DNA from: Candidatus Heimdallarchaeota archaeon
Lineage (GTDB): Archaea > Asgardarchaeota > Heimdallarchaeia > Heimdallarchaeales > Kariarchaeaceae
Direction: 5' to 3'
Assembly: GCA_026702845.1 (NCBI GenBank)
Contig: JADCLS010000003.1
Coordinates: forward strand, 62,001-126,000
Length of the DNA: 64,000 nt
This document shows, one piece after another, positions 1 through 64,000 of this stretch. The notes beneath the pieces are model-generated. The model saw only the letters and a list, made by a program, of their open reading frames with translations, made no database searches and had not been told where the DNA came from. Position 1 is the stretch's first letter; each line of letters starts with the position of its first letter. The position numbers and the translations under genes were made by a program.

Positions 1-56
1 CGATTTTCTGTATCCAAAATATTCACATCGATGACTGATTTATTTTATAGGATTAA

Positions 57-299
57 CTACCTTGTTCCGCCCTCAGTTCTAGTGATCAGATAGCATTTAT
101 CACCATCAGTTATTCCAACAGATTTTAAAGAATGTGCATCATCTAGTTGTTGTCCTCTAAATACTACAATTACAGTATTTGCAGGAATTCTCCTTAATTC
201 TGCAACTTTGCTCTTCATTTTTGCTACGGTGTCAAAGGGTTCCATTTCTAGAGTGATTGGAGCACCGCCTCCAATTGCTGCGACTATTTGTACTTGCAT
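57..299 (-). CDS. Ubiquitin-like protein with Gly-Gly plus two-residue tail
   Basis: An 80-residue protein whose whole length follows the ubiquitin beta-grasp: MQVQIV start, then ITLEMEPFDTV (ubiquitin has ITLEVEPSDTI), FRGQQLDD (ubiquitin FAGKQLED) and SLKSVGI. It ends in EGGTR, a diglycine followed by two residues, as in a precursor that a JAMM/Rpn11-type protease must trim before conjugation. The position equivalent to K48 is Gln, and a Lys lies near the K63 position. Asgard archaea are known to encode ubiquitin systems, but no E1, E2, RING or Rpn11 gene is adjacent here. A protein-modifier role is inferred from the fold and tail; the identification is firm. Confidence 0.9.
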   Translation of the reverse strand: MQVQIVAAIGGGAPITLEMEPFDTVAKMKSKVAELRRIPANTVIVVFRGQQLDDAHSLKSVGITDGDKCYLITRTEGGTR

Positions 300-515
300 A
301 ATTCCTCAATGGATAATGGAAAATCTCATCTAAAAAGTAAACTGAATAACTAATAATATTTGTTACAAAATAGGTCAAAAATTATCGTGGATAAGTAAAA
401 GAAGGGATGATGATTACAATCTCATAAAGGCGCCACCATATTTCATAGCAATAATTGATTTTTTTTTGAGGATATGGTGATAAGAGTAAAAAGTTCAGTG
501 AGTATTAGGAGCTTG

Positions 516-1202
516 ATGAAGCTTGTTATTAAAATTGGTGGAAGTATACTGTTTAAGAAAAATTCACTGGATATTTCCCTCATTGAAAATTGGATCTCTG
601 AAATCAATAATTTAATCGATGAGGGCCATCAGATTGGTATTGTGATTGGTGGGGGAAGACCTGCCAGGGAGTATATAGCCACTGCCAAAACACTTGGAGC
701 AAATCAAGCCTATCAAGATTTTTTAGGGATTGAATCAGCAAGACAAAATGCCAGATTATTTATTTCTGCACTAGAAAATGCATATCCCATACCACCAAGA
801 AATTTCGAAGAATTACTCATGGCCCTATCGTCTCACAATCTGGTGATTTGCGGAGGATTTCAACCAGGCCAATCCACCAATGCAGTGGCTGCTATCTTTG
901 CGGAACAGATGCAGGCGAATTATCTATTTAACATGACCAAGGTTCACAAGGTGTTTGATAAGGATCCGAATATCCATGAAGATGCTAAATCATTTGATTT
1001 TTTGGACTATTCACAATTACAAACTATAATATCACAAAATGAACAGAAACCTGGAAAATATGATTTATTTGATTATCTGGGCATGGAGGTTGTGAAACGT
1101 TCACGAATTAAATTGGTGTTCCTTGATGGTACAAAACCTAACTATATTAGGGATACACTGCTCAATAATTGTAGAGGGACGATAGTTGGCCAGAAGGATT
1201 GA
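516..1202 (+). CDS. pyrH: Archaeal UMP kinase (amino acid kinase fold)
   Basis: UMP kinase phosphorylates UMP to UDP with ATP in pyrimidine synthesis. From the ATG at 516 the product is 228 residues, the usual archaeal length. It opens with MKLVIKIGGSI, the phosphate-binding Lys and Gly loop of the amino acid kinase family, followed by VIGGGRPAREYI and later ICGGFQPGQSTNAVAA. An AGGAG ribosome-binding site at 507-511 supports this start over the upstream in-frame ATG at 474, which would add 14 residues outside the conserved fold. The 3' end overlaps the next gene by 17 bp, so the two are probably co-transcribed. Confidence 0.9.
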   Translation: MKLVIKIGGSILFKKNSLDISLIENWISEINNLIDEGHQIGIVIGGGRPAREYIATAKTLGANQAYQDFLGIESARQNARLFISALENAYPIPPRNFEELLMALSSHNLVICGGFQPGQSTNAVAAIFAEQMQANYLFNMTKVHKVFDKDPNIHEDAKSFDFLDYSQLQTIISQNEQKPGKYDLFDYLGMEVVKRSRIKLVFLDGTKPNYIRDTLLNNCRGTIVGQKD

Positions 1203-1725
1203 GATTTTACGACTTGATCATCGGATTTTTCGAGATCAACGTATCACAAGCCATGTTGCCTTGACTTCTAGAACCTTCGGAGCAACAGGATTCATCTATG
1301 CAGGGGAGAAGGATGAAAATTTAGAGGAATCCATTTCTGATGTGGCAAAACGATGGGGAGGAGATTTTTTTGTACGATATACTGATAAAATCTCACCAGT
1401 GATAAAGGAATTTGAGGGTATTGTCATTCACCTAACCATGTATGGTGAGAGACATGATTTAACCGTGGCTACATTGAATCGATTTCCAGATGAGGATCTA
1501 CTGATAATTCTTGGTGGAGCAAAAGTACCACGATATGTTTATGATCTTGCGGATTTCAATACTGCAATAGGATGGCAACCTCATAGTGAAGTTGCAGCTA
1601 TTGCTCTATTTCTCCATGAATTGGGAGATAATTCTCTCCTCTATTCCAAACGAGAAGGGGCTTCTATAGAAATTAAAAAAAATAATTCTAAAGCAAGAAG
1701 AAGTGATAGATTCCAGAATATCTAA
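1186..1725 (+). CDS. trm56: tRNA (cytidine-56-2'-O)-methyltransferase, aTrm56
   Basis: This SPOUT-class, SAM-dependent enzyme methylates the ribose of C56 in the tRNA T-loop and is characteristic of archaea. The N-terminus (EILRLDHRIFRDQRITSHVALTSR) matches the family signature of LRLGHR...RDxRxTTHVALTAR type. The C-terminal half holds the SPOUT knot sequence around LLIILGGAKVPRYVYDLADFN and IGWQPHSEVAAIALFLHEL. The length of 179 residues is normal. It overlaps pyrH by 17 bp. The last 15 residues are basic (NNSKARRSDR), possibly aiding tRNA contact. Its stop codon overlaps the stop of the convergent mbf1 gene. Confidence 0.9.
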   Translation: MARRIEILRLDHRIFRDQRITSHVALTSRTFGATGFIYAGEKDENLEESISDVAKRWGGDFFVRYTDKISPVIKEFEGIVIHLTMYGERHDLTVATLNRFPDEDLLIILGGAKVPRYVYDLADFNTAIGWQPHSEVAAIALFLHELGDNSLLYSKREGASIEIKKNNSKARRSDRFQNI

Positions 1726-2243
1726 TCGCGGTCATAGTCGTATTTTCGAATTACAGCTATATCACCCAGCGTTGTCGCCTTCTTCTTTTTCTTCTCTCCA
1801 TATTCTAGTTCTTGATCCATGCTTACAAAAAGTTCAATTCCCAATTCCCGCTCTATTCTTTTGGCATCTTTATCAGTGGGTCGCATTTTTCCGGCTTCAA
1901 AAGATTTGAGTGATGCCACGGAAATACCGGTCATAGATGATAGTTTCTCATGAGTAAGTTTCATCTTCTGACGTGATTGTCTGATCTCTGATGCGTAATC
2001 AACGATCAATTCACTTTCAGGAGCACTTGATTTGTTGCTGTAAGTTTTACTTTTGGGTGCGACCCGAGATGTTGATCGACCTCTGGCTGGCGTTGACTTG
2101 GCAGGTTGAGGTTCCTTCACAACATTTCCAAAGGAGGTGCACCGTGGACAGACACGTAACAATGCTCCTTCTACTTTGATTGTTGTCGGATTGGCCACAT
2201 TTGCTGAACACATTTCACAGGTTTCCATTGTTTTTCTTTTCAT
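1722..2243 (-). CDS. mbf1: Multiprotein bridging factor 1 (aMBF1)
   Basis: MBF1 is a conserved helix-turn-helix coactivator that in archaea associates with ribosomes or transcription complexes. The N-terminus has a zinc ribbon (CEMC...CPRC), then a basic, Ser/Pro-rich linker (residues about 45-80), then a Cro/C1-type HTH (IRQSRQKMKLTHEKLSSMTGISVASLKSFEAGK). A KKKKK stretch lies near the C-terminus. The ATG at 2243 is preferred because a CTTATTTTAA box ends about 28 nt upstream, fitting a leaderless transcript; the ATG at 2228 (METCEMC) is an alternative. It converges on trm56. Confidence 0.88.
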   Translation of the reverse strand: MKRKTMETCEMCSANVANPTTIKVEGALLRVCPRCTSFGNVVKEPQPAKSTPARGRSTSRVAPKSKTYSNKSSAPESELIVDYASEIRQSRQKMKLTHEKLSSMTGISVASLKSFEAGKMRPTDKDAKRIERELGIELFVSMDQELEYGEKKKKKATTLGDIAVIRKYDYDRD

Positions 2244-2361
2244 AATTATCAATTTTAATACGTGATTACACTTAAAATAAGCTTTGTATGTCCACATAGA
2301 ATCATTCTCTAGAATCAATTTCATTTATTTGATTATCTAATTTTGTCAGTATAGAATTCAC

Positions 2362-2369
2362 TTTAAATA
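2362..2369 (+). promoter_or_regulatory. prf1: TATA box of the aRF1 gene
   Basis: TTTAAATA ends 27 nt before the ATG at 2397, the spacing expected for TFB/TBP-directed leaderless transcription. The sequence ACGTATACCAATAT lies between the box and the start and contains the CGTAT half-site also seen in the operator array at 27819-27950; that link is only suggestive. Confidence 0.55.
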
Positions 2370-2396
2370 ATGACACGTATACCAATATAGAGATTT

Positions 2397-3656
2397 ATGA
2401 GTAATACCAAACGATCCTCCCTTCAGCGATATCATTTAAAGCAACAACTCCGGGAGTTAGAAGCAAAAAAAAGTGCAAATCTATCTACCTCATTAGTAAC
2501 CCTATATATCCCACCTGGAACACAACTCTCCGACATATCATCAAAATTACGAGATGAACTTGGTACTGCAACAAACATAAAGGATAAAACCACAGGGAAG
2601 GCTGTATCTGAGGCATTACGTAGTATTCTCTCTAGAATGACATATTTGGAAAAAATTGCACCTCAAAATGGTTTAGCAATATTTGCAGGTATTACAGATG
2701 ATGCTCAGAAAAATGAGTATTATGCAATAGAACCGCCTGAGCCTGTAACCATCAAGGATTATGTTTGTGATGTTCAGTTTCATGTCGATCATCTCAAAGA
2801 GATGCTTGCAGAAAGGGATGAACTGGGAATCATTGTGATCGATAGAGGTGGTGCTACATTTGCAACTGTACGAGGAGCACACCTCAATATTATTATGCAT
2901 AAGGATAGTTTTGTACCCGGTAAACACAATAAAGGTGGACAATCAGCAGGTCGTATTGAGAGAGGAATAGAGATTCTTGCCCAGGAATTTTACTCAAAAA
3001 TGGCACATTTGGCTAATCAACTATATTTAGAGGAATACCCTGTGGCAGCACTAGTTGTAGGTGGACCAGCAATGAGTAAAGATGACTTTCTGCAACATCC
3101 AACCCTAGATTACAGATTAAAGGAAAAAATCTATAAGGTATATGATGTGGGTTATACCGGAATTTCGGGTATTAGAGAGTTATTAACACGAGCACAAGAT
3201 GATTTAACAGAATATGGTTTAATAAAGGAAAGAAATCTATTCCAAAAATTCCTGTATGAATTAAGTGTAGATACTGGTAAGGCAATTTATGGTGAACAAC
3301 CAATCAGGAAGGCATTTGAAAATTCAGCGGTTGAAATCATGCTTTTTAGTGAGGAAATTGATAAATTACATGTGAAAATTGCATGCTCCAATTGTGATAA
3401 ACGATTCCTTGAAAGCACTAGCTCGGTTAATCTACCTGAACTTGAAACAAAAATAAATGATACAACATGTCCGGGTTGTGGAAATCAATCATTATCGATT
3501 GAATCTAAACAGCCAATAATTGAGGAGTTCGAGAAGATGGCAATTGACTCCGGAGCAACCATTGAGATCATATCTACTGGACATGAGGATGGATTAACTC
3601 TCCTTAATACTTTCACAGGATTAGCAGCTATACTTAGATTTCCAATAGAATGGTGA
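2397..3656 (+). CDS. prf1: Peptide chain release factor aRF1
   Basis: aRF1 reads all three stop codons and triggers peptide release at the ribosome. The stop-decoding N domain shows a YxCxxxF motif (YVCDVQF, about residues 120-126) and a NIKS loop that here reads NIKD (about residue 60). The GGQ motif that promotes hydrolysis is present in NKGGQSAGR at about residue 180. The C domain carries a zinc-binding CSNC...CPGC pair, as in archaeal members. The length of 419 residues is typical. The Ser to Asp change in NIKS is notable because that residue is otherwise nearly invariant. Confidence 0.95.
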   Translation: MSNTKRSSLQRYHLKQQLRELEAKKSANLSTSLVTLYIPPGTQLSDISSKLRDELGTATNIKDKTTGKAVSEALRSILSRMTYLEKIAPQNGLAIFAGITDDAQKNEYYAIEPPEPVTIKDYVCDVQFHVDHLKEMLAERDELGIIVIDRGGATFATVRGAHLNIIMHKDSFVPGKHNKGGQSAGRIERGIEILAQEFYSKMAHLANQLYLEEYPVAALVVGGPAMSKDDFLQHPTLDYRLKEKIYKVYDVGYTGISGIRELLTRAQDDLTEYGLIKERNLFQKFLYELSVDTGKAIYGEQPIRKAFENSAVEIMLFSEEIDKLHVKIACSNCDKRFLESTSSVNLPELETKINDTTCPGCGNQSLSIESKQPIIEEFEKMAIDSGATIEIISTGHEDGLTLLNTFTGLAAILRFPIEW

Positions 3657-3935
3657 TCAGATAAACAACTTCAATAGATCCAATCGTAGTTGTTGTGCTT
3701 TCTGAAGCATTCTAAGTGAACAGATGGTTGATTCTTGTGAATACCAGCTGATAAAAACCGTAAGCAGATTTGCAAATAACTCTGATGATGCAGATTGTAC
3801 CAATAATATAATATCAGACCATAGATCTTCCCAAGTGCTCGCAAATTCACTATTATTATGATTTGACTTATAATATTGAAGTAAATCAATTAGTAGAGAC
3901 TGTGTAGTAGCATTGTTAATCAAATTATCATCCAT
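3657..3935 (-). CDS. Small hypothetical protein, 92 residues
   Basis: I do not recognise this protein. The ATG at 3935 starts one base after the stop codon of the gene upstream (3937-4932), and the stop abuts the aRF1 stop. That exact packing is the main reason to call it a gene. The product is predicted to be mostly helical, with long Leu/Gln stretches, and has no clear signal peptide. It may be co-expressed with the glycosidase-like protein. It could also be a chance reading frame. Confidence 0.45.
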   Translation of the reverse strand: MDDNLINNATTQSLLIDLLQYYKSNHNNSEFASTWEDLWSDIILLVQSASSELFANLLTVFISWYSQESTICSLRMLQKAQQLRLDLLKLFI

Positions 3936-3936
3936 T

Positions 3937-4932
3937 CTACACACCCATATCAAGATGCAGAGATCGTCTGTTAAGATAGCTATTCGGCTTCTTCTCAGTG
4001 AAGAATATCTCCTTGGATCCCAGAGCATCTTTTATTTTCAATGCAAATTCAAATTCTTGTTCATTAGGACCCCAAAGATAGATAGAATTAGTAACAGAAT
4101 TGATCAGGCTAAGATAAGGAGATAACTTCTCAAAGAAATTATCCAATTCATCTTGTGTCGTAGGAAGATTGCTCCATGGATACAGATGGAAGAGCAGATG
4201 TGAAGAAGATTGTGATATTGTATGAATATCCTGCCCAAAATGTGTTGAAGCTCCCTCAAAATATTCAGTTTGAGGATCTAGAAGGATTTCAGATAAAATA
4301 TCAATGGTTCTCTCCATGTGGACACGTTGAACCACATTAGAAATTAATCCATTAGTTGCCTGAGTTCTCAATTTCATCCAGTTATCAATTTTAGGAGATC
4401 GCTTTAGTTGTTCTAATGAGAAATCACGGTTATAATCATAATCACTAGAAAAAGACATACGGCAATTATCACAAAAACAGGTATTTTCTCTTGGATAATG
4501 AACATCCTTGAGGATTATTCCATCAACTGAGGTTTTGGTTGTGATCTCAGCGGCAATTTCAGATAAGTACTGCCAGTATATGCGTTGATTGAGGCAAACA
4601 TAATTGGCTAAGGGGATACCTCCACTTTTTTGCATCTGGAAATTAGGATCACGAGAGAAGAATACATCATGATTGCCATGAACCAATGCATAAGTCTGGA
4701 TACCAATATCAGTGGTGATCTGGCTGAATGCCGAGAATACTTCACCAAAAGAAGGATCTTTTGGTGCAGTGCTACTCTGGTAATAGGTGGACCCACGTTC
4801 CGATTTTGCGACAATACATATCGAATCCACAAGATTACCATACTTGGTCAAAAATTCATCGGGAGACCTATTATTTTCATAAGGATCAATGACCAGTGTT
4901 CCACCTTGATTAATTATAGTATCGATACTCAT
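3937..4932 (-). CDS. Glycosidase-like TIM-barrel protein
   Basis: A 331-residue protein without a signal peptide. Two stretches resemble the putative glycosyl-hydrolase-like (GHL/DUF4015-type) barrels: YALVHGNHDVFF in the first third, and VDGIILKDVHYPRENTCFCDNCRMSF, where the acidic and Cys residues fit the DGIhlDdhRYP...CyCdxCrxxF signature of that group. An HLYPWSNLP segment lies in the C-terminal half. Substrate is unknown, and the family is often annotated only by analogy. It forms a unit with the 92-residue gene immediately downstream. Confidence 0.5.
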   Translation of the reverse strand: MSIDTIINQGGTLVIDPYENNRSPDEFLTKYGNLVDSICIVAKSERGSTYYQSSTAPKDPSFGEVFSAFSQITTDIGIQTYALVHGNHDVFFSRDPNFQMQKSGGIPLANYVCLNQRIYWQYLSEIAAEITTKTSVDGIILKDVHYPRENTCFCDNCRMSFSSDYDYNRDFSLEQLKRSPKIDNWMKLRTQATNGLISNVVQRVHMERTIDILSEILLDPQTEYFEGASTHFGQDIHTISQSSSHLLFHLYPWSNLPTTQDELDNFFEKLSPYLSLINSVTNSIYLWGPNEQEFEFALKIKDALGSKEIFFTEKKPNSYLNRRSLHLDMGV

Positions 4933-5019
4933 CCTCTCAATTGAAGTATGGAATAATTGTCTTAAAAATCATAAGTACTCATGATAGTGAATTGAGAAAG
5001 AATCCCTTGAATATTAAAA

Positions 5020-7746
5020 CTAGAAAAAGTCCTCCAGAGAGGTTTTACCCATAATTCTATCCCATGATAGCCCCAATGACTGAATAATCTGTGAAAACGT
5101 CGATTCTGCAATTTCTATAGCAGGTTGCCCACTTAATCGAGTATCAGAGTTAATATTATCTACGGGAATAATGGAAGAATACTTGATCTCACCAACATTA
5201 AAACTGAAGCCTTCTGGTATCATCACCTGAATTGGTTTATCTAATTTCACAAATTCCAATCTATCCCCAATGGCAAAATCATTTGCAGAAAGATTAGGGT
5301 CCTGATTAATAAGTTGAACAGCTGCTTGGACAGTATGAGTCCAGGTGGTATAATCAGACAGTTTTCTCGATAGTGTGAGTCGAATTGAAATATCCTCAAT
5401 TTCAAATTGTCCATTTTTTAGACGGAAGATGAGATCCTTCAATCTATTGTTAATCTTGTACTTGGCATCCTCAAGATCTTTCTTATCCATGACCGTTTTT
5501 AGCAGCTCGAGTATATCCGAAAATGTTTTCCTGATTATCGTTGGAGTATTTGATTTTTTAGCCATCAATCCCTTGACAATTGCAACGTTATCTTTGGTGA
5601 TACCAAAGTAATTTTTCTTTCTATCTGAAAATACAACATATCGAAACTCGTAGTCAGTTCCCAGTTCAATTCCTATGTGTTTATCTCCCCACTCCATCAC
5701 ATTAAGTATTGCTTCCTTACTAGGATTATAAATGAATACTGAATCTGTATCTCCATAGAGTACATCGATATGCAATGTATTCTGGATATAATTCCTAGTG
5801 GCCATGATGGCATCTCTTGCAAAGGCTGTAGTCGATTCAGCCACGGGTAAGCAGTAGAAATCAAATGCCTCTGATCCCACAACGCCATAACCAGCGTTGA
5901 TAAGAACTTTCAGAGAAGATTGGATTATATTGTTGATCCTTCGATCCTTGATATCAGGATTCTTTTTACTCGCCCGAGGTTTGAACCATTTGACTCGTGT
6001 ATCTCTAATAAAACCTAGTAGAATGGAGAACATACCTGGTTGTTTCGTACAGATCCAATGATTCAACCCCGGCACAACATTAGATCTGCATTCAGAATGT
6101 TCACATCGTATTGTTTCATAGGACAGATTCTTAGTTTTTATAATTGAAGGATAGAGCGAGGCAAAATCTAATACATGGACATTCCACCAAATTCCGGGTT
6201 TTGGATCCAAAACAATAGCACCCTGGAATTTTTTACCATCGATAATCGCATCACTTGTTCCTCCCCCCTTAATATCAATAATATCTGATTTACGTGGGAT
6301 AATATAACCCCTCTGTCTGTGCTCAAAAACCAGCCACATATGTAACCAACGTGATACAGCACTCCTTGAAAAATCATAGATAGGCATCTTTGATATTCTC
6401 ATCAAGATGATCATCAAGTTCAGTGCGATATTATCATCAAACTGTGATAATTTAAGGGTAAGTTCAGCATCCAGTATATTATATTTTATCAACGTTTCAG
6501 CATCCATTTCATTGATCCAGACATCTGGATGCTCTAGCTTTCCCATACCCAGGAGGGTAGTTGACAAATTATCCAGAGATGCGCTTTCATATTTACCAGA
6601 AAAAGCATATAATCTGATTGAAGCCTGTCTGAAGAATTGATGTAAATCTAGATGAATGGAGTAACTGAATGTTGACTCAGTTCTACGTAATTTGATTGGA
6701 ATATCATCCTCCTCCATTCCCAATTTCATGGCTCTATTGACTAGATAAGGGCAATCAAAATTATCTCCATTAAAGCTTAAAACAACAGGATAATTATTGA
6801 TAGTCACCAAAAAATCATCGATGAGTTCCAGTTCATTATCAAACCGTCTGAGATCAAAATCAACTTTTACATCCTGGTTCACCTCGTCCCGATTCAATAA
6901 CCAGCAGATCTTTCTTCCCTCATTATCCGCCAATGCAATTGAAATGATCTCATACAGAGGATTGGATACATTTGGCATTTTATTTTTTTCAGATCCAACC
7001 TCAATATCAAAGGAAGCTCTCAAAATATCTGGAATGGGTTGGAATAACAATGGCATATAAAAATCCAACATTTCGAATCGTTTCTTCTCCTCACCTTTGA
7101 ATGCTAGTTCCATCTCCTTTCGCATCTCACTATTCATACGATGATTTTTCGGAATGAGGTCTCCATTCTTTACACTGTAATAGGTTCCTGGAGTAATGGC
7201 TCGATCAGAGATAAAATTCAGGTGATAGCGAATATCTGCTTCATAGGAGGGATCAATGATATTTCTCATTGATCGATTTGATCCTCCTATGGAGAGGGGT
7301 GTTTTGCCAAATACTTGTGAGTAGGTTTTTGTTTTGCCAAGTAGAAGATCCATTCGTTGAACTTCTTCTATACGATCAAACTCCTGTGATTTGATTAGAG
7401 GTTCATAAACTTCTAGCACTGATTTAGGTAGATCTGTAAGCAAATATGGCTCATGGTTAGTTGTATCATTCCAACGATACAATGATTGAGAAGGTTCATG
7501 ATAGAAAATACACTGTGCACCATTTGTCTTGGGTTCGTAGATGACATCTAGGAGGAATATATCTTCTATATCCTGACCCACCTCAAAAGATTCCTGTTGA
7601 ATCTCCTTTTTTGGTACTTTTTCCACTAGAGCAGGGGTTTTTGGTTTATGTTCTTCCTTGACTTCAGCTTGTATAACTGGTTTCTTCTCTTTAGGTTTTT
7701 GTTCTACAATAGTTTCTTCCTCATCGAAGAAATCTGACCAACTCAC
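5020..7746 (-). CDS. polB: Family B DNA polymerase with PIP box
   Basis: Replicative or repair DNA polymerase of 908 residues, with no intein. The exonuclease I motif reads SFDIEVGSE (about residue 248), so 3'-5' proofreading is likely retained. Polymerase motif A is DFASLYPSI (about 527), motif B reads KVLINAGYG (about 616) rather than the common NSxYG, and motif C is YGDTDS (about 665). The N-terminal 50 residues are acidic and Lys/Pro-rich and probably disordered. The last residues, KTSLEDFF, look like a PCNA-interacting peptide, with pcn encoded at 25.7 kb. No gene within 100 bp suggests an operon. Confidence 0.93.
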   Translation of the reverse strand: MSWSDFFDEEETIVEQKPKEKKPVIQAEVKEEHKPKTPALVEKVPKKEIQQESFEVGQDIEDIFLLDVIYEPKTNGAQCIFYHEPSQSLYRWNDTTNHEPYLLTDLPKSVLEVYEPLIKSQEFDRIEEVQRMDLLLGKTKTYSQVFGKTPLSIGGSNRSMRNIIDPSYEADIRYHLNFISDRAITPGTYYSVKNGDLIPKNHRMNSEMRKEMELAFKGEEKKRFEMLDFYMPLLFQPIPDILRASFDIEVGSEKNKMPNVSNPLYEIISIALADNEGRKICWLLNRDEVNQDVKVDFDLRRFDNELELIDDFLVTINNYPVVLSFNGDNFDCPYLVNRAMKLGMEEDDIPIKLRRTESTFSYSIHLDLHQFFRQASIRLYAFSGKYESASLDNLSTTLLGMGKLEHPDVWINEMDAETLIKYNILDAELTLKLSQFDDNIALNLMIILMRISKMPIYDFSRSAVSRWLHMWLVFEHRQRGYIIPRKSDIIDIKGGGTSDAIIDGKKFQGAIVLDPKPGIWWNVHVLDFASLYPSIIKTKNLSYETIRCEHSECRSNVVPGLNHWICTKQPGMFSILLGFIRDTRVKWFKPRASKKNPDIKDRRINNIIQSSLKVLINAGYGVVGSEAFDFYCLPVAESTTAFARDAIMATRNYIQNTLHIDVLYGDTDSVFIYNPSKEAILNVMEWGDKHIGIELGTDYEFRYVVFSDRKKNYFGITKDNVAIVKGLMAKKSNTPTIIRKTFSDILELLKTVMDKKDLEDAKYKINNRLKDLIFRLKNGQFEIEDISIRLTLSRKLSDYTTWTHTVQAAVQLINQDPNLSANDFAIGDRLEFVKLDKPIQVMIPEGFSFNVGEIKYSSIIPVDNINSDTRLSGQPAIEIAESTFSQIIQSLGLSWDRIMGKTSLEDFF

Positions 7747-7858
7747 AAAATATAAGTTGGGTGGATATTATTAATAGTTCTTATTTCAAATAATACAATC
7801 GATCGGAAATTTGTGAGATCTTCTTGAGGTAATCCATTAAATAATACATAAGGTATTG

Positions 7859-8581
7859 TTAAGAAACTACTTTCAATGCTCTTCTGAAATACTTATGTAG
7901 ATCAATGGGATCAATAATCTTCATGGAATTCACCCATTTCATCATATCCTGTTCAATTGTTGAAGAAATTGTACCATTAGTGCCCACCAGATCAGATGGT
8001 AATTGTCCTGTTTCTCCAGATACCCAATTAAAATCAACTTCATCAGAGATTATTTTTCGAAGCCATTCAATGGTGAAATCCATACGATGAAGAGGTAAGA
8101 TAAATGAGACACCACCATGAAATGATTCAATAAGACCTTTAGCCTTGGTAATCAGATAGGGTTTAAGTTTTGAACCGGCTGGCGTGGTGGATAATAATTT
8201 GATGAATTGATCACCATATGAATAACCTATAATCTTCGCCATTTTCTTTATAGGAAACATGGTTATTCCTGCAAAAATCGATGTTATTTGACCATCCCAT
8301 CGTTTTGCGGCATAATCTTGGAAGATTTCAGGGTTAATTTGTGGATTTTCTACTTTGAGCACCAAGGGTGGGGGAAGAATTTGAGATAGGGTATGAATAA
8401 ATTGATGAGAAAAGGCACCTGTAATGATGATATCGTCATTTGATATGCTAAATCTAGGTTCAGATACTCTTTTGAAGATCATTTGATCCTGTTCATTATC
8501 GAGCAAGTCAAACAATATCTGTAGTTGTGCCTCTGTTATCCCATTTAATGAATATCGCAACTCACTTATTTTTAGGTTCAT
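7859..8581 (-). CDS. Hypothetical protein, 240 residues
   Basis: I do not recognise this protein. From the ATG at 8581 it starts MNLKISELRYSLNG; a TTTTTAA box ends about 29 nt upstream, which favours this ATG over a GTG at 8608. It looks soluble and alpha/beta, with no membrane span and no obvious catalytic motif. A central part (GGVSFILPLHRMDFTIEWLRKII) and an earlier FAGITMFPIKKMAKIIGYSYG segment may be useful search seeds. It sits between polB and a secreted-type protein, all on the same strand. Confidence 0.65.
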   Translation of the reverse strand: MNLKISELRYSLNGITEAQLQILFDLLDNEQDQMIFKRVSEPRFSISNDDIIITGAFSHQFIHTLSQILPPPLVLKVENPQINPEIFQDYAAKRWDGQITSIFAGITMFPIKKMAKIIGYSYGDQFIKLLSTTPAGSKLKPYLITKAKGLIESFHGGVSFILPLHRMDFTIEWLRKIISDEVDFNWVSGETGQLPSDLVGTNGTISSTIEQDMMKWVNSMKIIDPIDLHKYFRRALKVVS

Positions 8582-8659
8582 AGCGTACAATAAAATGCAA
8601 GAATGCACGATTAAAAACTGATTCCCTGTTTAAAAGAAATTTGAGTACTAATAGTGGAG

Positions 8660-9388
8660 TTAAATATCCAAGGGATTCTTTCCATACACAATTCTGATCA
8701 CTAGTACGAGAACTACTAGACCTAATGAGATGAAAATGATCGGTTTGAAATCAAGTTCAGATTCAACAGGTACTCTGGGAATATAAGGCTCAACTTCATC
8801 TTCCTCAGGATTATCAATATTAATGGTGGGGTTATGTTCAGAAATCACGGTGTACGGATCCCCCCAATGATCATAATAGGTTACCTCTGCAGCTTTATCT
8901 GTGAATGAATAGGTTCTCTCACGGGTGAAATTTAAAGTGAAACCTATTCCAAGAGTCTTACCTGCAGCAAGAGAGGGAACATTCATGGTGAAATTCTGAT
9001 TTGTAACATTCAAGTAGTTAATTGGCACAGACTCATGAGTGGCAGCATCTTTGATACTCAAAGTACCGGGTTGGCCAGTATAATTCACAGGACCAGTATA
9101 TGCACCCATGGGGCTGTTCACCAGCTTCAAGAATGACACTTCATAATTCTCAGCATAGGTCTGGAATATGGTGATATTAGAGATGGATGAATTGGTCAAG
9201 TTCTTGATGATTATGGTAAAGTTGATAGGTTTACCTGATTCGATCTCTGGTTGATCTCTAATCTCGCTAAATGTAAATACTTTCACCTCTGGTTCTTCGG
9301 GAATAAATGCTGCAGATGGGGCTATCGATATGATCCCCACAACAAGTATAACCGATATAAGAAGGCTAGATTTTAACGTGAAATTCAA
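8660..9388 (-). CDS. Secreted, membrane-anchored Ig-like domain protein
   Basis: The 242-residue product has an N-terminal signal peptide (hydrophobic LLISVILVVGIISIAPSAAF), an Asn-rich extracellular beta domain with several N-x-S/T sites (about residues 30-205), then one transmembrane helix (FIFISLGLVVLVLVI type) and a short basic cytoplasmic tail. The ectodomain reads like a CARDB/DUF11-type Ig fold (KPINFTIIIKNLTNSS...). This layout is the same as eukaryotic TRAP-beta (SSR2), but many archaeal surface proteins share it, so that comparison is only a hypothesis. Confidence 0.6.
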   Translation of the reverse strand: MNFTLKSSLLISVILVVGIISIAPSAAFIPEEPEVKVFTFSEIRDQPEIESGKPINFTIIIKNLTNSSISNITIFQTYAENYEVSFLKLVNSPMGAYTGPVNYTGQPGTLSIKDAATHESVPINYLNVTNQNFTMNVPSLAAGKTLGIGFTLNFTRERTYSFTDKAAEVTYYDHWGDPYTVISEHNPTINIDNPEEDEVEPYIPRVPVESELDFKPIIFISLGLVVLVLVIRIVYGKNPLDI

Positions 9389-9485
9389 ATTATATTCCTC
9401 ACTATCGTATATGTTAATTTTTTGGAGTACTTATTTAATGGTTTTTTTATTTCTCAATAATTATCTAAGTATCTTTCATTTTTTT

Positions 9486-9920
9486 TCAAGTTTCGGTAAT
9501 TTCAGTGAATACCATTCCCTTCGAGAATAGAAAATTCAAAACAAAACCCACTCCAATTCCGATGGCATTAGCGATATATATCCTTGGAATCAGGATCATA
9601 AAATCCAATTGATGAAAACCCATAATTAGCAAAAGCCAATCCAAACCAAGTGTAACCAAGTACTGCACCAGACCACCCACAGAAACAGCAATTAAATACT
9701 TCACATATTCTTGAAAAATAGGATTGGTAGATTTGAATGTCCAAATTCTGTTAAGAATATAATTCGTGGTCATGGATACATATATTGCCAAAGCAACTGA
9801 GATAAATTCAGGAAAAATCAATAATGAAAGAAAGAGAATAAAAAAATTTACTGCAACCCCACTTGCACCTATGATCATGAATTTGATTAATTCGATGAGA
9901 TCTTCCCTATCAGAAAACAT
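9486..9920 (-). CDS. GtrA-family membrane protein
   Basis: A 144-residue protein with four predicted membrane helices. The sequence LIKFMIIGASGVAVNFFILF, then MTTNYILNRIWTFKS, then VGFVLNFLFSKGMVF, is the GtrA family pattern. GtrA proteins are thought to flip or carry lipid-linked sugars (undecaprenyl- or dolichyl-linked) across the membrane for glycan assembly. No glycosyltransferase gene is adjacent, so the substrate cannot be guessed. It ends about 100 bp before the secreted protein gene on the same strand. Confidence 0.85.
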   Translation of the reverse strand: MFSDREDLIELIKFMIIGASGVAVNFFILFLSLLIFPEFISVALAIYVSMTTNYILNRIWTFKSTNPIFQEYVKYLIAVSVGGLVQYLVTLGLDWLLLIMGFHQLDFMILIPRIYIANAIGIGVGFVLNFLFSKGMVFTEITET

Positions 9921-10094
9921 ATCCTTCCTATATTACATTAATTCATTAAGATACTGAATGGAGTATGTGAATACATCAATTCCGTGATGACTTGGGAAGC
10001 AAATAGGCTCACGCGTAAAAAGTATGAGATAATTTGAAAAATGACAGATAAATCTAATCTAAACTTCATAAATGGCAGAAAATTCTGATGATTG

Positions 10095-10511
10095 ATGGTT
10101 ATCAAAGTTAATGATTACGAGGTTAAAAAGGACCGTCTGTATATGAAATCCCATGAGTGGGCACAGGAACAAGACGATGGAACATGGAAGATGGGAATTA
10201 GTGATTACGCGCAGAAAATGCTACGAGAGATCTCATATGTGCAGTACGAGGATGCTGATGAGGATTTTGACGAAGGAGAGGTAATCTGTGTTGTAGAAGC
10301 ACTGAAGGCCACTGGAGATATTTATGCACCTTTTGATTGTACTCTCGTTGAGAATAATGAGAGCCTTGAGGATAGTCCTGAAAAAGTAAGCGAATCACCA
10401 TATGAAGATGGTTTTCTTATTAGAATAAAACCCAGAAGTGATGATCGAAGCAAGCTTATCAGCCCCGAGGAGTATGCAAAAGTTATCGAAGCAGAATTAG
10501 ATGAGTTATAG
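10095..10511 (+). CDS. gcvH: Glycine cleavage system H protein
   Basis: GcvH carries the lipoyl arm that shuttles the aminomethyl group between the P, T and L proteins. The lipoylation site is K71 in VEALKATGDIYAP (bacterial consensus VESVKAASDIYAP). It begins with an extra strand, VNDYEVKKDRLYMKSHEWA, with the last part matching the family start. The ATG at 10095 is used; the preceding TTG at 10092 is in frame. The stop overlaps the reading frame of gcvPA, and all three gcv genes form one operon. The T protein (GcvT) and lipoate genes are not in this window. Confidence 0.95.
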   Translation: MVIKVNDYEVKKDRLYMKSHEWAQEQDDGTWKMGISDYAQKMLREISYVQYEDADEDFDEGEVICVVEALKATGDIYAPFDCTLVENNESLEDSPEKVSESPYEDGFLIRIKPRSDDRSKLISPEEYAKVIEAELDEL

Positions 10512-10524
10512 GGAGAATACTATA

Positions 10525-11916
10525 ATGACATCATTTTATGAATCTTACATAGGTACTAGTGAAGCCGAACGTAAGGAGATGCTCGAGGCAATCGGTAAAA
10601 AAGATATTTTAGATCTCTTCTCAGAAATACCTGAACATATCATACTCAAGGAAATTATCGATATACCCGGGCCTTTTTCAGAGGCAGAGCTAACGAAATT
10701 CTTTTCAAAAATTGCTAAGAAGAATCTTGATCCTGATACCATGATCTCATTCCTAGGTGGTGGAGTGCGTCAACAATACATTCCAGCCGCCCTAGAGGAG
10801 CTTATGAGACGTGGAGAGCTATATACCGCCTATACACCCTATCAACCGGAAATATCACAGGGTATGTTACAATTACTCTTCGAGTATCAATCACTGGTCG
10901 CTGAATTGCTTGACATGGATGTGGTGAATGCTTCTATGTATGATTGGGCAAGTGCCCTAGGGGAAGTAGTACGAATCATGCATCGTATTTCAAGAAAGAA
11001 CAAGATTATCATCGCCCATCCCGTTGCACCCAATAGGGTTGAGGTAACTAAGGCATATGTCAAGTATTCAGATATTGAACTGATCGAGATTGAAGCCAAG
11101 GATGGTCATATCAATCTTGAGAAAATCGCAAAGTTGCTTGACGAGGAAGGTGCAAAAGATAAGAAGGAACGGGAGATTGGTGGTATATACTATGAAGTCC
11201 CCAATTATTATGGTTTACTCACAGATGGTTTGGAAGAGATTGCTGAGAAAATGCATAATTTAAAAGGTTTGGTCACTGTCGGAGTCGATCCCGTATCCCT
11301 GGGTATCATCCAACCACCTGGAGAATATGGTGCAGATTTTGTTGTGGGAGAAGGCCAGTTACTTGGTAATTCCATAAGTGCTGGTGGTCCCTTGCTAGGT
11401 ATCCTAGCCTCTAAATTCAACAGAAAGTGGATATCACAAGTACCTGGTAGATTAATCGGAGCCACAACAGAGATTGAATCAGAAGCTCCAGGGTACTGTA
11501 TCACCCTACAAACCAGAGAGCAGCATATCAGGAGAGATAAAGCCACCAGCAATATCTGTTCCAATGAGGCAATCACTGCAGTTATTGCTACCATATACCT
11601 TTCAGCACTTGGTAAGCAGGGAATTGTTGAGTTGGCACAGGGAATCATGGATCGTGCTCACTACCTAGCAGCAGAGCTAAATAAACTTGATAAGGTAATC
11701 GCACCAAGATTCAATGGCTTCTTCTTCTCAGAATTTGTGGCTGAATTTGAGGGAATCAATCATGATGAATTGGTACGTCAATGCACAGCCAAGGGATTCA
11801 TCCCTGGAAAAGCTATTGATGGCGAAGGTTGCTTGCGACTGATTTCAGTGTCCGAGATCATCTCTAAGGGAGATATGGATAATTTTGTGGCCACTATTAA
11901 GGAGGTTTTACAATGA
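10525..11916 (+). CDS. gcvPA: Glycine dehydrogenase (decarboxylating) subunit 1
   Basis: This is the N-terminal half of the split P protein, which decarboxylates glycine with PLP. The family features FLGGGVRQQYIPAAL, TAYTPYQPEISQGMLQLLFEYQ and NASMYDWASALGE are all present. A GGGAG ribosome-binding site at about 10511-10515 sits 9 nt upstream of the ATG at 10525 (MTSFYESYIG), which is preferred over the ATG at 10501. The product is 463 residues, close to archaeal and Thermus-type subunits. It overlaps gcvPB by 4 bp, which implies translational coupling of the two halves. Confidence 0.95.
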   Translation: MTSFYESYIGTSEAERKEMLEAIGKKDILDLFSEIPEHIILKEIIDIPGPFSEAELTKFFSKIAKKNLDPDTMISFLGGGVRQQYIPAALEELMRRGELYTAYTPYQPEISQGMLQLLFEYQSLVAELLDMDVVNASMYDWASALGEVVRIMHRISRKNKIIIAHPVAPNRVEVTKAYVKYSDIELIEIEAKDGHINLEKIAKLLDEEGAKDKKEREIGGIYYEVPNYYGLLTDGLEEIAEKMHNLKGLVTVGVDPVSLGIIQPPGEYGADFVVGEGQLLGNSISAGGPLLGILASKFNRKWISQVPGRLIGATTEIESEAPGYCITLQTREQHIRRDKATSNICSNEAITAVIATIYLSALGKQGIVELAQGIMDRAHYLAAELNKLDKVIAPRFNGFFFSEFVAEFEGINHDELVRQCTAKGFIPGKAIDGEGCLRLISVSEIISKGDMDNFVATIKEVLQ

Positions 11917-13400
11917 AGAAGAGAGTACAGGCACAGTGGAATGAGGATCTCATCATGAAAAAGGGATATAAGGGAAGAAGAGCCCATATCCCTGCACAGG
12001 TGGATGTTCCCAAGGTTTCAGTTCCAGAGAATTGGCAACGTAAGAAACCCGCAAATCTACCTGAAGTATCAGAGTTAGAGCTTGTTCGTCATGTTGTAAG
12101 ATTATCCCAGATGAATCACGGTGTGGATGTAGGTGAATACCCACTTGGTAGTTGCACCATGAAGTATAATCCCAAGGTGAATGAACGAATTGTAAGATTT
12201 GGTCAATTTGCAGAGATACACCCTGATACTCCCGAGGAATTGATGCAGGGATCCATTGAGGTGATTTATCGCCTGCAAGAGGCCATCAAGGGTATGACAG
12301 GATTTGAAGGAGTAACAGTTCAACCAACTGCAGGAGCTCAGGGTGAGTTTTTAGGTATGCTAATTGCTCAGGCTTATCATGCAGATAATGGCGATACCAA
12401 ACGTAACACCGTACTTGTCCCTGATTCTGCACATGGTACCAACCCAGCAAGTGCAGCAATGGCTGGATATAAAGTCATTGAATTACCATCAACACCAGAA
12501 GGATTTGTTGACCTAGAGATGTTAGAAGCAGCACTCGATGATACCATAGCTGCATTCATGATCACCAACCCCAACACACTGGGATTGTTTGAGCCACAGA
12601 TCCTCAAGATTAGCGAGATGGTACATAACGCAGGTGCTCTCATGTATCTTGATGGAGCTAATTTCAACGGAATTGTCGGGGTGGTCAAACCAACCGATAT
12701 GGGATTTGATATCATGCACCTCAACATGCACAAGACATTCTCAGGGCCCCATGGAGGTGGAGGACCGGGATGTGGACCTGTGGGTGTGGTTGGACATCTG
12801 GCCAAATACTTACCAAAACCTCTGGCACAATATGATGCAGATAAGGACTACTATTACTTGGATTATGATATGCCTAGCTCAATTGGTAAGCTTCATGGCT
12901 ATTTTGGCAATTTTGGTATTATTCTACGAACACTTGCCTATATCTATCGCAATGGTGGTGAAGGGGTGAGAGAATTCTGTTACTCTGCCGTCCTCAATGC
13001 CAATTACCTGATGGAGAAGGTGAAGGAAATCAAGGGATTTAGTGTACCCAAATCCAAGGATATGCCAAGAAAACATGAATTTATTGCCAGTCCAGTGAAA
13101 ATGATGCAGGATACAGGTGTTACTGCAGGAGATATAGCCAAAGCTATGCTTGATTATGGGATCCATGCTCCTACCATCTATTTTCCATTGATTGTGCATG
13201 AAGCCATGATGTTTGAGCCAACCGAGGCTGAAACCCGAACCAGTTTGGATAATATGGCTGAGGCTCTGCAAGAAATTTCAGATCTTGCCTATTCCAATCC
13301 AGATGAAGTACACAAGATGCCAAGACTCACTGGCCGAGGTAGACTTGATGAGCTTAGCCTAGCTAAGAATCCAGTATTATCAAAGAAATCCGACGATTAG
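11913..13400 (+). CDS. gcvPB: Glycine dehydrogenase (decarboxylating) subunit 2
   Basis: The C-terminal half of the split P protein holds the PLP-binding Lys, here K274 in LNMHKTFSGPHGGGGPG. Upstream are LGSCTMKYNPKVNE and QPTAGAQGEFLGML, both typical. At 495 residues it is of normal length. The ATG is inside the end of gcvPA (ATGA overlap). Together with gcvH and gcvPA it can release CO2, ammonia and a methylene group from glycine or run in reverse; direction cannot be read from sequence. Confidence 0.95.
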   Translation: MKKRVQAQWNEDLIMKKGYKGRRAHIPAQVDVPKVSVPENWQRKKPANLPEVSELELVRHVVRLSQMNHGVDVGEYPLGSCTMKYNPKVNERIVRFGQFAEIHPDTPEELMQGSIEVIYRLQEAIKGMTGFEGVTVQPTAGAQGEFLGMLIAQAYHADNGDTKRNTVLVPDSAHGTNPASAAMAGYKVIELPSTPEGFVDLEMLEAALDDTIAAFMITNPNTLGLFEPQILKISEMVHNAGALMYLDGANFNGIVGVVKPTDMGFDIMHLNMHKTFSGPHGGGGPGCGPVGVVGHLAKYLPKPLAQYDADKDYYYLDYDMPSSIGKLHGYFGNFGIILRTLAYIYRNGGEGVREFCYSAVLNANYLMEKVKEIKGFSVPKSKDMPRKHEFIASPVKMMQDTGVTAGDIAKAMLDYGIHAPTIYFPLIVHEAMMFEPTEAETRTSLDNMAEALQEISDLAYSNPDEVHKMPRLTGRGRLDELSLAKNPVLSKKSDD

Positions 13401-13489
13401 CTTACATTCAACATCAAAGATAATCAAAAAAGCAAATTTATCAATACTGCAACACAAGGAGTAAATATTATCAATAGTAAAGTAACCAT

Positions 13490-14167
13490 ATGGATAGAAT
13501 TGCAGATGTAGTTCTTTTTGATCTTGATGGTACTCTGCTTGAGAATGGAGAAGCTGTGGTTGATGCCTACTTCACAAGCTTGCAACGATATGGCTATCCT
13601 CCCAAGGATAAAGCCTATATTGCAACACTAGCAGGATTGAGTACCTACGAAACTGCTAGATTACTCGGTGTGAGAGAGGAGGATAGATACAAGATAGATC
13701 AGCATTTCTGGGAATATTTTCATAGGTACGCTGATGACCCTGATATGATGCCTGTGGTGTTTGATAAAGTTGAGGCTATGCTGGAGCTACTCAAATCTGA
13801 GAAGATACCAATGGCTGTGGTTACATCAAATGAGGCAAGAATTGCCACTAAATTACTCACGAAAGTTAATTTACTCAAATATTTTGACACTGTGGTGGGA
13901 TCTGAGGATGTAACAGAGAGAAAACCCTCTGCACAGCCAATTAAACTTGCTCTTGAAAGAATGGGCCTCAGTAAGGAAACGGACAAAGAATACTGGTTCG
14001 TAGGTGATACAAAATCTGATATCGGTGCAGCTAGAAATGCAGAATTTGTCTCTATTGCCATTCCACAACCTCATACCTATAAGTTAGTGATTGAGGAGGA
14101 ACCAGATTATCTCATAGACACGATGAAGGATTTTTATGAATTATTATTATCACTCAAAAAAGAATAA
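13490..14167 (+). CDS. HAD-superfamily phosphatase (phosphoglycolate phosphatase-like)
   Basis: The catalytic DxDGT motif is FDLDGTLLE (about residues 9-16), motif II is the Ser in VVTSNEA, the Lys of motif III lies in TERKPSAQP, and motif IV is GDTKSD. A helical cap between motifs I and II makes it a subclass I HAD similar to Gph/PpaX. The exact substrate is unknown. It follows the gcv operon by 90 bp on the same strand with a separate AT-rich leader. Confidence 0.82.
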   Translation: MDRIADVVLFDLDGTLLENGEAVVDAYFTSLQRYGYPPKDKAYIATLAGLSTYETARLLGVREEDRYKIDQHFWEYFHRYADDPDMMPVVFDKVEAMLELLKSEKIPMAVVTSNEARIATKLLTKVNLLKYFDTVVGSEDVTERKPSAQPIKLALERMGLSKETDKEYWFVGDTKSDIGAARNAEFVSIAIPQPHTYKLVIEEEPDYLIDTMKDFYELLLSLKKE

Positions 14168-14289
14168 CAATTCCCATGAGACTTCACACTTCACTAGTGA
14201 CTAAACATGAGGTAATCTCATTCATTGAGAGATGCCTGTATTACTTATTAATTCAAGGAATTTTATATATAAACTGATAATGAATTGAG

Positions 14290-14994
14290 TCACTCAATTG
14301 CTATGGTGACCCGTTTTCTACCCTTTCCCTTGTTTTCGGTTTTCACCATCATTACTGTTCCAATCTCTGCAGTAGACTTCACATGAAGACCCCCATCCGC
14401 CTGAAGATCAATATCTCCAATCCTCACCATCCGAAATTCCTTGATGGATTGTGGCAGGTGTACTGTGGTTTTGAAGAGATTGGGATCCTTCTCAGCCTCC
14501 TCCCTACTAAGAAGAAAGGTACTGACCTCATGATTCTCAGGAATAATGCTATTAAGTTCCTCCACCACTTCTATTGCAGATTGTTTGGTAAATTCAGGAA
14601 GATCAAAGTCAAGTCGTGCCCGATCATGATAGATATTACCGCCTGTCACCTTAGGATGATTATATTTTCTATCCACGATTGCGGAGAGCAAATGGAGAGC
14701 GGTATGATGCTTGATCAGAGCATACCTGTACTCCCAGTCTATCCTGATGCTTACTGTGTCTCCAATCTTGAGATCGCCATCCATCTTGTGGAGCAGGCCC
14801 ATCTCATGTTGTGCATATCCAGATACTGGATATTCCACTCCATCCTTCATGATAATTGCCTTATCCTCAGGTTGCCCACCGCCTCGAGGATAGCATATGG
14901 TCTGATCTGGTATGATCCCCTCATCATTAACGAAGATAATTGTAGCCTCAGTTTCCTTAAGATAGGAATCCTCAAGATAGAGTAATTTGGTCAT
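14290..14994 (-). CDS. alaX: AlaX-type alanyl-tRNA editing protein
   Basis: AlaX proteins hydrolyse Ser- or Gly-tRNA(Ala) made by mistake. Signature parts are CYPRGGGQPEDKA, the zinc-binding HHTALHLLSAI, and DIDLQADGGLHVKSTAEIG. The ATG at 14994 (MTKLLYLEDSYLKE) matches the usual AlaX start; a longer in-frame start at 15060 would add 22 unlike residues. At 234 residues it is an AlaX-M type, shorter than forms carrying extra C-terminal helices. It is transcribed towards the HAD gene, with convergent ends. Confidence 0.9.
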   Translation of the reverse strand: MTKLLYLEDSYLKETEATIIFVNDEGIIPDQTICYPRGGGQPEDKAIIMKDGVEYPVSGYAQHEMGLLHKMDGDLKIGDTVSIRIDWEYRYALIKHHTALHLLSAIVDRKYNHPKVTGGNIYHDRARLDFDLPEFTKQSAIEVVEELNSIIPENHEVSTFLLSREEAEKDPNLFKTTVHLPQSIKEFRMVRIGDIDLQADGGLHVKSTAEIGTVMMVKTENKGKGRKRVTIAIE

Positions 14995-15157
14995 AGGCCA
15001 CTCAAGTTGTGGAAAATTAAAATGATATTGGTATAGAGATAGATGATCCATAAATGCCAAGTAATACTAACTAATTGTGACAAATATTTCAAGGCTGCCT
15101 TGAATAATTTATAATGATTATTTTTTTGTTTAAATATCAAATTCGAAATCAAATTAT

Positions 15158-17263
15158 ATGATAACCAGAGACCAATTTGAGGAAGACACTGAAAACCGGA
15201 TAACACAAGTAAAAGATCGAAAGAATTTGAAAATTAAAGAAAATTATTTAGAAAAGAAGGAGATGTGGCAAAATGAAAAAACTCAAGAAAATTATAGAAA
15301 ACATCATACAGTAAATAATCGAGATAATATAAAATGCCATATTCAGAGGAAAGATTCAATATCCAAAGATAATGACATAATTATTGAAGTAATGGATGCC
15401 TGTGAGCCTCCTAACTTTAAAGATGAGCTTTCCAATGAGGGTATTATCAAGAATGAACAAAAGAAGAAGAGTTTGGTGAGTATACAAGCTATGGATGCCG
15501 CTGATTATGATTTAGTTTCTGCAGATTGGAAAGGTCTCTATGAAAAGTTTAGAACACAAGGAATTTATAGAAAAGAGATTGAAACTGCCATCGGTGCTAG
15601 ATTTCATGGTCAATTATATAAAAATTCCAAGATGAGATATTCAACTTTCAAAAAACTATTAGAGTTTTATGGAAAACCAATTGAACATAAAATTTTTCGA
15701 GAATTCAAAGCACCTTTTTCGAAAATGAAAAATCAGGATAGAGTAGTATATGAACTCAGAAAACCTGATGTAGCAAAGATTATGGATTATGATTATGTTA
15801 AAGCAGATTGGAGTAAAATATATCATGAGCTGAGATTGCAAGGTTTTAGTAAAAAAAGGATAAACCAAGAGCTTGGTACCCAATTTGATTCACAAATATA
15901 CGGAGGATATAATATGAAATACCAATATTTCAAGAAACTTGAAAAGTTGTTAGGGAAAAAAATCGAATATCAGATCATTAATCGAAGAAGTCATTTTGAT
16001 AAACAACTTGGAAAATTCAGAGTGTCCCATCAAGGTAAAACATTATTCTATGAAATGATAAATAAAGATGATTTACATCGAGATTTGATTGATCAAGATT
16101 ATATCTCAGCCGATTGGATTAATATTTATCAAAATTTAAAAGATCAAGGTTTAAATTTAAAGACTATAAGTGAAAAAATTGGTGTGAATTTTGCCAGTCA
16201 GCTATATAATGATTATACAATGAAATTCAAAAATTTTAAGATATTGCTTGAAATAGCAGATTTTGGTATTGATTATCAATTTGTGAATAAAGACTATAAG
16301 ATTGCTCAACGTGACAAAAGGTATCAAGATCTAAATACTTCTCCGAAAATAATTCGGGAATATAGAGAACCAGATATGAAAAATATCAAGCTATCAGATA
16401 AAGTTCAAGCTAGTTGGAAGAAGATCTTATTGGATTTGAACCGTGCAGGAGTATCAAAAGGAGAAATCACAAAATGCATCGGCTCATCATTCACTCACCA
16501 ATATAATGGCAACCGAGAGTTGAGATACAATAATTTTAGAATATTACAGAAATTGTACATGGATAAATGCTCGAAATCAATTGAATATATTATACTAGAT
16601 CAAGATTCTATTGATAGACAAAGAGAGAAGCAAATTAAGATAATAATGGATAAGATACCTGGAAATAAATACATAAAAAAAGTAGATGCAAAATTCTCAG
16701 AATTTTTGGGGATAGTTCATGGTGATGGCCATTTATCCTTCAAGGGTGAAGTTAAAATTACATTAGATAAATGGGAAATAGAATATGCTGAATATATAAA
16801 AAAAATGATGATGGATGAATTTGGAATTATTCCAAGGATAAAGCCTAGAAAGGGAGAAAATACCCTAGATATAAGAATTGGAAATAAAAAATTTGTATCA
16901 GAATTACAATCACTTGGCATGAGAACTGGAGATAAAACAAGGAACCAATCTGAAGTTCCAAGTATCATATTTATGAATTCACAAAATATGAGAAATTTCG
17001 CAATAGGCTTGTTCGATACGGATGGTTGTGCCGTGAGTTATGATTCATATTATGGTATAATTTTTACAAATAAAAATAAAAATTTACTGAATTTTTTTGC
17101 TGATTTTTGTTTTGACAATAATGTAGCTTGCAGCATTTATTCTACAAATTCAATCAGAATTGTAAACAAAAATGATATATCATTATTAATGAAATTATTA
17201 GATTCTTATAAGGTAAGAAGCTTTATTACCAAAAATAAGCTAGATAATATGGTTCAAAGCTAG
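15158..17263 (+). CDS. LAGLIDADG homing endonuclease with four N-terminal repeats
   Basis: A free-standing 701-residue protein. After a highly charged start (about 100 residues) come four divergent repeats of about 100 residues, each with the pattern DxxxADWxxIYxxLxxQGxxxxxIxxxIGxxFxxQLYxxxxMxYxxFKxLLE (about residues 110-505). They are probably DNA-binding helical modules. The C-terminal 195 residues form a LAGLIDADG nuclease with motifs FSEFLGIVHGDGH and NFAIGLFDTDGC, the acidic residues being intact. The C-terminal domain resembles the product of 17761-18405. It lies upstream of tRNA-Asn and tRNA-Val genes that carry introns. Its very AT-rich, Lys/Asn-rich coding suggests horizontal origin. 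Confidence 0.82.
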   Translation: MITRDQFEEDTENRITQVKDRKNLKIKENYLEKKEMWQNEKTQENYRKHHTVNNRDNIKCHIQRKDSISKDNDIIIEVMDACEPPNFKDELSNEGIIKNEQKKKSLVSIQAMDAADYDLVSADWKGLYEKFRTQGIYRKEIETAIGARFHGQLYKNSKMRYSTFKKLLEFYGKPIEHKIFREFKAPFSKMKNQDRVVYELRKPDVAKIMDYDYVKADWSKIYHELRLQGFSKKRINQELGTQFDSQIYGGYNMKYQYFKKLEKLLGKKIEYQIINRRSHFDKQLGKFRVSHQGKTLFYEMINKDDLHRDLIDQDYISADWINIYQNLKDQGLNLKTISEKIGVNFASQLYNDYTMKFKNFKILLEIADFGIDYQFVNKDYKIAQRDKRYQDLNTSPKIIREYREPDMKNIKLSDKVQASWKKILLDLNRAGVSKGEITKCIGSSFTHQYNGNRELRYNNFRILQKLYMDKCSKSIEYIILDQDSIDRQREKQIKIIMDKIPGNKYIKKVDAKFSEFLGIVHGDGHLSFKGEVKITLDKWEIEYAEYIKKMMMDEFGIIPRIKPRKGENTLDIRIGNKKFVSELQSLGMRTGDKTRNQSEVPSIIFMNSQNMRNFAIGLFDTDGCAVSYDSYYGIIFTNKNKNLLNFFADFCFDNNVACSIYSTNSIRIVNKNDISLLMKLLDSYKVRSFITKNKLDNMVQS

Positions 17264-17489
17264 AGAAGTAAAAATCAAATGACAAAAAGCATTACATCAT
17301 TGCTTTTAATAAATATCCGAGAATTGAAATATTCTCATGACTGAAGGAAAATAAGTGAATTCTTCAATTGTAAACATCACTATTTATTTTCATTTTTTAG
17401 ATTTAGTAAGTGACAAGATAGTAAAGAATTTTAATAATGATAATTACCATAAATTATGTTTATTTCATTCTAAATGAAATATACATATT

Positions 17490-17593
17490 GTCACTGTAGC
17501 TAAGTGGCCAAAGATCATTTGGAGACTTAAGTGGTCGGCTAAGGCGTCCGGCTGTTAACCGGAAGATCGCAGGTTCGAGTCCTGCCAGTGACG
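17490..17593 (+). tRNA. tRNA-Asn(GTT) with a D-arm intron
   Basis: Acceptor strands GTCACTG (17490-17496) and CAGTGAC (17586-17592) pair fully; discriminator G 17593. The anticodon arm TCCGG-CTGTTAA-CCGGA gives GTT, and the T arm is GCAGG-TTCGAGT-CCTGC. The D arm is about 26-27 nt too long: TAAGTGG occurs twice, flanking a CCAAA-GATCA-TTTGG hairpin. The extra block (about 17505-17531) is best explained as a non-canonical intron. I could not fix its exact borders by bulge-helix-bulge pairing. Two LAGLIDADG genes flank this and the next tRNA. Confidence 0.88.
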
Positions 17594-17619
17594 TTACCCC
17601 TTGGGGTATACAATTTTAT

Positions 17620-17725
17620 AGGCTCGTGGCTTAGCCTGGTTAAGGTCATAGGATGTGTCCTATGATTGCCAATTAGCGCCTCGCTTACACCGAGGAGGTC
17701 GCCGGTTCGAATCCGGCCGGGCCTA
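17620..17725 (+). tRNA. tRNA-Val(TAC) with an intron near position 25/26
   Basis: Acceptor AGGCTCG (17620-17626) pairs with CGGGCCT (17718-17724), discriminator A 17725. The anticodon stem-loop CCTCG-CTTACAC-CGAGG gives TAC; the T arm is GCCGG-TTCGAAT-CCGGC. Between the D stem and the anticodon stem there are about 31 extra nt (about 17646-17676) starting with a perfect 8-bp hairpin TCATAGGA-TGTG-TCCTATGA. Removing them leaves a normal 75-nt tRNA, so this is a probable intron at a non-canonical site. It lies 26 nt after tRNA-Asn. Confidence 0.88.
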
Positions 17726-17760
17726 TCCTCAAATTAAATTTTTTAAGATGTAATATCGGT

Positions 17761-18405
17761 TTAATTATCATCAATAGGATGAGAAATACTTAAATCTAGC
17801 AGAGATAAGTTATTTAAATTCAGAAATTTCTTTATTTTAAAAGATACATTAAATATTTTCGCAAACTTGGCTACACTCTTCATAGCTCTAATATTAATAC
17901 TATCAGGGCCTCTTGAAAAAGAAATATCAGATTCGAAACAAAAATCTTCAAAGAAATCTAATAAAGGCATACTCCTGTTAGAAAAGGAGATACCTACATA
18001 CCTAGTATTATTATTCCGTTTAACCCAAAATATACTGCCATCAGAATCAAACAATCCTAGCATGCAGTATTTCGAAAAGAGGTTATTCCGTTTTATCCAA
18101 TTAGGAACAGAGACTTGATTTTTAACCTTATTTCCGGTAGTTAAACCTAATCGCACTAACTCATTAGATATAGCTTGTTTACTTGTATATATGTGATAAG
18201 CATTGCAATCTTTTTTGTAAATCACACTAGGTTTTAGATGAAAAAGAGAAGAAATCAGATTTTCAACATGATTTCCAATAGTATTTTTTTCTGCACTGTT
18301 AAAGGTCATTATTAATTGTTGGCTACTTAAACTCCCATCTCCAAGAATAAAACCTATTAATTCAGCGGTTTGATTGTTTTTTTCAATATAATTTTTCTCA
18401 TGCAT
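17761..18405 (-). CDS. LAGLIDADG homing endonuclease, free-standing
   Basis: A 214-residue two-motif LAGLIDADG nuclease: ELIGFILGDGSL (near residue 16) and KYCMLGLFDSDGSI (about residue 118), both with intact acidic catalytic positions. Shared features such as LGLTTGNKVKNQVSVPNWI versus LGMRTGDKTRNQSEVPSII tie it to the C-terminal domain of the 701-residue endonuclease on the other side of the tRNA pair. It is not inside an intron or intein. It begins beside tRNA-Val and is transcribed towards it. Confidence 0.83.
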   Translation of the reverse strand: MHEKNYIEKNNQTAELIGFILGDGSLSSQQLIMTFNSAEKNTIGNHVENLISSLFHLKPSVIYKKDCNAYHIYTSKQAISNELVRLGLTTGNKVKNQVSVPNWIKRNNLFSKYCMLGLFDSDGSIFWVKRNNNTRYVGISFSNRSMPLLDFFEDFCFESDISFSRGPDSINIRAMKSVAKFAKIFNVSFKIKKFLNLNNLSLLDLSISHPIDDN

Positions 18406-18529
18406 CCCATTATTTCCGATCGTGGTATTTAAACTCCTGAAACACCTAATTAATGGATTACTACAGGATTCAAAAAATGATAAAGTCGCTGATGTGAAGC
18501 TTCTTAAATGTAAGTTTTAAGTAATATTC

Positions 18530-18988
18530 ATGGCAGAACAAGTTCCTTATCTTGCAATTTCAGGATTCATCACCATTGCACTGGGTCTGGTATTACTACT
18601 CATAGCAATGGTAATGGCCAAAACAAAGCAATTTGCCAGGCACAAAATTCTGATGCAAATAGCAGTAATCGTTACCCTGTCATTCCTCATTCAATATATC
18701 ATACGATTCTCTCTGGGACAGGAAACACATTTTGAGGGTGATGATACCATCAAAAACTACGTCTATCTTCCCATCTTAACAGTTCATATTCTCTTTGCGC
18801 TGACCAGTATCTACATGATAATCAGACACTTGCTGGAAACCAGAAGAAATGAGCTCAAGGGACCGCAATTCAAGAAAGAATACAGGATGAGACACAGATC
18901 ATATGGAAAATGGACATTTATCATTTGGTTCAGCAGTTTTGTTGGTGGGATAATAATCTTCTTCATGCTCTATGTTATTCCTTTCTAG
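18530..18988 (+). CDS. DUF420-family membrane protein (copy 1)
   Basis: A 152-residue protein with four predicted membrane helices. The conserved His-rich pattern of DUF420 (YozB/CtaM-like) is visible: FARHKILMQIAV at the end of helix 1, PILTVHILFAL in helix 3, and RMRHRSYGKWTFIIW before helix 4. Some bacterial relatives aid cytochrome oxidase assembly, but no respiratory gene is nearby, so a heme or metal link is inference. The next gene is a clear paralogue 10 bp downstream, so the pair is an operon born by tandem duplication. Confidence 0.75.
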   Translation: MAEQVPYLAISGFITIALGLVLLLIAMVMAKTKQFARHKILMQIAVIVTLSFLIQYIIRFSLGQETHFEGDDTIKNYVYLPILTVHILFALTSIYMIIRHLLETRRNELKGPQFKKEYRMRHRSYGKWTFIIWFSSFVGGIIIFFMLYVIPF

Positions 18989-18998
18989 GTGAGATACA

Positions 18999-19451
18999 AT
19001 GCAAGATCAGATACCATTACTAGCTATTACCGGTGTAATCACCATCACTCTTGGAATGATATTGCTTATCATAGCATATCTAAAGGCCAAACAGGGAGAT
19101 TACAGGAGACATAAACAGCTGATGACTGGAGCAATCACAATCAGCTTTTTATTCCTCATCCAGTACATCACAAGGTACCAGATGGGTGATGAGACACAAT
19201 TCTCCGGTCAGGAATGGGTGAGACTGTATATCTATCTGCCTGTGCTAACATTTCATATCCTTACATCCTCAATCAATATTTTTCTCGTCATCATACATAT
19301 CTGGAATGTGAACAGGTATAAACAACCAGGACCCAGTTTTGATAAAGATTATGCCCACAGACATAGACGATTTGGACGAATCGTATTTTATAACTGGTTT
19401 TTCAATCATATCACAGGTATAATCGTATTTATATTCCTCTATGTGATGTAA
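18999..19451 (+). CDS. DUF420-family membrane protein (copy 2)
   Basis: A 150-residue paralogue of the gene just upstream, sharing the start (DQIPLLAITGVITITLG versus EQVPYLAISGFITIALG), the DYRRHKQLMTGAI motif and the HRHRRFGRIVFYNWFFNH segment before the last helix. Two His-bearing motifs are kept in both copies, so both are likely functional and may act as a heterodimer. Translation is probably coupled to the first copy through a short spacer containing GGTGAGA. Confidence 0.75.
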   Translation: MQDQIPLLAITGVITITLGMILLIIAYLKAKQGDYRRHKQLMTGAITISFLFLIQYITRYQMGDETQFSGQEWVRLYIYLPVLTFHILTSSINIFLVIIHIWNVNRYKQPGPSFDKDYAHRHRRFGRIVFYNWFFNHITGIIVFIFLYVM

Positions 19452-19547
19452 GCATGGAATTATCCCATTTCCTTATGTAGCGTTCCAAAACCAATCATGA
19501 ATTTTAAGTACCAATACACTGTACTGGGTTTAGAGAAATGTATCTCT

Positions 19548-19622
19548 AGGCTCGTAACTCAGACTGGTTAGAGTGCCTGCCTCACACGCAGGAAGTCGTG
19601 CGTTCAAATCGCACCGGGCCTA
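19548..19622 (+). tRNA. tRNA-Val(CAC), no intron
   Basis: Acceptor AGGCTCG and CGGGCCT, discriminator A; anticodon arm CCTGC-CTCACAC-GCAGG gives CAC; T arm GTGCG-TTCAAAT-CGCAC. At 75 nt it is a normal intronless tRNA and has the same acceptor as tRNA-Val(TAC), confirming the identity of both. Confidence 0.95.
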
Positions 19623-19623
19623 T

Positions 19624-20067
19624 TTATTCAGAAGAATCAAACCGATCTTCTTGTGTAGCTTTAGCAGTAATTGCTCTGAGAAGGTGTGAGATTGCCACAG
19701 AGCAGGCATATTTCTCCTGTTTCCTCCCATCTAGTTGTGTAATATCTAGTTTATCACCAATGATGACCATCATATTTTCAAGTGCTATAAGATCGGTGTA
19801 AAAGGCATAGGCAATCAGTGCCTCTGCAGCATCGGATACTTTATCAGGTTTTGTTCGCTGACCCAGATGGGAACGTAATCCCGTTTCCTCCATGGCCAGT
19901 CGTAGGCTATAATCCCAGACATGTACTCCCCCAGATACTCCTTTGATTCCAACACGAACAGTGGAGTATATGAAATTGATGAGAAAATCGCCCAGTTGTG
20001 CAAGATCTCTTGATTGTAACACTACCCGTAGATGTCTGCTCGATAGTTCGGGTATACTTAAATCCAT
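19624..20067 (-). CDS. RNase III-like protein (archaeal, short)
   Basis: The core resembles the ribonuclease III catalytic helix: LAQLGDFLINFIYSTVRVG fits the LGDAVL signature and SDAAEALIAYAFYTDLIALENM fits the second acidic motif (DxxEALIGAxYLD). It lacks a double-strand RNA-binding domain. The ATG at 20067 (MDLSIPELSSRHLRVVLQ) is preferred; the longer start at 20184 lies inside the Rpo11 gene. The position next to Rpo11 and the exosome gene csl4 supports an RNA-processing role. Cleavage activity is untested, and one acidic position (D in LGDF) is clear while others need a structural alignment. Confidence 0.6.
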   Translation of the reverse strand: MDLSIPELSSRHLRVVLQSRDLAQLGDFLINFIYSTVRVGIKGVSGGVHVWDYSLRLAMEETGLRSHLGQRTKPDKVSDAAEALIAYAFYTDLIALENMMVIIGDKLDITQLDGRKQEKYACSVAISHLLRAITAKATQEDRFDSSE

Positions 20068-20080
20068 TTCCTTCGCCAAT

Positions 20081-20368
20081 CTAATCTTCTGGGTAAAGTG
20101 ATGCCTCGAAAGCGGTTCTGAATTTATCGGCCATATCCATAACCTTTCTGGCAGCATCGACAAGTACTGTTTCTGGTTTGACATCGCCCTCTGTCCTGAT
20201 CTGGAACATCAGCGAATCTTCAAAGGTTCTATCTCGTGCATATCCCGCAAGGATAACACCATCCTCCTCCAAAGCAACTATTCTCAACAGATTGAACAGG
20301 GTATGAGGATCCTCTTTTATCTGCATCCTCATGAAATTATCCTCTTTGGTTTGAATTGTGATCTTCAT
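20081..20368 (-). CDS. rpoL: RNA polymerase subunit Rpo11 (RpoL)
   Basis: Rpo11 pairs with Rpo3 to form the assembly platform of archaeal RNA polymerase. The core EDPHTLFNLLRIVALEEDGVILAGY and FQIRTEGDVKPETVLVDAARKV match the family (HTLxNLLR..., FxIxTxGxxxPxEALxxA). Start ATG 20368 (MKITIQTKEDNFMRM) fits the usual length of about 95 residues. The gene overlaps the upstream reading frame slightly and the downstream RNase III-like frame if its long start is used. Confidence 0.9.
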   Translation of the reverse strand: MKITIQTKEDNFMRMQIKEDPHTLFNLLRIVALEEDGVILAGYARDRTFEDSLMFQIRTEGDVKPETVLVDAARKVMDMADKFRTAFEASLYPED

Positions 20369-20378
20369 TGTATAGCTC

Positions 20379-21146
20379 TCAATCCTCTTGTTTGTCAACT
20401 ATATCAAAAGGACTACGATCTAGTTCCTCTCCATTTTTTATAAAAATCATTTTTCCACCATCAAAAAAATCTGTCATGGTGAACTCCTCATCCTCTTGGA
20501 TCTCAATCATCTCACGTTTGATAGGTTTATCCATCAGCTCACTCATCTTCTCGTAGGCCAAATCCTGATCCATGGCAAATTGATACATTCCATCAATTTC
20601 CCTCATGATGCCATGCTCAACGGCTATATTACCCAACTCCAGATAGCTTATCTCAGATTGCAGTACTAACAAGGCAAAAAATTTCTGGATGTCTCTGTGC
20701 TGGGTCTTAGGCATCTCAGCTAGAACATCAACTAGTTTATTATGGATACCCTTCAGTGTAAAATAATCTGCCTCAGTCTCTAGTGCATCTTCAAACAATT
20801 TAACCTCATAACCATAGAGGGAGAGTGCACGACTGTATAGAGATAACTTCATATGAGGTTGGAACATCTTTCTAAGCAGTTCTGAATTGTAAATATAAGT
20901 ACCATTTCTTCCGGTTATGGCATTGTTCAGCTGTTGCTCAACCAGTGACAACTTTTCAATAATCGGTTTGATCTCATTTCTATCTCCCACTATGTGAAAG
21001 ATAATCTTCTCAAATTTGTTCTCCAGATGAAATTCCTTGTTTTTGAGATAGATCATGGCAAATTCAAGGAATAAATCCTTGCTCACCGTGGAATATAGTT
21101 TAAACACCACCGTTTGTGTTGATTGTTTAATCCTTTTTCTGGGCAT
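20379..21146 (-). CDS. DUF2067-like protein
   Basis: A 255-residue protein whose N-terminal 75 residues (VFKLYSTVSKDLFLEFAMIYLK and FEKIIFHIVGDRNEIKPIIEKL) resemble the archaeal DUF2067 family, which elsewhere is found between csl4 and rpoL, the same order as here. The rest is helical and ends with an acidic segment (EIQEDEEFTMTDFFDGG) and a short basic/acidic tail. Function is unknown; the conserved gene order suggests a role in RNA polymerase or exosome biology. Confidence 0.65.
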   Translation of the reverse strand: MPRKRIKQSTQTVVFKLYSTVSKDLFLEFAMIYLKNKEFHLENKFEKIIFHIVGDRNEIKPIIEKLSLVEQQLNNAITGRNGTYIYNSELLRKMFQPHMKLSLYSRALSLYGYEVKLFEDALETEADYFTLKGIHNKLVDVLAEMPKTQHRDIQKFFALLVLQSEISYLELGNIAVEHGIMREIDGMYQFAMDQDLAYEKMSELMDKPIKREMIEIQEDEEFTMTDFFDGGKMIFIKNGEELDRSPFDIVDKQED

Positions 21147-21151
21147 TATAA

Positions 21152-21730
21152 TCAGTACTCAGCAATTAAGTTGACGTTTCCGAAATCAATTGCAGTTTTA
21201 CGTTGCTGAACATGCTCACAATCAACACATTCAAGATGATCTCGTTTCAGCTTCTTGACCTCTCCTCCGCATTTCTCGCATAAGGTATAGATCACACCAC
21301 TGTTACTTGCTTTTGTTTCCAATTGAAGTGGGATAGTTTTTGCATCAATAATTGTTGCTCGTATGTAATCACCAGAGCAGTAAAGATCATCCAAAGAATT
21401 TACAAAATCCTTGGAAGAATCAGAAATATGCATTATGGCGGATAGTGAGGGTATCACCGGTTTATCATTCAAATAGCTGATATTCACACGGAGTGAATTT
21501 TTACCAACATTGATGATTTCTCCTATAACAACATCATACCTCTTGGCACTCAATTTTCTTGTCTGATATGGTATTACACTTGCTCGGTAACGTTCCTTGT
21601 TAATAAATATCTTCCCAAATACTGAGCTACGAACCTCGTGCTCCTCAGTATAGGCACCATCAGAGGCTAGAAATTCCTCCTCATTACCTAATTTTTCGGA
21701 TGGAAAAACGCTCTTTCTTTTGTCTTTCAT
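21152..21730 (-). CDS. csl4: Exosome RNA-binding protein Csl4
   Basis: Csl4 caps the archaeal exosome and recruits RNA and DnaG. The N-terminal domain is followed by an S1-like OB fold with YDVVIGEIINVGKNSLRVNISYLN and LYCSGDYIRATIIDAK. The C-terminal zinc ribbon (CEKCGG...CVDCEH) is intact. The 192-residue length is normal. It is first in the operon csl4-DUF2067-rpoL-RNase III-like, all on the minus strand with gaps of a few bases or overlaps. Confidence 0.9.
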   Translation of the reverse strand: MKDKRKSVFPSEKLGNEEEFLASDGAYTEEHEVRSSVFGKIFINKERYRASVIPYQTRKLSAKRYDVVIGEIINVGKNSLRVNISYLNDKPVIPSLSAIMHISDSSKDFVNSLDDLYCSGDYIRATIIDAKTIPLQLETKASNSGVIYTLCEKCGGEVKKLKRDHLECVDCEHVQQRKTAIDFGNVNLIAEY

Positions 21731-21792
21731 CTGTATCTCTAATTGAATTTAACTAGGCTCGTTTATTTACTCTTGCTTACTAGTCAGAATAT

Positions 21793-22338
21793 TTATAATT
21801 TTAATACTTTCATTATTCCCATTTCATCCTTAATCTTCCAAATTTCTACAATACTACCCTCTTTTATTCTCTCCACAGGGAGAATCTGTACTGGTGTCCA
21901 GCTCGGAATATTGAGATCAAATTCATCAGAATCAGTCTTTACAGTACACATATAAGGGAGCGAGTACTGTTCATTCTTTTTTGGTGATGTGGAATCAGGG
22001 TAGAGGTTCATAATAAACTGTTCCTTCTCCGTCTTATCAATCGTGCTAGGTCTATACTTAGTGATCCTTGTGATTTGTGCACTTATTCTCTCGGGTCTAT
22101 ACACCGGAACAGAGGTATTCACAGCCAAATCGTTCACCACAATATTGTACATACCATGATCAAACCCACCTGTGAACTTCCACAGCTGCACAAGTAAGGC
22201 AGGGATAGTATCGTTAAAATCTGTAGAGTACACCACAAACACATTTTTGGCTATTGAATCAGATTCAAATTCAATCACATCTGGTCTATCAACCCTTGAC
22301 AGTGGCCGATAGGCATTCAAATCATCGATAAGATCCAT
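21793..22338 (-). CDS. Hypothetical protein in HSP20-like operon
   Basis: I do not recognise this 181-residue protein. It appears mostly beta, with segments FVVYSTDFNDTIPALLVQLWKF, ISAQITRITKYRPSTIDKTEKEQFI and a final strand-rich tail (VEIWKIKDEMGIMKVLKL) that may be a small barrel. Its ATG lies directly at the end of the upstream HSP20-like gene, so the two are translationally coupled and may act together. Confidence 0.6.
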   Translation of the reverse strand: MDLIDDLNAYRPLSRVDRPDVIEFESDSIAKNVFVVYSTDFNDTIPALLVQLWKFTGGFDHGMYNIVVNDLAVNTSVPVYRPERISAQITRITKYRPSTIDKTEKEQFIMNLYPDSTSPKKNEQYSLPYMCTVKTDSDEFDLNIPSWTPVQILPVERIKEGSIVEIWKIKDEMGIMKVLKL

Positions 22339-22929
22339 CTATTTCTTCCTCATAGGTAGAATATACACCGAATTATTCAGTTTTGATAGGTGTTTATCTA
22401 TGGTAACATTGTCAGGAAGGTCAATAGTCGATTGATAATGCACATCAGTGGCATTGGCAGATAGTATGAACACTCCATCTACTATCTCCCAATTTATCTG
22501 TCTTTGATCAGTGATACCAGGTAAATCCACTATCAACTCAAGCTCTGTATCTGATTTCTCTATGATCTCAGCATAAGCCTCCTCATCTATTCTCACTTCC
22601 TCTTTGGGTTTGGAATCAGATGATGTGAATTTCATGGAATTCATATCAAAGGTAAACTGCTTGAAATTGGAAAAAATATTTGGATCAAAATTTTCACCCA
22701 TATTTTTGAATAGGTGGGCTGATAGAGACTCGATCTTATCTTGATAATCTTCTCCAAACATTTTTCTAAGCATTTCTTCCAGCTCTTCTGGATCAACCTC
22801 ATTGAATTTTTTCATCATCTCGGTCATATTATTGAGATCCTGAGGATTCATAAAATTTGCTAGATTCTTTAGTATCTCCTTCAAGAAATCTGGAAGATCA
22901 TCATCATCAAAGAACGGTTCAGGACTCAT
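22339..22929 (-). CDS. HSP20/alpha-crystallin-like protein with helical N-terminus
   Basis: The C-terminal 85 residues form a CS/alpha-crystallin-like beta sandwich: ELELIVDLPGITDQRQINWEIVDGVFILSA then a final strand with INYxLP-type ending. The N-terminal 110 residues are Met- and acid-rich helices (FFDDDDLPDFLKEILKNL, NNMTEMMKKFNEVDPEELEEML) without a known match. A classical IxI tail is absent, so it may be a co-chaperone-type CS protein rather than a true small heat-shock protein. It is coupled to the unknown 181-residue gene. Confidence 0.65.
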   Translation of the reverse strand: MSPEPFFDDDDLPDFLKEILKNLANFMNPQDLNNMTEMMKKFNEVDPEELEEMLRKMFGEDYQDKIESLSAHLFKNMGENFDPNIFSNFKQFTFDMNSMKFTSSDSKPKEEVRIDEEAYAEIIEKSDTELELIVDLPGITDQRQINWEIVDGVFILSANATDVHYQSTIDLPDNVTIDKHLSKLNNSVYILPMRKK

Positions 22930-23065
22930 AGTATTCTCTCTCGTATCTAATATTAACTATCTCCTCTATAAATATATATACTTCTTTCAAACCATTGACA
23001 ATCATAGTAATTTTCATTTTATTTGTTTATTTATCAACCAGAATTAAATTTCATTGAACGAATAG

Positions 23066-23073
23066 ATATAAAT
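23066..23073 (+). promoter_or_regulatory. hutI: TATA box of hutI
   Basis: ATATAAAT ends 20 nt before the ATG at 23094, so transcription probably starts at or just before the start codon. No ribosome-binding site is visible. Confidence 0.5.
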
Positions 23074-23093
23074 CGACTGAGATAAAACTTGCT

Positions 23094-24290
23094 ATGGATA
23101 TTGTAATCCGGGGTTTACATGCCTTGTTCACCGGTAAGGAATTACTTGAAGGTCCATTGAGTGTAAGAATTGAAAATGGGATCCTTCAGGAAATAGTGAA
23201 TGATGATACTTTATCAGGGGGAGATAAGGTGATCAACGCAGAGGGAAAAGTTGCCACCGTTCCCTTTCATGATGCTCATACCCATATCATATTCGCTGGA
23301 ACCAGGTTTTTTGAATTAGATCTCAAGCTTAAGGGAAAGACATACAGTGAGATCTTGGCACAGGGAGGAGGTATCAAGAAGACCATGACAGAAACCAGAA
23401 AGGCAGATGATGAAACCTTAAGACAGTTATTGGTGAAGCGATTGGATACTATGTTAACTCATGGTAGTATTATGGTTGAGGCAAAATCAGGGTATGGATT
23501 GTCTACTGAAGAGGAACTAAGACAACTACGAATAATTAATGAGGTTAATAACAGTCATCCTATTGATTTAATTGCTACTTTTGGGGGAGCACATGTTCCT
23601 CCACCTGGATATGATAGAAAACAATATGTCGATGATATTCTAGATGAGATGATCCCCACCATAGCTAAAGAAAAGTTAGCTACAACGACTGATGTATTCT
23701 GTGATCGTGGTGCTTTCACTGTGGAGGAAACTCGTTTGATTTTTGAGCGATCTCTTGAATACAAGATCCCAGTCAGGGTACATGCTGAAGAGTTGGAGTA
23801 TACAGGTATTGGAAAAATTGCTGCTACTGAATATGCAGCATTGAGTGCAGACCATCTACTGAAGGCAAAAACTGATGACTTCAAAGTATTAGCTGAATCC
23901 GGAACCGTGGCGAATTTTATGCCATTAGCACCTATTGGATTATTCACCAATGATATTCCACGGGGATGGCAGCATACTGACGTTACGATAGGAATAGGGA
24001 GTGATTTCAACCCCAATAATTGGATAGTATCCATGCAAACTGCTATCCGTATGGCAGTGTTTAGATATGGTATGACACCATTGAGAGCGATGGAAGCTGC
24101 CACCAGTGGATCCCATAAAGCCATAACGGGAACAGAATTGAAACCACTACAGGAGGGAGAGAGAGCAGCAATCGCCGTCCTCAATGCCAGTAGTATTGAG
24201 GAATTCACAGCGAAAATTGGTCAAAATCTGCTCTCAGAATTGATACTAGATGACAAAATCTGGGTGAGTAATCAGCATAGTACTGTATAA
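23094..24290 (+). CDS. hutI: Imidazolonepropionase
   Basis: HutI hydrolyses imidazolone-5-propionate to N-formimino-glutamate in histidine breakdown. The family sequence is well kept: metal-binding HDAHTHIIFAGTRFFELD, GGGIKKTMTETR, EAKSGYGLSTEEELR, TFGGAHVPPPGY, DVFCDRGAFTVEE, RVHAEELE and the catalytic GIGSDFNPNNW. The length of 398 residues is standard. Other hut genes (H, U, G) are not adjacent, so the pathway must be completed elsewhere. Confidence 0.93.
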   Translation: MDIVIRGLHALFTGKELLEGPLSVRIENGILQEIVNDDTLSGGDKVINAEGKVATVPFHDAHTHIIFAGTRFFELDLKLKGKTYSEILAQGGGIKKTMTETRKADDETLRQLLVKRLDTMLTHGSIMVEAKSGYGLSTEEELRQLRIINEVNNSHPIDLIATFGGAHVPPPGYDRKQYVDDILDEMIPTIAKEKLATTTDVFCDRGAFTVEETRLIFERSLEYKIPVRVHAEELEYTGIGKIAATEYAALSADHLLKAKTDDFKVLAESGTVANFMPLAPIGLFTNDIPRGWQHTDVTIGIGSDFNPNNWIVSMQTAIRMAVFRYGMTPLRAMEAATSGSHKAITGTELKPLQEGERAAIAVLNASSIEEFTAKIGQNLLSELILDDKIWVSNQHSTV

Positions 24291-24401
24291 TCTGATTGCT
24301 AGCTTCTAGGTGAATCTAGATTATTGAGAGATGATTCCTATCAAGAAACTTATATTCCATATTTGCCTAAGAACATTATTCAGTATTTAGTTCTGAATAT
24401 C

Positions 24402-24536
24402 GGCCCAATGGTGTAGCTCGGCCAATCATAGATAACGTGTTGGTTCACCTATCGATGAATGCTGGCTTTCATAGAAGCGCCTTGATGGGACTTTTGAAGT
24501 TCCCAGCAGACCCGGGTTCAAATCCCGGTTGGGTCA
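24402..24536 (+). tRNA. tRNA-Glu(TTC) with two introns
   Basis: Acceptor GGCCCAA (24402-24408) pairs with TTGGGTC (24529-24535), discriminator A. The D arm GTGTAGCTCGGCCAATCAT is typical of tRNA-Glu. The anticodon stem is GCTGG (24461-24465) with CCAGC (24503-24507); the loop reads CTTTCA, then a 30-nt canonical intron (24472-24501) at 37/38, then C. A bulge-helix-bulge forms: CUUU with GAAG, bulges CAU and UUC, inner helix AGAAG with CUUUU. A second extra block of about 30 nt (about 24430-24460) lies between the D and anticodon stems. Removing both leaves a normal 75-nt tRNA. Confidence 0.88.
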
Positions 24537-24914
24537 TTAACCAAGAATACTATGTAGAGGTTCCGCGTAGTCTCGAATTGTGTTTAGTGTTATTCCTATT
24601 GAATGAATTTCTTTAGAAGAGCCGATTAAAATATAATCCCCTGCCGTGGATAAAATCGTAAATCCAGTATCTCCACGGACTAACATCACCTCTAAACCTC
24701 CATGATGCATTTTATTTGTTACCATATTCCCTGTAGAGATCACTGCTGCAGAGATCGCTGAGAGCAGATCAGGATCACCACGTTGCACAAAGAATGCCAA
24801 GGGAGTACCCTCTCTTGTCACAATGCCGAGGGCTTCCAATTCACTTTGCTTTGATATCTCTGTTAGTAATTTCACTAGTTCTTGTTTCTGTTTTTGAGTG
24901 ATATCTACGCTCAT
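24537..24914 (-). CDS. Roadblock/LC7 domain protein
   Basis: A 125-residue single-domain Roadblock/LC7 protein: helix (KQELVKLLTEISKQSELEALGIVTREG), then strand and long helix (DPDLLSAISAAVISTGNMV), then paired strands (LEVMLVRGDTGFTILS, YILIGSS). Asgard genomes hold many such proteins, thought to act as GTPase partners or GAP-like scaffolds. The stop lies directly against the tRNA-Glu gene. No GTPase gene is adjacent; the nearest is at 28 kb. Confidence 0.85.
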   Translation of the reverse strand: MSVDITQKQKQELVKLLTEISKQSELEALGIVTREGTPLAFFVQRGDPDLLSAISAAVISTGNMVTNKMHHGGLEVMLVRGDTGFTILSTAGDYILIGSSKEIHSIGITLNTIRDYAEPLHSILG

Positions 24915-25009
24915 TACAAAAAATCCAAGTACATTCTAGTTTTTATCACTATCTCTTTCAAGTAATATTTACACAAAGAATTATCATTTAAAATGATCAA
25001 AAGAAAAAA

Positions 25010-25084
25010 TGGGCCTGGAGGGATTTGAACCCTCGACAGACCGGTTATGAGCCAGTCACTCTAACCAAGCTGAGTTACAAGCCC
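25010..25084 (-). tRNA. tRNA-Met(CAT), elongator type
   Basis: Read on the minus strand: acceptor GGGCTTG with CAGGCCC, anticodon arm ACTGG-CTCATAA-CCGGT giving CAT, T arm with GGTTCAAAT. No intron. CAT can also be tRNA-Ile2 after agmatidine or lysidine modification, but the stem sequences fit elongator Met better. Confidence 0.9.
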
Positions 25085-25302
25085 CAAGGAGTAGGGTAAT
25101 TCCCTATTTCCTATTATTATCTGATCAAACATAATAATTAAAACCATCGTTTGTCGCTCTACATTTTTTGAAAAATATTTTTTATTTGTATGAATACCAC
25201 ACTGCTAAAATAATGACTATTAATACCTAGAGTATAATGAATCTATGTACTCATATCCAATGGATAAGGGGATAGAAGAGAGAAAAGATGAGGAGTATAG
25301 TA

Positions 25303-25629
25303 ATGAGTGAATATACACGAACACTTCCAAGTATAGATATGAAAATTGCTCAGATACCAGAAGGATCCTCGCGAGTAAAAATTATTGGTATCATCTTGAG
25401 TAATACTGATGGATTTATCAGGATTGGGGATTCTACAGGACAGATCGTAGTAAATAGTTCGAGGTACTTGGGTACATTGGAAGTTCAAGAGAAGGGGAGG
25501 TTTATCCTGAATGTAACAAAGGAAAATGAAGAGATTTCAGGATATTTGCTTTCTTTTATTCCCATGTCTCCGAGAGAAATTAAAACATACGAACGCTTGG
25601 TAGAATTGGAGAAAAGAATTCCGAGGTAA
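25303..25629 (+). CDS. Small OB-fold protein (RPA/SSB-like)
   Basis: A 108-residue single OB-fold protein: strands GSSRVKIIGIILSNTDGFIRIGDSTGQIVVN, then LEVQEKGRFILNVTKENEEISGYLLSFI, which fits the small RPA3/RPA14-like subunits. GAGGAG upstream of the ATG at 25303 supports that start over 25288. It directly precedes pcn and a GINS gene on the same strand, so a role at the replication fork is likely. Single-strand binding itself is inference. Confidence 0.65.
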   Translation: MSEYTRTLPSIDMKIAQIPEGSSRVKIIGIILSNTDGFIRIGDSTGQIVVNSSRYLGTLEVQEKGRFILNVTKENEEISGYLLSFIPMSPREIKTYERLVELEKRIPR

Positions 25630-25668
25630 TATAAATTCATTAATATAGAATATTGAGAGGTGGTTTTT

Positions 25669-26502
25669 ATGGTACTAGAGATTAAAATAAACGAAGCAAA
25701 AATCATGAAAGAAGTGGTAGATGCATTGCAAATTGCTCATAATGAGGTTCATATTAAATTTGAGGATCATGGGTTTAGAGCACAAACCCAGAGTATGGGA
25801 TCTTCAATTCTTACCGATATATACTTGAACAAAGAATGCTTCGATACTTACAATGTTAAAGAAACTATTGTATTGAGAGTGGACTTGGAAAGTTTTGGTG
25901 GATTCATAAAGATGGCTAGGAGTAATGATGAACTGACTATTGGGTATAATGAGGTGGAACAACAGCTCATGCTGTCATTATCATCTGAGAGCATAGACAG
26001 ACACACATCAATCAGATTATTAGGTGATGATCAGGAAAATTCAGAAGATTACCGATTTCTAAACATACTTGACAGCAAATTTCATTCTAATGCAAAAATT
26101 CTCGCATCTCTTCTCATCGATGCAATAAAAGTAGCTACTTTTGGTGAGGGGAAAGTGGAGATTAATCATTCAGCCGAGGGAATCAAATTCACAAATACCT
26201 CTGAGAATCATACAAAGACTGCTGAGGCAATGATCAAGTACAATGATACCAATGCATCAGATATTGAAGTCTTCAGTGGTCCCATCAAAACCAAGCAAGG
26301 AGCAGAAGTTGAAATTCCCAAGATACATGAGGCCAATTATGATCTTGAATCACTGAAATTAATTCCTAAAACAATTAAATCTAATGAGACTATAGTATTC
26401 AGTATTATGCATCAAGGGCCCTTGAGGATTGTCTCCGAGATTGCTGGAGGAAATGGTCACATCGCAATTGCATTAAGCCCAATAATTGAAAGAACTATGT
26501 AA
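25669..26502 (+). CDS. pcn: DNA sliding clamp PCNA
   Basis: PCNA forms a trimeric ring that tethers polymerase and other factors to DNA. The fold is seen in KINEAKIMKEVVDALQIAHNEVHIKFEDHGFRAQTQS, LRVDLESFGGFIKMARSNDEL, and the second-domain repeat LLIDAIKVATFGEGKVEINHSAEGIKF. A strong GAGAGGTGG ribosome-binding site sets the start at 25669. The product is 277 residues, slightly longer than the usual 245-250. PolB at 5-7.7 kb ends in a matching PIP-like peptide. Confidence 0.92.
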   Translation: MVLEIKINEAKIMKEVVDALQIAHNEVHIKFEDHGFRAQTQSMGSSILTDIYLNKECFDTYNVKETIVLRVDLESFGGFIKMARSNDELTIGYNEVEQQLMLSLSSESIDRHTSIRLLGDDQENSEDYRFLNILDSKFHSNAKILASLLIDAIKVATFGEGKVEINHSAEGIKFTNTSENHTKTAEAMIKYNDTNASDIEVFSGPIKTKQGAEVEIPKIHEANYDLESLKLIPKTIKSNETIVFSIMHQGPLRIVSEIAGGNGHIAIALSPIIERTM

Positions 26503-26528
26503 TGAAATGATAGTTGGGGGGTAAATCA

Positions 26529-27086
26529 ATGAATGTATTTGAACTCTTGTATGTTTCTTGGAGAAGAGAACGCCAGACTGATATTCTTGAAACCTTGGAA
26601 TATGATTTCTTTGAAAAGGTTCGACCCTACATTAACCATCTGGAGACAATCTATTCTAATGAACAGGATCCATTAATTGCCGCCCTATTCAAGAAACGTT
26701 GGGAGAGAGCCAACTATATCCTCAATGATCTCATAAATATCAGAATGAAAAAGCATTTTACTGAAAGCATGGATCACAAAGCTTCTCCCACGGTATTACC
26801 ACTTGAGGAGGAGGAATTCAGGAAGAGTATTGAAAAAGAGAATAATCGGTTTAGAGAGAGAGTAGTTAATCAATTAGAAAATCTACCTTCTATGGAAGCA
26901 ATGGATGAAACAATAGAAAAGGAGTTCAGATTTATGATTTTTGATAAACAGGAGAATAGAGTTGCTATAGGATCTGATCTAAGGGAATATGGTCCATTCA
27001 ATATTGGTGATATTGTTTTGCTTCCAAGAGAAAATATGAGAAATTATTTAAAAAAGGCACTTGGTAAAGAGATTTCAATAAATTAG
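26529..27086 (+). CDS. GINS complex subunit (Gins51/Sld5-Psf1 type)
   Basis: GINS is part of the CMG helicase with MCM and GAN/Cdc45. The N-terminal helical A domain reads MNVFELLYVSWRRERQTDILETL, followed by RWERANYILNDLINIRMKKHFT, as in archaeal Gins51. The C-terminal B domain (FRFMIFDKQENRVAIGSDLREYGPFNIGDIVLLP) comes after the A domain, as in Gins51 rather than Gins23. GGGGGGT precedes the ATG at 26529. It follows pcn by 26 bp. Confidence 0.85.
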   Translation: MNVFELLYVSWRRERQTDILETLEYDFFEKVRPYINHLETIYSNEQDPLIAALFKKRWERANYILNDLINIRMKKHFTESMDHKASPTVLPLEEEEFRKSIEKENNRFRERVVNQLENLPSMEAMDETIEKEFRFMIFDKQENRVAIGSDLREYGPFNIGDIVLLPRENMRNYLKKALGKEISIN

Positions 27087-27295
27087 TTATCATCCATTTC
27101 TTCAATGATTTCTGCATGAATTTCGGCTTTTCCTCCAAGAGGAGTTGCAATAGCCTCATTACACTCTTCATTGGAGCAGAAAATTGCGGTCTTTGTGTGA
27201 TTGAAAATTATCATTTCGGTTTCACATGCGGTGCATTTCACCTTTAGAAATTTTGATTTGGGGGATTGAACATAACTCATATAATCATCGATCAT
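27083..27295 (-). CDS. rps27e: Ribosomal protein eS27
   Basis: A 70-residue small-subunit ribosomal protein with the eS27 zinc finger: FLKVKCTACETEMIIFNHTKTAIFC then CNEAIATPLGGKAEI. The Cys set is CxxC with CxxxxC rather than CxxC, so the second knuckle has two extra residues. The stop overlaps the stop of the convergent GINS gene by 4 bp. The start could be M1 or M6; the latter gives the usual length of about 65. Confidence 0.9.
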   Translation of the reverse strand: MIDDYMSYVQSPKSKFLKVKCTACETEMIIFNHTKTAIFCSNEECNEAIATPLGGKAEIHAEIIEEMDDN

Positions 27296-27818
27296 GATGT
27301 ACGCAATTAAATATAGTGATCGATTACAAACCCATCATCCTGTTTTCAACTTGTCTTAAAATCAGCTATTAGATGTTATCCTTTAAAATAAAAAAACCGT
27401 AAAACCTACCTAGCTTGATAGTAATTACTTTACCATTTTATCAAGGAAAAAGTTGAGCCAGATGGATATTTCTTTAACTATTATTGTTTCAAACCTTTAA
27501 GTGACAAAGCAACAGCGGATTGAAATTACATTGTGTCATCTTGGCGCCTAAAGTATATCAGATAGAAGAGTTACTGTCCGAAACAAGTAATTGAGGGATA
27601 ACCACTTGTACTGCATGATGAGAGCATAATATTATTTCTAATTCCCTACCTGTTTAGCTTGAATGTGAGCACCTGATCAAAAATATCACGAGTAATAGTC
27701 ACCTTCTCTACCAACTAATATTTTAAAAATTCTGATCATCACCTATCAATGCATCTGATTTGGTAGCATGTGTTCAAATCAATGAAACATTCTTTTTTCC
27801 ATTCTACAAAGCCTTACA
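27296..27818. other. Intergenic region, no gene seen
   Basis: About 520 bp without a convincing reading frame, tRNA or known RNA, upstream of the repeat array. It is AT-rich and contains several possible TATA boxes. A stable non-coding RNA cannot be excluded by eye. Confidence 0.5.
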
Positions 27819-27950
27819 AGATTCTTTTTAACCTATACACGCGAACATATCATATAGTAGACAGATTCTTTATAACGTATGCTCGCGACCGTATATTATA
27901 CGAGAGAGATTCTTTTTAAGACTCAAATCCTTCGTATGATATACGAAAGT
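27819..27950 (+). repeat. Three tandem 44-bp promoter/operator repeats
   Basis: Three units begin at 27819, 27863 and 27907, exactly 44 bp apart. Each starts AGATTCTTT(A/T)TAA, a TATA-like box, and about 20 bp later holds a palindrome of consensus CGTAT-NNT-ATACG (perfect in units 2 and 3: CGTATATTATACG and CGTATGATATACG; degenerate in unit 1). A reverse-complement copy of AGATTCTT follows at 27955-27962. The last palindrome lies about 25 bp after the last TATA-like box, over the expected transcription start of the GTPase gene. This looks like a cooperative repressor or activator array on one face of the DNA. Confidence 0.75.
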
Positions 27951-27961
27951 GCCAAAAGAAT

Positions 27962-27969
27962 CTAGGAGA
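27962..27969 (+). promoter_or_regulatory. Ribosome-binding site for the GTPase gene
   Basis: TCTAGGAGAG contains AGGAG about 10 nt before the GTG at 27979 and supports that non-ATG start. Many genes here look leaderless, so a leader with a strong site marks this one as different. Confidence 0.55.
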
Positions 27970-27978
27970 GAATAAAGC

Positions 27979-28539
27979 GTGACAGAGCGTAGAAAGATAT
28001 TTAAAATTGTACTGCTCGGTGATGGAGCAGTTGGCAAAACAGCCCTTCGTCACCGATATTTAGGTGATGGGTTCCAACAAAGTTATTCAATGACAATTGG
28101 TGCTGATTTTGCTGTGAAAAGAGTAAACTTGGATGGAGAAGAAGTAGTTGCTCAAATTTGGGACCTTGCAGGTCAGATTCGATTTCAAAGTGTTCGAGAG
28201 GTATATTATCAGGGTGCCACCGGTGCTCTTTTAGTGTTTGATATCACCAGAAGCCCAACCTTTGAGAATATTCCTAACTGGATTACTGAACTCCTAGAAA
28301 ATAATAAGCAGAAAATTGTTCCCATGGTACTCATTGGAAATAAATCCGACCTAAGAAACTCAACAGATGGCGCAATCACGTATCAAGCAGGGTTAGAATA
28401 TGCACAGAATCTATCAGAATGGAGTAATTTTGAGATCCCATACATTGAGACTTCAGCCTTATCTGGAGATAATGTTGAATCCGGTTTTGCTGTGCTTCTC
28501 CGAAACATTGAAAGTTTTCTTGATTCTGAAAATAAATAA
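27979..28539 (+). CDS. Rab-like small GTPase
   Basis: A 186-residue Ras-superfamily GTPase. G1 is GDGAVGKTAL, switch I contains the TIGADF Thr, G3 is WDLAGQIRF (Gln catalytic position present), G4 is NKSD and G5 is ETSAL. FQSVREVYYQGATGALLVFDITR and TIGADFAVK place it nearest the Rab/Rho-like Asgard GTPases. There is no C-terminal Cys, so lipid anchoring by prenylation is not expected. It uses a GTG start. It sits alone behind an unusual three-copy operator array and 3 kb from the ESCRT genes, which suggests a membrane-trafficking link. Confidence 0.92.
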   Translation: MTERRKIFKIVLLGDGAVGKTALRHRYLGDGFQQSYSMTIGADFAVKRVNLDGEEVVAQIWDLAGQIRFQSVREVYYQGATGALLVFDITRSPTFENIPNWITELLENNKQKIVPMVLIGNKSDLRNSTDGAITYQAGLEYAQNLSEWSNFEIPYIETSALSGDNVESGFAVLLRNIESFLDSENK

Positions 28540-28619
28540 TCACATGAACGTAAGAAATTGAGAAATCTCCCAATAATCAACGGATATTAATTTATACAAA
28601 ATTGCATTATTGAAAATAT

Positions 28620-28997
28620 ATGTCGAGAAGAAGAGCAAGATCTGTTGATAGTATGGATGCCCTGTTGCCTGATGAATTAATTGAGACATCCAGTGGCTCC
28701 ACCGTCAATGAACTAAAAACCATTGTGGATCAGCTAGAAGAACAATTAAAAGAGGTAATAGAAAAATATGAGAACAAAATAAGTGATTTAACAAACAGAT
28801 TGGAATCCATTGAAAATGATTTTGTTCAGGTAATCGAGGGATTACAGAATGCCCAGGGAGGAGCAAAGACCGCAGCCCCTGCAAGTACTTCAGCACCCTC
28901 ACCTGCAGCCCCTGGACCATCTGGACCCAGTACAGGTCCATCTGCTGGTCCTAGCCCACCTGCAACCGGAGGACCTAGACCACCTTCTCTTGGATAA
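28620..28997 (+). CDS. Coiled-coil protein with Pro/Ala/Gly/Ser-rich tail
   Basis: A 125-residue protein of unknown function. Residues about 28-78 form a heptad-rich coiled coil (VNELKTIVDQLEEQLKEVIEKYENKISDL...). The C-terminal 45 residues are an unstructured P/A/G/S-rich tail with repeated PSGPSTGPSAGP-like elements. It has no transmembrane segment. It lies between the Rab-like GTPase and TFE on the same strand. Asgard proteins of this shape may be GTPase effectors or scaffold peptides; nothing in the sequence proves it. Confidence 0.7.
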   Translation: MSRRRARSVDSMDALLPDELIETSSGSTVNELKTIVDQLEEQLKEVIEKYENKISDLTNRLESIENDFVQVIEGLQNAQGGAKTAAPASTSAPSPAAPGPSGPSTGPSAGPSPPATGGPRPPSLG

Positions 28998-29126
28998 TAG
29001 TTATACTAGATTAATTTCTCAAAAATGTATCAAATATATCCCAAAGGTTAAAGCTAAGTACGTTTTAGTAATTACTGAGAGAATTAGTGCTCATATTCCC
29101 TCAAGACATTTATAGGCAGGTTATAA

Positions 29127-29648
29127 ATGAGTATTATCACTGACGAGCAAAGGCAAACTCTTCTGAGTATGGTTGAAGATGTGGCCGGGCCTGAAGTAAG
29201 AGAAGTCACAATCATTCTTTTGACTCATAAAGGAGAGTTAACAGATGAGATTATCGCTGAAGAACTGGATATTAAACTCAATCAAGTACGAAAAGCATTA
29301 TACAAGCTTCATGATCTAGAGCTAGCTACTTTCAGAAGGATCAGAGATAAAACAACTGGATGGTTTATTTTTTACTGGAAACTCCATCCAGAAAAAATTT
29401 CCTCATTAGTAAGAAAAAAACAACTGAATGTACTGGAAAAAATTGAAGCTCGTCTGGAGTATGAAGAGGGAAATATGTTCTTCTCCTGTTCACAGGATGG
29501 ATGTGACAGAGTTACCTTTCAGACAGCAATGGAACAGGATTTCATCTGCCATAAATGTGAGATGAGATTGGATTCATTTGATAATTCAAAAATTATCACA
29601 GTACTTCAAGCGAAAGTAGTCCAGTTAAGAAAGATTCTTGAAATATAA
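29127..29648 (+). CDS. tfe: Transcription factor TFE (TFIIE-alpha)
   Basis: TFE helps open the promoter with RNA polymerase, TBP and TFB. It has an N-terminal winged helix (REVTIILLTHKGELTDEIIAEELDIKLNQVRKALYKLHDLELATF) and a C-terminal zinc ribbon (CSQDGCDRVTF...CHKCEMRL). The length of 173 residues is normal. It ends about 100 bp before the UEV gene and may have its own promoter. The Cys spacing CxxxxC...CxxC is as in other archaeal TFE. Confidence 0.9.
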   Translation: MSIITDEQRQTLLSMVEDVAGPEVREVTIILLTHKGELTDEIIAEELDIKLNQVRKALYKLHDLELATFRRIRDKTTGWFIFYWKLHPEKISSLVRKKQLNVLEKIEARLEYEEGNMFFSCSQDGCDRVTFQTAMEQDFICHKCEMRLDSFDNSKIITVLQAKVVQLRKILEI

Positions 29649-29748
29649 TACTTAGATTTTCCATATATGGTATACGATGAATCACTTAGGTTTATTATAG
29701 TCCTAGTCTAGTATACATACGTAGTGAACAATAGGAGCAAGATTACTA

Positions 29749-30462
29749 ATGATTGAAAGCGGAAAAATAATTGCCGAGGAATATAAATGGATCTATGATA
29801 ATGAACCAACATTTAAGGTCCAAGGAAACACTACGACAGGAAAAGTTGGGAGAAGCCCCAATGGAGAGAGTATACTGATTTCTATAATGTTACCTGAATT
29901 CTACCCTATTGTCAAGCCTGAAGTAAAGGTCCTTACACCAATAAAACATCCCAATATTGATGAGAATATGAATCTTTCACTGCAAATGCTAGATGAGTGG
30001 GAAGTGAACTATAGATTACGGGATATTATTGCCAACACACGTAGGTTATTCATCAAATCAAGAAAATCGATTGAGGATAGGAAAACTGACCAAATCATCG
30101 TTGAGAAGAGTAGATCAACAGAATTAGAAAATGAAATCCGTATCCTGCAAAATGAAATCACTAATTTGAATCGGAAAATAACAGAAACCAAGAATTCCAG
30201 ATTACAAAAGGCAGGATTGCAGAATTTGGATACAATTACCATATCTCGAAATAGTGATCTCAAAGCAGAAGTACAAGCATTAAATGATCTCATAGAATTG
30301 CTTGAAATCAAATTTGAGGAGGCAGAGATTGACCAAACCGATTTCTTCAGATTGTATAGAAAATATCTGAAGGAGAGGTATATTTCAGAGCATGAATTAT
30401 TAAGCGTAGAGGTGAATAGAAATGACATATCAGAGAAGGAAAAAAGAGCCATTAGAAATTGA
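29749..30462 (+). CDS. ESCRT-I Vps23-like protein (UEV domain, coiled coil, steadiness-type box)
   Basis: Residues 1-110 form an E2-like UEV fold: the HPNI motif (IKHPNIDENMNLSLQML) and a W (DEWEVNYRLRDIIANTRRLF) align with E2 enzymes, but the catalytic Cys position is Leu/Ser, so it binds rather than transfers ubiquitin. A coiled coil follows (about 115-160), then a helical hairpin (about 180-235) in the place of the steadiness box that joins Vps28. The last 41 bp overlap vps28. This fits Tsg101/Vps23 architecture in a compact form. Confidence 0.8.
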   Translation: MIESGKIIAEEYKWIYDNEPTFKVQGNTTTGKVGRSPNGESILISIMLPEFYPIVKPEVKVLTPIKHPNIDENMNLSLQMLDEWEVNYRLRDIIANTRRLFIKSRKSIEDRKTDQIIVEKSRSTELENEIRILQNEITNLNRKITETKNSRLQKAGLQNLDTITISRNSDLKAEVQALNDLIELLEIKFEEAEIDQTDFFRLYRKYLKERYISEHELLSVEVNRNDISEKEKRAIRN

Positions 30463-31039
30463 AGCGGAATTATTTTCTGCAGTTGCAACCCTTGATCAAT
30501 TATCAAAATATTTTGATAAGGGACTGGTAGAGGGAACATTATATAAGAGACAATTAAAATCATGCATCGCAGATGTATTCAAATCCAGAATAGAATTGGA
30601 AAAAATGGGTTTTGATATCCATCAATTCATAGAGCGAGAGCAATTACTTGAGAAGTATCCTGAAGGCCTGAGAAGATTAAATCTGGTTGAGGGACTTTCG
30701 AGTGAAGACACTACCCTGAGTTTTGAGACAATCAAGGATTTACCACGAAAATCAGCAGATTATGTGGCGAATGCTATAGAACTGATTGATGTACTGAAAT
30801 TGAGATCCATTGCAAAAGTTGAATATATTATTCCACCACTTGATGAGATGCTGAGCATTATCAAGGAATTCCCAAATTTCAGTGATGAACACTGGATTTA
30901 TGTAGAAATAGATGGCTGGCGAGTAAAACTACTTGATGAGAAACCAAGTAAGACATTATCTGATGAGATGTGTGAGAAACTTGAGTTTGATGCTGCTAGA
31001 TGGCTCAATGAATTTAGAAGAAACCTGAAGGAGCTGTAA
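30422..31039 (+). CDS. vps28: ESCRT-I subunit Vps28
   Basis: The N-terminal domain (ELFSAVATLDQLSKYFDKGLV, then SCIADVF...IHQFIEREQLLEKYPEGLRRLN) follows eukaryotic Vps28, where the matching parts are LYALIVTLDHLEKAY and FCxKYxLDCPAALERI. The C-terminal part has the four-helix bundle with DYVANAIELIDVLKLRSIAKVEYIIPPLDEMLSII. The 205-residue length is typical. It overlaps the Vps23-like gene by 41 bp and Vps22 follows after 3 bp. Confidence 0.88.
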   Translation: MTYQRRKKEPLEIEAELFSAVATLDQLSKYFDKGLVEGTLYKRQLKSCIADVFKSRIELEKMGFDIHQFIEREQLLEKYPEGLRRLNLVEGLSSEDTTLSFETIKDLPRKSADYVANAIELIDVLKLRSIAKVEYIIPPLDEMLSIIKEFPNFSDEHWIYVEIDGWRVKLLDEKPSKTLSDEMCEKLEFDAARWLNEFRRNLKEL

Positions 31040-31042
31040 TTT

Positions 31043-31765
31043 ATGGGTTTACGAGACATTGACAGGAAAATCAGAATCAATTCAGCATTCCAAAGACAGG
31101 AAGCAGAGATGCTATTGCAGGAATTGGACCAAATGATAGAAAATGTCGAAATCCTAAAGGAGCAGCTTAAAAAATTCGAGAAGACACATAAAAATGAAAT
31201 CAAGGGAAATAAAGAATACTATGAAAAAATTGCAGAAATCAGAGATTCTCTAGGCTTGCCAGATGAGGTTGGAATATACGAATGGAAGGATGCACCAACC
31301 CTCACCGATCGTCTGAGCAAATCAGGATACTATGATCAGCTGGCACATGAAATACTTGAATATGGTAAACTAGCAGTAGTGGAGACTGGTGGTATGATCT
31401 CTGTGGCTGAGTTAGTACTCAAGATTAATAAATCAAGACCTGGAAAACTAGTACCACCTAGAGATGTCATAAAAAGTCTCAAATTATTGATTGATGATGA
31501 TCTACTACCTCCACTCAGGAAATTGGCATCAGGTGTCATCATTGCTGAATTTGTAGCAATTGAACTATCTAAAGATCAAGAAGCAGTATTTTCACTAGCA
31601 TCTCGACATGGTTTTCTTACTCAAGAGAGCTTGATAGTGCAGCTAGGATGGCCAGCTGAACGAGCTATACGCATCCTTGAGGAACTTGTCAAACAAGGAA
31701 TAGCATTGAAAGATGAATCCTATCATGAGGGAACAAAATATTGGTTTCCCAGTCTTGGTCAGTAA
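31043..31765 (+). CDS. vps22: ESCRT-II subunit Vps22 (SNF8/EAP30)
   Basis: Begins MGLRDIDRKIR, then an N-terminal helical hairpin (LQELDQMIENVEILKEQLKKFEKTHK), then tandem winged helices: MISVAELVLKINKSRPGKLVPPRDVIKSLKLLID...LLPPL and a second (ESLIVQLGWPAERAIRILEELVKQGIALKD), ending YWFPSLG, the Vps22 C-terminus. Length of 240 fits. It is the third gene of the plus-strand ESCRT unit. Its stop abuts the stop of the convergent vps25. Confidence 0.9.
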   Translation: MGLRDIDRKIRINSAFQRQEAEMLLQELDQMIENVEILKEQLKKFEKTHKNEIKGNKEYYEKIAEIRDSLGLPDEVGIYEWKDAPTLTDRLSKSGYYDQLAHEILEYGKLAVVETGGMISVAELVLKINKSRPGKLVPPRDVIKSLKLLIDDDLLPPLRKLASGVIIAEFVAIELSKDQEAVFSLASRHGFLTQESLIVQLGWPAERAIRILEELVKQGIALKDESYHEGTKYWFPSLGQ

Positions 31766-32422
31766 TCAAACTACTAGTAAGATCGAATCCCTATTCCTAT
31801 CTGCCCATTTAGCTCGATTCAGTTGTACTAATTTTGTAAAGATCTGCTGAAAATCCTCCAATGGAAGGGTACTCCATTCCTTATTCATATTTTGAAGCTC
31901 AAAAATTGTTATCACTTCTGCAGCTAATCCACTAGTCATGAGATAGGATACCAGTATTTCCATCCACTGATCCAGGGTTTTGTAGTATACACGGACTAGA
32001 ATACGATAATCATCCAACCAACGTGCTAGTCCCTGATTTACCATCTCATCAATAACCACGGTGAGTTGATCTTTGGTTAGTTGCTTACCCAGAATGGAGT
32101 TTTCAAAGGGATAGATGGAGGATAATTCCATTATATTGAGAACATGGAGATTAAATTTGGATGCATAATCAAGGATAACTGATTTCCAGGATTCTTTCCA
32201 GGAACCCAAATGAGTCACATGACCCGGTTGAATATACATCCATGGTTTATTGACCCAGGCAGGTAAGCTTGATTCAAAGATACTCTTCACATCTATCTCA
32301 TGTACCTTTTGCTTACTTGGGGTATCTACCTCAACTGTATGTTTATTCTCCTCTATTTTTGCATCTGGTTCTTTGATAGAAGATCCTTCCTCTTTTTTCC
32401 CAGGTCGTTCTCTCACTGACAT
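31766..32422 (-). CDS. vps25: ESCRT-II subunit Vps25
   Basis: Vps25 supplies the two arms of the Y-shaped ESCRT-II complex and contacts ESCRT-III. After a 55-residue charged, disordered N-terminus comes PWMYIQPGHVTHLGSWKESWKSVIL, close to the Vps25 PPxF..Q and W-rich start, then two winged helices ending NRAKWADRNRDSILLVV. In this cluster it is encoded on the opposite strand, convergent with vps22. The disordered extension is not part of known Vps25 cores. Confidence 0.87.
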   Translation of the reverse strand: MSVRERPGKKEEGSSIKEPDAKIEENKHTVEVDTPSKQKVHEIDVKSIFESSLPAWVNKPWMYIQPGHVTHLGSWKESWKSVILDYASKFNLHVLNIMELSSIYPFENSILGKQLTKDQLTVVIDEMVNQGLARWLDDYRILVRVYYKTLDQWMEILVSYLMTSGLAAEVITIFELQNMNKEWSTLPLEDFQQIFTKLVQLNRAKWADRNRDSILLVV

Positions 32423-32561
32423 CGTATAGTTAATCAGAGTATTAGCTCACTTATATAATTACCAATAATCAAGTACTTGCATTTCTCAAATTTCTTTTTT
32501 TTTTACTCATCCTACAGAAAGAGAACTCAATCATTTTGAAGTAGAGTAAAGGTGAAAGCAT

Positions 32562-33491
32562 ATGCGAGAACAGCACCTCAATACAATTGCCAAAACATAT
32601 AAGGTGGAAAAGTCTCTCGTAAGTAACTTTATCAAATCATTTGGTGTAGAGGAGACCAAAAACATATTATCAATGTCAAAGCGTGACTTAATGGTCACTG
32701 CAAGGATGAATTTTCTTAAATGCACTAGTGGTGAAATACTATCTCATCTGAAAGGAGAAGGGATTATTGCGGAGCAATATGGAGAGATACCAGAAATGCT
32801 CTTGATAACAAAGGGATGGGGGAAACTCGGCAGCTCACAAACCTACCTGAATGGTGAGATCATGCCCCAGGGTTATGGGTCTATGGCTGCGGTTCACATT
32901 CTAGATCCCCAACCCGATGAGAGGATTCTTGATATGGCAGCAGCACCTGGTGGAAAGACCTGTTTTATAGCAGAGCGCATGATGAATACAGGGATAATAA
33001 TCGCGAATGATAAAGCAAGAGATCGTATTCAATCACTTGTATTTAATCTAATGAGACATGGAATAGAAAATACCGTTATTACAAATCAAGATGCCATGTA
33101 TATCAAGGATATGGTGTTTGATAGAATATTGCTTGATGCACCATGCACAGGAGAAGGATTGATCGTCTCCAATGTACATCGGAGAACCTCTAAGACACTG
33201 GTTAATAACTATCAGATGCAAAAGATTCAAATTATGCTACTCAAACGAGCCATATCCCTACTTAAAATAGGAGGGATACTGGTGTACTCCACCTGTTCTC
33301 TTACACCTATTGAGAATGAGATGGTAATTAACACCATTCTGAATCAAGTTGAAATAATTGACATACAACTTCAGGTGGGTGATACAGGAGATACAAGCAT
33401 TCATCCAGAATTTATTAAGGCAAAACGCTTTCTGCCAAGCAAGTTGAAATGTGATGGATTTTTTATTATTAAGCTCAGGAGGATAAAATAG
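32562..33491 (+). CDS. RNA (cytosine-5)-methyltransferase, NSUN/RsmB-like
   Basis: SAM-dependent m5C methyltransferase of the NOL1/NOP2/Sun family. The SAM motif is ILDMAAAPGGKTCFIAERM, the catalytic Cys pair lies in LLDAPCTGEG and VYSTCSLTPIENE. The N-terminal 90 residues are helical. At 309 residues it is of archaeal type; tRNA or rRNA are possible substrates. The next gene begins at the last base of its stop codon (TAGTG), so the two products are probably made together. Confidence 0.88.
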   Translation: MREQHLNTIAKTYKVEKSLVSNFIKSFGVEETKNILSMSKRDLMVTARMNFLKCTSGEILSHLKGEGIIAEQYGEIPEMLLITKGWGKLGSSQTYLNGEIMPQGYGSMAAVHILDPQPDERILDMAAAPGGKTCFIAERMMNTGIIIANDKARDRIQSLVFNLMRHGIENTVITNQDAMYIKDMVFDRILLDAPCTGEGLIVSNVHRRTSKTLVNNYQMQKIQIMLLKRAISLLKIGGILVYSTCSLTPIENEMVINTILNQVEIIDIQLQVGDTGDTSIHPEFIKAKRFLPSKLKCDGFFIIKLRRIK

Positions 33492-33937
33492 TGATTGAAT
33501 TGTCAAAGGAGAAGGTGAAGGAGTATTTACGAAAAGTTGTAGAAGAACCCATTGATCTTCATGATTTTACATATCTATTACAAGATACTGCTCAGCTCAA
33601 GATCATAACCATTGCAAATCCTGACTTGAAGGAAGTTCAACCAAAAAATATGGTTCTAAAAGGAATTCCCATAGTATTGATCACTACCACTGGATGTACT
33701 CTACTTCCTCCACTCCTTAACTGCATCAGAGATGTTGAAACAGTACAGATATCAAGAAAGGAGGCAGTGGAGATAAGTTATCATCGGCCAATATCCAAAA
33801 TTGTATCCAATAGCATTGTGCTACTCGAGGATACTAGTGGAAGAAGAGTGGGATTAGCTAGACAAATCAAAAATCAACTCGTACCCATCATAGATCTTGG
33901 TTTCTTCCTACGAGAGGAGGGTATGGTGATTCTATAA
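33491..33937 (+). CDS. Hypothetical protein coupled to RNA methyltransferase
   Basis: A 148-residue alpha/beta protein that I do not recognise. It starts at GTG 33491, overlapping the methyltransferase stop by one base, and ends directly at the ATG of truA. It has no membrane span. The tail (VGLARQIKNQLVPIIDLGFFLREEGMVIL) looks like a small beta barrel, so a PUA-type RNA-binding domain acting with either enzyme is possible, but this is inference from context. Confidence 0.6.
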   Translation: MIELSKEKVKEYLRKVVEEPIDLHDFTYLLQDTAQLKIITIANPDLKEVQPKNMVLKGIPIVLITTTGCTLLPPLLNCIRDVETVQISRKEAVEISYHRPISKIVSNSIVLLEDTSGRRVGLARQIKNQLVPIIDLGFFLREEGMVIL

Positions 33938-34756
33938 ATGCGCAGGTATTTATTCAAAGTTTATTATCAGGGAGATAAATTTACAGGATTTCAACGTCAA
34001 CCAAATGGTTTAGCTGTTGAGAATAAATTAGAACTCGCTTTCATTAAGTCAGGATTTATTGAGTCATTTCATGTTAACAATTACCAAAGCACCAGTAGAA
34101 CCGATGCAATGGTCTCGGCAATTGAGAATATTTTCTCTTTAGATATGGATCACCAACCTGTGATAACGAAAATAAATAAATTCTTGCCTGCAGATGATGA
34201 AATTATCATTTATGCAATGGCAGAGGTTGATATGAGTTTTAATGTCAAGCAGGCAAAAATCAAGCAATATGAGTACGTGATAAACAACCCAGATCCAATA
34301 ATGATGCAATTCTTCCATAGGATTTATGATTTCAAGGGTAGACATGATTATAGTTCTATTATTAAAAAGGATGGAGCAGGCGAGAGAAACCCCATTACAA
34401 TTATCCATGATATCACATATCATGAGGAGAAAGGAAGAATTATTGTTAAAATTACAGGAGATCGGTTTGGAAGGGAACAGATTAGGAAAATAATTGGGTT
34501 CCTACAGGATAAAAAAATGTATCATCTCCAAGTTGGAGATATACTAGATAAGGAAGAACGAACAGAAATTGTCTCAGCGCCTGCTGGGAACTTATTACTC
34601 CTTAAAATTGAGTTTGAGGTAGGTATTAATTGGATTTATCCCCCGGAGATCCATAAAGCTATGATATCAAAATATAGGGCATTGTTACTAGATGGTTGGC
34701 TAAGCAGCAGGATTGGTAACTATCTTCAATCTACATTGAAATCCATAGGTGGATAA
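33938..34756 (+). CDS. truA: tRNA pseudouridine synthase TruA
   Basis: TruA makes pseudouridine at tRNA positions 38-40. The catalytic Asp is in TSRTDAMVSAIENIF (bacterial GRTDAGVHA). The start RRYLFKVYYQGDKFTGFQRQPN matches family members, and the second half has the paired fold repeat (FFHRIYDFKGRHDYSSI, VKITGDRFGREQIRKIIGFL). 272 residues. It is the third gene of an RNA-modification operon with the m5C methyltransferase and the unknown protein between them. Confidence 0.9.
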   Translation: MRRYLFKVYYQGDKFTGFQRQPNGLAVENKLELAFIKSGFIESFHVNNYQSTSRTDAMVSAIENIFSLDMDHQPVITKINKFLPADDEIIIYAMAEVDMSFNVKQAKIKQYEYVINNPDPIMMQFFHRIYDFKGRHDYSSIIKKDGAGERNPITIIHDITYHEEKGRIIVKITGDRFGREQIRKIIGFLQDKKMYHLQVGDILDKEERTEIVSAPAGNLLLLKIEFEVGINWIYPPEIHKAMISKYRALLLDGWLSSRIGNYLQSTLKSIGG

Positions 34757-34867
34757 TTGTTAACCGAAATACACACAATCAGTGAAATCTTGTCTTTTTC
34801 TCCAAATTCAAACACCAAATCATAATTTTTCGGATAAGGTTAATAATATCAATTCCACATCCTCTCT

Positions 34868-35869
34868 GTGATCGAACAAGAACTAATATTACTCACAGGT
34901 GTCTCGTTGGTTTTGGCGATCGCAATTGGAGCTAATGATGAGACATTTGCACCTGTCACAGGGGCCAAACTATTAAGTGTAAACAAGGCTGTGTTCATTG
35001 GTGCGGGGATCATTATCATTGGTGCTGTTACCTATGGCTATAAGATCGCCGTTGAGGTTGGTACTGGATTAACTGGTGGATCAGTGAATATCCCACAAAT
35101 ACTAACAATTCTATTTTCTGTAGCTTTCCTATTGGTACTAGGTTCCTGGAAGGGTTTACCATTATCCACTACCCATACTATGGTTGGCTCAACAGTGGCT
35201 TTGGCAATTATTCTTGGGGATTCTGCTAGTATTGATATGACAAAGATCGGTAGGATTGTATTATCCTGGTTTATCTCTCCAGTATTGGGATATGTTGGAT
35301 CCTATTATATCATGAAGTTGGTTATGAGAATTAAAAAAACCTATATCAAGGGTCTTGATGATGTTGATCGCCTGGAAATCCTATTCAGTAGGGGATTAAT
35401 AGTGGCAGTAATTGTAACTGCTTTTTCACGAGGTGCAAATGATGTATCTAATGCAGTTGCGCCACTGATGGCGAGTTACATACAGCTAGCATCAGATCCC
35501 GATATGGGTTTGATTGATAGAGTACCATTATTCCTTGCAGGCATTTGCATGGGGATTGGTCTTATACTCATAGGCAGGAGAGTACTAAAAACACTTGGTA
35601 ATGATGTGGTTGAACTAAGCCCCACCACTGCAGTATCTGTTCAGGTAAGCACAGCAGTCATCACATTTGTTGCTGCAAGTGTTCAGATCCCCATTTCTGG
35701 CACTCATGTTCTTGTTGCAGCGTTTGTTGGTACAGGAATGGCATCAGGTACAAAAGTAAATATGAACAGCGTAAAACGAATAGCCGTAAGTGCAATTGCA
35801 ACGCCTTTTGCAGCTGCATTGGCCACCATGGTCATGTGGTATGCAATAATTAATCCAATATACAGGTGA
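34868..35869 (+). CDS. pit: Inorganic phosphate transporter, Pit family
   Basis: A multi-span (about 9-10 helices) phosphate/metal symporter of 333 residues. The family repeats are IAIGANDETFAPVTGAKLLS near the start and FSRGANDVSNAVAPLMA in the second half; the first copy has E where ANDxxNA is expected. GTHVLVAAFVGTGMASG is also typical. It starts with GTG at 34868. The accessory DUF47 gene follows after 5 bp, which is the usual pairing in archaea and bacteria. Confidence 0.92.
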   Translation: MIEQELILLTGVSLVLAIAIGANDETFAPVTGAKLLSVNKAVFIGAGIIIIGAVTYGYKIAVEVGTGLTGGSVNIPQILTILFSVAFLLVLGSWKGLPLSTTHTMVGSTVALAIILGDSASIDMTKIGRIVLSWFISPVLGYVGSYYIMKLVMRIKKTYIKGLDDVDRLEILFSRGLIVAVIVTAFSRGANDVSNAVAPLMASYIQLASDPDMGLIDRVPLFLAGICMGIGLILIGRRVLKTLGNDVVELSPTTAVSVQVSTAVITFVAASVQIPISGTHVLVAAFVGTGMASGTKVNMNSVKRIAVSAIATPFAAALATMVMWYAIINPIYR

Positions 35870-35874
35870 TAGTT

Positions 35875-36492
35875 ATGGATAGAGAAAGACAAAAATCAAA
35901 ATTTTTAGAATTAGCCGGTATCATTGAAAAGACTGGTAGTATCTATGGAAAAATGTTACTTTCAGGATCTCCAAAAGACAAACTGGAGGAAATCCTGGAT
36001 TTAGAATCAAGAGGTGATGAGATCCAGGAAGAGCTGGATAAGGATTTTGCCCAGCAGAAGAATATTCCGTATCTTGCGATCGATAGGGCAAAATTACTCA
36101 GAAAGATGGATAATATTCTGGATGAATTCAGAACTGCAACCCTTGTGTACAGAACCTATCAGGAATTTCTTCCCAATGGATTCACCGAGGCAATCATCAC
36201 CTTATCCAATCTTATAACAGAGATGAGCACTAAACTATCCAAGGCCATTGAGCTAATCTATACCAGCTTTGCTGATAGTCTGGTAATCGTTGATGAAATT
36301 GAAACTCTGAGGGATAAGGCACTTGATGATGCATTTGGTATCACATCTAGTTACTTCAAGGAATTGGATGAATCATCAGGTTGGAAAAGCTATGAGGCGA
36401 CCTCCAATGTTGTTAAAAAATCTGTATCATGTCTTGCAGCAATAAAGGATGCGAGTGAGGTGCTCACCCTCATGGCGTATAAGTATGATTAG
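35875..36492 (+). CDS. DUF47/PhoU-like phosphate uptake accessory protein
   Basis: A 205-residue all-helical protein of the DUF47 (TIGR00153-like) family, which resembles PhoU and regulates Pit transporters. Conserved acidic metal-binding parts are LDLESRGDEIQEELDKDF, AIDRAKLLRKMDNILDEFRTA and IETLRDKALDDAFG. The ATG at 35875 follows the pit stop by 5 bp; the earlier frame start at 35866 overlaps it. Co-transcribed with pit. Confidence 0.88.
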   Translation: MDRERQKSKFLELAGIIEKTGSIYGKMLLSGSPKDKLEEILDLESRGDEIQEELDKDFAQQKNIPYLAIDRAKLLRKMDNILDEFRTATLVYRTYQEFLPNGFTEAIITLSNLITEMSTKLSKAIELIYTSFADSLVIVDEIETLRDKALDDAFGITSSYFKELDESSGWKSYEATSNVVKKSVSCLAAIKDASEVLTLMAYKYD

Positions 36493-36991
36493 CAATGTAA
36501 AAGAATTAACTAAGCGCCTTTTTCTCATCCATTAATATTTTAACTGTTCACCGCATTAAAAGCAATAATTGCATTGTCGATTATATATCACCACCATAGA
36601 ATATCAGGATAATAAGATTTCAGTCCATCTCCATTTGAAAATCACAGGTTGAACCATGGTTGAGCATTACACTAGATCAAAAGTTGAATCAATGTCCATT
36701 TCCACCCCAATAAATCAAATACGGGGAGATTTCATGTCATTGATCCATTGAATTTTCATCAGATTATTCTCTAGTTGTATATTTTAGTAGTTTCACAAAT
36801 GCAAATTTCACCATGATTATAGGCTCTAATCTTTAAGATAAATGAATCCCTATTCCAGTGCATTTTTAAGTAAGAGTATAAATTAGTCAATATTACGTAT
36901 TTTATAATTATGCGCGAGGTAAGTTAATTATATCTGAATGAATTTCTAAAGAAAGTAAGGAATATCAGATAGTAGAAGAGAAGGGAATCAT
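36493..36991. other. Intergenic region, no gene seen
   Basis: About 500 bp without a convincing reading frame or tRNA. It separates the phosphate genes from the Roadblock operon, is very AT-rich, and has a possible TATA box (ATTTTATAAT) near 36899-36908. Nothing else stands out. Confidence 0.5.
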
Positions 36992-37504
36992 ATGGATGAA
37001 ATAAGAGATATTTGTTTCAATATTTTAGTCACTACTGCAGGTGTCAGTAGAGTAATATTAGCTGATAAAACTGGACTTACCTTGGTACACATCAGTCGCT
37101 TTGATTTTGACCTGCGAGATGTTGAAAGCATGGGAGCTATCTCTTCAGCAGTCTATCTTGCCAGTGAACAACAGGGGTTCAATGTCGGGCTTGAAGAAAT
37201 GACCACTCTTGTTGCTGAGTTCCAATCAGGAAAGATACTTGTTGCTTCCTGTGGGAATGCTGTTCTCTGCCTGATCACAGATAATGATGTGGCACTGGGA
37301 ATGGCAAGAATGACCATAAATCAAGCAGCAAAACAAATCGAGGAATTACTTGATATGCTGATTGAGCAGGATTGGTCTGAGACCGAGTATGAACTTGATG
37401 AACCTGTTGCTGCAGATGTAGCACCTGCTGTGGAAGAAGATGCAGAAGAAACTGAATTTCTCTCAGATTTGCAGAATGCACTGAGAGAATTGGAGAATTT
37501 TTAG
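36992..37504 (+). CDS. Roadblock/LC7 domain protein with acidic tail
   Basis: Residues 1-125 form a Roadblock domain (ILVTTAGVSRVILADKTGLTL, ESMGAISSAVYLASEQQGF, ITLVAEFQSGKILVASCG-type strands, NDVALGMARMTINQAAKQIEELLDML). The last 45 residues are acidic and Ala/Glu-rich. The ATG at 36992 follows GAAGAGAAGGGA. It is first of a three-gene unit with a degenerate KaiC-like ATPase (10 bp gap) and a coiled-coil protein. A scaffold or GTPase-regulator role is inferred from the family. Confidence 0.82.
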   Translation: MDEIRDICFNILVTTAGVSRVILADKTGLTLVHISRFDFDLRDVESMGAISSAVYLASEQQGFNVGLEEMTTLVAEFQSGKILVASCGNAVLCLITDNDVALGMARMTINQAAKQIEELLDMLIEQDWSETEYELDEPVAADVAPAVEEDAEETEFLSDLQNALRELENF

Positions 37505-37519
37505 TTGAAATGATTGTAT

Positions 37520-38314
37520 ATGTCAGACAAGGTTAACCAGACAGATATTTACTACAATACAGGTCAGCCAGCAATCGACCAAAGATTGGGGGCTAGATTC
37601 TCGGAGAGAGAGAAAGGAATACCTGGTGGCAGTATCGTGCTTATTTATGGTCCCCCAGAAAGCAATCTTAGTACTTTATTTGTTCAGCGAACAATCCTTA
37701 ATCTTTTGGATGAGATCCCCAATTCCAGGGCTTATTATATGCACTCATCAAAGCCACAACATGTGATCCTGAAGGAGTTTGATGCCTATGGGTGGGATAT
37801 CAGCAAGCATGTATCAGATGGAAGATGGGATTTCATTGATATGTGGGATATCACCAGCTCACATGTGGCTTCTTCATCCAAAATAGGGAAAATTGATATC
37901 AGACGCAAAACATATCTAAAACAAGCATACAAGAAAATGCAGCAGGATTTCCAGCAAAATGGAACTACCTGTTTCTCAGTAGTAGATAATCTGCTCTGGT
38001 TAAAAGAGGATGATTTTGATAAATTCTCTTCCAAGATGCTTGATTTCCTCAAAGAGTTGACAGATATTATCGTTACATTAGGTGGCGTTCATTTCATGGT
38101 TCTACCCAAGGATATTCTTGATCCAATTGCTCAGAACATTATAATCAGCATAGTGAATGGCATCATTGAGTTCAGCCGCTCTGTCGTTGGTACAAAGAAT
38201 CAGGACCGGATTTCTATCATCAAAATGATGGGAGTCTCTTATGATAGTGAGATCCTTGATATTACCCCTGATGAGCAAGTGGGATTACGAATCGAATCAA
38301 CTGCCAAGATGTAA
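37520..38314 (+). CDS. KaiC/RadA-like protein with degenerate P-loop
   Basis: A 264-residue RecA-fold protein. The start (TGQPAIDQRLGARFSEREKGIPGGSIVLIYGPPESNLSTLFVQ) follows the KaiC/GvpD family, in which GIPxGSIxLIxGxPGxGKT is expected. Here the Walker A Lys and Gly are gone (GPPESNLST), so it probably does not hydrolyse ATP. SVVDNLLWL is at the Walker B place without the usual acidic pattern. It follows the Roadblock gene by about 10 bp. It may be a pseudo-ATPase partner or a structural scaffold. Confidence 0.7.
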   Translation: MSDKVNQTDIYYNTGQPAIDQRLGARFSEREKGIPGGSIVLIYGPPESNLSTLFVQRTILNLLDEIPNSRAYYMHSSKPQHVILKEFDAYGWDISKHVSDGRWDFIDMWDITSSHVASSSKIGKIDIRRKTYLKQAYKKMQQDFQQNGTTCFSVVDNLLWLKEDDFDKFSSKMLDFLKELTDIIVTLGGVHFMVLPKDILDPIAQNIIISIVNGIIEFSRSVVGTKNQDRISIIKMMGVSYDSEILDITPDEQVGLRIESTAKM

Positions 38315-38382
38315 AAATTATGAGTGTAGAAATCTAAGATAATACCAACATTAATATTACTGTGCTGTGTTATAAGAGATAT

Positions 38383-39105
38383 ATGACTCAATCCTCCCCC
38401 TCATGGACAGATACTTCCAAGGAGGAGGAGGAACTTCGCAAGTTACTGGATAGCTACAAGGAGTTACTCGATAGTCAGGCACAAGAACGTAATCTTCTGC
38501 TTGAGAAGGTCAATGAGATGACCCGATCTTCTGAAAATATGAATCAGATGGAAAACAAGATGGATAATCTCGTCCAGCTCCTACTAGATATCAAGCAGCA
38601 GATCAATGCCATATCCAGTATAAAATCTGAGATCTCCTTGCCACAAGCAGTTATGACTGATGATAACCAAGTTAATGAGATGGCCAGACAGTTGAATGAA
38701 GAAGCACAGGAGATGCTGGATACCATCTCAACACTACAGGAACGGGTGGAACAACGAGAGAAGGAAATTCAAGAGAAAGATAATTTTATCAATGAGCTGA
38801 ATGAACAGCTAGAATTGCTATCATTTGAGAAAAGTCAGCTTGTATCCAAGATTAACAGCCTACATCAACAATCAGAGGAGTGGGGTGAGCAGGTGGAGAT
38901 GCTGCAGAAGCTAGCGGTGAGTGATCCGAGATACAAGGCGATTGAAACACTGAAAAAACATGGTAATTTGAGCGAGATACAGCTGGCATTCAGTATGGGT
39001 ACTTCCATTGGTCAAGTGAAACGCTATGCTGATGATCTGATCAAGCTCAAACTCATTACTAGAGATAGTTCAGGCAGATATGTCTGGATAGGTGGCAGTG
39101 AGTAG
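38383..39105 (+). CDS. Coiled-coil protein with C-terminal winged helix
   Basis: A 240-residue protein. Residues 10-175 are heptad-rich coiled coil, Glu/Gln/Lys-rich, broken near SLPQAVMTDDNQ. The final 55 residues (YKAIETLKKHGNLSEIQLAFSMGTSIGQVKRYADDLIKLKLITRDSSGRYVWI) form a winged-helix DNA- or protein-binding domain. The ATG at 38383 (MTQSSPSW) is chosen over 38362. It is the third gene of the Roadblock unit, 69 bp after the KaiC-like gene, so a complex of the three is possible. Confidence 0.7.
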   Translation: MTQSSPSWTDTSKEEEELRKLLDSYKELLDSQAQERNLLLEKVNEMTRSSENMNQMENKMDNLVQLLLDIKQQINAISSIKSEISLPQAVMTDDNQVNEMARQLNEEAQEMLDTISTLQERVEQREKEIQEKDNFINELNEQLELLSFEKSQLVSKINSLHQQSEEWGEQVEMLQKLAVSDPRYKAIETLKKHGNLSEIQLAFSMGTSIGQVKRYADDLIKLKLITRDSSGRYVWIGGSE

Positions 39106-39184
39106 GGCAAAATCTCTGATTAATTTAAACGTTTAACATTGTTCTATTCCACGAGTTTTTATGTATTAGTTTATTTTTTAAATT

Positions 39185-39775
39185 ATGAAACGAAGAGATG
39201 TATTCAATCAGCTATTTGATAATGGCTTTGATTATGAGACCTATCTTACACGAAGTGATCGTCAGAAACCTAGAATGGAGCTAGCCATAAAAACTGCGGA
39301 GGAGGAGGCAGCCAAACTTGATTCAGCACTAAAGGAGAGGCTGAATAAGAAAATGAAGATCCTGTTAATAGGCGAGAACTGGTGTGGTGACTGTGCCAAT
39401 GCTGTACCTGTGGTGGCTGCATTCACCAGTATTTTTGATCAATGGGAATTCAAGATATTTGGCAAGGATGATATTGAGGATGAGGAGATACTTGATTTCT
39501 ACACTACAGCAGGCAGGATGAAGATACCCGTGGTCATCTTTGCTGATGAGGATGGTGATGAGGTAACCAGATGGGCTGAACGACCAGCACGTAGCTATAG
39601 AATCTTGTATGATCTGCAGCTTCAGCGACTACCCAAGGAGGAGTATATGGCCCTATACAAATCACATGAAGATCTGAAAACCGATTCTGTGGCAAGGGAG
39701 ATATTTAGAGAGCTCTTTGAAAAAGCTGAATATGTCGTCTCCATGCTTCAGATACTACCCAAGAAGAGAAATTAG
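39185..39775 (+). CDS. Thioredoxin-like protein (CGDC)
   Basis: A 196-residue thioredoxin-fold protein. The active site is ENWCGDCANAVPVV, followed by FKIFGKDDIEDEEILDFYTTAGRMKIPVVIF, with the cis-Pro in KIPVVIF. The 60-residue helical N-terminus and 50-residue C-terminus are additions. It resembles the YbbN/DUF-type thioredoxin family (thioredoxin_9), not classical Trx. A TATA-like stretch lies upstream. Its end abuts the convergent TraB-like gene by 4 bp of overlap. Confidence 0.8.
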   Translation: MKRRDVFNQLFDNGFDYETYLTRSDRQKPRMELAIKTAEEEAAKLDSALKERLNKKMKILLIGENWCGDCANAVPVVAAFTSIFDQWEFKIFGKDDIEDEEILDFYTTAGRMKIPVVIFADEDGDEVTRWAERPARSYRILYDLQLQRLPKEEYMALYKSHEDLKTDSVAREIFRELFEKAEYVVSMLQILPKKRN

Positions 39776-41664
39776 AACCCGATATACTCACTGGCATCAT
39801 CACGTAATGACCTGTTGGCCAGCAAATGCATGGTTCGTAACCTATTCATAGATGATTTACTTAGTTGAACCATGGGAATATAGACAATTCTGAATCCATA
39901 GTGTGATGCGAAGAAGCGTTGAGCTGGCGTAGGTGGTCTGGGTGACACAAATCCGATAATATTGGATAATGACATATTCATGGCTGCATAGAGTAATCGG
40001 ATCTTGAGATCATCTCCTCCTATGGGTATTCTCACGGGGTATCCAATTGGTGGAAATTGTGAGATCAAGGCAGCATACTTCACTCTGGATATTCCCGGTC
40101 CAACAAATTCCTTTCCCACCTCTGTGGTCAGGATACTGATATGACTTTCCTGATCATGCTCAGCATACATGGTGGTGTAGTGTCGATATGCCTGATCAAT
40201 GGGTTCCTCCAGAAATTGAACTATTATACAACCTATTTTTGGTATATCTCTTGGGTATTTCTTGACATAGATTTTCTTCTCATGATAATGACTGATCGTC
40301 TCCCTCCAGTCAATACCATCCTCCAATGATGCCTCAAATTCCATGCTGCTTGCCCGTTCCTCACGCAGTACATCCTCCAGTTTTTTCTCCAGGAACCTCA
40401 GGTAACGCTCCAGGAATTCATCCTCAGGTGGGTAACTCACATAGCCAAACGGGGATTGCTCATCCCATACTTCCTTCCAATGCCCGGGATATTCCTCTTC
40501 AGGTATGGGATCAAAATCATCCAGATTATCCACCTCCTTCAGCACTGGTCGTTTATATCTTCGCTTGAAGGCAAATTGTATCACTTCTCCCTGTGTGGAA
40601 TCGGGTGTGAATTTGATCTCAGAATCAATGGATTCATCATGATACGGATAATGCACTGCAATCCTAAACACCTCATATGCAAAATCATCATCCGCCATCC
40701 CCTTGGCAGCTAAAATTAGATCATAGAGATCGGGAAGCAGTTTCCCGTTTATTCTGCAGAGATTGCGCAGGTACTGAAACAGGCGGATATAACTGCCCAA
40801 CCCAATAGTATCATCAAACTTTTGGGTGTATACCTTCTCAGCATCGAAAAATATCTGACGATAGGCATCCAGTACATCTAGTTGTTTTCCCTCCAGCTCA
40901 TGCGAAACCATGGAGGATATTATTGCGGGTAATGATCTGCTTGCAAGATGTATGGTGTGTGGATGGATTCTGGATAGCATCCACTCTGCATGCAGTGGTT
41001 GAAGTGACACCGGATCAAGGGGAACATCGAAATTGATGGAATCAAAATCTGGTTTGACATTACTCGCGAGTAATTTGAGATGAATACCTGGCCAATGTGC
41101 TGCACCAATAATCACCAGGATGTTTTGATCTGCACACTGCAATATTTTGTCTGCCATGAGCACTGTTCGTGTTCGATGAACGGCATGGGAATAATGTGCC
41201 TGTATATCAAGGAGATCATAATATCTTCTCCAGCCAATACTTGCCAACTCATAATAACTCAATGGTTGTGAGATACTGGGAGGTGCCTTAACCAGGGTAT
41301 CAAGTAATGACAGTGGAATTCCCCTCTCACGAGCGAGGTATCCCATCCAGTAGAGTATCTCTCCAGGATGCACAATATATGCAGGACTGTGATAATGAAA
41401 TTCCTGCTGTTCTTGTACATGAATAACAGTAAAACTAGGTAATCGATCCATGGCCCTCATAATGAGGTCTTCCAATTCAACAGGTAATTCCAGGGCAACA
41501 CAATCAGGCTTGATAGTATCAAGGAGAGAGCGAGAGAGATTGCTAAAGGATACATCATCATGAAAGCTGGGAACAATATGGATTCTCTGATGTTCCCGAT
41601 GATAGGAGAAGACATACTCCCCAAGCTCAGGCAGGGAATCAGAGCTGTTGATCATAGATATCAC
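39772..41664 (-). CDS. TraB/ChaN-like protein partnered with a MoxR ATPase
   Basis: A 630-residue protein. The first 215 residues resemble the TraB/ChaN/TIKI fold: RIHIVPSFHDDVSF, PDCVALELPVELEDLI, and VIIGAAHWPGIHLKLL (an h-GxxH near a membrane-associated hydrolase pattern). The rest is helical, with an acidic middle and an alpha/beta C-terminus, and is not known to me. It overlaps the MoxR gene by 4 bp. In bacteria a similar DUF5682-type protein is found with MoxR and VWA genes; the VWA gene is not seen here. Function is unknown; a protease-like or assembly role is possible. Confidence 0.6.
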   Translation of the reverse strand: MISMINSSDSLPELGEYVFSYHREHQRIHIVPSFHDDVSFSNLSRSLLDTIKPDCVALELPVELEDLIMRAMDRLPSFTVIHVQEQQEFHYHSPAYIVHPGEILYWMGYLARERGIPLSLLDTLVKAPPSISQPLSYYELASIGWRRYYDLLDIQAHYSHAVHRTRTVLMADKILQCADQNILVIIGAAHWPGIHLKLLASNVKPDFDSINFDVPLDPVSLQPLHAEWMLSRIHPHTIHLASRSLPAIISSMVSHELEGKQLDVLDAYRQIFFDAEKVYTQKFDDTIGLGSYIRLFQYLRNLCRINGKLLPDLYDLILAAKGMADDDFAYEVFRIAVHYPYHDESIDSEIKFTPDSTQGEVIQFAFKRRYKRPVLKEVDNLDDFDPIPEEEYPGHWKEVWDEQSPFGYVSYPPEDEFLERYLRFLEKKLEDVLREERASSMEFEASLEDGIDWRETISHYHEKKIYVKKYPRDIPKIGCIIVQFLEEPIDQAYRHYTTMYAEHDQESHISILTTEVGKEFVGPGISRVKYAALISQFPPIGYPVRIPIGGDDLKIRLLYAAMNMSLSNIIGFVSPRPPTPAQRFFASHYGFRIVYIPMVQLSKSSMNRLRTMHLLANRSLRDDASEYIGF

Positions 41665-42476
41665 ATATAGTCGAGGGCATCATCACCAAGGATCTGCTGC
41701 ACGGCGGTATACAGGCAGGTCATCATGGCATCACCGGTGATTTTCTGAAGCTTGAGGGTATACTGCACGATTTGTATACCTGCCCGAATCGTATAGGGTT
41801 TGACATCACTGTGCGCTGCCTGAAGAAATTGAACCACCAGTTCCACCAATTGTTCTGGAGCGAAAGGAACGGTTACCTTCAGTATCTGTCTCTCCTCCTC
41901 TGCACTGGGAAAATCTAGATCTATAATAGGCTGCAATCGACTGATGATATACTCGGGTAATTCAAAGGTGGAGGCATCAGCATTCATGGTTACCACCATC
42001 CTGAAATCATCATGTGCCTGTACCTTGATTCCAGCAATCTGGGATTCTATATAGCGTCGTTGATCCAGCAGAGGTGCAAGTGATGCCCAGGATTTCTCTG
42101 ACATACGGTTACCCTCATCAAGGATCAACACTCCACCCCTGATCATGGCAGATACCAGTGGGGACGCTACATATCGTATCTGCTGATTCTCAGCAATCAC
42201 GGGGGTGATGAGCAGATCTTCTGGTCTGGTATCCATGGTACACTGGTAAAAATAGGTCTCCTTACCGAGTGATTGTGCAGCTGCATAGGCCATGGTAGTC
42301 TTCCCCACCCCAGGAGGACCTATGATTCGGGGAGTGAGAGGAACATCACTCTCCTCAAGTACCATCCAGCTGGCCAGTAATTGATTCATCACCCTATTCT
42401 GCCCAATCCACTTGACTGGTAGGATTGTGGATGAGCTGAGGCTCAGCTCCACATCATCTATACGGATGGTTTCCAT
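41661..42476 (-). CDS. MoxR-family AAA+ ATPase
   Basis: A 271-residue AAA+ ATPase. Walker A is RIIGPPGVGKTTMAY (about residue 55), Walker B is GGVLILDEGNRMSEKSW (about 115), sensor 1 is VVTMNADASTFELPEYIISR and the Arg-finger region is ISRLQPII. MoxR proteins are chaperone-like and usually act with a VWA partner to insert cofactors or remodel complexes. It overlaps the TraB-like gene by 4 bp (coupled translation), and an ArsR-type regulator gene follows upstream in the same direction 43 bp away. Confidence 0.85.
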   Translation of the reverse strand: METIRIDDVELSLSSSTILPVKWIGQNRVMNQLLASWMVLEESDVPLTPRIIGPPGVGKTTMAYAAAQSLGKETYFYQCTMDTRPEDLLITPVIAENQQIRYVASPLVSAMIRGGVLILDEGNRMSEKSWASLAPLLDQRRYIESQIAGIKVQAHDDFRMVVTMNADASTFELPEYIISRLQPIIDLDFPSAEEERQILKVTVPFAPEQLVELVVQFLQAAHSDVKPYTIRAGIQIVQYTLKLQKITGDAMMTCLYTAVQQILGDDALDYM

Positions 42477-42519
42477 ACTTGCTTACTTGTTGTTTGTATT
42501 ATTATACCTTCTTTTTTTC

Positions 42520-42807
42520 TCATGAGCTAATATCAATTACGAGTCTACTTACTGCAGTCTTACAGATTTTTCTCACACCATGTTCACCGGGTGTATATCG
42601 AGATTCAACCAGTTTAGCACGTTCAAGCTGTTTTACCTGTGCACTGACATTGGCCTCAGTCTGCTCCAACTTCTCTGCTAGGGTGGAGATATCCATCTCC
42701 TCCACCTGTAACAGTGAAATGATTTTAAAGCGTGTTGCAGAGCTTATAGCCTTGGTTATCTCGATGATTCTTCCCTCATCGCCTTTGGATAATACTAGTT
42801 CGGACAT
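42520..42807 (-). CDS. ArsR-type winged-helix regulator
   Basis: A 95-residue ArsR/HTH-like repressor: AISSATRFKIISLLQVEEMDISTLAEKLEQTEANVSAQVKQLERAKLVESRYTPGEHGVRKICKT. No Cys pair of the metal-sensing type is seen. It is placed upstream of the MoxR/TraB-like pair on the same strand and likely regulates them, but its operator is not identified. Confidence 0.82.
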   Translation of the reverse strand: MSELVLSKGDEGRIIEITKAISSATRFKIISLLQVEEMDISTLAEKLEQTEANVSAQVKQLERAKLVESRYTPGEHGVRKICKTAVSRLVIDISS

Positions 42808-43017
42808 ACATGAGTTAGGTTAGGCATTTATTTAAATATTGCAGTAATCATATGCAAAAAGAATTACTAAATTGATTAAACGTAATTCATTTTATTCATA
42901 TATTTAAAGAATTTTATTGTCAGTGTCCAGAGAATGAAATCTGAAATGAAGCTCACTAGTGTAAAATTTCATGCAACCCGCTAGATAGAAAAACGTCTAG
43001 ACTAAGGAATAATATAG

Positions 43018-43089
43018 CGGCCCTACCGGGGATCGAACCCGGATCCAGGGAGTGACAGTCCCCGATGATAACCATTACACTATAGGACC
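43018..43089 (-). tRNA. tRNA-Asp(GTC), no intron
   Basis: On the minus strand: acceptor GGTCCTA with TAGGGCC, anticodon arm GGGGA-CTGTCAC-TCCCT giving GTC, T arm CCGGG-TTCGATC-CCCGG, discriminator G. 72 nt with no intron. Confidence 0.93.
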
Positions 43090-43237
43090 AAACTCACAGT
43101 GAGTTACAACTTTCCTATCATTTCAGAATAATTAAAGATTTGTTTTCTAACACTAGCATTCGTCTGATTTTATAGTTTAATTGCAAAAAATTGTCAACCT
43201 AGTTACTCTTAATCAACCGCCCGTGCGATCATACGAT

Positions 43238-45151
43238 TTATGATTCAAGAGTTGTGATTGTTTTGCCAAATTTACCTTCAGATTCATATTTTGTTAAGAC
43301 ATTATTCTCAAACCATAGTCCTATTGTATAGGACTCACTTTCTGTTGAATATGCTATTTCAAAGTGATCCTCTACTTTTGATATTCTATATGTAGCAGTT
43401 GAAACCAATTTATCTCCAGAAATATTTACTATCTTCCTATTCACTTCAATCATTTCACTGTTATTCAATGATTCAATCTCATTGTATAAAAGATGAAAAT
43501 CTAATATGTTTAAGAATCCAATCTTGTGTTTATTATCAATCATTTCTGTAACTATTGTTCCATTCACATCTGTTTGTTTGATGTTCCATACGTCATTTTC
43601 AAGGGTAATAATAGTGCTTGATCTGAGTGAACCTATGTAGTAGATAATTTGATATTCAACTGGAAACCCATCTGAAAGAGTGATTTTCCATTTGGACTGG
43701 AATTCTGATAAACTGTCTGATCTGTACAAAATCATCTCATTATTGTTACATTCAACTTTATACTTGGCTGTTATCTCAGAATTATATAATTGTGTGTACG
43801 AGAGGAAGTTTTGCTCCAGATCATTCATATCCAAACCTTTGAACCAAGTATCATTATTCTCATATAGCATTTCAATCTCATGTAGTAGGGTTTGTAGGTC
43901 TTTACGACTGTAATATGTACCCCTCAAAAACAGTGCAAATGGATTTTTTAGATTCTCGATATCATCAAGAGGATTATGATCCAGTAGTACAAGATCTGCT
44001 CTTTTACCTACTGCCACCACCCCAAACTCGTCAGACCCCATGAATTCAGCTGAAGTTCTTGTTGCCAACTCTAATAACTCATAATTTGTATATCCACAAT
44101 CTGATAGCAAGCTGAATTCCTGATGGACAGAATATCCTGGTACAACAAATGGATTGGGGGTATCAGTACCAAAAAGCACCTTAGCCTTTTGAATCCTCAT
44201 TTCTTCAGTTATTCTTTTGAGAATTTCAAATCTCTTGTCCATCCACATCTCTTTTTCCTCATCGCTATCCTTAGCTCGAAAATCAGTCGATGGATTCCAG
44301 GATGCTTTTTTCCCCTTTGATACGTATTTCATTGCATCTTCAGACAAAAATTCATCTGTCTTACTAGGTCTTGCAATCCTGTTGTTGACAATTAGAGTAA
44401 CGCAATTCCAGACATTATACTGAATAGATTTTGAAACTAGATCCTTCATGATTTGTTCATCATAATTCCTACAGACATACTCCGAAAATTCTTTAAAATC
44501 CTTTGGAGCATCAATGAGTAGCTCCTTATCAATGCAATTGGAAAAATAATGCGATAGATGCTCTATACAAAAATGACCATCTTCAATGGCTCGATGCAGG
44601 CCAACATCATTAGGGATATGTCCAGTAATCTTGATTCCTACTTTCTTTGATTCTTCTACTAATGCCTCATATGCCTCTTCTGTGAGTAGATTGTACACTT
44701 TGAGCTGATCATATCCTGCTTTCACTACAAGCTCAAGAACCGTCTTAGCATCAATTTCATTAGTTACTACATAGGATCCATTCCATATTGGAGGAGATCC
44801 ATCAACTAGTGGACTTGTTGTATAGATACTAGGACTGATGAATTCACCCGAGCGTATTAATTTTTTCCATGCAAGCTGAATGGGAGAACCCCACATATTT
44901 CTGATAGTGGTCACTCCATTTGCCACAAATAATTTCAAATCACGTTCGTTCCATGCATGAACATGCATATCAGTCAGACCCGGTATCAGATACTTACCCT
45001 GAGCATTGATGACGGTTGATTCTGCATCATTGATATTTTCTTCAATTCTGATTATTGTTTCTCCCTCTATCAGAATATCATGCTTTTCTAGTATTGTATG
45101 CCTAGTTACAGGAATAATATTCACGTTTTTGATGAGATATTTCTGAACCAT
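43238..45151 (-). CDS. Metal-dependent amidohydrolase with C-terminal beta extension
   Basis: A 637-residue protein (ATG 45151). The first 425 residues form an imidazolonepropionase/prolidase-like amidohydrolase barrel: LIPGLTDMHVHAWNE, ANGVTTIRNMWG, ITGHIPNDVGLHRAIEDGHFCIEHLSH, VLFGTDTPNPFVVPGY and GKRADLVLLDHNPLDDI. The expected HxH, Lys, His and Asp metal ligands appear present. The remaining 210 residues are beta-rich with no catalytic motif, probably a sandwich or porin-like extension. The substrate is unknown. It has no signal peptide. Confidence 0.78.
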   Translation of the reverse strand: MVQKYLIKNVNIIPVTRHTILEKHDILIEGETIIRIEENINDAESTVINAQGKYLIPGLTDMHVHAWNERDLKLFVANGVTTIRNMWGSPIQLAWKKLIRSGEFISPSIYTTSPLVDGSPPIWNGSYVVTNEIDAKTVLELVVKAGYDQLKVYNLLTEEAYEALVEESKKVGIKITGHIPNDVGLHRAIEDGHFCIEHLSHYFSNCIDKELLIDAPKDFKEFSEYVCRNYDEQIMKDLVSKSIQYNVWNCVTLIVNNRIARPSKTDEFLSEDAMKYVSKGKKASWNPSTDFRAKDSDEEKEMWMDKRFEILKRITEEMRIQKAKVLFGTDTPNPFVVPGYSVHQEFSLLSDCGYTNYELLELATRTSAEFMGSDEFGVVAVGKRADLVLLDHNPLDDIENLKNPFALFLRGTYYSRKDLQTLLHEIEMLYENNDTWFKGLDMNDLEQNFLSYTQLYNSEITAKYKVECNNNEMILYRSDSLSEFQSKWKITLSDGFPVEYQIIYYIGSLRSSTIITLENDVWNIKQTDVNGTIVTEMIDNKHKIGFLNILDFHLLYNEIESLNNSEMIEVNRKIVNISGDKLVSTATYRISKVEDHFEIAYSTESESYTIGLWFENNVLTKYESEGKFGKTITTLES

Positions 45152-45340
45152 ATACTTTCTATTAAAATTGTATTGAAATACCTTTTCAGTAAAAAATGTC
45201 AATCATGAGGAAATAATTCACTGATTGTGACCCCAAAAATCTGATTCCGAGCCCATATATTCACCTGATCATCAAATATATGAAATTGTCATCAATAATA
45301 GAATTTTAATTGATAATAGGATTAAAGTTGATAATTGAAA

Positions 45341-45781
45341 TTATGCGTTTACGTCGTGGAAGTTATATTTGGGATCTCTGTTATTGAAGTGGTACTTGTC
45401 AATGTGTTTCTGATCAATACGCTTCAACTGTCTGGTTGGATTGGGGAATATACCCAATAATTCCCAGCCAAGATCAAGAGTCTCGAAAATTGACCTGTTG
45501 GTCATACCCTGGTTCAGGAAGCGATTCTCGAATTCCTCAGCAAATTTTAGATAAAGCATATCCTCATCTGAGAGTGATTCCTCACCAACGACTGCCACGA
45601 GATCTCTGATTTCACGGCCCTTGGCATAACCCGCATAGAGCTGTGCTGATAGACCTGAATGATCCTCTCTTGTTGATCCTTTTCCGATAGCCTCCTTCAT
45701 AAGACGGGATAGAGACGGGAGAGGGTTAATTGGAGGATAAACACCCTTACGGGCCAGTGCACGGTCGATTAGGACCTGTCC
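45341..45781 (-). pseudogene. atpB: Displaced 3' end of atpB (441-bp copy)
   Basis: These 441 bp are a colinear copy of the last 147 codons of the intact atpB (48703-49143), with no indels. Differences are about 10-13% by eye, nearly all silent: only four amino-acid changes were counted over the 147 codons (for example IFE for IFD near the end). Similarity stops sharply after the sequence GGACCTGTCC at 45781 (49143 in the intact gene). The copy has no 5' part or promoter. It looks like the original gene end left behind when an element entered the gene and brought its own 3' end. Confidence 0.85.
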
Positions 45782-46443
45782 TTCTGTAGAATATCATTCA
45801 CATTTTTCTCATTTATATATTCAATTGACTGTTTATAGAATGATTTATTCTCACAATAGCCGTATACATGAATGAATTTCATTCCTACACTTTCAGAACC
45901 AATATCTCTCTTAAGGTTATCGCCAAAAAATAGACATTCCTTAGGTTCAACACCTATTTTATCTAAAGCAACTTGAAATATTTTAGGAGCAGGTTTTTCA
46001 ACTCCGATTTCCTCAGAAACTACAATTGCATCAAAAACATTCATTTCCAAGGAATTTAGAATTTCAATCCATTCATTTTTAACTACTGTAGCATTATCTG
46101 AGAGTATTCCAAGTTTATATTTTTCTTTTATTGATTTAAGAAAGGCCCATGTTCCCTGCTTATCCTCTAATATTTCATTTCTAATTCCCTTCCTCAATTC
46201 AGCTCTGAAAGCTTCAAGTAATTCCTCTACAATTGAGATATCAAGATTTAACAATTCTATTACTCTTGAAAGTTTGGATATTGAAGTAAAAGATCCTTCA
46301 AATTTCTCATATGTGGAAAAAAATATTTCTAAAAATTTTTCAGCTTCGATTTTATAATGAGGTAATACCCTTTTCCAAGCATCATAAATAACTGTGTGAG
46401 AATATAATGTATTTCCAAGGTCAAATAACAGACAAGTAATCAT
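45769..46443 (-). CDS. HAD-superfamily hydrolase carried by the atpB insertion
   Basis: A 224-residue HAD protein: motif [10 protein letters not shown] (Asp nucleophile, second Asp replaced by Gly/Asn), motif II Ser or Thr in GILSDNATV, Lys in [10 protein letters not shown] and motif [12 protein letters not shown]. The AGGAG box upstream supports ATG 46443; an in-frame extension to 46509 is less likely. Its last codons run into the atpB copy on its 3' side and stop there. It is divergent from the endonuclease gene on the other strand, and both lie between the two atpB ends. Confidence 0.7.
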
Positions 46444-46474
46444 TACCAATTCTCCTATTTTCAAAGATTCCGAG

Positions 46475-46482
46475 TTTAAATA
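46475..46482 (+). promoter_or_regulatory. TATA box for the element's endonuclease gene
   Basis: TTTAAATA ends 25 nt before the ATG at 46508, the spacing of leaderless archaeal promoters. It lies in the 64-bp divergent space between the HAD and endonuclease genes, so the element carries its own promoter. Confidence 0.5.
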
Positions 46483-46507
46483 AGAACTTATGATATTTCT
46501 TGTATCC

Positions 46508-48700
46508 ATGAGACATAAATTTCTCTCAATTCTGCAAATGAACGATTCCGTTCTTTCATTACTGAATGGACAGATACTGAATATTGATTACCTCAGAGAG
46601 AAAACAGGTTTATCAGATCAGAAAATAAGACGATTATATAAAGCTGAGCTGATACAACAAATTAATGAGCTACTAAGGGAGAAATCTGTCAATGAGACCG
46701 CTGAACTGATGGGCTATACTCCTGATGCTATTGGAAGCATGAAGAGAGAATTTTATCTGCCAAATGAAGATCTAGGAAAGCAGATTGATGATATCAATGT
46801 GAGTAAACTTGCAGAAGAATTGGGTGAGAGTACACAATTTGTCAGGAATATCTACAAGACATCAATTTTACACAAATTAAATGAGATTTTAAAAATCAAT
46901 TCTGATCAGAAGGCTGCTGCAAAAGCCTGTGGTATCAGCTATGATGTTGCCAGAAAACTTGCTAAACAATATAAATTACCATTTGAGAATGCAGTTCAAA
47001 AACATCAGCCATACAGTTCTGAGGGGAGGAGAACAAAAAATACACTCAAACATGATCCACAGAAGACTAGAAAAATAAGGATTGGGCCTAATACTCGTAT
47101 CATCACCCCTTATGGGATTATCTTTGCCAAGGATTTGCTTGGAAAAACAGAGGAAGAATTGAAGAACATGGGTCCATTTCTGGCAATCAATGAGAATAAT
47201 GAGCTGGTCACCTGTGATATTCTCTCTGCAAAGGAAGTGGTTGGGAAGGCAGTGAGGATGAAGACACGACTAGGTGCGGATGTATTACTGGGAGAAGGAA
47301 TGAAGGTGATAGCCGATCAGGAGACTGGATTGGAACCCCTTTGTGTTAAGGATTTAGGGGAGGGAGTGCAGATCATGACTGTGAAATCTCTTGAAAAATT
47401 GCCTGACACAGAATTCAACTTCTTTGATCTCCTGGAGGGAGATATCCCGATCACCTTAATTCTTAAGAAAGAAGTGGGCAATCTTATCATAAACAAACTA
47501 ATTCTAAAATATGGAACACTGAAAAAGGCTTGCACAGCACTTGGCATACACTATCGAAAGGTTTCTGAACGTAGATTTTATCGTGAGTTTCTCATCAAGA
47601 TATACAATGATATAGGGTATCCTGATATAACTGATCCTGATTTCTTTGAGCAGGTAAAGAAGATTGGAATCGGAGGAAAGAAGGCCAAAGTACTCAATAT
47701 TAAGGTGGATGAGGATCTTCTTTACATGGCTGGTCTCATAGGATCTGATGGTTATGTGGCCAAGGATCCTAATCGAAAAAGTGTACTGGGTTTCTCTAAT
47801 ACTGATAAAGTACTACTTGATAAATTTGAAAAAATTCTAAAAAAATATTTTCCTCAACGATTGGTTAGTCCAAAACCCCCTAATGATCCCAAGTATACTG
47901 CTACTGATGAGGTAGCATACAATTTTCCATTGGTGGAGTTCATTAATAATTTGGGTGTTAAGGGCCGGGATGTACAAGATGAAAGAGGTTACTTTCCCAT
48001 ATTCAAGTTAAACAAGACACTAATAGCAGCCTTCATCAGAGGGTTATTTGATGGAGATGGAAATTTAGATAACACTGCAAAATTACTTAACATTGCGATA
48101 TTTGATGAGAGCAAAATCAAAAATGTTCAAATTATGTTGAAAAAAATTGGTATTGACTCAAAAATTAAGATATCTGAACAGTTTACAAAACCCCCATTTG
48201 CTAAGGAGAAGATATGGTCAACAAAATATGAATTAGAAATCGCAGGTAAAAAAGATTTGATAAAATTTATAAAATTAATTGGATCAAATCATTTAGAAAA
48301 GTCAAGAAAGTCTGATAAAATGAAAATAGAATATACTGGGAAAATGGAAATATCTTCAAAATATAATTTAGCTCCGAAATTGTGTGGAAAATTAATTAAA
48401 AATTTAAGAAAGAAGTTCAAATTATCTCGAAGTGAAATTGGAAAATATTATCATGTATGGCAAGTTGAAACAGGAAATTCAAGAATATCTATAGATAAGC
48501 TCAGGAAGATTGTTGATAATCTATCTAAGATTAAAGGAATTTCTAATTTAAAGGATTTCAAAAAATTGATCATCCTAACTTCCTATGACTTCAATCTAGA
48601 TGTCTTTTCTGAAATTTATGATGAAATTAAATCAAAATTAATTGAGTTTGATACTAATAATCGACTTTGTATAGACAATGGTATTGTTATTGATGAATAA
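46508..48700 (+). CDS. Free-standing Hint/LAGLIDADG endonuclease (intein-derived)
   Basis: A 730-residue protein. The N-terminal 190 residues hold two helix-turn-helix-like repeats. Then comes a Hint-like half (NTRIITPYGIIFAKDLLG ... AVRMKTRLGADVLLGEGMKVIADQETGLEPLCVKDLGEGVQIM) without the Cys1 needed for splicing. After another HTH segment, a two-motif LAGLIDADG nuclease follows: LLYMAGLIGSDGYV and FIRGLFDGDGNL, acidic residues intact. A C-terminal HTH resembles those of archaeal inteins. It is a self-standing gene whose stop lies 2 bp from the stop of the convergent atpB. The ATG at 46508 fits the TATA box. Confidence 0.8.
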   Translation: MRHKFLSILQMNDSVLSLLNGQILNIDYLREKTGLSDQKIRRLYKAELIQQINELLREKSVNETAELMGYTPDAIGSMKREFYLPNEDLGKQIDDINVSKLAEELGESTQFVRNIYKTSILHKLNEILKINSDQKAAAKACGISYDVARKLAKQYKLPFENAVQKHQPYSSEGRRTKNTLKHDPQKTRKIRIGPNTRIITPYGIIFAKDLLGKTEEELKNMGPFLAINENNELVTCDILSAKEVVGKAVRMKTRLGADVLLGEGMKVIADQETGLEPLCVKDLGEGVQIMTVKSLEKLPDTEFNFFDLLEGDIPITLILKKEVGNLIINKLILKYGTLKKACTALGIHYRKVSERRFYREFLIKIYNDIGYPDITDPDFFEQVKKIGIGGKKAKVLNIKVDEDLLYMAGLIGSDGYVAKDPNRKSVLGFSNTDKVLLDKFEKILKKYFPQRLVSPKPPNDPKYTATDEVAYNFPLVEFINNLGVKGRDVQDERGYFPIFKLNKTLIAAFIRGLFDGDGNLDNTAKLLNIAIFDESKIKNVQIMLKKIGIDSKIKISEQFTKPPFAKEKIWSTKYELEIAGKKDLIKFIKLIGSNHLEKSRKSDKMKIEYTGKMEISSKYNLAPKLCGKLIKNLRKKFKLSRSEIGKYYHVWQVETGNSRISIDKLRKIVDNLSKIKGISNLKDFKKLIILTSYDFNLDVFSEIYDEIKSKLIEFDTNNRLCIDNGIVIDE

Positions 48701-48702
48701 TT

Positions 48703-50193
48703 CTATGCATCTACGTTGTGGAAATCATATTTTGGATCTCTGTTATTGAAGTGATATTTATCGATATGTTTCTGATCAATTCTCTTTAATTGTCTGGTTG
48801 GATTGGGGAATATTCCCAATAATTCCCAACCTAGATCAAGAGTATCGAAAATTGACCTGTTGGTCATACCCTGGTTCAGGAAGCGATTCTCGAATTCCTC
48901 AGCAAATTTTAGGTAAAGCATATCCTCATCTGAGAGTGATTCCTCACCGACGACTGCCACTAGATCTCGGATTTCACGACCTTTTGCATATCCCGCATAG
49001 AGCTGTGCAGATAGGCCAGAATGATCCTCCCTTGTGGAACCCTTTCCAATGGCCTCTTTCATGAGTCTAGAGAGAGAGGGTAGTGGATTTATAGGTGGAT
49101 AAACACCTTTTCTGGCCAGTGCACGGTCGATTAGGACCTGTCCCTCGGTTATATACCCGGTCAGATCAGGTATAGGATGCGTCATATCATCTGAGGGCAG
49201 GGTAAGAATGGGGATCTGAGTGATACTTCCCTTCTTGCCGATGATACGGCCAGCACGTTCGTAGATAGTAGATAGATCGGAGTACAGATAACCGGGGAAA
49301 CCTCGTCTTCCGGGTACTTCCTCTCGTGCGGCAGATATCTCACGGAGTGCCTCGGCGTAGTTGGTCATATCAGTGAGGATAACGAGTACGTGATAATCAA
49401 GATCAAATGCCAGGTACTCAGCATAGGTGAGTGCCAGACGTGGGGTGATGATACGCTCGACTGCAGGATCCTCTGCCAGGTTGAGGAACAGAGTAACTCT
49501 CTCCAGAGCACCGGATCTCTCGAAATCAGTCTGGAAGAATCTTGCTTCCTCAGCGGTGATACCCATGGCTGCGAATACTACGGCAAAGGATTCTCCCTCA
49601 CCGAGAACAGTTGCCTGACGGGCAATCTGTGCACCCAGCTGATTATGTGATAGACCACTACCGGAGAATAGGGGTAGTTTCTGTCCTCTCACCAGGGTGA
49701 GCAGGGCATCGATAGCGGATATTCCTGTCTGAATGAATGCACGGGGGTATTCTCGTGCGGAGGGGTTGAGTGGATCACCCGCAATTGGTCGTTTGATCTT
49801 ACCAATGGGTTTGGGTCCACCATCAATGGGTTCACCTCGTCCATTGAAGACACGACCCAGCATATCCTCTGCTAGAGGTAGCTGCAGGGTCTCTCCGATG
49901 AAGCGGACGGTGGTCTCCTTGGTATCAAGCCCGGAGGTTCCCTCGAAACTCTGTACAACTGCCAGGCCATCAGTGACCTCGAGTACCTGTCCCTTTCTTC
50001 GCTCTCCTCTGGGGGTCTCGATCTCACAGATCTCACCATAGGAAACACCTCCCTTGCCTTCTAAATCAACAAAAAGCAGTGGACCACTGACTTCTTGCAC
50101 AGTCATGAAACTGCGTAATGTTGGATCATTTGTCTGTTCTGTACTCATACCGTTTACAGCCTCTAATGTAGCTCTGTTTCTCGATTTCGTCAA
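48703..50193 (-). CDS. atpB: Archaeal A-type ATP synthase subunit B
   Basis: The non-catalytic B subunit of the A1Ao ATP synthase, 496 residues, intact. Features: [96 protein letters not shown] and [23 protein letters not shown]. The normal neighbours atpA and atpD are missing: 3' is the element, 5' (207 bp away) is a divergent orphan gene. The last 441 bp are probably supplied by the inserted element, being slightly different in silent sites from the displaced copy. Confidence 0.95.
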
Positions 50194-50400
50194 TATTTTT
50201 AAAATACCTTTGATACATACTTAAACTCAAATTTATAAATACGAGTAAGTTGATGATTCCATCAGATTAATTCTGATTCTTTGTCTCATTTCTCTGAGTA
50301 CCGATACTTTTGTAGAATATTATCTTTTATTCAAAACATCCATTAGAATCGCGATGTTTTATAAAATAAGCTTATTAATTTATAAGGTAGTATTCTGCAT

Positions 50401-51612
50401 ATGGATCTTATCATTCCCATCTTCCGCAAGGGTGAGTATGCGCATAATTATCTAGAGATAATCACCAGTGAGGAGTTTGCCACATTATTTGGTGATGATC
50501 TGGGTGATGATGAGATGGATGTATCCATGCTGCAGATACATATGCTCAGTACATCTGGTATGTGTAGACTTGAAACTGTCTATCGCACCATGAGTAATGA
50601 ACTCATCCGCATTCGCACCAACTCTGGTTTGCAATTTCATCTGGCACCAGAACAGGAGGTAGCTGTGATTGATGGAGAGATACAGTATATCAAGGCAAAG
50701 AATTTACGATTAGATGATGTGCTGGTGGGATTCTCAGGAGAATTCAACAATATCTTTGCGGATCGTGAATTTCTTGATATCATCACCGAATTACTACGTA
50801 CTTCACCTGTGGATAAGTTAAGTAATATCACTGTCAGGGGAATCAAGGAATACATGCGATCTGTTAACCTGCAGGATGAGAAGATCAAGAATAGCATGGA
50901 TATCACTGCATTCTCCGCACTGGTGGCAGAAAACGGGGTGTATGATGATGAGCTGGATTTTCTGCAGCTATCCAGCAAGGAAAATGATATCCATGTATCA
51001 TCGAAATTATTCATCAGTCCCGAACTCTTCGAGTTTCTGGGTGTATTCTGGAGACATGGACATTACGAACGGGGTATTCCCGTCTGTGATGTGGCATCAC
51101 TGCCAAGAGCCAAAGAAGTGGTCAAACTCATCAAGAAGGCACTCAATGCAGGATCCACCATTATTCCCATGGGCAAGATGTTCAGGGTAAGCCTGCACAC
51201 CAGCATCTACACCCGTATACTATCAGATATCTTCGGCATGCTGGGTCTACCCTCATCATCCAAGCTACCAGATCGTATCTTCAATGCAGATGAGGAGCAT
51301 GTGATGGCATTTCTGAGTGCTGTACTCCAGGATGATGAGATTATCTGTCATGATCACTATGCAACACAGGAATTTTTGTTGTTGCTCCGCACCCTATCCA
51401 TCTACCCCGTGGTGGAGGATGAGCGTATCGTCTTCACCGAGAATGATCTCAAGATGCTGGAGGATGAGGAGGCAGAGGAGCAGGATCCTGCAGAGATCAT
51501 CCGAGAGCTGGATACTGTATTACTGGATCAGGCCATTCCCGTCTACCAGCTGAAATGTGCCGAAAATTATTATGCAGGACAGGGAATACTGTTGAGATCT
51601 AAAGAAGAATAG
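50401..51612 (+). CDS. Orphan decayed intein-like Hint/LAGLIDADG protein
   Basis: A 403-residue protein with no extein. The first 110 residues look like an intein N-terminal Hint half without Cys1 (CRLETVYRTMSNELIRIRTNSGLQFHLAPEQEVAVIDGEIQYIKAKNLRLDDVLVG, where the middle matches the block-B-like strand). A middle part recalls LAGLIDADG but lacks the acidic Asp pairs (FEFLGVFWRHGHY and VMAFLSAVLQDDEII). The final VYQLKCAENYYAGQGILLRS imitates the intein C-block (VYDLTV...HNFxAxGILVHN), but without the terminal HN-Cys/Ser. It seems a domesticated, catalytically dead intein fossil. Confidence 0.65.
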   Translation: MDLIIPIFRKGEYAHNYLEIITSEEFATLFGDDLGDDEMDVSMLQIHMLSTSGMCRLETVYRTMSNELIRIRTNSGLQFHLAPEQEVAVIDGEIQYIKAKNLRLDDVLVGFSGEFNNIFADREFLDIITELLRTSPVDKLSNITVRGIKEYMRSVNLQDEKIKNSMDITAFSALVAENGVYDDELDFLQLSSKENDIHVSSKLFISPELFEFLGVFWRHGHYERGIPVCDVASLPRAKEVVKLIKKALNAGSTIIPMGKMFRVSLHTSIYTRILSDIFGMLGLPSSSKLPDRIFNADEEHVMAFLSAVLQDDEIICHDHYATQEFLLLLRTLSIYPVVEDERIVFTENDLKMLEDEEAEEQDPAEIIRELDTVLLDQAIPVYQLKCAENYYAGQGILLRSKEE

Positions 51613-51659
51613 ATGATAATGAATTCAAACGGTATCTAAATATTCAATTTGTCAAAACT

Positions 51660-51693
51660 ATGCTTATATTGAGTGTTTTAATGCTCATATTGA
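51660..51693 (+). repeat. Two 13-bp direct repeats in front of the HD phosphohydrolase gene
   Basis: ATGCTTATATTGA (51660-51672) and ATGCTCATATTGA (51681-51693) differ at one base and start 21 bp apart, two helical turns. The second ends 3 bp before the ATG at 51697. They could be a protein-binding pair. Confidence 0.55.
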
Positions 51694-51696
51694 ATC

Positions 51697-53142
51697 ATGA
51701 ATAATCCCGTATACGATCTGAAGTTCAGCAAGAGAATTGCTGATCCGGTTCATGGTCTTATCCGGCTAACTGAGCTGGAAGCCAAGGTTCTGGCCCATCC
51801 CATCTTCCAGAGATTACGAAATATCACCCAGCTGGGTATGGCCAAGAATGTATTTCCCTCTGCCACTCATAATCGATTCACCCACTCACTGGGAGTGATG
51901 ACTAATACCTCACTCATGTACGAGGCTGCGTATCGCAACTGGAAGCGTAATCTGCTGCAGAATAAGGAGGGAGCACATATTGATAGTGAGTGGATCTTCT
52001 CCTCAGAATTATTGCAGACCACACGATTGGCAGCCATGTGTCATGATCTGGGACATTTTCCCTACAGCCACAATATGGAGAAGGCTGTGCAGTGGCTGGC
52101 TGATGAGAAGATCATATCCAAACATTTTATGCATGAGGATCTGTCAGAGGTGGTGATCAAGCATTTCTTTACCGATATACTCGGTGATCATGTGGATCGT
52201 ATGGTGGATATGATTCAGGGACGTATGAGTGATACCTCACTGTTATTCCCCACCTCCATCATCTCAGGTGCTATTGATGCAGATCGGATGGATTACCTGG
52301 TGAGAGATGCCCTGCACTGTGGGGTGAAACACGGGGAATTTGATAAGGAGCGATTACTGGATACCATCATTCCCTATCACACCCAGGCAGGGGGTAGGGA
52401 TGTGGATATTGCAGCCTTCAAGGCACGTGGTATCGAGGCTGTGGAGCAGTTTCTACTGGCACGTCATCGCATGCATCAGACAGTGTATCTCAATCCATCA
52501 GTTATCAGTTTCGAGGGGGCTTTGAATAGATTCTATTATCTACGCACGGCCAATGATCCTCCATGGGAGATGCCTGATGAGTATCTGGATGATCCAGAGA
52601 AGTTTGTGGAATTTGATGAGATCAATTTCAATAAGATGCTACGTGATGAGTTGAAGGTACATCCTGGCTGGTTGAATAACACCATATTGAAACGACAATC
52701 ACTGGTCAAATACGGGCCATACTATCATACCACCAAAGGAGAGAAGACTGATGAGGTATTTGACCTGTTGCAATCGGTTAAGGATAGAGTGGAGATACCC
52801 CAGCGAGACTGGAGAGAAGATGAGCACTGGGCCTTTGCAGAGTACAAGGAACAGACACTGGTACGATCCATTCCCAAGACTGTGATGCGAACTGGAGAGG
52901 GATTTGATGATGTCATGCGTCTGAAAAATGTGATATTGCTGGTGAATGCCGATGGTAATCTCATGGATCCCACCAAGATAGTTGGTGGTGGTCAGCATAC
53001 TTTTTTACCCTTTATTGCCAATCACAATTACCACCGTTTCATGTTCTATACAAGTCGTGAGCATGGTGATAGGTTGAGGAAGGAATTGGAACCACTGCAG
53101 GAGGATTTTGCTGATCTGCAGAGTAGGAAGCCGGATCTGTGA
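51697..53142 (+). CDS. HD-domain phosphohydrolase (dNTPase/SAMHD1-like)
   Basis: A 481-residue HD phosphohydrolase. The metal-binding HD residues appear as NRFTHSLGVM, AMCHDLGHFPYSHNME and AIDADRMDYLVRD, the pattern of dGTP triphosphohydrolases and SAMHD1. QRLRNITQLGMAKNVFPSATHNRF also fits. It may trim dNTP pools or have a defensive role. It precedes a MazG-like gene (83 bp) and a PLD-helicase on the same strand. Confidence 0.85.
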   Translation: MNNPVYDLKFSKRIADPVHGLIRLTELEAKVLAHPIFQRLRNITQLGMAKNVFPSATHNRFTHSLGVMTNTSLMYEAAYRNWKRNLLQNKEGAHIDSEWIFSSELLQTTRLAAMCHDLGHFPYSHNMEKAVQWLADEKIISKHFMHEDLSEVVIKHFFTDILGDHVDRMVDMIQGRMSDTSLLFPTSIISGAIDADRMDYLVRDALHCGVKHGEFDKERLLDTIIPYHTQAGGRDVDIAAFKARGIEAVEQFLLARHRMHQTVYLNPSVISFEGALNRFYYLRTANDPPWEMPDEYLDDPEKFVEFDEINFNKMLRDELKVHPGWLNNTILKRQSLVKYGPYYHTTKGEKTDEVFDLLQSVKDRVEIPQRDWREDEHWAFAEYKEQTLVRSIPKTVMRTGEGFDDVMRLKNVILLVNADGNLMDPTKIVGGGQHTFLPFIANHNYHRFMFYTSREHGDRLRKELEPLQEDFADLQSRKPDL

Positions 53143-53224
53143 AATTATTTGCTGAACAATAAGAGACCAAAACTGACAAAAAGGTTTTGAAATTAGACAA
53201 TTTTGCTATAATAGAGGGTTTTAA

Positions 53225-53548
53225 TTGATAGTATATAATAAATTGATTCGAGATAGAATTCCAGAGATCATTAGAAATGACAATAAAGTACCGAACTTAA
53301 GATTATTGAACAAAAACGAATTCAAAAGTGCTGTATTAACTAAATTTAATGAAGAAATCGCTGAATTAAAAGAATCAACAGATCGAGAAGATATATTAAA
53401 TGAATTGGCAGATGTATTGGAATTAATCTACACCTATGGACAGGAATATAATATATCACCCCAGGAAATAGAGGAGAAAAGAGAATTGAAGGAGCAAAAA
53501 AGGGGTGGGTTTAGTAAAAAATTGTTTTTGATCTCAGTTGATGATTGA
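53225..53548 (+). CDS. MazG-like nucleotide pyrophosphohydrolase
   Basis: A 107-residue protein beginning IVYNKLIRDRIPEIIRND, the signature of a house-cleaning phosphoribosyl-ATP pyrophosphatase-like group, with the acidic metal site in FNEEIAELKESTDREDILNELADVLELIYTY (ExxE...EExD). The start codon is TTG at 53225, as the frame has no earlier ATG. Its AT-rich codon use differs from the upstream HD gene and resembles the next helicase gene, so the last two may have arrived together. Confidence 0.8.
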   Translation: MIVYNKLIRDRIPEIIRNDNKVPNLRLLNKNEFKSAVLTKFNEEIAELKESTDREDILNELADVLELIYTYGQEYNISPQEIEEKRELKEQKRGGFSKKLFLISVDD

Positions 53549-53634
53549 TAAGGCAAATATTGACACCAAAATTCAATAATAAATCCAAATGACTTATGAG
53601 CTCGTGTTACTTAAATAATTTAATTGGGTGAACG

Positions 53635-56028
53635 ATGACAACAATTGAATTGATAAGCAAGGATCTAATTAATACCATAAATCAATTATCAGAAAAAGCG
53701 AATGGTATGTACCTCTTAGTCTCATTTATCATGAAATCAGGAGTAAACTTGATTTATGATATTCTGGCTAAATTATTAAGAGAACAAGTAGAGATTAAAA
53801 TTTTATGTGGTGATTATTTGTTTATCACAGAACCTGTAGCATTGGATACTTTATTGAAATTAGATGGAGATATTGAAATAAGGATGTTCAAATCACAGGA
53901 TAGATCCTTCCACCCCAAAGCCTATTTTATTCAGAATGAACAAAATTCATTAATAATTGGATCCTCAAATCTTTCAAAGTCAGCATTAACAACTGGAATC
54001 GAATGGAATTTACATGTCTATAATGAAAATAAGGTATTTGAAGAAGCATTACACAATTTTAATAAATTATTTTATTCCGAAAATACTTCTGAAATCAATA
54101 GTATATCAATAAATGAATATCACCAAGAATATCTTGAATATCATAAAAAACATTCAATTTTAAGATTTTGTGATGATAACGAGGATGAAACTGAAGATGA
54201 GCCATTTGAAGAAATTTCACAAGGGGTTGAAATTACTCCACAGCAAATTCAAATTGAAGCATTAGCAGAATTAGAGAATTTACTAAATGAGGAATATGAT
54301 AAAGCTATGGTTGTTATAGCCACAGGTCTCGGTAAAACCTACTTAAGTGCATTTTTCGCGCAAAAATTTAGTAATATTCTTTTTATTGCTCACAGAAATG
54401 AAATTTTAATTCAAGCGAAAAGATCTTATGAAAGGGTGATTACAGGTTCTGAGATGGGTATTTTTATCGCTTCTACAAAAGAAATTTCACCGATCATTTT
54501 TGCTTCAATTTTTACAATTTCTACCAAAAAGAATCTTACTTCATTTGCTCCAGATTATTTTGATCTTGTTGTTATTGATGAATTCCATCATGCTGCAGCT
54601 AAATCATATCAAAAAATACTAAATTATTTCAAACCTAAGTTTTTATTGGGATTAACTGCAACACCTGATAGATTAGATGGAAAGGATATCTATAATATTT
54701 GTGATGGAAACATTGCTTATGAAATAGATTTTATTGAGGGCATAAATAGAGGTTACTTAAGTCCATTCCATTATTTTGGTGTAGAAGATGAAATTGATTA
54801 CTCAACTATTAAATTAATCAATAACAAATATAATCAAGCTGAATTAGTTCAACAGCAAATCAGGGAAAATATCATAAATCAAATTTATTCAAATTGGTTA
54901 AAATATAAACAATCAAAATCTGTAGGATTTTGCTCATCTATAACCCAAGCAGAAGTAATGGAAGAGTATTTTTCTAGTAAAGGAGTTAAAGTCCTAAGTT
55001 TAACATCTAAAACAGAAAAATCTTTAAGAAGAAATGCAATTAAAGACCTAGAAGATGGAAAAATCGAAATTATATTCACTGTTGACTTATTCAACGAGGG
55101 TGTGGATATTCCATCATTAGATACATTGTTATTTATTAGACCGACCGAATCAGTTGCAATTTACACCCAACAGATTGGTAGAGGATTGAGATTATTCAAA
55201 GGAAAGGAAAAATGTGTAATTATTGATTTTATTGGAAATTATCAAAATGTAGATCTCAAATTAAAACTACTGGGAATAGATACAAGCAAGCCTCTTACGA
55301 CTAATCCACCAACAATTACATTACCTTCAGGATGTGAGATTGATTTTGGAAATCTTGATATTATAGATTTAATGAATAGGATTAAGAGAGCCAGATTAAA
55401 TTGGAAAGAAACTTTAGTTTCATTATATTTTGAATTAAAAAATGAACTAGGAAGAAGACCAACATACCTTGAGTTACATTTAAAAGGAAAAGGTGATATC
55501 GAAAAAAGCTCAATTAAAAAAGGGTATAAACATTATTGGAATTCATACCATGGATTTTTGTTCGAGAACAACGAATTAAATGAGAATGAGATTTCAACAT
55601 ACTATGACTTCAAGGATTTTATTGAAAATGTTGAAAATACAAGTATGGTTAGAAGCTACAAAATGGTTGTATTAATGGCAATGATTAATCGTGGGATTGA
55701 TAATTGGTACAAAGAAATTACTCCTGAAGAGGTAGCACCATTCTTTCATCAATATTTAACTGAGAAAGAATATCGTAAATCTATAGATTTTTCTGGTAAA
55801 AAACATATCTCACTACTTACATATGATCAATCGAAAGTTGCGAAATTAATTTCAGAAATGCCAATGACAAAATGGGCAAGCTCTTCAAATGGTCATGTAT
55901 ATTTTGAGAACAATAGATTTGGTTTCAATATTGATCATGACAAGATTAATATTCATCTCTTCAATTTTCTTAAAGAAATTGCTGAATATCGACTACATTA
56001 TCATTTTGAAAGGAAAAGTAAGAGATGA
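53635..56028 (+). CDS. PLD nuclease-SF2 helicase fusion (defence-like)
   Basis: A 797-residue protein. The N-terminal 170 residues form a phospholipase D-type nuclease-like domain (SFHPKAYFIQNEQNSLIIGSSNLSKSALTTGIEWNL; HxK present). A superfamily 2 helicase follows: motif I VVIATGLGKTYLSAFF, motif II VVIDEFHHAAAKSY, LGLTATPDRLDGKD, and motif VI TQQIGRGLRLFKGKEK. The C-terminal 230 residues are of unknown helical type. PLD-helicases with MazG-like genes are common in defence islands and in type III-like restriction systems. Whether it is defensive here is inference. Confidence 0.8.
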   Translation: MTTIELISKDLINTINQLSEKANGMYLLVSFIMKSGVNLIYDILAKLLREQVEIKILCGDYLFITEPVALDTLLKLDGDIEIRMFKSQDRSFHPKAYFIQNEQNSLIIGSSNLSKSALTTGIEWNLHVYNENKVFEEALHNFNKLFYSENTSEINSISINEYHQEYLEYHKKHSILRFCDDNEDETEDEPFEEISQGVEITPQQIQIEALAELENLLNEEYDKAMVVIATGLGKTYLSAFFAQKFSNILFIAHRNEILIQAKRSYERVITGSEMGIFIASTKEISPIIFASIFTISTKKNLTSFAPDYFDLVVIDEFHHAAAKSYQKILNYFKPKFLLGLTATPDRLDGKDIYNICDGNIAYEIDFIEGINRGYLSPFHYFGVEDEIDYSTIKLINNKYNQAELVQQQIRENIINQIYSNWLKYKQSKSVGFCSSITQAEVMEEYFSSKGVKVLSLTSKTEKSLRRNAIKDLEDGKIEIIFTVDLFNEGVDIPSLDTLLFIRPTESVAIYTQQIGRGLRLFKGKEKCVIIDFIGNYQNVDLKLKLLGIDTSKPLTTNPPTITLPSGCEIDFGNLDIIDLMNRIKRARLNWKETLVSLYFELKNELGRRPTYLELHLKGKGDIEKSSIKKGYKHYWNSYHGFLFENNELNENEISTYYDFKDFIENVENTSMVRSYKMVVLMAMINRGIDNWYKEITPEEVAPFFHQYLTEKEYRKSIDFSGKKHISLLTYDQSKVAKLISEMPMTKWASSSNGHVYFENNRFGFNIDHDKINIHLFNFLKEIAEYRLHYHFERKSKR

Positions 56029-56077
56029 TACAATTTTAAATCATAATCACTTTAAATCAAATAATTAACAAATTGTA

Positions 56078-57092
56078 GTGAAAGCAATAGTTCTACATAA
56101 AACAGGGGGATATGATGTTCTCAAAGTATCAGAAGTTGAGCATCCACTACCAGGGCCTAAAGAAGTGAAAGTAAAAGTCAAATATGCTGGTGTCAACTAT
56201 GCAGACCTTCTCACTCGCAAGGGATTCTATTCCTGGGCACCAAAACGTCCGCACATCATTGGATCTGGAAGTAGCAGGAGAGATTGTAGAAATCGGATCA
56301 GAAGTGACCCAGCACAAGCTAGGAGACCGTGTTTTTGTAGGAGCACAGAAGGGAGGGTATGCAGAGTACACTGTGACAGATCAACTATTTGCATTACCTG
56401 TTCCAGAGTTTTACAGCTGGGAGGAAGCTGCTGCCTTTGGTGCACAGTGGTTCACTGCCTGGGTGGGTCTGGTGGAGATGGCCCGTGTGCGAGAGGGAGA
56501 AATTGTACTGGTACATGCCGGTGCTGGTGGAGTGGGATCAGCAGCTATCAAACTGGCAAGGGCACTTAAGCTCGAGGTCTTTGCCACCTGTTCACCTCAC
56601 AAGAAACCAATTGTGGAGGAGATGGGGGCAACTTACCTTGCCTATGGATCCTTTGAGCAGGAGCTAAACAGACTTAACAAGCAGCCAGATTGTGTCATCG
56701 AGACCATCGGGGGTGATGTGTTCCAGCGCAGTTTCCTCAACCTTGCACCCATGGGGCGTGTGATCTGCATAGGGGCCTCTGGAATCGAGGTGCAGAACAA
56801 GTGGAATATCTTCAAACTTCTGAAAGCATGGAGAGCTATACCCAGGGCAAAAATGTCACAGGTTGTGCAGGCATCACGAGGATTCATGGGCCTGCATGTG
56901 GGCTATTTGCTTGAATTTCCAGAACGAGTCCTACCCAGCTGGCAAAAAATGATTGATCTCATTACAGAGCACCAGCTCAGGCCAATCATCAGGGAGGATA
57001 ACATCTTCCCCATGAGCAGGGCAGGAGAAGCACATAGATACATGCAGGAAAGGAAGAGTATAGGTAAAATACTGCTTGATCCAAGCAAGTAA
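56078..57092 (+). pseudogene. Zinc-type quinone oxidoreductase with a frameshift
   Basis: The N-terminal part (GTG 56078: MKAIVLHKTGGYDVLKVSEVEHPLPGPKEVKVKV..., through PHIIG) and the rest (LEVAGEIVEIGSEVTQHKLGDRVF...VLVHAGAGGVGSAAIKLA) make one MDR-family reductase if a single base T at about 56264 is removed. The read-through then gives PHIIGLEVAGEI, the family consensus. The complete protein would be about 337 residues with NADPH-binding AGAGGVGSAA. Either a recent inactivating mutation or an assembly or sequencing error explains it. Confidence 0.75.
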
Positions 57093-57220
57093 ATTAGCGT
57101 ATAGGATAAGCTAAATGCAATTTGATGTTAATTGTTATTGATTAGAGTAATAATACACAAAAACTTTAAATTCAACTAGATGAGAATGGAAATTATTTAA
57201 TTTCTAGTTATAATAATGAA

Positions 57221-58423
57221 ATGATGAGAGATGAAGAGGAGCTCAAAATAATTTGTGATATACTTTCACTTGATTTTGAGAGGATCTGCAAAGAAACTAC
57301 TTTTAATGATGGGAAATTAGTAGCACTTAATTTATCAAATAATCAGCTGACAGAACTTCCTAAAGGAATATTTGATACATTTATGCATCTTACTGAACTA
57401 GATATAAGTGAAAATCTGTTTACTGAACTCCCTTCTGAGATTTTTGACGAACTTACCAACTTGGAGCGATTATACTTGAATAAGAACCTGCTTATTGAAC
57501 TTCCCAAAAATCTTTTCAATAATCTTTCAAGTCTGGAGTACTTATTATTAGCAGAAAATTTGCTGACTGAACTCCCATCAGGAATATTTGATAATCTAAC
57601 CAGCTTAACAGATCTTGAATTAGAAGAGAATCTGCTAAAAGAATTGCCAATGGGAATTTTCGATCAACTTAGAAATCTTAAATCATTGGATTTACGTGGA
57701 AATCAATTGACAGAATTTCCATTTGATGAAGATGAAGTTGTCCCATGGGGGATATTTGATAGACTTTCAAGTCTCACCTCATTATCATTAGGTAGAAATC
57801 ACTTTACAGAACTCCAGCCTCTAATATTTGATATGCTAGATAGCCTACATATCCTAGATTTATCCCAAAATAAGTTAAAAGAGATCCCAGAAAATATATT
57901 TGATGGACTAAAAGAGCTTAATGTATTATTTCTTGGGGGTAATCAGCTGACTAAGGTCACTGAAAGGATGTTTCATTACATAAACATAACGTTATTGGAT
58001 TTAAATAACAATCAGTTAACAGAGTTCCCTCAAAAAATATTTGATGACCTTTTTCTACTTAAGAGGTTGGATTTGTCTGGAAATTTACTTAAAGAAGCTC
58101 CAAAAGGTCATGAACGTTTAAAGAAGTTCTATTTTGATCTGCAGTACGATGATAAAACTAGCAAAATCAGTTCCTTTAGACCTAGATTAGATCAAAAAGG
58201 TTTAAGAATTGAGAAATTCAAACGTGCTATCACAAAAGTCAACTCTATGAAGCTTACTCAACTATCCAAAATTGTAGATATGGATTCAAATGATTTACTA
58301 TCCTGGATGATTGATCTACCTGAGGATATTGGTGTATCATTAGGATTAATAGTTGATCAAACGAATATTGATGAAGATGAGTTGACTGATCTATTTGGAC
58401 AATTTATTGATAAGCTAGACTAG
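57221..58423 (+). CDS. Leucine-rich repeat protein
   Basis: A 400-residue protein without a signal peptide. After a 30-residue helical cap come eleven leucine-rich repeats of 24 residues (LxxLxLxxNxLTELPxxIFDxLxx; about residues 33-300), one with an eight-residue insertion. The last 65 residues are helical (KRAITKVNSMKLTQLSKIVDMDSNDLLSWMIDL...), resembling a PCI/winged-helix tail seen in other Asgard proteins. LRR proteins commonly bind proteins such as GTPases; the partner here is unknown. The repeats are very regular, so recombination between units is possible. Confidence 0.85.
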   Translation: MMRDEEELKIICDILSLDFERICKETTFNDGKLVALNLSNNQLTELPKGIFDTFMHLTELDISENLFTELPSEIFDELTNLERLYLNKNLLIELPKNLFNNLSSLEYLLLAENLLTELPSGIFDNLTSLTDLELEENLLKELPMGIFDQLRNLKSLDLRGNQLTEFPFDEDEVVPWGIFDRLSSLTSLSLGRNHFTELQPLIFDMLDSLHILDLSQNKLKEIPENIFDGLKELNVLFLGGNQLTKVTERMFHYINITLLDLNNNQLTEFPQKIFDDLFLLKRLDLSGNLLKEAPKGHERLKKFYFDLQYDDKTSKISSFRPRLDQKGLRIEKFKRAITKVNSMKLTQLSKIVDMDSNDLLSWMIDLPEDIGVSLGLIVDQTNIDEDELTDLFGQFIDKLD

Positions 58424-58503
58424 TTTTAAATATTTCTAGCTAATTCCCAAATAACTTCTATTCTTTAATTTCTAGTCTTTCTGAATTCCAGTCATAGAGA
58501 CGA

Positions 58504-60114
58504 TTATGGCCTAGGAGTGGTTTCTATGATGATCTCCTCTTTTCCTGATAAAACAGCAATATTCATGCCAATGGCCCGGATCCTCAGCATATCCTTTCGT
58601 GTTAGGAGCACAATCTCAGGCAACCACACATATTCATAGAGATCCAGCACCAGGATCCGGTTCATCTGCTCAATCAATTTCTTTGATTGTTTATCCTTGA
58701 GAATCAGACAGTAAAGCTTTCTGTCTATCAGTATATACTCTCTTGCCTTGCCAGGTATCTCAATCTCTTTGATGATTTGCAGTGAATGCTTGTCAAGAAT
58801 GCTAATTCTATGCTCATTACCCACTATCAATTGTGTATCATTCAACAGCATGAAATCATCAAGATCCTCCTTGAGCCTGATCTGTTGCTTGATACTCATG
58901 GCAAGATCAGTCCTGTACAGCTCATAATGGCTGAAATCAAACTGCTCATCTCGTTTTCTGTTGCCGAAAATATACAGAAAATCATTATCAGTGGCCACGC
59001 CATGAATCTCCTCATGAAATTTAACTTCAATATACGGACGGGAGGATCCCATACCTGAGATCAGTGCTCCTTTTGAATTCTTTCTGTAGAGCAACACCAG
59101 CCTGTCCACTGGTTTGGCCATGATGTAACTGCGTTGAACATCCTGCTGATACTGAAGGATAATCTCATTACTATCAAAATCAGCAGATATGCATCCACGA
59201 TACTGTAAATTGTTGATATCCAGCACATACAGATGTGATTGCAGGATATAGAGGTGGGGTGATTGATAATGCAGAGCTTCCACTTGATTTTTCTCTATTC
59301 TCACCCTGGCATGGAGGTTATTATCCATCCAGAAATACATCCAGCCATTGCTCATTGTGGTGATACGATATGGTCCTGCAGTAGTACAATTTGTCACATC
59401 TTTTTTGTATTTCTGCCTCATCAGAATCTGCTCATTCACCAGTGCCTGTCGTCTTTTCTTTCTGATCCTTGCAGAAATCAATTTGTAGGAGATCCACAGC
59501 ATAGTCACACCAATATAGCTGAGAGAAAATATGATGAGGAATTCATCAATATCAAACCCGTTGTTCTGTAACACCAGATAGTAGATCGCCAGACTGATGA
59601 CCCCCGCCACCACCCCGAGAATGGCCGCATAGATCATCAAGACTAGCAGCAAAATGGATGCAAATAGCATGGGCATGAGCACAACGATCATTCCCACCAG
59701 GAAAATCATCAAACTACCAATGGTACCTGCCATACCGAATAACCTGGAGAGCATATCCTCATCATCAGTGATTTGCTCATATAGCTGAGTGCTCTGTACA
59801 CGTTTACTCCCCATGCTGTACTCTCTTCTATGTTCGTAGACATGAGTGTTGGTATCCATGGTGGTTGCCATCCAGGTGCTCAGGATATTGGATAATAACA
59901 GAATTACAATGATGATCAATGCCCAGGTAAATGTGAGCATACCCTCCAGAGTATCAAAAAATCCCTTCTCTGTGACTGCAAGACCCAAGCCAATTATGAT
60001 GAAGATCCCCATAACTGCTGTGGAAGGAATAAGCCTGAAGTATTCCCTCAGTAATCGTGATTTCTCAACTGGTTTTCTGAAGGTGATTTCCAGCTCTACT
60101 GAAGGAGTATTCAT
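58504..60114 (-). CDS. Membrane protein with N-terminal helices and a beta-rich cytoplasmic domain
   Basis: A 536-residue protein. The first 225 residues contain about six membrane spans in pairs (FRLIPSTAVMGIFIIIGLGLAV, LLLSNILSTWMATTMD, IGSLMIFLVGMIVVLMPMLFASILLLVLMIYAAILGVV, FIIFSLSYIGVTMLWI). After a basic stretch (RIRKKRRQAL), residues 235-530 look like WD/NHL-like beta-propeller strands (LYILQSHLYVLDINNLQYRG, FLYIFGNRKR, QLIVGNEHRISILDKHSLQI, KLYCLILKDKQSKK). No homolog is known to me; a sensor or transport protein is possible. Confidence 0.65.
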   Translation of the reverse strand: MNTPSVELEITFRKPVEKSRLLREYFRLIPSTAVMGIFIIIGLGLAVTEKGFFDTLEGMLTFTWALIIIVILLLSNILSTWMATTMDTNTHVYEHRREYSMGSKRVQSTQLYEQITDDEDMLSRLFGMAGTIGSLMIFLVGMIVVLMPMLFASILLLVLMIYAAILGVVAGVISLAIYYLVLQNNGFDIDEFLIIFSLSYIGVTMLWISYKLISARIRKKRRQALVNEQILMRQKYKKDVTNCTTAGPYRITTMSNGWMYFWMDNNLHARVRIEKNQVEALHYQSPHLYILQSHLYVLDINNLQYRGCISADFDSNEIILQYQQDVQRSYIMAKPVDRLVLLYRKNSKGALISGMGSSRPYIEVKFHEEIHGVATDNDFLYIFGNRKRDEQFDFSHYELYRTDLAMSIKQQIRLKEDLDDFMLLNDTQLIVGNEHRISILDKHSLQIIKEIEIPGKAREYILIDRKLYCLILKDKQSKKLIEQMNRILVLDLYEYVWLPEIVLLTRKDMLRIRAIGMNIAVLSGKEEIIIETTPRP

Positions 60115-60518
60115 AGTAGTACTGTATACTTGATCTTATTAAAATCTCCTTGATTCAGCTGAATTCATGATCTATAATTTAGTACTCATACTTTAGAATA
60201 CATAAGGTGTCCATTTAATGTGAAATTGGTAAATTTTACTGCTTGAAATAATTAGTACTAATTATTGATGATGGTACTATTCCAAGGATCAAAAAGGATA
60301 AGAGCATCTGCTACAATAGCTTGTAATGAAAAGAAACTAGTGATGATCCTGGGTATTCTACTGGTTTCAACTGTCAGATTATGCAGGACATGTTTGCCAG
60401 TGGGTGGTGGTGCTTGCAAGGCATTCACTCCATATCTCAAGCAAGCATATTCTCACATTCATCGTTTCAAATCTTTCAGGAATATTACAATCTGTATTGA
60501 ACTATCTGGGGTTGAACC
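60115..60518. other. Intergenic region with only weak open frames
   Basis: About 400 bp between two minus-strand genes. It has open frames in both directions (for example 60258-60440 minus) without recognisable similarity or ribosome-binding sites. A remnant of a lost gene is possible but not shown. Confidence 0.4.
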
Positions 60519-61256
60519 CTACCAGAATTTCCACCAGGGTTTCTTTTCCTCAACCGAAACCTCCTCTCCCTCTGGTCGGTACTGCAACTCTCGTTTATCC
60601 TCCACACTCACTTCCTTTCCCTTCTTCTTGGCCACCTCGATAAACTCATAGAAGGCACTCTCGGTCTTGCCACCCTCTCCCTCATAGATGGTGTACTGTA
60701 ATGGTAGAAAATTGCGTTCAGAATCTATCTCCTGCATCAGCTTCTGACCCTCAAATCGTTCCTCTCGGTTGGCTTTCTCACCCACCCACATCCATAGCTG
60801 GCCATTGCCATCCAGCACATACACATCTTCTGATTTCAGGCTACCACGATCCAGCTTAACCTCCTCCACATATGCCTCATCCAATTGTGCAGTCTCCTGC
60901 TTGGTGAATACTCTGAAGAGCTTGTATTCCACCATATCCAGCTTGGCAGTACGTAAGAATCCCGGAGTATCCCCATCCACCACATCAAACTCGATAATTT
61001 TCAGTAATTCCTCGGGTTCCTCTCCCTGCAGGCAGGAGTACACCTTGGGTTCTCCACCTCTCTCGGTGTTATCCAGCTGGTTGGCTACCCAGGCACCAGA
61101 TGTCTGTTCATCCACACCGCAATCCTTTCCCCTCCAGATAAAGATCTCATCATCATTATCAATGACGTATACATCACCATCCAAAAAGGTGTATCGATCC
61201 TTCTTGGATTTTACCCGTTCCATATCCTGTCCTTTCACATGTAATACTACTGGCAT
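60519..61256 (-). CDS. Two-domain gelsolin-like protein
   Basis: A 245-residue protein with two gelsolin/ADF-H-like domains: FLDGDVYVIDNDDEIFIWRGKDCGVDEQ (about residues 25-50) and SEDVYVLDGNGQLWMWVGEKANREERF (about 141-167), each with the DxxxxYVxD...xxWxG pattern of gelsolin repeats. Between them the sequence has the SCLQGEEPEELLKII helix. The C-terminus is highly charged and ends PWWKFW, an aromatic tail that may insert in membranes. Asgard gelsolins bind actin; no actin gene is in the window. Actin regulation is therefore inferred from the family. Confidence 0.85.
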   Translation of the reverse strand: MPVVLHVKGQDMERVKSKKDRYTFLDGDVYVIDNDDEIFIWRGKDCGVDEQTSGAWVANQLDNTERGGEPKVYSCLQGEEPEELLKIIEFDVVDGDTPGFLRTAKLDMVEYKLFRVFTKQETAQLDEAYVEEVKLDRGSLKSEDVYVLDGNGQLWMWVGEKANREERFEGQKLMQEIDSERNFLPLQYTIYEGEGGKTESAFYEFIEVAKKKGKEVSVEDKRELQYRPEGEEVSVEEKKPWWKFW

Positions 61257-61334
61257 GGAAGATTAATACAAATATCTGCACTTAAATCGATTGTGTGTGG
61301 AGAGTATTTCTGCTCAAATTTTTATTTGATAATA

Positions 61335-62387
61335 CTACTGGGCAATGAACAGGATCTCGGTGTTTTTTCCCTTGTTCAGTGCATATGTGATGGGTTTGAG
61401 ATGATGTTCCACCTTGGTTTTGTAGGTTAATAGTATCTCCCTGAGTTGTTCGGATGATGGATATCCCTGGGTATTGTAGGAGATTACCAGGGTGCTATCC
61501 TGATACTTACGAATGAGTTTCTCAAATTCTGAGGAAATCTGCTTGGGGTCTATCCAGCTGGTCTTTTGCATGGCATAGGGTCGATGTTTCAGGGAATTAT
61601 TGATCTGATGTTTCCAGTTATCATAATCAAGGATACCCTCAAGAAAGTGGTAGTAATTCTGGTAATCATTGCCACTCATATTCCTCTTCTGTTTCATGTA
61701 TGGAGGGTCTATATACACCAGATCCACATCAAGGGGATCCATACCGGATATATCCTGATTGTATGCCTTATTCTTGTATCCATTATCAAATATGGCCTGG
61801 TTGGCCTGTGTGACAAATTTTCGCATATATGCATCGAAGGGTCGATCCCAGGTGGTTTTGTTACCAAAGCTACGTTTCACCTCATCCAGTCGCATGTAGA
61901 GGTTCTTACGATGGAAGAGATTGTAGGGTCGCTTGATGATACATGCCTGGAACAAGGCCCAGTAGAGGATTGCCTGTGCATATTCCCCGTCAACCTGACG
62001 GATATTGGAGATAATGCCATCAAGCCAGATGTTCTCATCTTGTGTGAAGTATTGCTGCTGGTATTCCCGCTCAATGTGATGTTCATGATCTTTGTAAAGG
62101 GGAGGGGTGAGAATCTGCTTGAGTAGTGGAACTGATACTGTAGTATTTCCATTCTCCACCAGTGCCTTTACGGTGAGATAACTCGATTGCAGCAGATCAT
62201 TGGAATAAATTAACTTTTGCTGGGTTTTGAAGTAGTAGGAGACCACTCCACTACCCGAGAACGCATCAAATGCTGAGTTATATGCCAGCTTGGATAGATG
62301 TTTATGCATCCAGTCCAGTAACCTGTATTTACTCCCTTGGAACCTCGTCTGTGGGTATGCATGATAGCTAACCAGGGTGGATTCCAT
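61335..62387 (-). CDS. D12-class DNA adenine methyltransferase
   Basis: A 350-residue N6-adenine methyltransferase of the Dam/D12 type. The start has the FQGSK (RFQGSKYRLLDWMHKHLS), motif I is FDAFSGSGVVSYYFK, and the catalytic DPPY is in DLVYIDPPYMKQ. The centre is a helical recognition region. An ATG at 62387 (MESTLVSYHAYPQ) or 62393 starts it. It follows three small genes on the same strand (55 bp gap). No matching restriction enzyme gene is seen, so it may be an orphan or belong to a mobile cassette. Confidence 0.85.
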   Translation of the reverse strand: MESTLVSYHAYPQTRFQGSKYRLLDWMHKHLSKLAYNSAFDAFSGSGVVSYYFKTQQKLIYSNDLLQSSYLTVKALVENGNTTVSVPLLKQILTPPLYKDHEHHIEREYQQQYFTQDENIWLDGIISNIRQVDGEYAQAILYWALFQACIIKRPYNLFHRKNLYMRLDEVKRSFGNKTTWDRPFDAYMRKFVTQANQAIFDNGYKNKAYNQDISGMDPLDVDLVYIDPPYMKQKRNMSGNDYQNYYHFLEGILDYDNWKHQINNSLKHRPYAMQKTSWIDPKQISSEFEKLIRKYQDSTLVISYNTQGYPSSEQLREILLTYKTKVEHHLKPITYALNKGKNTEILFIAQ

Positions 62388-62442
62388 AATCATTAATTAT
62401 ATGCTCTGATAATATAACTTCTTGTTGGTCAGCTTGGATTTG

Positions 62443-62988
62443 TCATGTCTCAATCAATGGATGATACTGATCCTCAGTCAATCCAAAGGTCCATGCAACT
62501 GCCTGTCTGCAAGTTCTCATATCAGGTGGTACTCGAATGATATAGGTGTCTCCGGTGGAGGGGCAGACCACACGCACAAAGACATAATCCTCCTGTCCCC
62601 TGGGAGAAATAATTTTCACCAGCTGTGATGAACCATCCCGATGTATCACCCTACCTCTCACCTCTCGCACAAATTTAGTATATCCCATGCGTCTGATGAG
62701 TCGACGTCGAATCTCCTGGTTATGTACAGCAAGAATATCCTGGCCCGATAGATCTTGACGATACTCCATGAGATAATCATCAAGTGCCTGTTCTATCTCG
62801 GAGAGATCCTCCCAAGGATCCAGTGATCGCACAAAATCAGCTATACTTCTCACCCGTGGTTTTCCATCCTCCATGTAGTACATGCGTCCATCGGGAAGCA
62901 GTTGAATGGATTCATCCTCACGCAGGGCTATCTGCTCATTGCTCAGTCTGGATAATTTGATCAGTTTATCTCGTATCTCCTCTATCAA
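62443..62988 (-). CDS. DUF6745-like protein
   Basis: A 181-residue protein. The C-terminal part (YIIRVPPDMRTCRQAVAWTFGLTEDQYHPLIET) matches my recollection of a widespread uncharacterised family (DUF6745-like) with the VPP...TxREAxAWTFG pattern. The N-terminal half is helical, with EIRDKLIKLSRLSNEQIALRE. It overlaps the next gene by 4 bp. Function is unknown. In bacteria such proteins are often encoded next to the QGDVLL-type small protein, as here. Confidence 0.6.
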   Translation of the reverse strand: MIEEIRDKLIKLSRLSNEQIALREDESIQLLPDGRMYYMEDGKPRVRSIADFVRSLDPWEDLSEIEQALDDYLMEYRQDLSGQDILAVHNQEIRRRLIRRMGYTKFVREVRGRVIHRDGSSQLVKIISPRGQEDYVFVRVVCPSTGDTYIIRVPPDMRTCRQAVAWTFGLTEDQYHPLIET

Positions 62989-63278
62989 TCCTCAACCAAC
63001 CTTATTCTCACCGGATCATATTCTCGCTGTCTGATCACCTCATACCATCCTGGTGGGATGGCAATGGGTCCATGCTCCTCATGCACCAGTCTTGTTCCCT
63101 TCTTTGCCTTCACAAAGAGTGAACCCCACCATCGCTGGGTGTATACCTGACCGGTAACTATACGGTGTGCATGCCCGGTGGTCTCTCCCATAAGTGCGAT
63201 GTTATCCTCCTTCACCCTCAATCGTCTGGGTGGGTTGCTTCTCCTCAGTAACACATCTCCTTGTCTATACATTTTCAT
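62985..63278 (-). CDS. Small conserved protein with TGHAH and HEEH motifs
   Basis: A 97-residue protein. It follows a conserved pattern: YRQGDVLLRRSNPPRR, then MGETTGHAHRI, VYTQRWWGSLFVKAKKGTRLVHEEHGPIAIPPGWYEVIRQREYDPVRIRLVED. The His-rich motifs (TGHAH, HEEH) suggest a cupin-like beta fold with a metal site, but this is unproven. It overlaps both neighbours (4 bp downstream, 14 bp upstream), so it is part of a coupled four-gene unit. Confidence 0.6.
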   Translation of the reverse strand: MKMYRQGDVLLRRSNPPRRLRVKEDNIALMGETTGHAHRIVTGQVYTQRWWGSLFVKAKKGTRLVHEEHGPIAIPPGWYEVIRQREYDPVRIRLVED

Positions 63279-63630
63279 TCCTCCTGTATTTATTGTTAAT
63301 TATTTCGATCCTCTGCTCATCCAGTAGCGAGTGCACTGCTCTTCGTGCAGCAGGATAGTTAAGAGCACTCAACTGTGCCAGCTGGTAGATTGATACCGGA
63401 TCATCAGTATCTTTGATCAATTGCAGGATCAACTGCTTTCGCTGCAGAAATACCTTGTCATTGGCTGTTGTGGGCCGGTAGAAGGTATCAACCTTTATGA
63501 TAAGCTTTTGATCCATGAGGGATCGCAGGCCCTTCATCACACGATGTTGATCAGCAAATCTATCCACCAGCTGGGTGAGTGTTGTTCTTCGCTGTTTGCG
63601 AATATATTTCAGTAGAAAAGTATCCATCAA
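63265..63630 (-). CDS. Winged-helix regulatory-type protein
   Basis: A 121-residue protein made of two winged-helix-like units: FLLKYIRKQRRTTLTQLVDRFADQHRVMKGLRSLMDQKLIIKV and LILQLIKDTDDPVSIYQLAQLSALNYPAARRAVHSLLDEQRIEII. It begins the small cassette at the right end of the window and may regulate it. The start is set at 63630 as the first Met; another Met follows at the next codon. Confidence 0.65.
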   Translation of the reverse strand: MMDTFLLKYIRKQRRTTLTQLVDRFADQHRVMKGLRSLMDQKLIIKVDTFYRPTTANDKVFLQRKQLILQLIKDTDDPVSIYQLAQLSALNYPAARRAVHSLLDEQRIEIINNKYRRNENV

Positions 63631-63761
63631 CTCGACATAGTTGCTTCAAACTATACTCTGTGGGAATCAGTATATAAGTATTCTCTGTATATACATAATT
63701 GAAATCTCTGGTTCTTCTGATTAACTATAACTGAATTATTCATGGCTTGTATTTTGATTAG

Positions 63762-64000
63762 ATTGCTGAGTTACGAAAATATGCTTCTCTACCTACTAAA
63801 AGCTTTAAGGGTTCGGATATTATACCCAACTTTGCTCCTCTTCTGAAGAAATTCGGTAGAGTTGCATTCAAGGGCAGTAAATTTGCTTTGCATGTATACG
63901 ACAATGTTGTGTATAATAAGCAGAATACTACTCTTGAATCTCTTGAACACTTGATTATTTCAAGTGCTGAGAATGGGTTTGATACTCGCCCCCTGAGGTC
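63762..64000 (+). CDS. Partial open frame running off the window end
   Basis: An open frame of 79 codons from 63762 to the end, with no stop, coding AELRKYASLPTKSFKGSDIIPNF and so on. No clear start codon is visible (the frame opens after a TAG at 63759-63761). I do not recognise the sequence; it could be the 5' part of a gene, or a gene remnant. Confidence 0.35.
   Translation, partial: MAELRKYASLPTKSFKGSDIIPNFAPLLKKFGRVAFKGSKFALHVYDNVVYNKQNTTLESLEHLIISSAENGFDTRPLR

Follow-up and report, generated by a model that had tools for sequence, protein, structure and literature searches.

A probable WHO-type homing element, related to AtpB inteins, at the 3′ end of atpB in an Asgard archaeon

In the intronless homing of phage T4, a free-standing endonuclease cuts near its own locus and the flanking sequences are co-converted, a process that resembles the one we propose here for an Asgard archaeon. 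To our knowledge, the phage system carries no replacement 3′ end and leaves no displaced gene fragment. WHO elements of yeast are intein-like, free-standing genes that are fused to a zinc finger, lie below FBA1, and replace the 3′ end of FBA1 at each homing event (Coughlan et al. 2020, eLife 9:e55336, PMC7282813; commentary PMC7282806). That paper relates WHO and HO to VDE, the intein in VMA1 (PMC7282813). Fungal mitochondrial mORFs with foreign C-termini are described for Allomyces, Glomus, and Rhizopus (Beaudet et al. 2013, PMC3630166), and C-terminal duplications beside LAGLIDADG open reading frames for Endoconidiophora (PMC6279837). Where a report on mobile elements of Heimdallarchaeum turns to homing endonucleases, it mentions one, beside the 16S rRNA (PMC8813620); a 2026 preprint describes free-standing homing endonuclease genes as generally confined to intergenic sites (PMC13405050). 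The sequence-only reading of the present locus knew of no described archaeal example at atpB, and our searches of open-licence PMC papers found no archaeal or bacterial case of 3′-end-replacing homing. The mechanism itself, however, has precedents in the yeast WHO elements and the fungal mORFs.

The locus lies in a window of 64,000 nucleotides, the whole stretch analyzed, on a contig of 399,977 bp. Its features are as follows (HEG, homing endonuclease gene).

45276–45338, plus strand: tail of an older HEG, comprising its final 20 codons and its stop, adjoining the displaced atpB end (in frame, and with its stop 2 bp from that of atpB, as for the intact HEG)
45341–45787, minus strand: displaced old atpB 3′ end, from TEGQVLIDR through the stop (colinear match to the attached end; self-BLAST)
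45769–46443, minus strand: HAD-family hydrolase gene between the HEG and the old atpB copy (PF13419, E 1.8e-18)
46508–48700, plus strand: free-standing LAGLIDADG endonuclease gene (the HEG), convergent with atpB, the stops of the two genes being 2 bp apart (PF14528, E 1.1e-19)
46508–46987, plus strand: N-terminal extension of the HEG with helical, HTH-like repeats (approximate limits; PF13518 HTH_28, E 6.6e-5, below the curated cut-off)
47063–47692, plus strand: N-terminal part of a dead Hint (splicing) region (approximate limits; comparison with AtpB inteins)
47684–48346, plus strand: LAGLIDADG endonuclease domain, motifs GLIGSDG and GLFDGDG
48703–49149, minus strand: attached, putatively incoming atpB 3′ end (matches the displaced old copy)
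48703–50148, minus strand: complete atpB, encoding subunit B of the A-type ATP synthase (match to NF003235, V-type ATP synthase subunit B, at E 8.9e-222, which passes the cut-off of that model; PF00006 and PF22919; single unbroken open reading frame), read here as a hybrid of a resident 5′ part and an incoming 3′ end
49356–49357, minus strand: Y263/A264 of atpB, insertion position of related Asgard AtpB inteins and candidate ancestral cut site

The last 147 codons of atpB occur twice on the minus strand, at 45341–45781 and 48703–49143, with a start-to-start spacing of 3362 bp. These 441-bp copies enclose the HEG and the HAD gene and are colinear and free of indels, with 388 of 441 positions identical. 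Their 53 differences fall on codon positions 1, 2, and 3 in the ratio 7/0/46 and change four amino acids; the dN/dS check that had been proposed for them gave dN 0.021 and dS 0.71 (NG86). Four or fewer amino-acid changes among 53 differences have a probability of 6.6e-7 if 37.5% of changes are nonsynonymous, a share assumed to represent one copy that is unselected throughout. With G033, the closest genome compared, as reference, three of the four changes fall on the old copy, as expected if its loss of function is recent. The sequence-only reading had correctly described the colinear, indel-free duplication, its four amino-acid changes, and the mostly silent character of the divergence, and had placed the ends of the repeat too far inward. 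The old copy begins two codons further upstream (TE, encoded by ACA GAA in the old and ACC GAG in the new copy), and the repeat runs past the stop into the older HEG. This continuation upstream, with two silent differences, led us to drop the first 30 identical bases as a target-site duplication. Nucleotide self-BLAST of the window (E 1e-6) returned 45294–45787 and 48656–49149 as the sole direct repeat (494 bp, 85.4%). The only other match in this search is an 81-bp inverted repeat at 19549–19629 and 25003–25083 that is 76.5% identical.

Divergence between the copies is arranged in tracts. Silent differences number 0/10, 28/49, 6/46, and 9/33 in codons 0–10, 10–60, 60–110, and 110–146, respectively, and codons 60–110 are far closer than codons 10–60 (Fisher 1.2e-5). 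In codons 10–60, the 28/49 between the copies compares with 25/47 against G033 (p 0.84), an interspecies level of silent difference which indicates that the attached end contains sequence from a diverged allele or lineage. The longest identical run between the copies spans 24 degenerate codons (permutation p 0.0022), compared with 4–9 in four between-species pairs. Near-identity in codons 0–10 and 60–110 calls for later gene conversion or for a donor that was already mosaic. Silent sites are saturated relative to the relatives (dS undefined or >2), so phylogeny cannot separate donor from resident, and a GC3 change point within atpB, sought as a sign of where the imported tract begins on its left, did not reach significance (p 0.30).

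Plus-strand bases before position 45341 read IYEIVINNRILIDNRIKVDN and then a stop codon, with 2 bp between it and the stop of the old atpB copy. The last 50 nucleotides of this older HEG tail match the HEG tail of G001 (CSMAG_823) at 35 positions, a level equaled at no other of 127,900 places in the window on both strands. The end-anchored match to the HEG tail of the window itself is 31/50, a level that is reached at 4 of 127,900 places: the older tail segment itself, the window HEG tail, and two unrelated sites. In a flank comparison based on single-base shuffles, the older tail was significant against G001 and not against the window HEG. Its 2-bp spacing and G001-like end argue that the resident atpB allele very probably already carried a HEG at its 3′ end.

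Two relatives carry HEG remains at the same junction. G001 contains a 118-residue HEG fragment that is 56% identical, convergent to atpB, and separated from it by 8 bp between the two stops (dN 0.37 and dS 2.34 against the window HEG). G033 has a shorter, weaker trace after atpB that was not recovered in protein searches of that genome; its nucleotide score against G001 is 78 (best single-base shuffle, 58), and it shares the short peptide SEFNLDI in a frame that contains stops. Like the older tail, this trace reached significance in the flank comparison when set against G001, whereas comparison with the window HEG gave no significant score. Among ten other relatives, up to 300 bp after atpB (201 bp in G002) gave no score above z 4 against any HEG flank, and the C-terminal region of the HEG matched 29 of the 58 genomes of the class at E 0.5, with G001 the only convincing match. 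The older tail, the G001 remnant, and the weaker G033 trace together indicate that HEGs have been present at the atpB end repeatedly. The element had been read as one that entered atpB; given these older traces, this was not a first entry. The same junction, which the sequence-only reading proposed to look for in relatives, is found there in the form of the G001 remnant and the weaker G033 trace. A full second displaced atpB end is missing from the class of G001 (58 genomes, 55 of which gave matches).

The HEG has its nearest relatives in inteins inside atpB of three Asgard genomes (G176, E 3.8e-42; G178, 1.6e-40; G175, 1.2e-28); its best match to any other intein has an E value of 2.2e-22. 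In a tree of 22 rows picked from the matches, which left out G175 and an intein-like gene at 50401–51612, the HEG and the G176 and G178 inteins form a clade (98/95). The HEG branch is long, and identity to the AtpB inteins is 28–36%. Other inteins in the tree carry host labels that we assigned ourselves, presumably TruB, MCM, GyrA, RNR, and RpoA. Homology to the AtpB inteins runs along the Hint and LAGLIDADG regions and involves the same host gene. Splicing residues that are present in the G176 and G178 inteins have been lost from the HEG: on our reading, the residue expected to come first is not a Cys, TGDH of block B has become GEGM, and the C-terminal SN has become DE followed by the stop. 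The HEG thus departs from a functional intein, which has an N-terminal Cys or Ser, a block B His, a C-terminal Asn, a +1 nucleophile, and host exteins. Both LAGLIDADG motifs and their acidic residues are retained, and the LAGLIDADG fold is present in an AF2 model, in keeping with a LAGLIDADG endonuclease; the model is weak (mean pLDDT 54), and so only this part of it was used. The N-terminal extension is helical in the low-confidence model and unmatched when aligned to the AtpB inteins, which sit inside the gene and lack it. A protein of G034 (L141 3594–4340) resembles the extension at 30% and is a possible source of the domain. By sequence comparison, the HEG appears to have descended from an AtpB intein, to have lost splicing, and to have been freed as a separate gene.

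A search by shared words through 5.8 billion proteins, with 7,999 candidates scored, recovered no relative of the HEG but itself, and viral contigs contained no relative of the HEG or of P0007, an atpB 3′-end fragment. P0007 and P0010 are two different atpB 3′-end fragments, the longest contig given for each has 22,842 bp, and P0010 is named Kariarchaeaceae; together, they could be a second case of a displaced atpB end. No full-length atpB on a 22,842-bp contig is among 111 listed. P0126 and P0150 were rejected as inteins in atpB, their signal being internal repeats of atpB itself. The HEG matches in G030 and G009 were likewise set aside as inteins in a gene without duplicated ends that we take, from its sequence, to be TruB/Cbf5-like.

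Additional atpB pieces in the class of G001 comprise paralogs, contig-end halves in G013 and G014, and, in G021, a stretch of 61 residues. The last (G021:C206:5803-5988) corresponds to the atpB C-terminus with 51% identity and lies in a frame of 67 codons, separate from the main atpB of that genome. A true split of atpB in G013 and G014 was rejected; each represents two overlapping contig ends (L131, L132, L133, and L134). The overlaps cover atpB residues 330–371 and 333–371, the same stretch as the start of the displaced copy, and these assembly breaks probably reflect strain variation. The genomes compared included no two strains of which one has the element and the other lacks it. The HAD gene has distant relatives in the class, with matches in 5 of 58 genomes at E 1e-10.

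To go by its atpB, the window comes from an Asgard of the Heimdallarchaeia type. This atpB is closest to those of G033 (95%), CSMAG_823 (91%), B11T1B5 (86%), and 'Kariarchaeota' (84%). Window and G033 have a common gene order upstream of atpB, with an intein-like gene (42%) and what we take to be an HD-domain gene (63%). The former, at 50401–51612 on the plus strand, is divergent from the atpB start and has no Pfam match (listed with L135 2174–3406); its product has the 42% identical relative at the equivalent place in G033. It resembles an intein-containing tetraether lipid synthase model at E 7e-10, far below the cut-off of that model, and comparison with the HEG and other inteins gave no match. 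To judge from these similarities, atpB seems to have an intein-derived gene on either side. Elsewhere in the window, two further free-standing LAGLIDADG_3 genes are convergent neighbors: 15158–17263 (plus strand; 701 amino acids, with internal repeats) and 17761–18405 (minus strand).

Compared with WHO elements as portrayed in the account of Coughlan and colleagues, the Asgard locus shares an intein-derived, free-standing LAGLIDADG gene without exteins or splicing, an extra DNA-binding or DNA-binding-like domain, and a position downstream of a conserved enzyme gene, here at the 3′ end of a complete one (PMC7282813). WHO clusters described there contain old 3′ fragments of ~400 bp, decayed older endonuclease genes pushed away, and a divergent 3′ part (PMC7282813). 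The first two have counterparts in the Asgard element, namely a displaced host 3′ fragment beyond the HEG and remains of an older HEG (20 codons) beyond that fragment; the two Asgard 3′ copies have diverged from each other. Some WHO genes in that account are oriented opposite to FBA1, as the HEG is to atpB (PMC7282813). The Asgard element differs in belonging to an archaeon, in using atpB rather than FBA1 as host, in its kinship to AtpB inteins (WHO and HO being related to VDE), and in having an N-terminal HTH-like domain in place of the C-terminal zinc finger reported for WHO (PMC7282813). No zinc finger was detected in the HEG by a Pfam scan at E 0.1, in which every match was to a LAGLIDADG, homing endonuclease, or HTH family. 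The locus holds one intact HEG and one tail, whereas the WHO loci described there form a long cluster (PMC7282813).

The mORFs, as presented by Beaudet and colleagues, are similar in that an endonuclease open reading frame brings a foreign 3′ end that replaces that of the host while the native 3′ end is displaced downstream, and their endonucleases are LAGLIDADG in most Glomus cases (PMC3630166). They belong to organelle genomes and, in the passages considered here, are not described as former inteins (PMC3630166). The Asgard element has the 3′-end replacement but consists of archaeal genes on a contig of nearly 400 kb. Since it has no zinc finger, is kin to AtpB inteins, and is not mitochondrial, we place it in neither the WHO nor the mORF family. 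It would work like both and has its own origin, and we regard it as a real archaeal addition to a recently described class of homing elements.

We consider it likely that the locus is a WHO-type homing element in which a HEG derived from an AtpB intein renews the 3′ end of atpB. An AtpB intein would have lost protein splicing, gained the N-terminal HTH-like extension, and become a separate gene convergent to the atpB 3′ end; the order of these changes is one that we infer. The HEG, which may still be active and mobile, would cut sensitive atpB alleles, and repair would copy a stretch of donor DNA that starts inside atpB and takes in both the 3′ end of the gene and the HEG. The donor 3′ end is divergent and would therefore be resistant. 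The resident 3′ end and the adjoining remnant of the earlier HEG would be joined behind, pushed 3.36 kb downstream, and left to decay. The HAD reading frame crosses the junction and closes, with ILQKDRS, at a stop codon supplied by the old atpB copy; the HAD gene, whose start as chosen is 64 bp from that of the HEG, is thus probably flanking donor DNA that was carried along and joined at this side. This scheme agrees with the earlier proposal that a divergent 3′ end of atpB came in along with the endonuclease gene, that the protein stayed whole, and that the old end was displaced without any need for splicing. The proposal that the element entered at the GQVLIDR codons fares less well, as these mark only the start of the old copy. 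The related inteins sit 71 codons (213 bp) upstream of residue G335; their insertion site in L145 and L146 reads TDMTNY^CESLREIS. The old fragment begins at atpB codon 333, and it is a fair guess that the HEG would have cut near this point, given that many WHO fragments, in the examples analyzed in that study, begin just after the cut site (PMC7282813). Resection could instead have set the edge of the fragment.

Other histories of the locus account for part of these observations. The former intein might merely reside at the atpB 3′ end as a passive neighbor, the region having been replaced by ordinary horizontal recombination that the HEG did not drive. The HEG remnants show that such a gene is able to sit there and decay, and cleavage is something that we infer; yet the HEG is kin to atpB inteins, and the new arrival of an intact copy coincides precisely with that of a divergent 3′ end, next to the tail of an older HEG with equal 2-bp spacing. 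We judge passive residence unlikely on this account. A tandem duplication of the atpB 3′ end, HEG, and HAD gene within the lineage, followed by divergence, would explain why the atpB–HEG end has the same architecture in both copies. It would be much harder to reconcile with 46 of 53 differences at third positions and four amino-acid changes, even though the old fragment cannot form a complete protein, and with divergence that is tract-wise and at interspecies level in codons 10–60; this makes it very improbable.

An assembly artefact, in which atpB alleles of two strains were fused in one contig, gains some plausibility from the likely metagenomic origin of the assembly. The contig is nevertheless long, HEG remnants adjoin atpB in other assemblies, and the HAD sequence continues straight into atpB, so that at least part of the HAD-adjacent atpB must be real. 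We therefore give such a fusion scarcely any credence. Returning to the WHO-type homing element, we also favor, with some reserve, a broader view of it as an independent archaeal origin of the third homing-element class, in which a former intein has remained loyal to atpB, has exchanged its 3′ end repeatedly, and acts upon this core energy gene as a "cleave and rescue" element of natural origin.

If this is true, inteins would have escaped protein splicing more than once to become 3′-end-replacing homing elements, in yeast (WHO and HO) and in archaea, and both escapes would be kin to ATPase inteins. Intermediate steps would have been caught, from the intein still within atpB to the gene set free from it and the fossils of that gene. 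The element would be a natural parallel of engineered cleave-and-rescue drives, and the 3′ part of atpB, a widely used marker gene, may differ in history from the rest.
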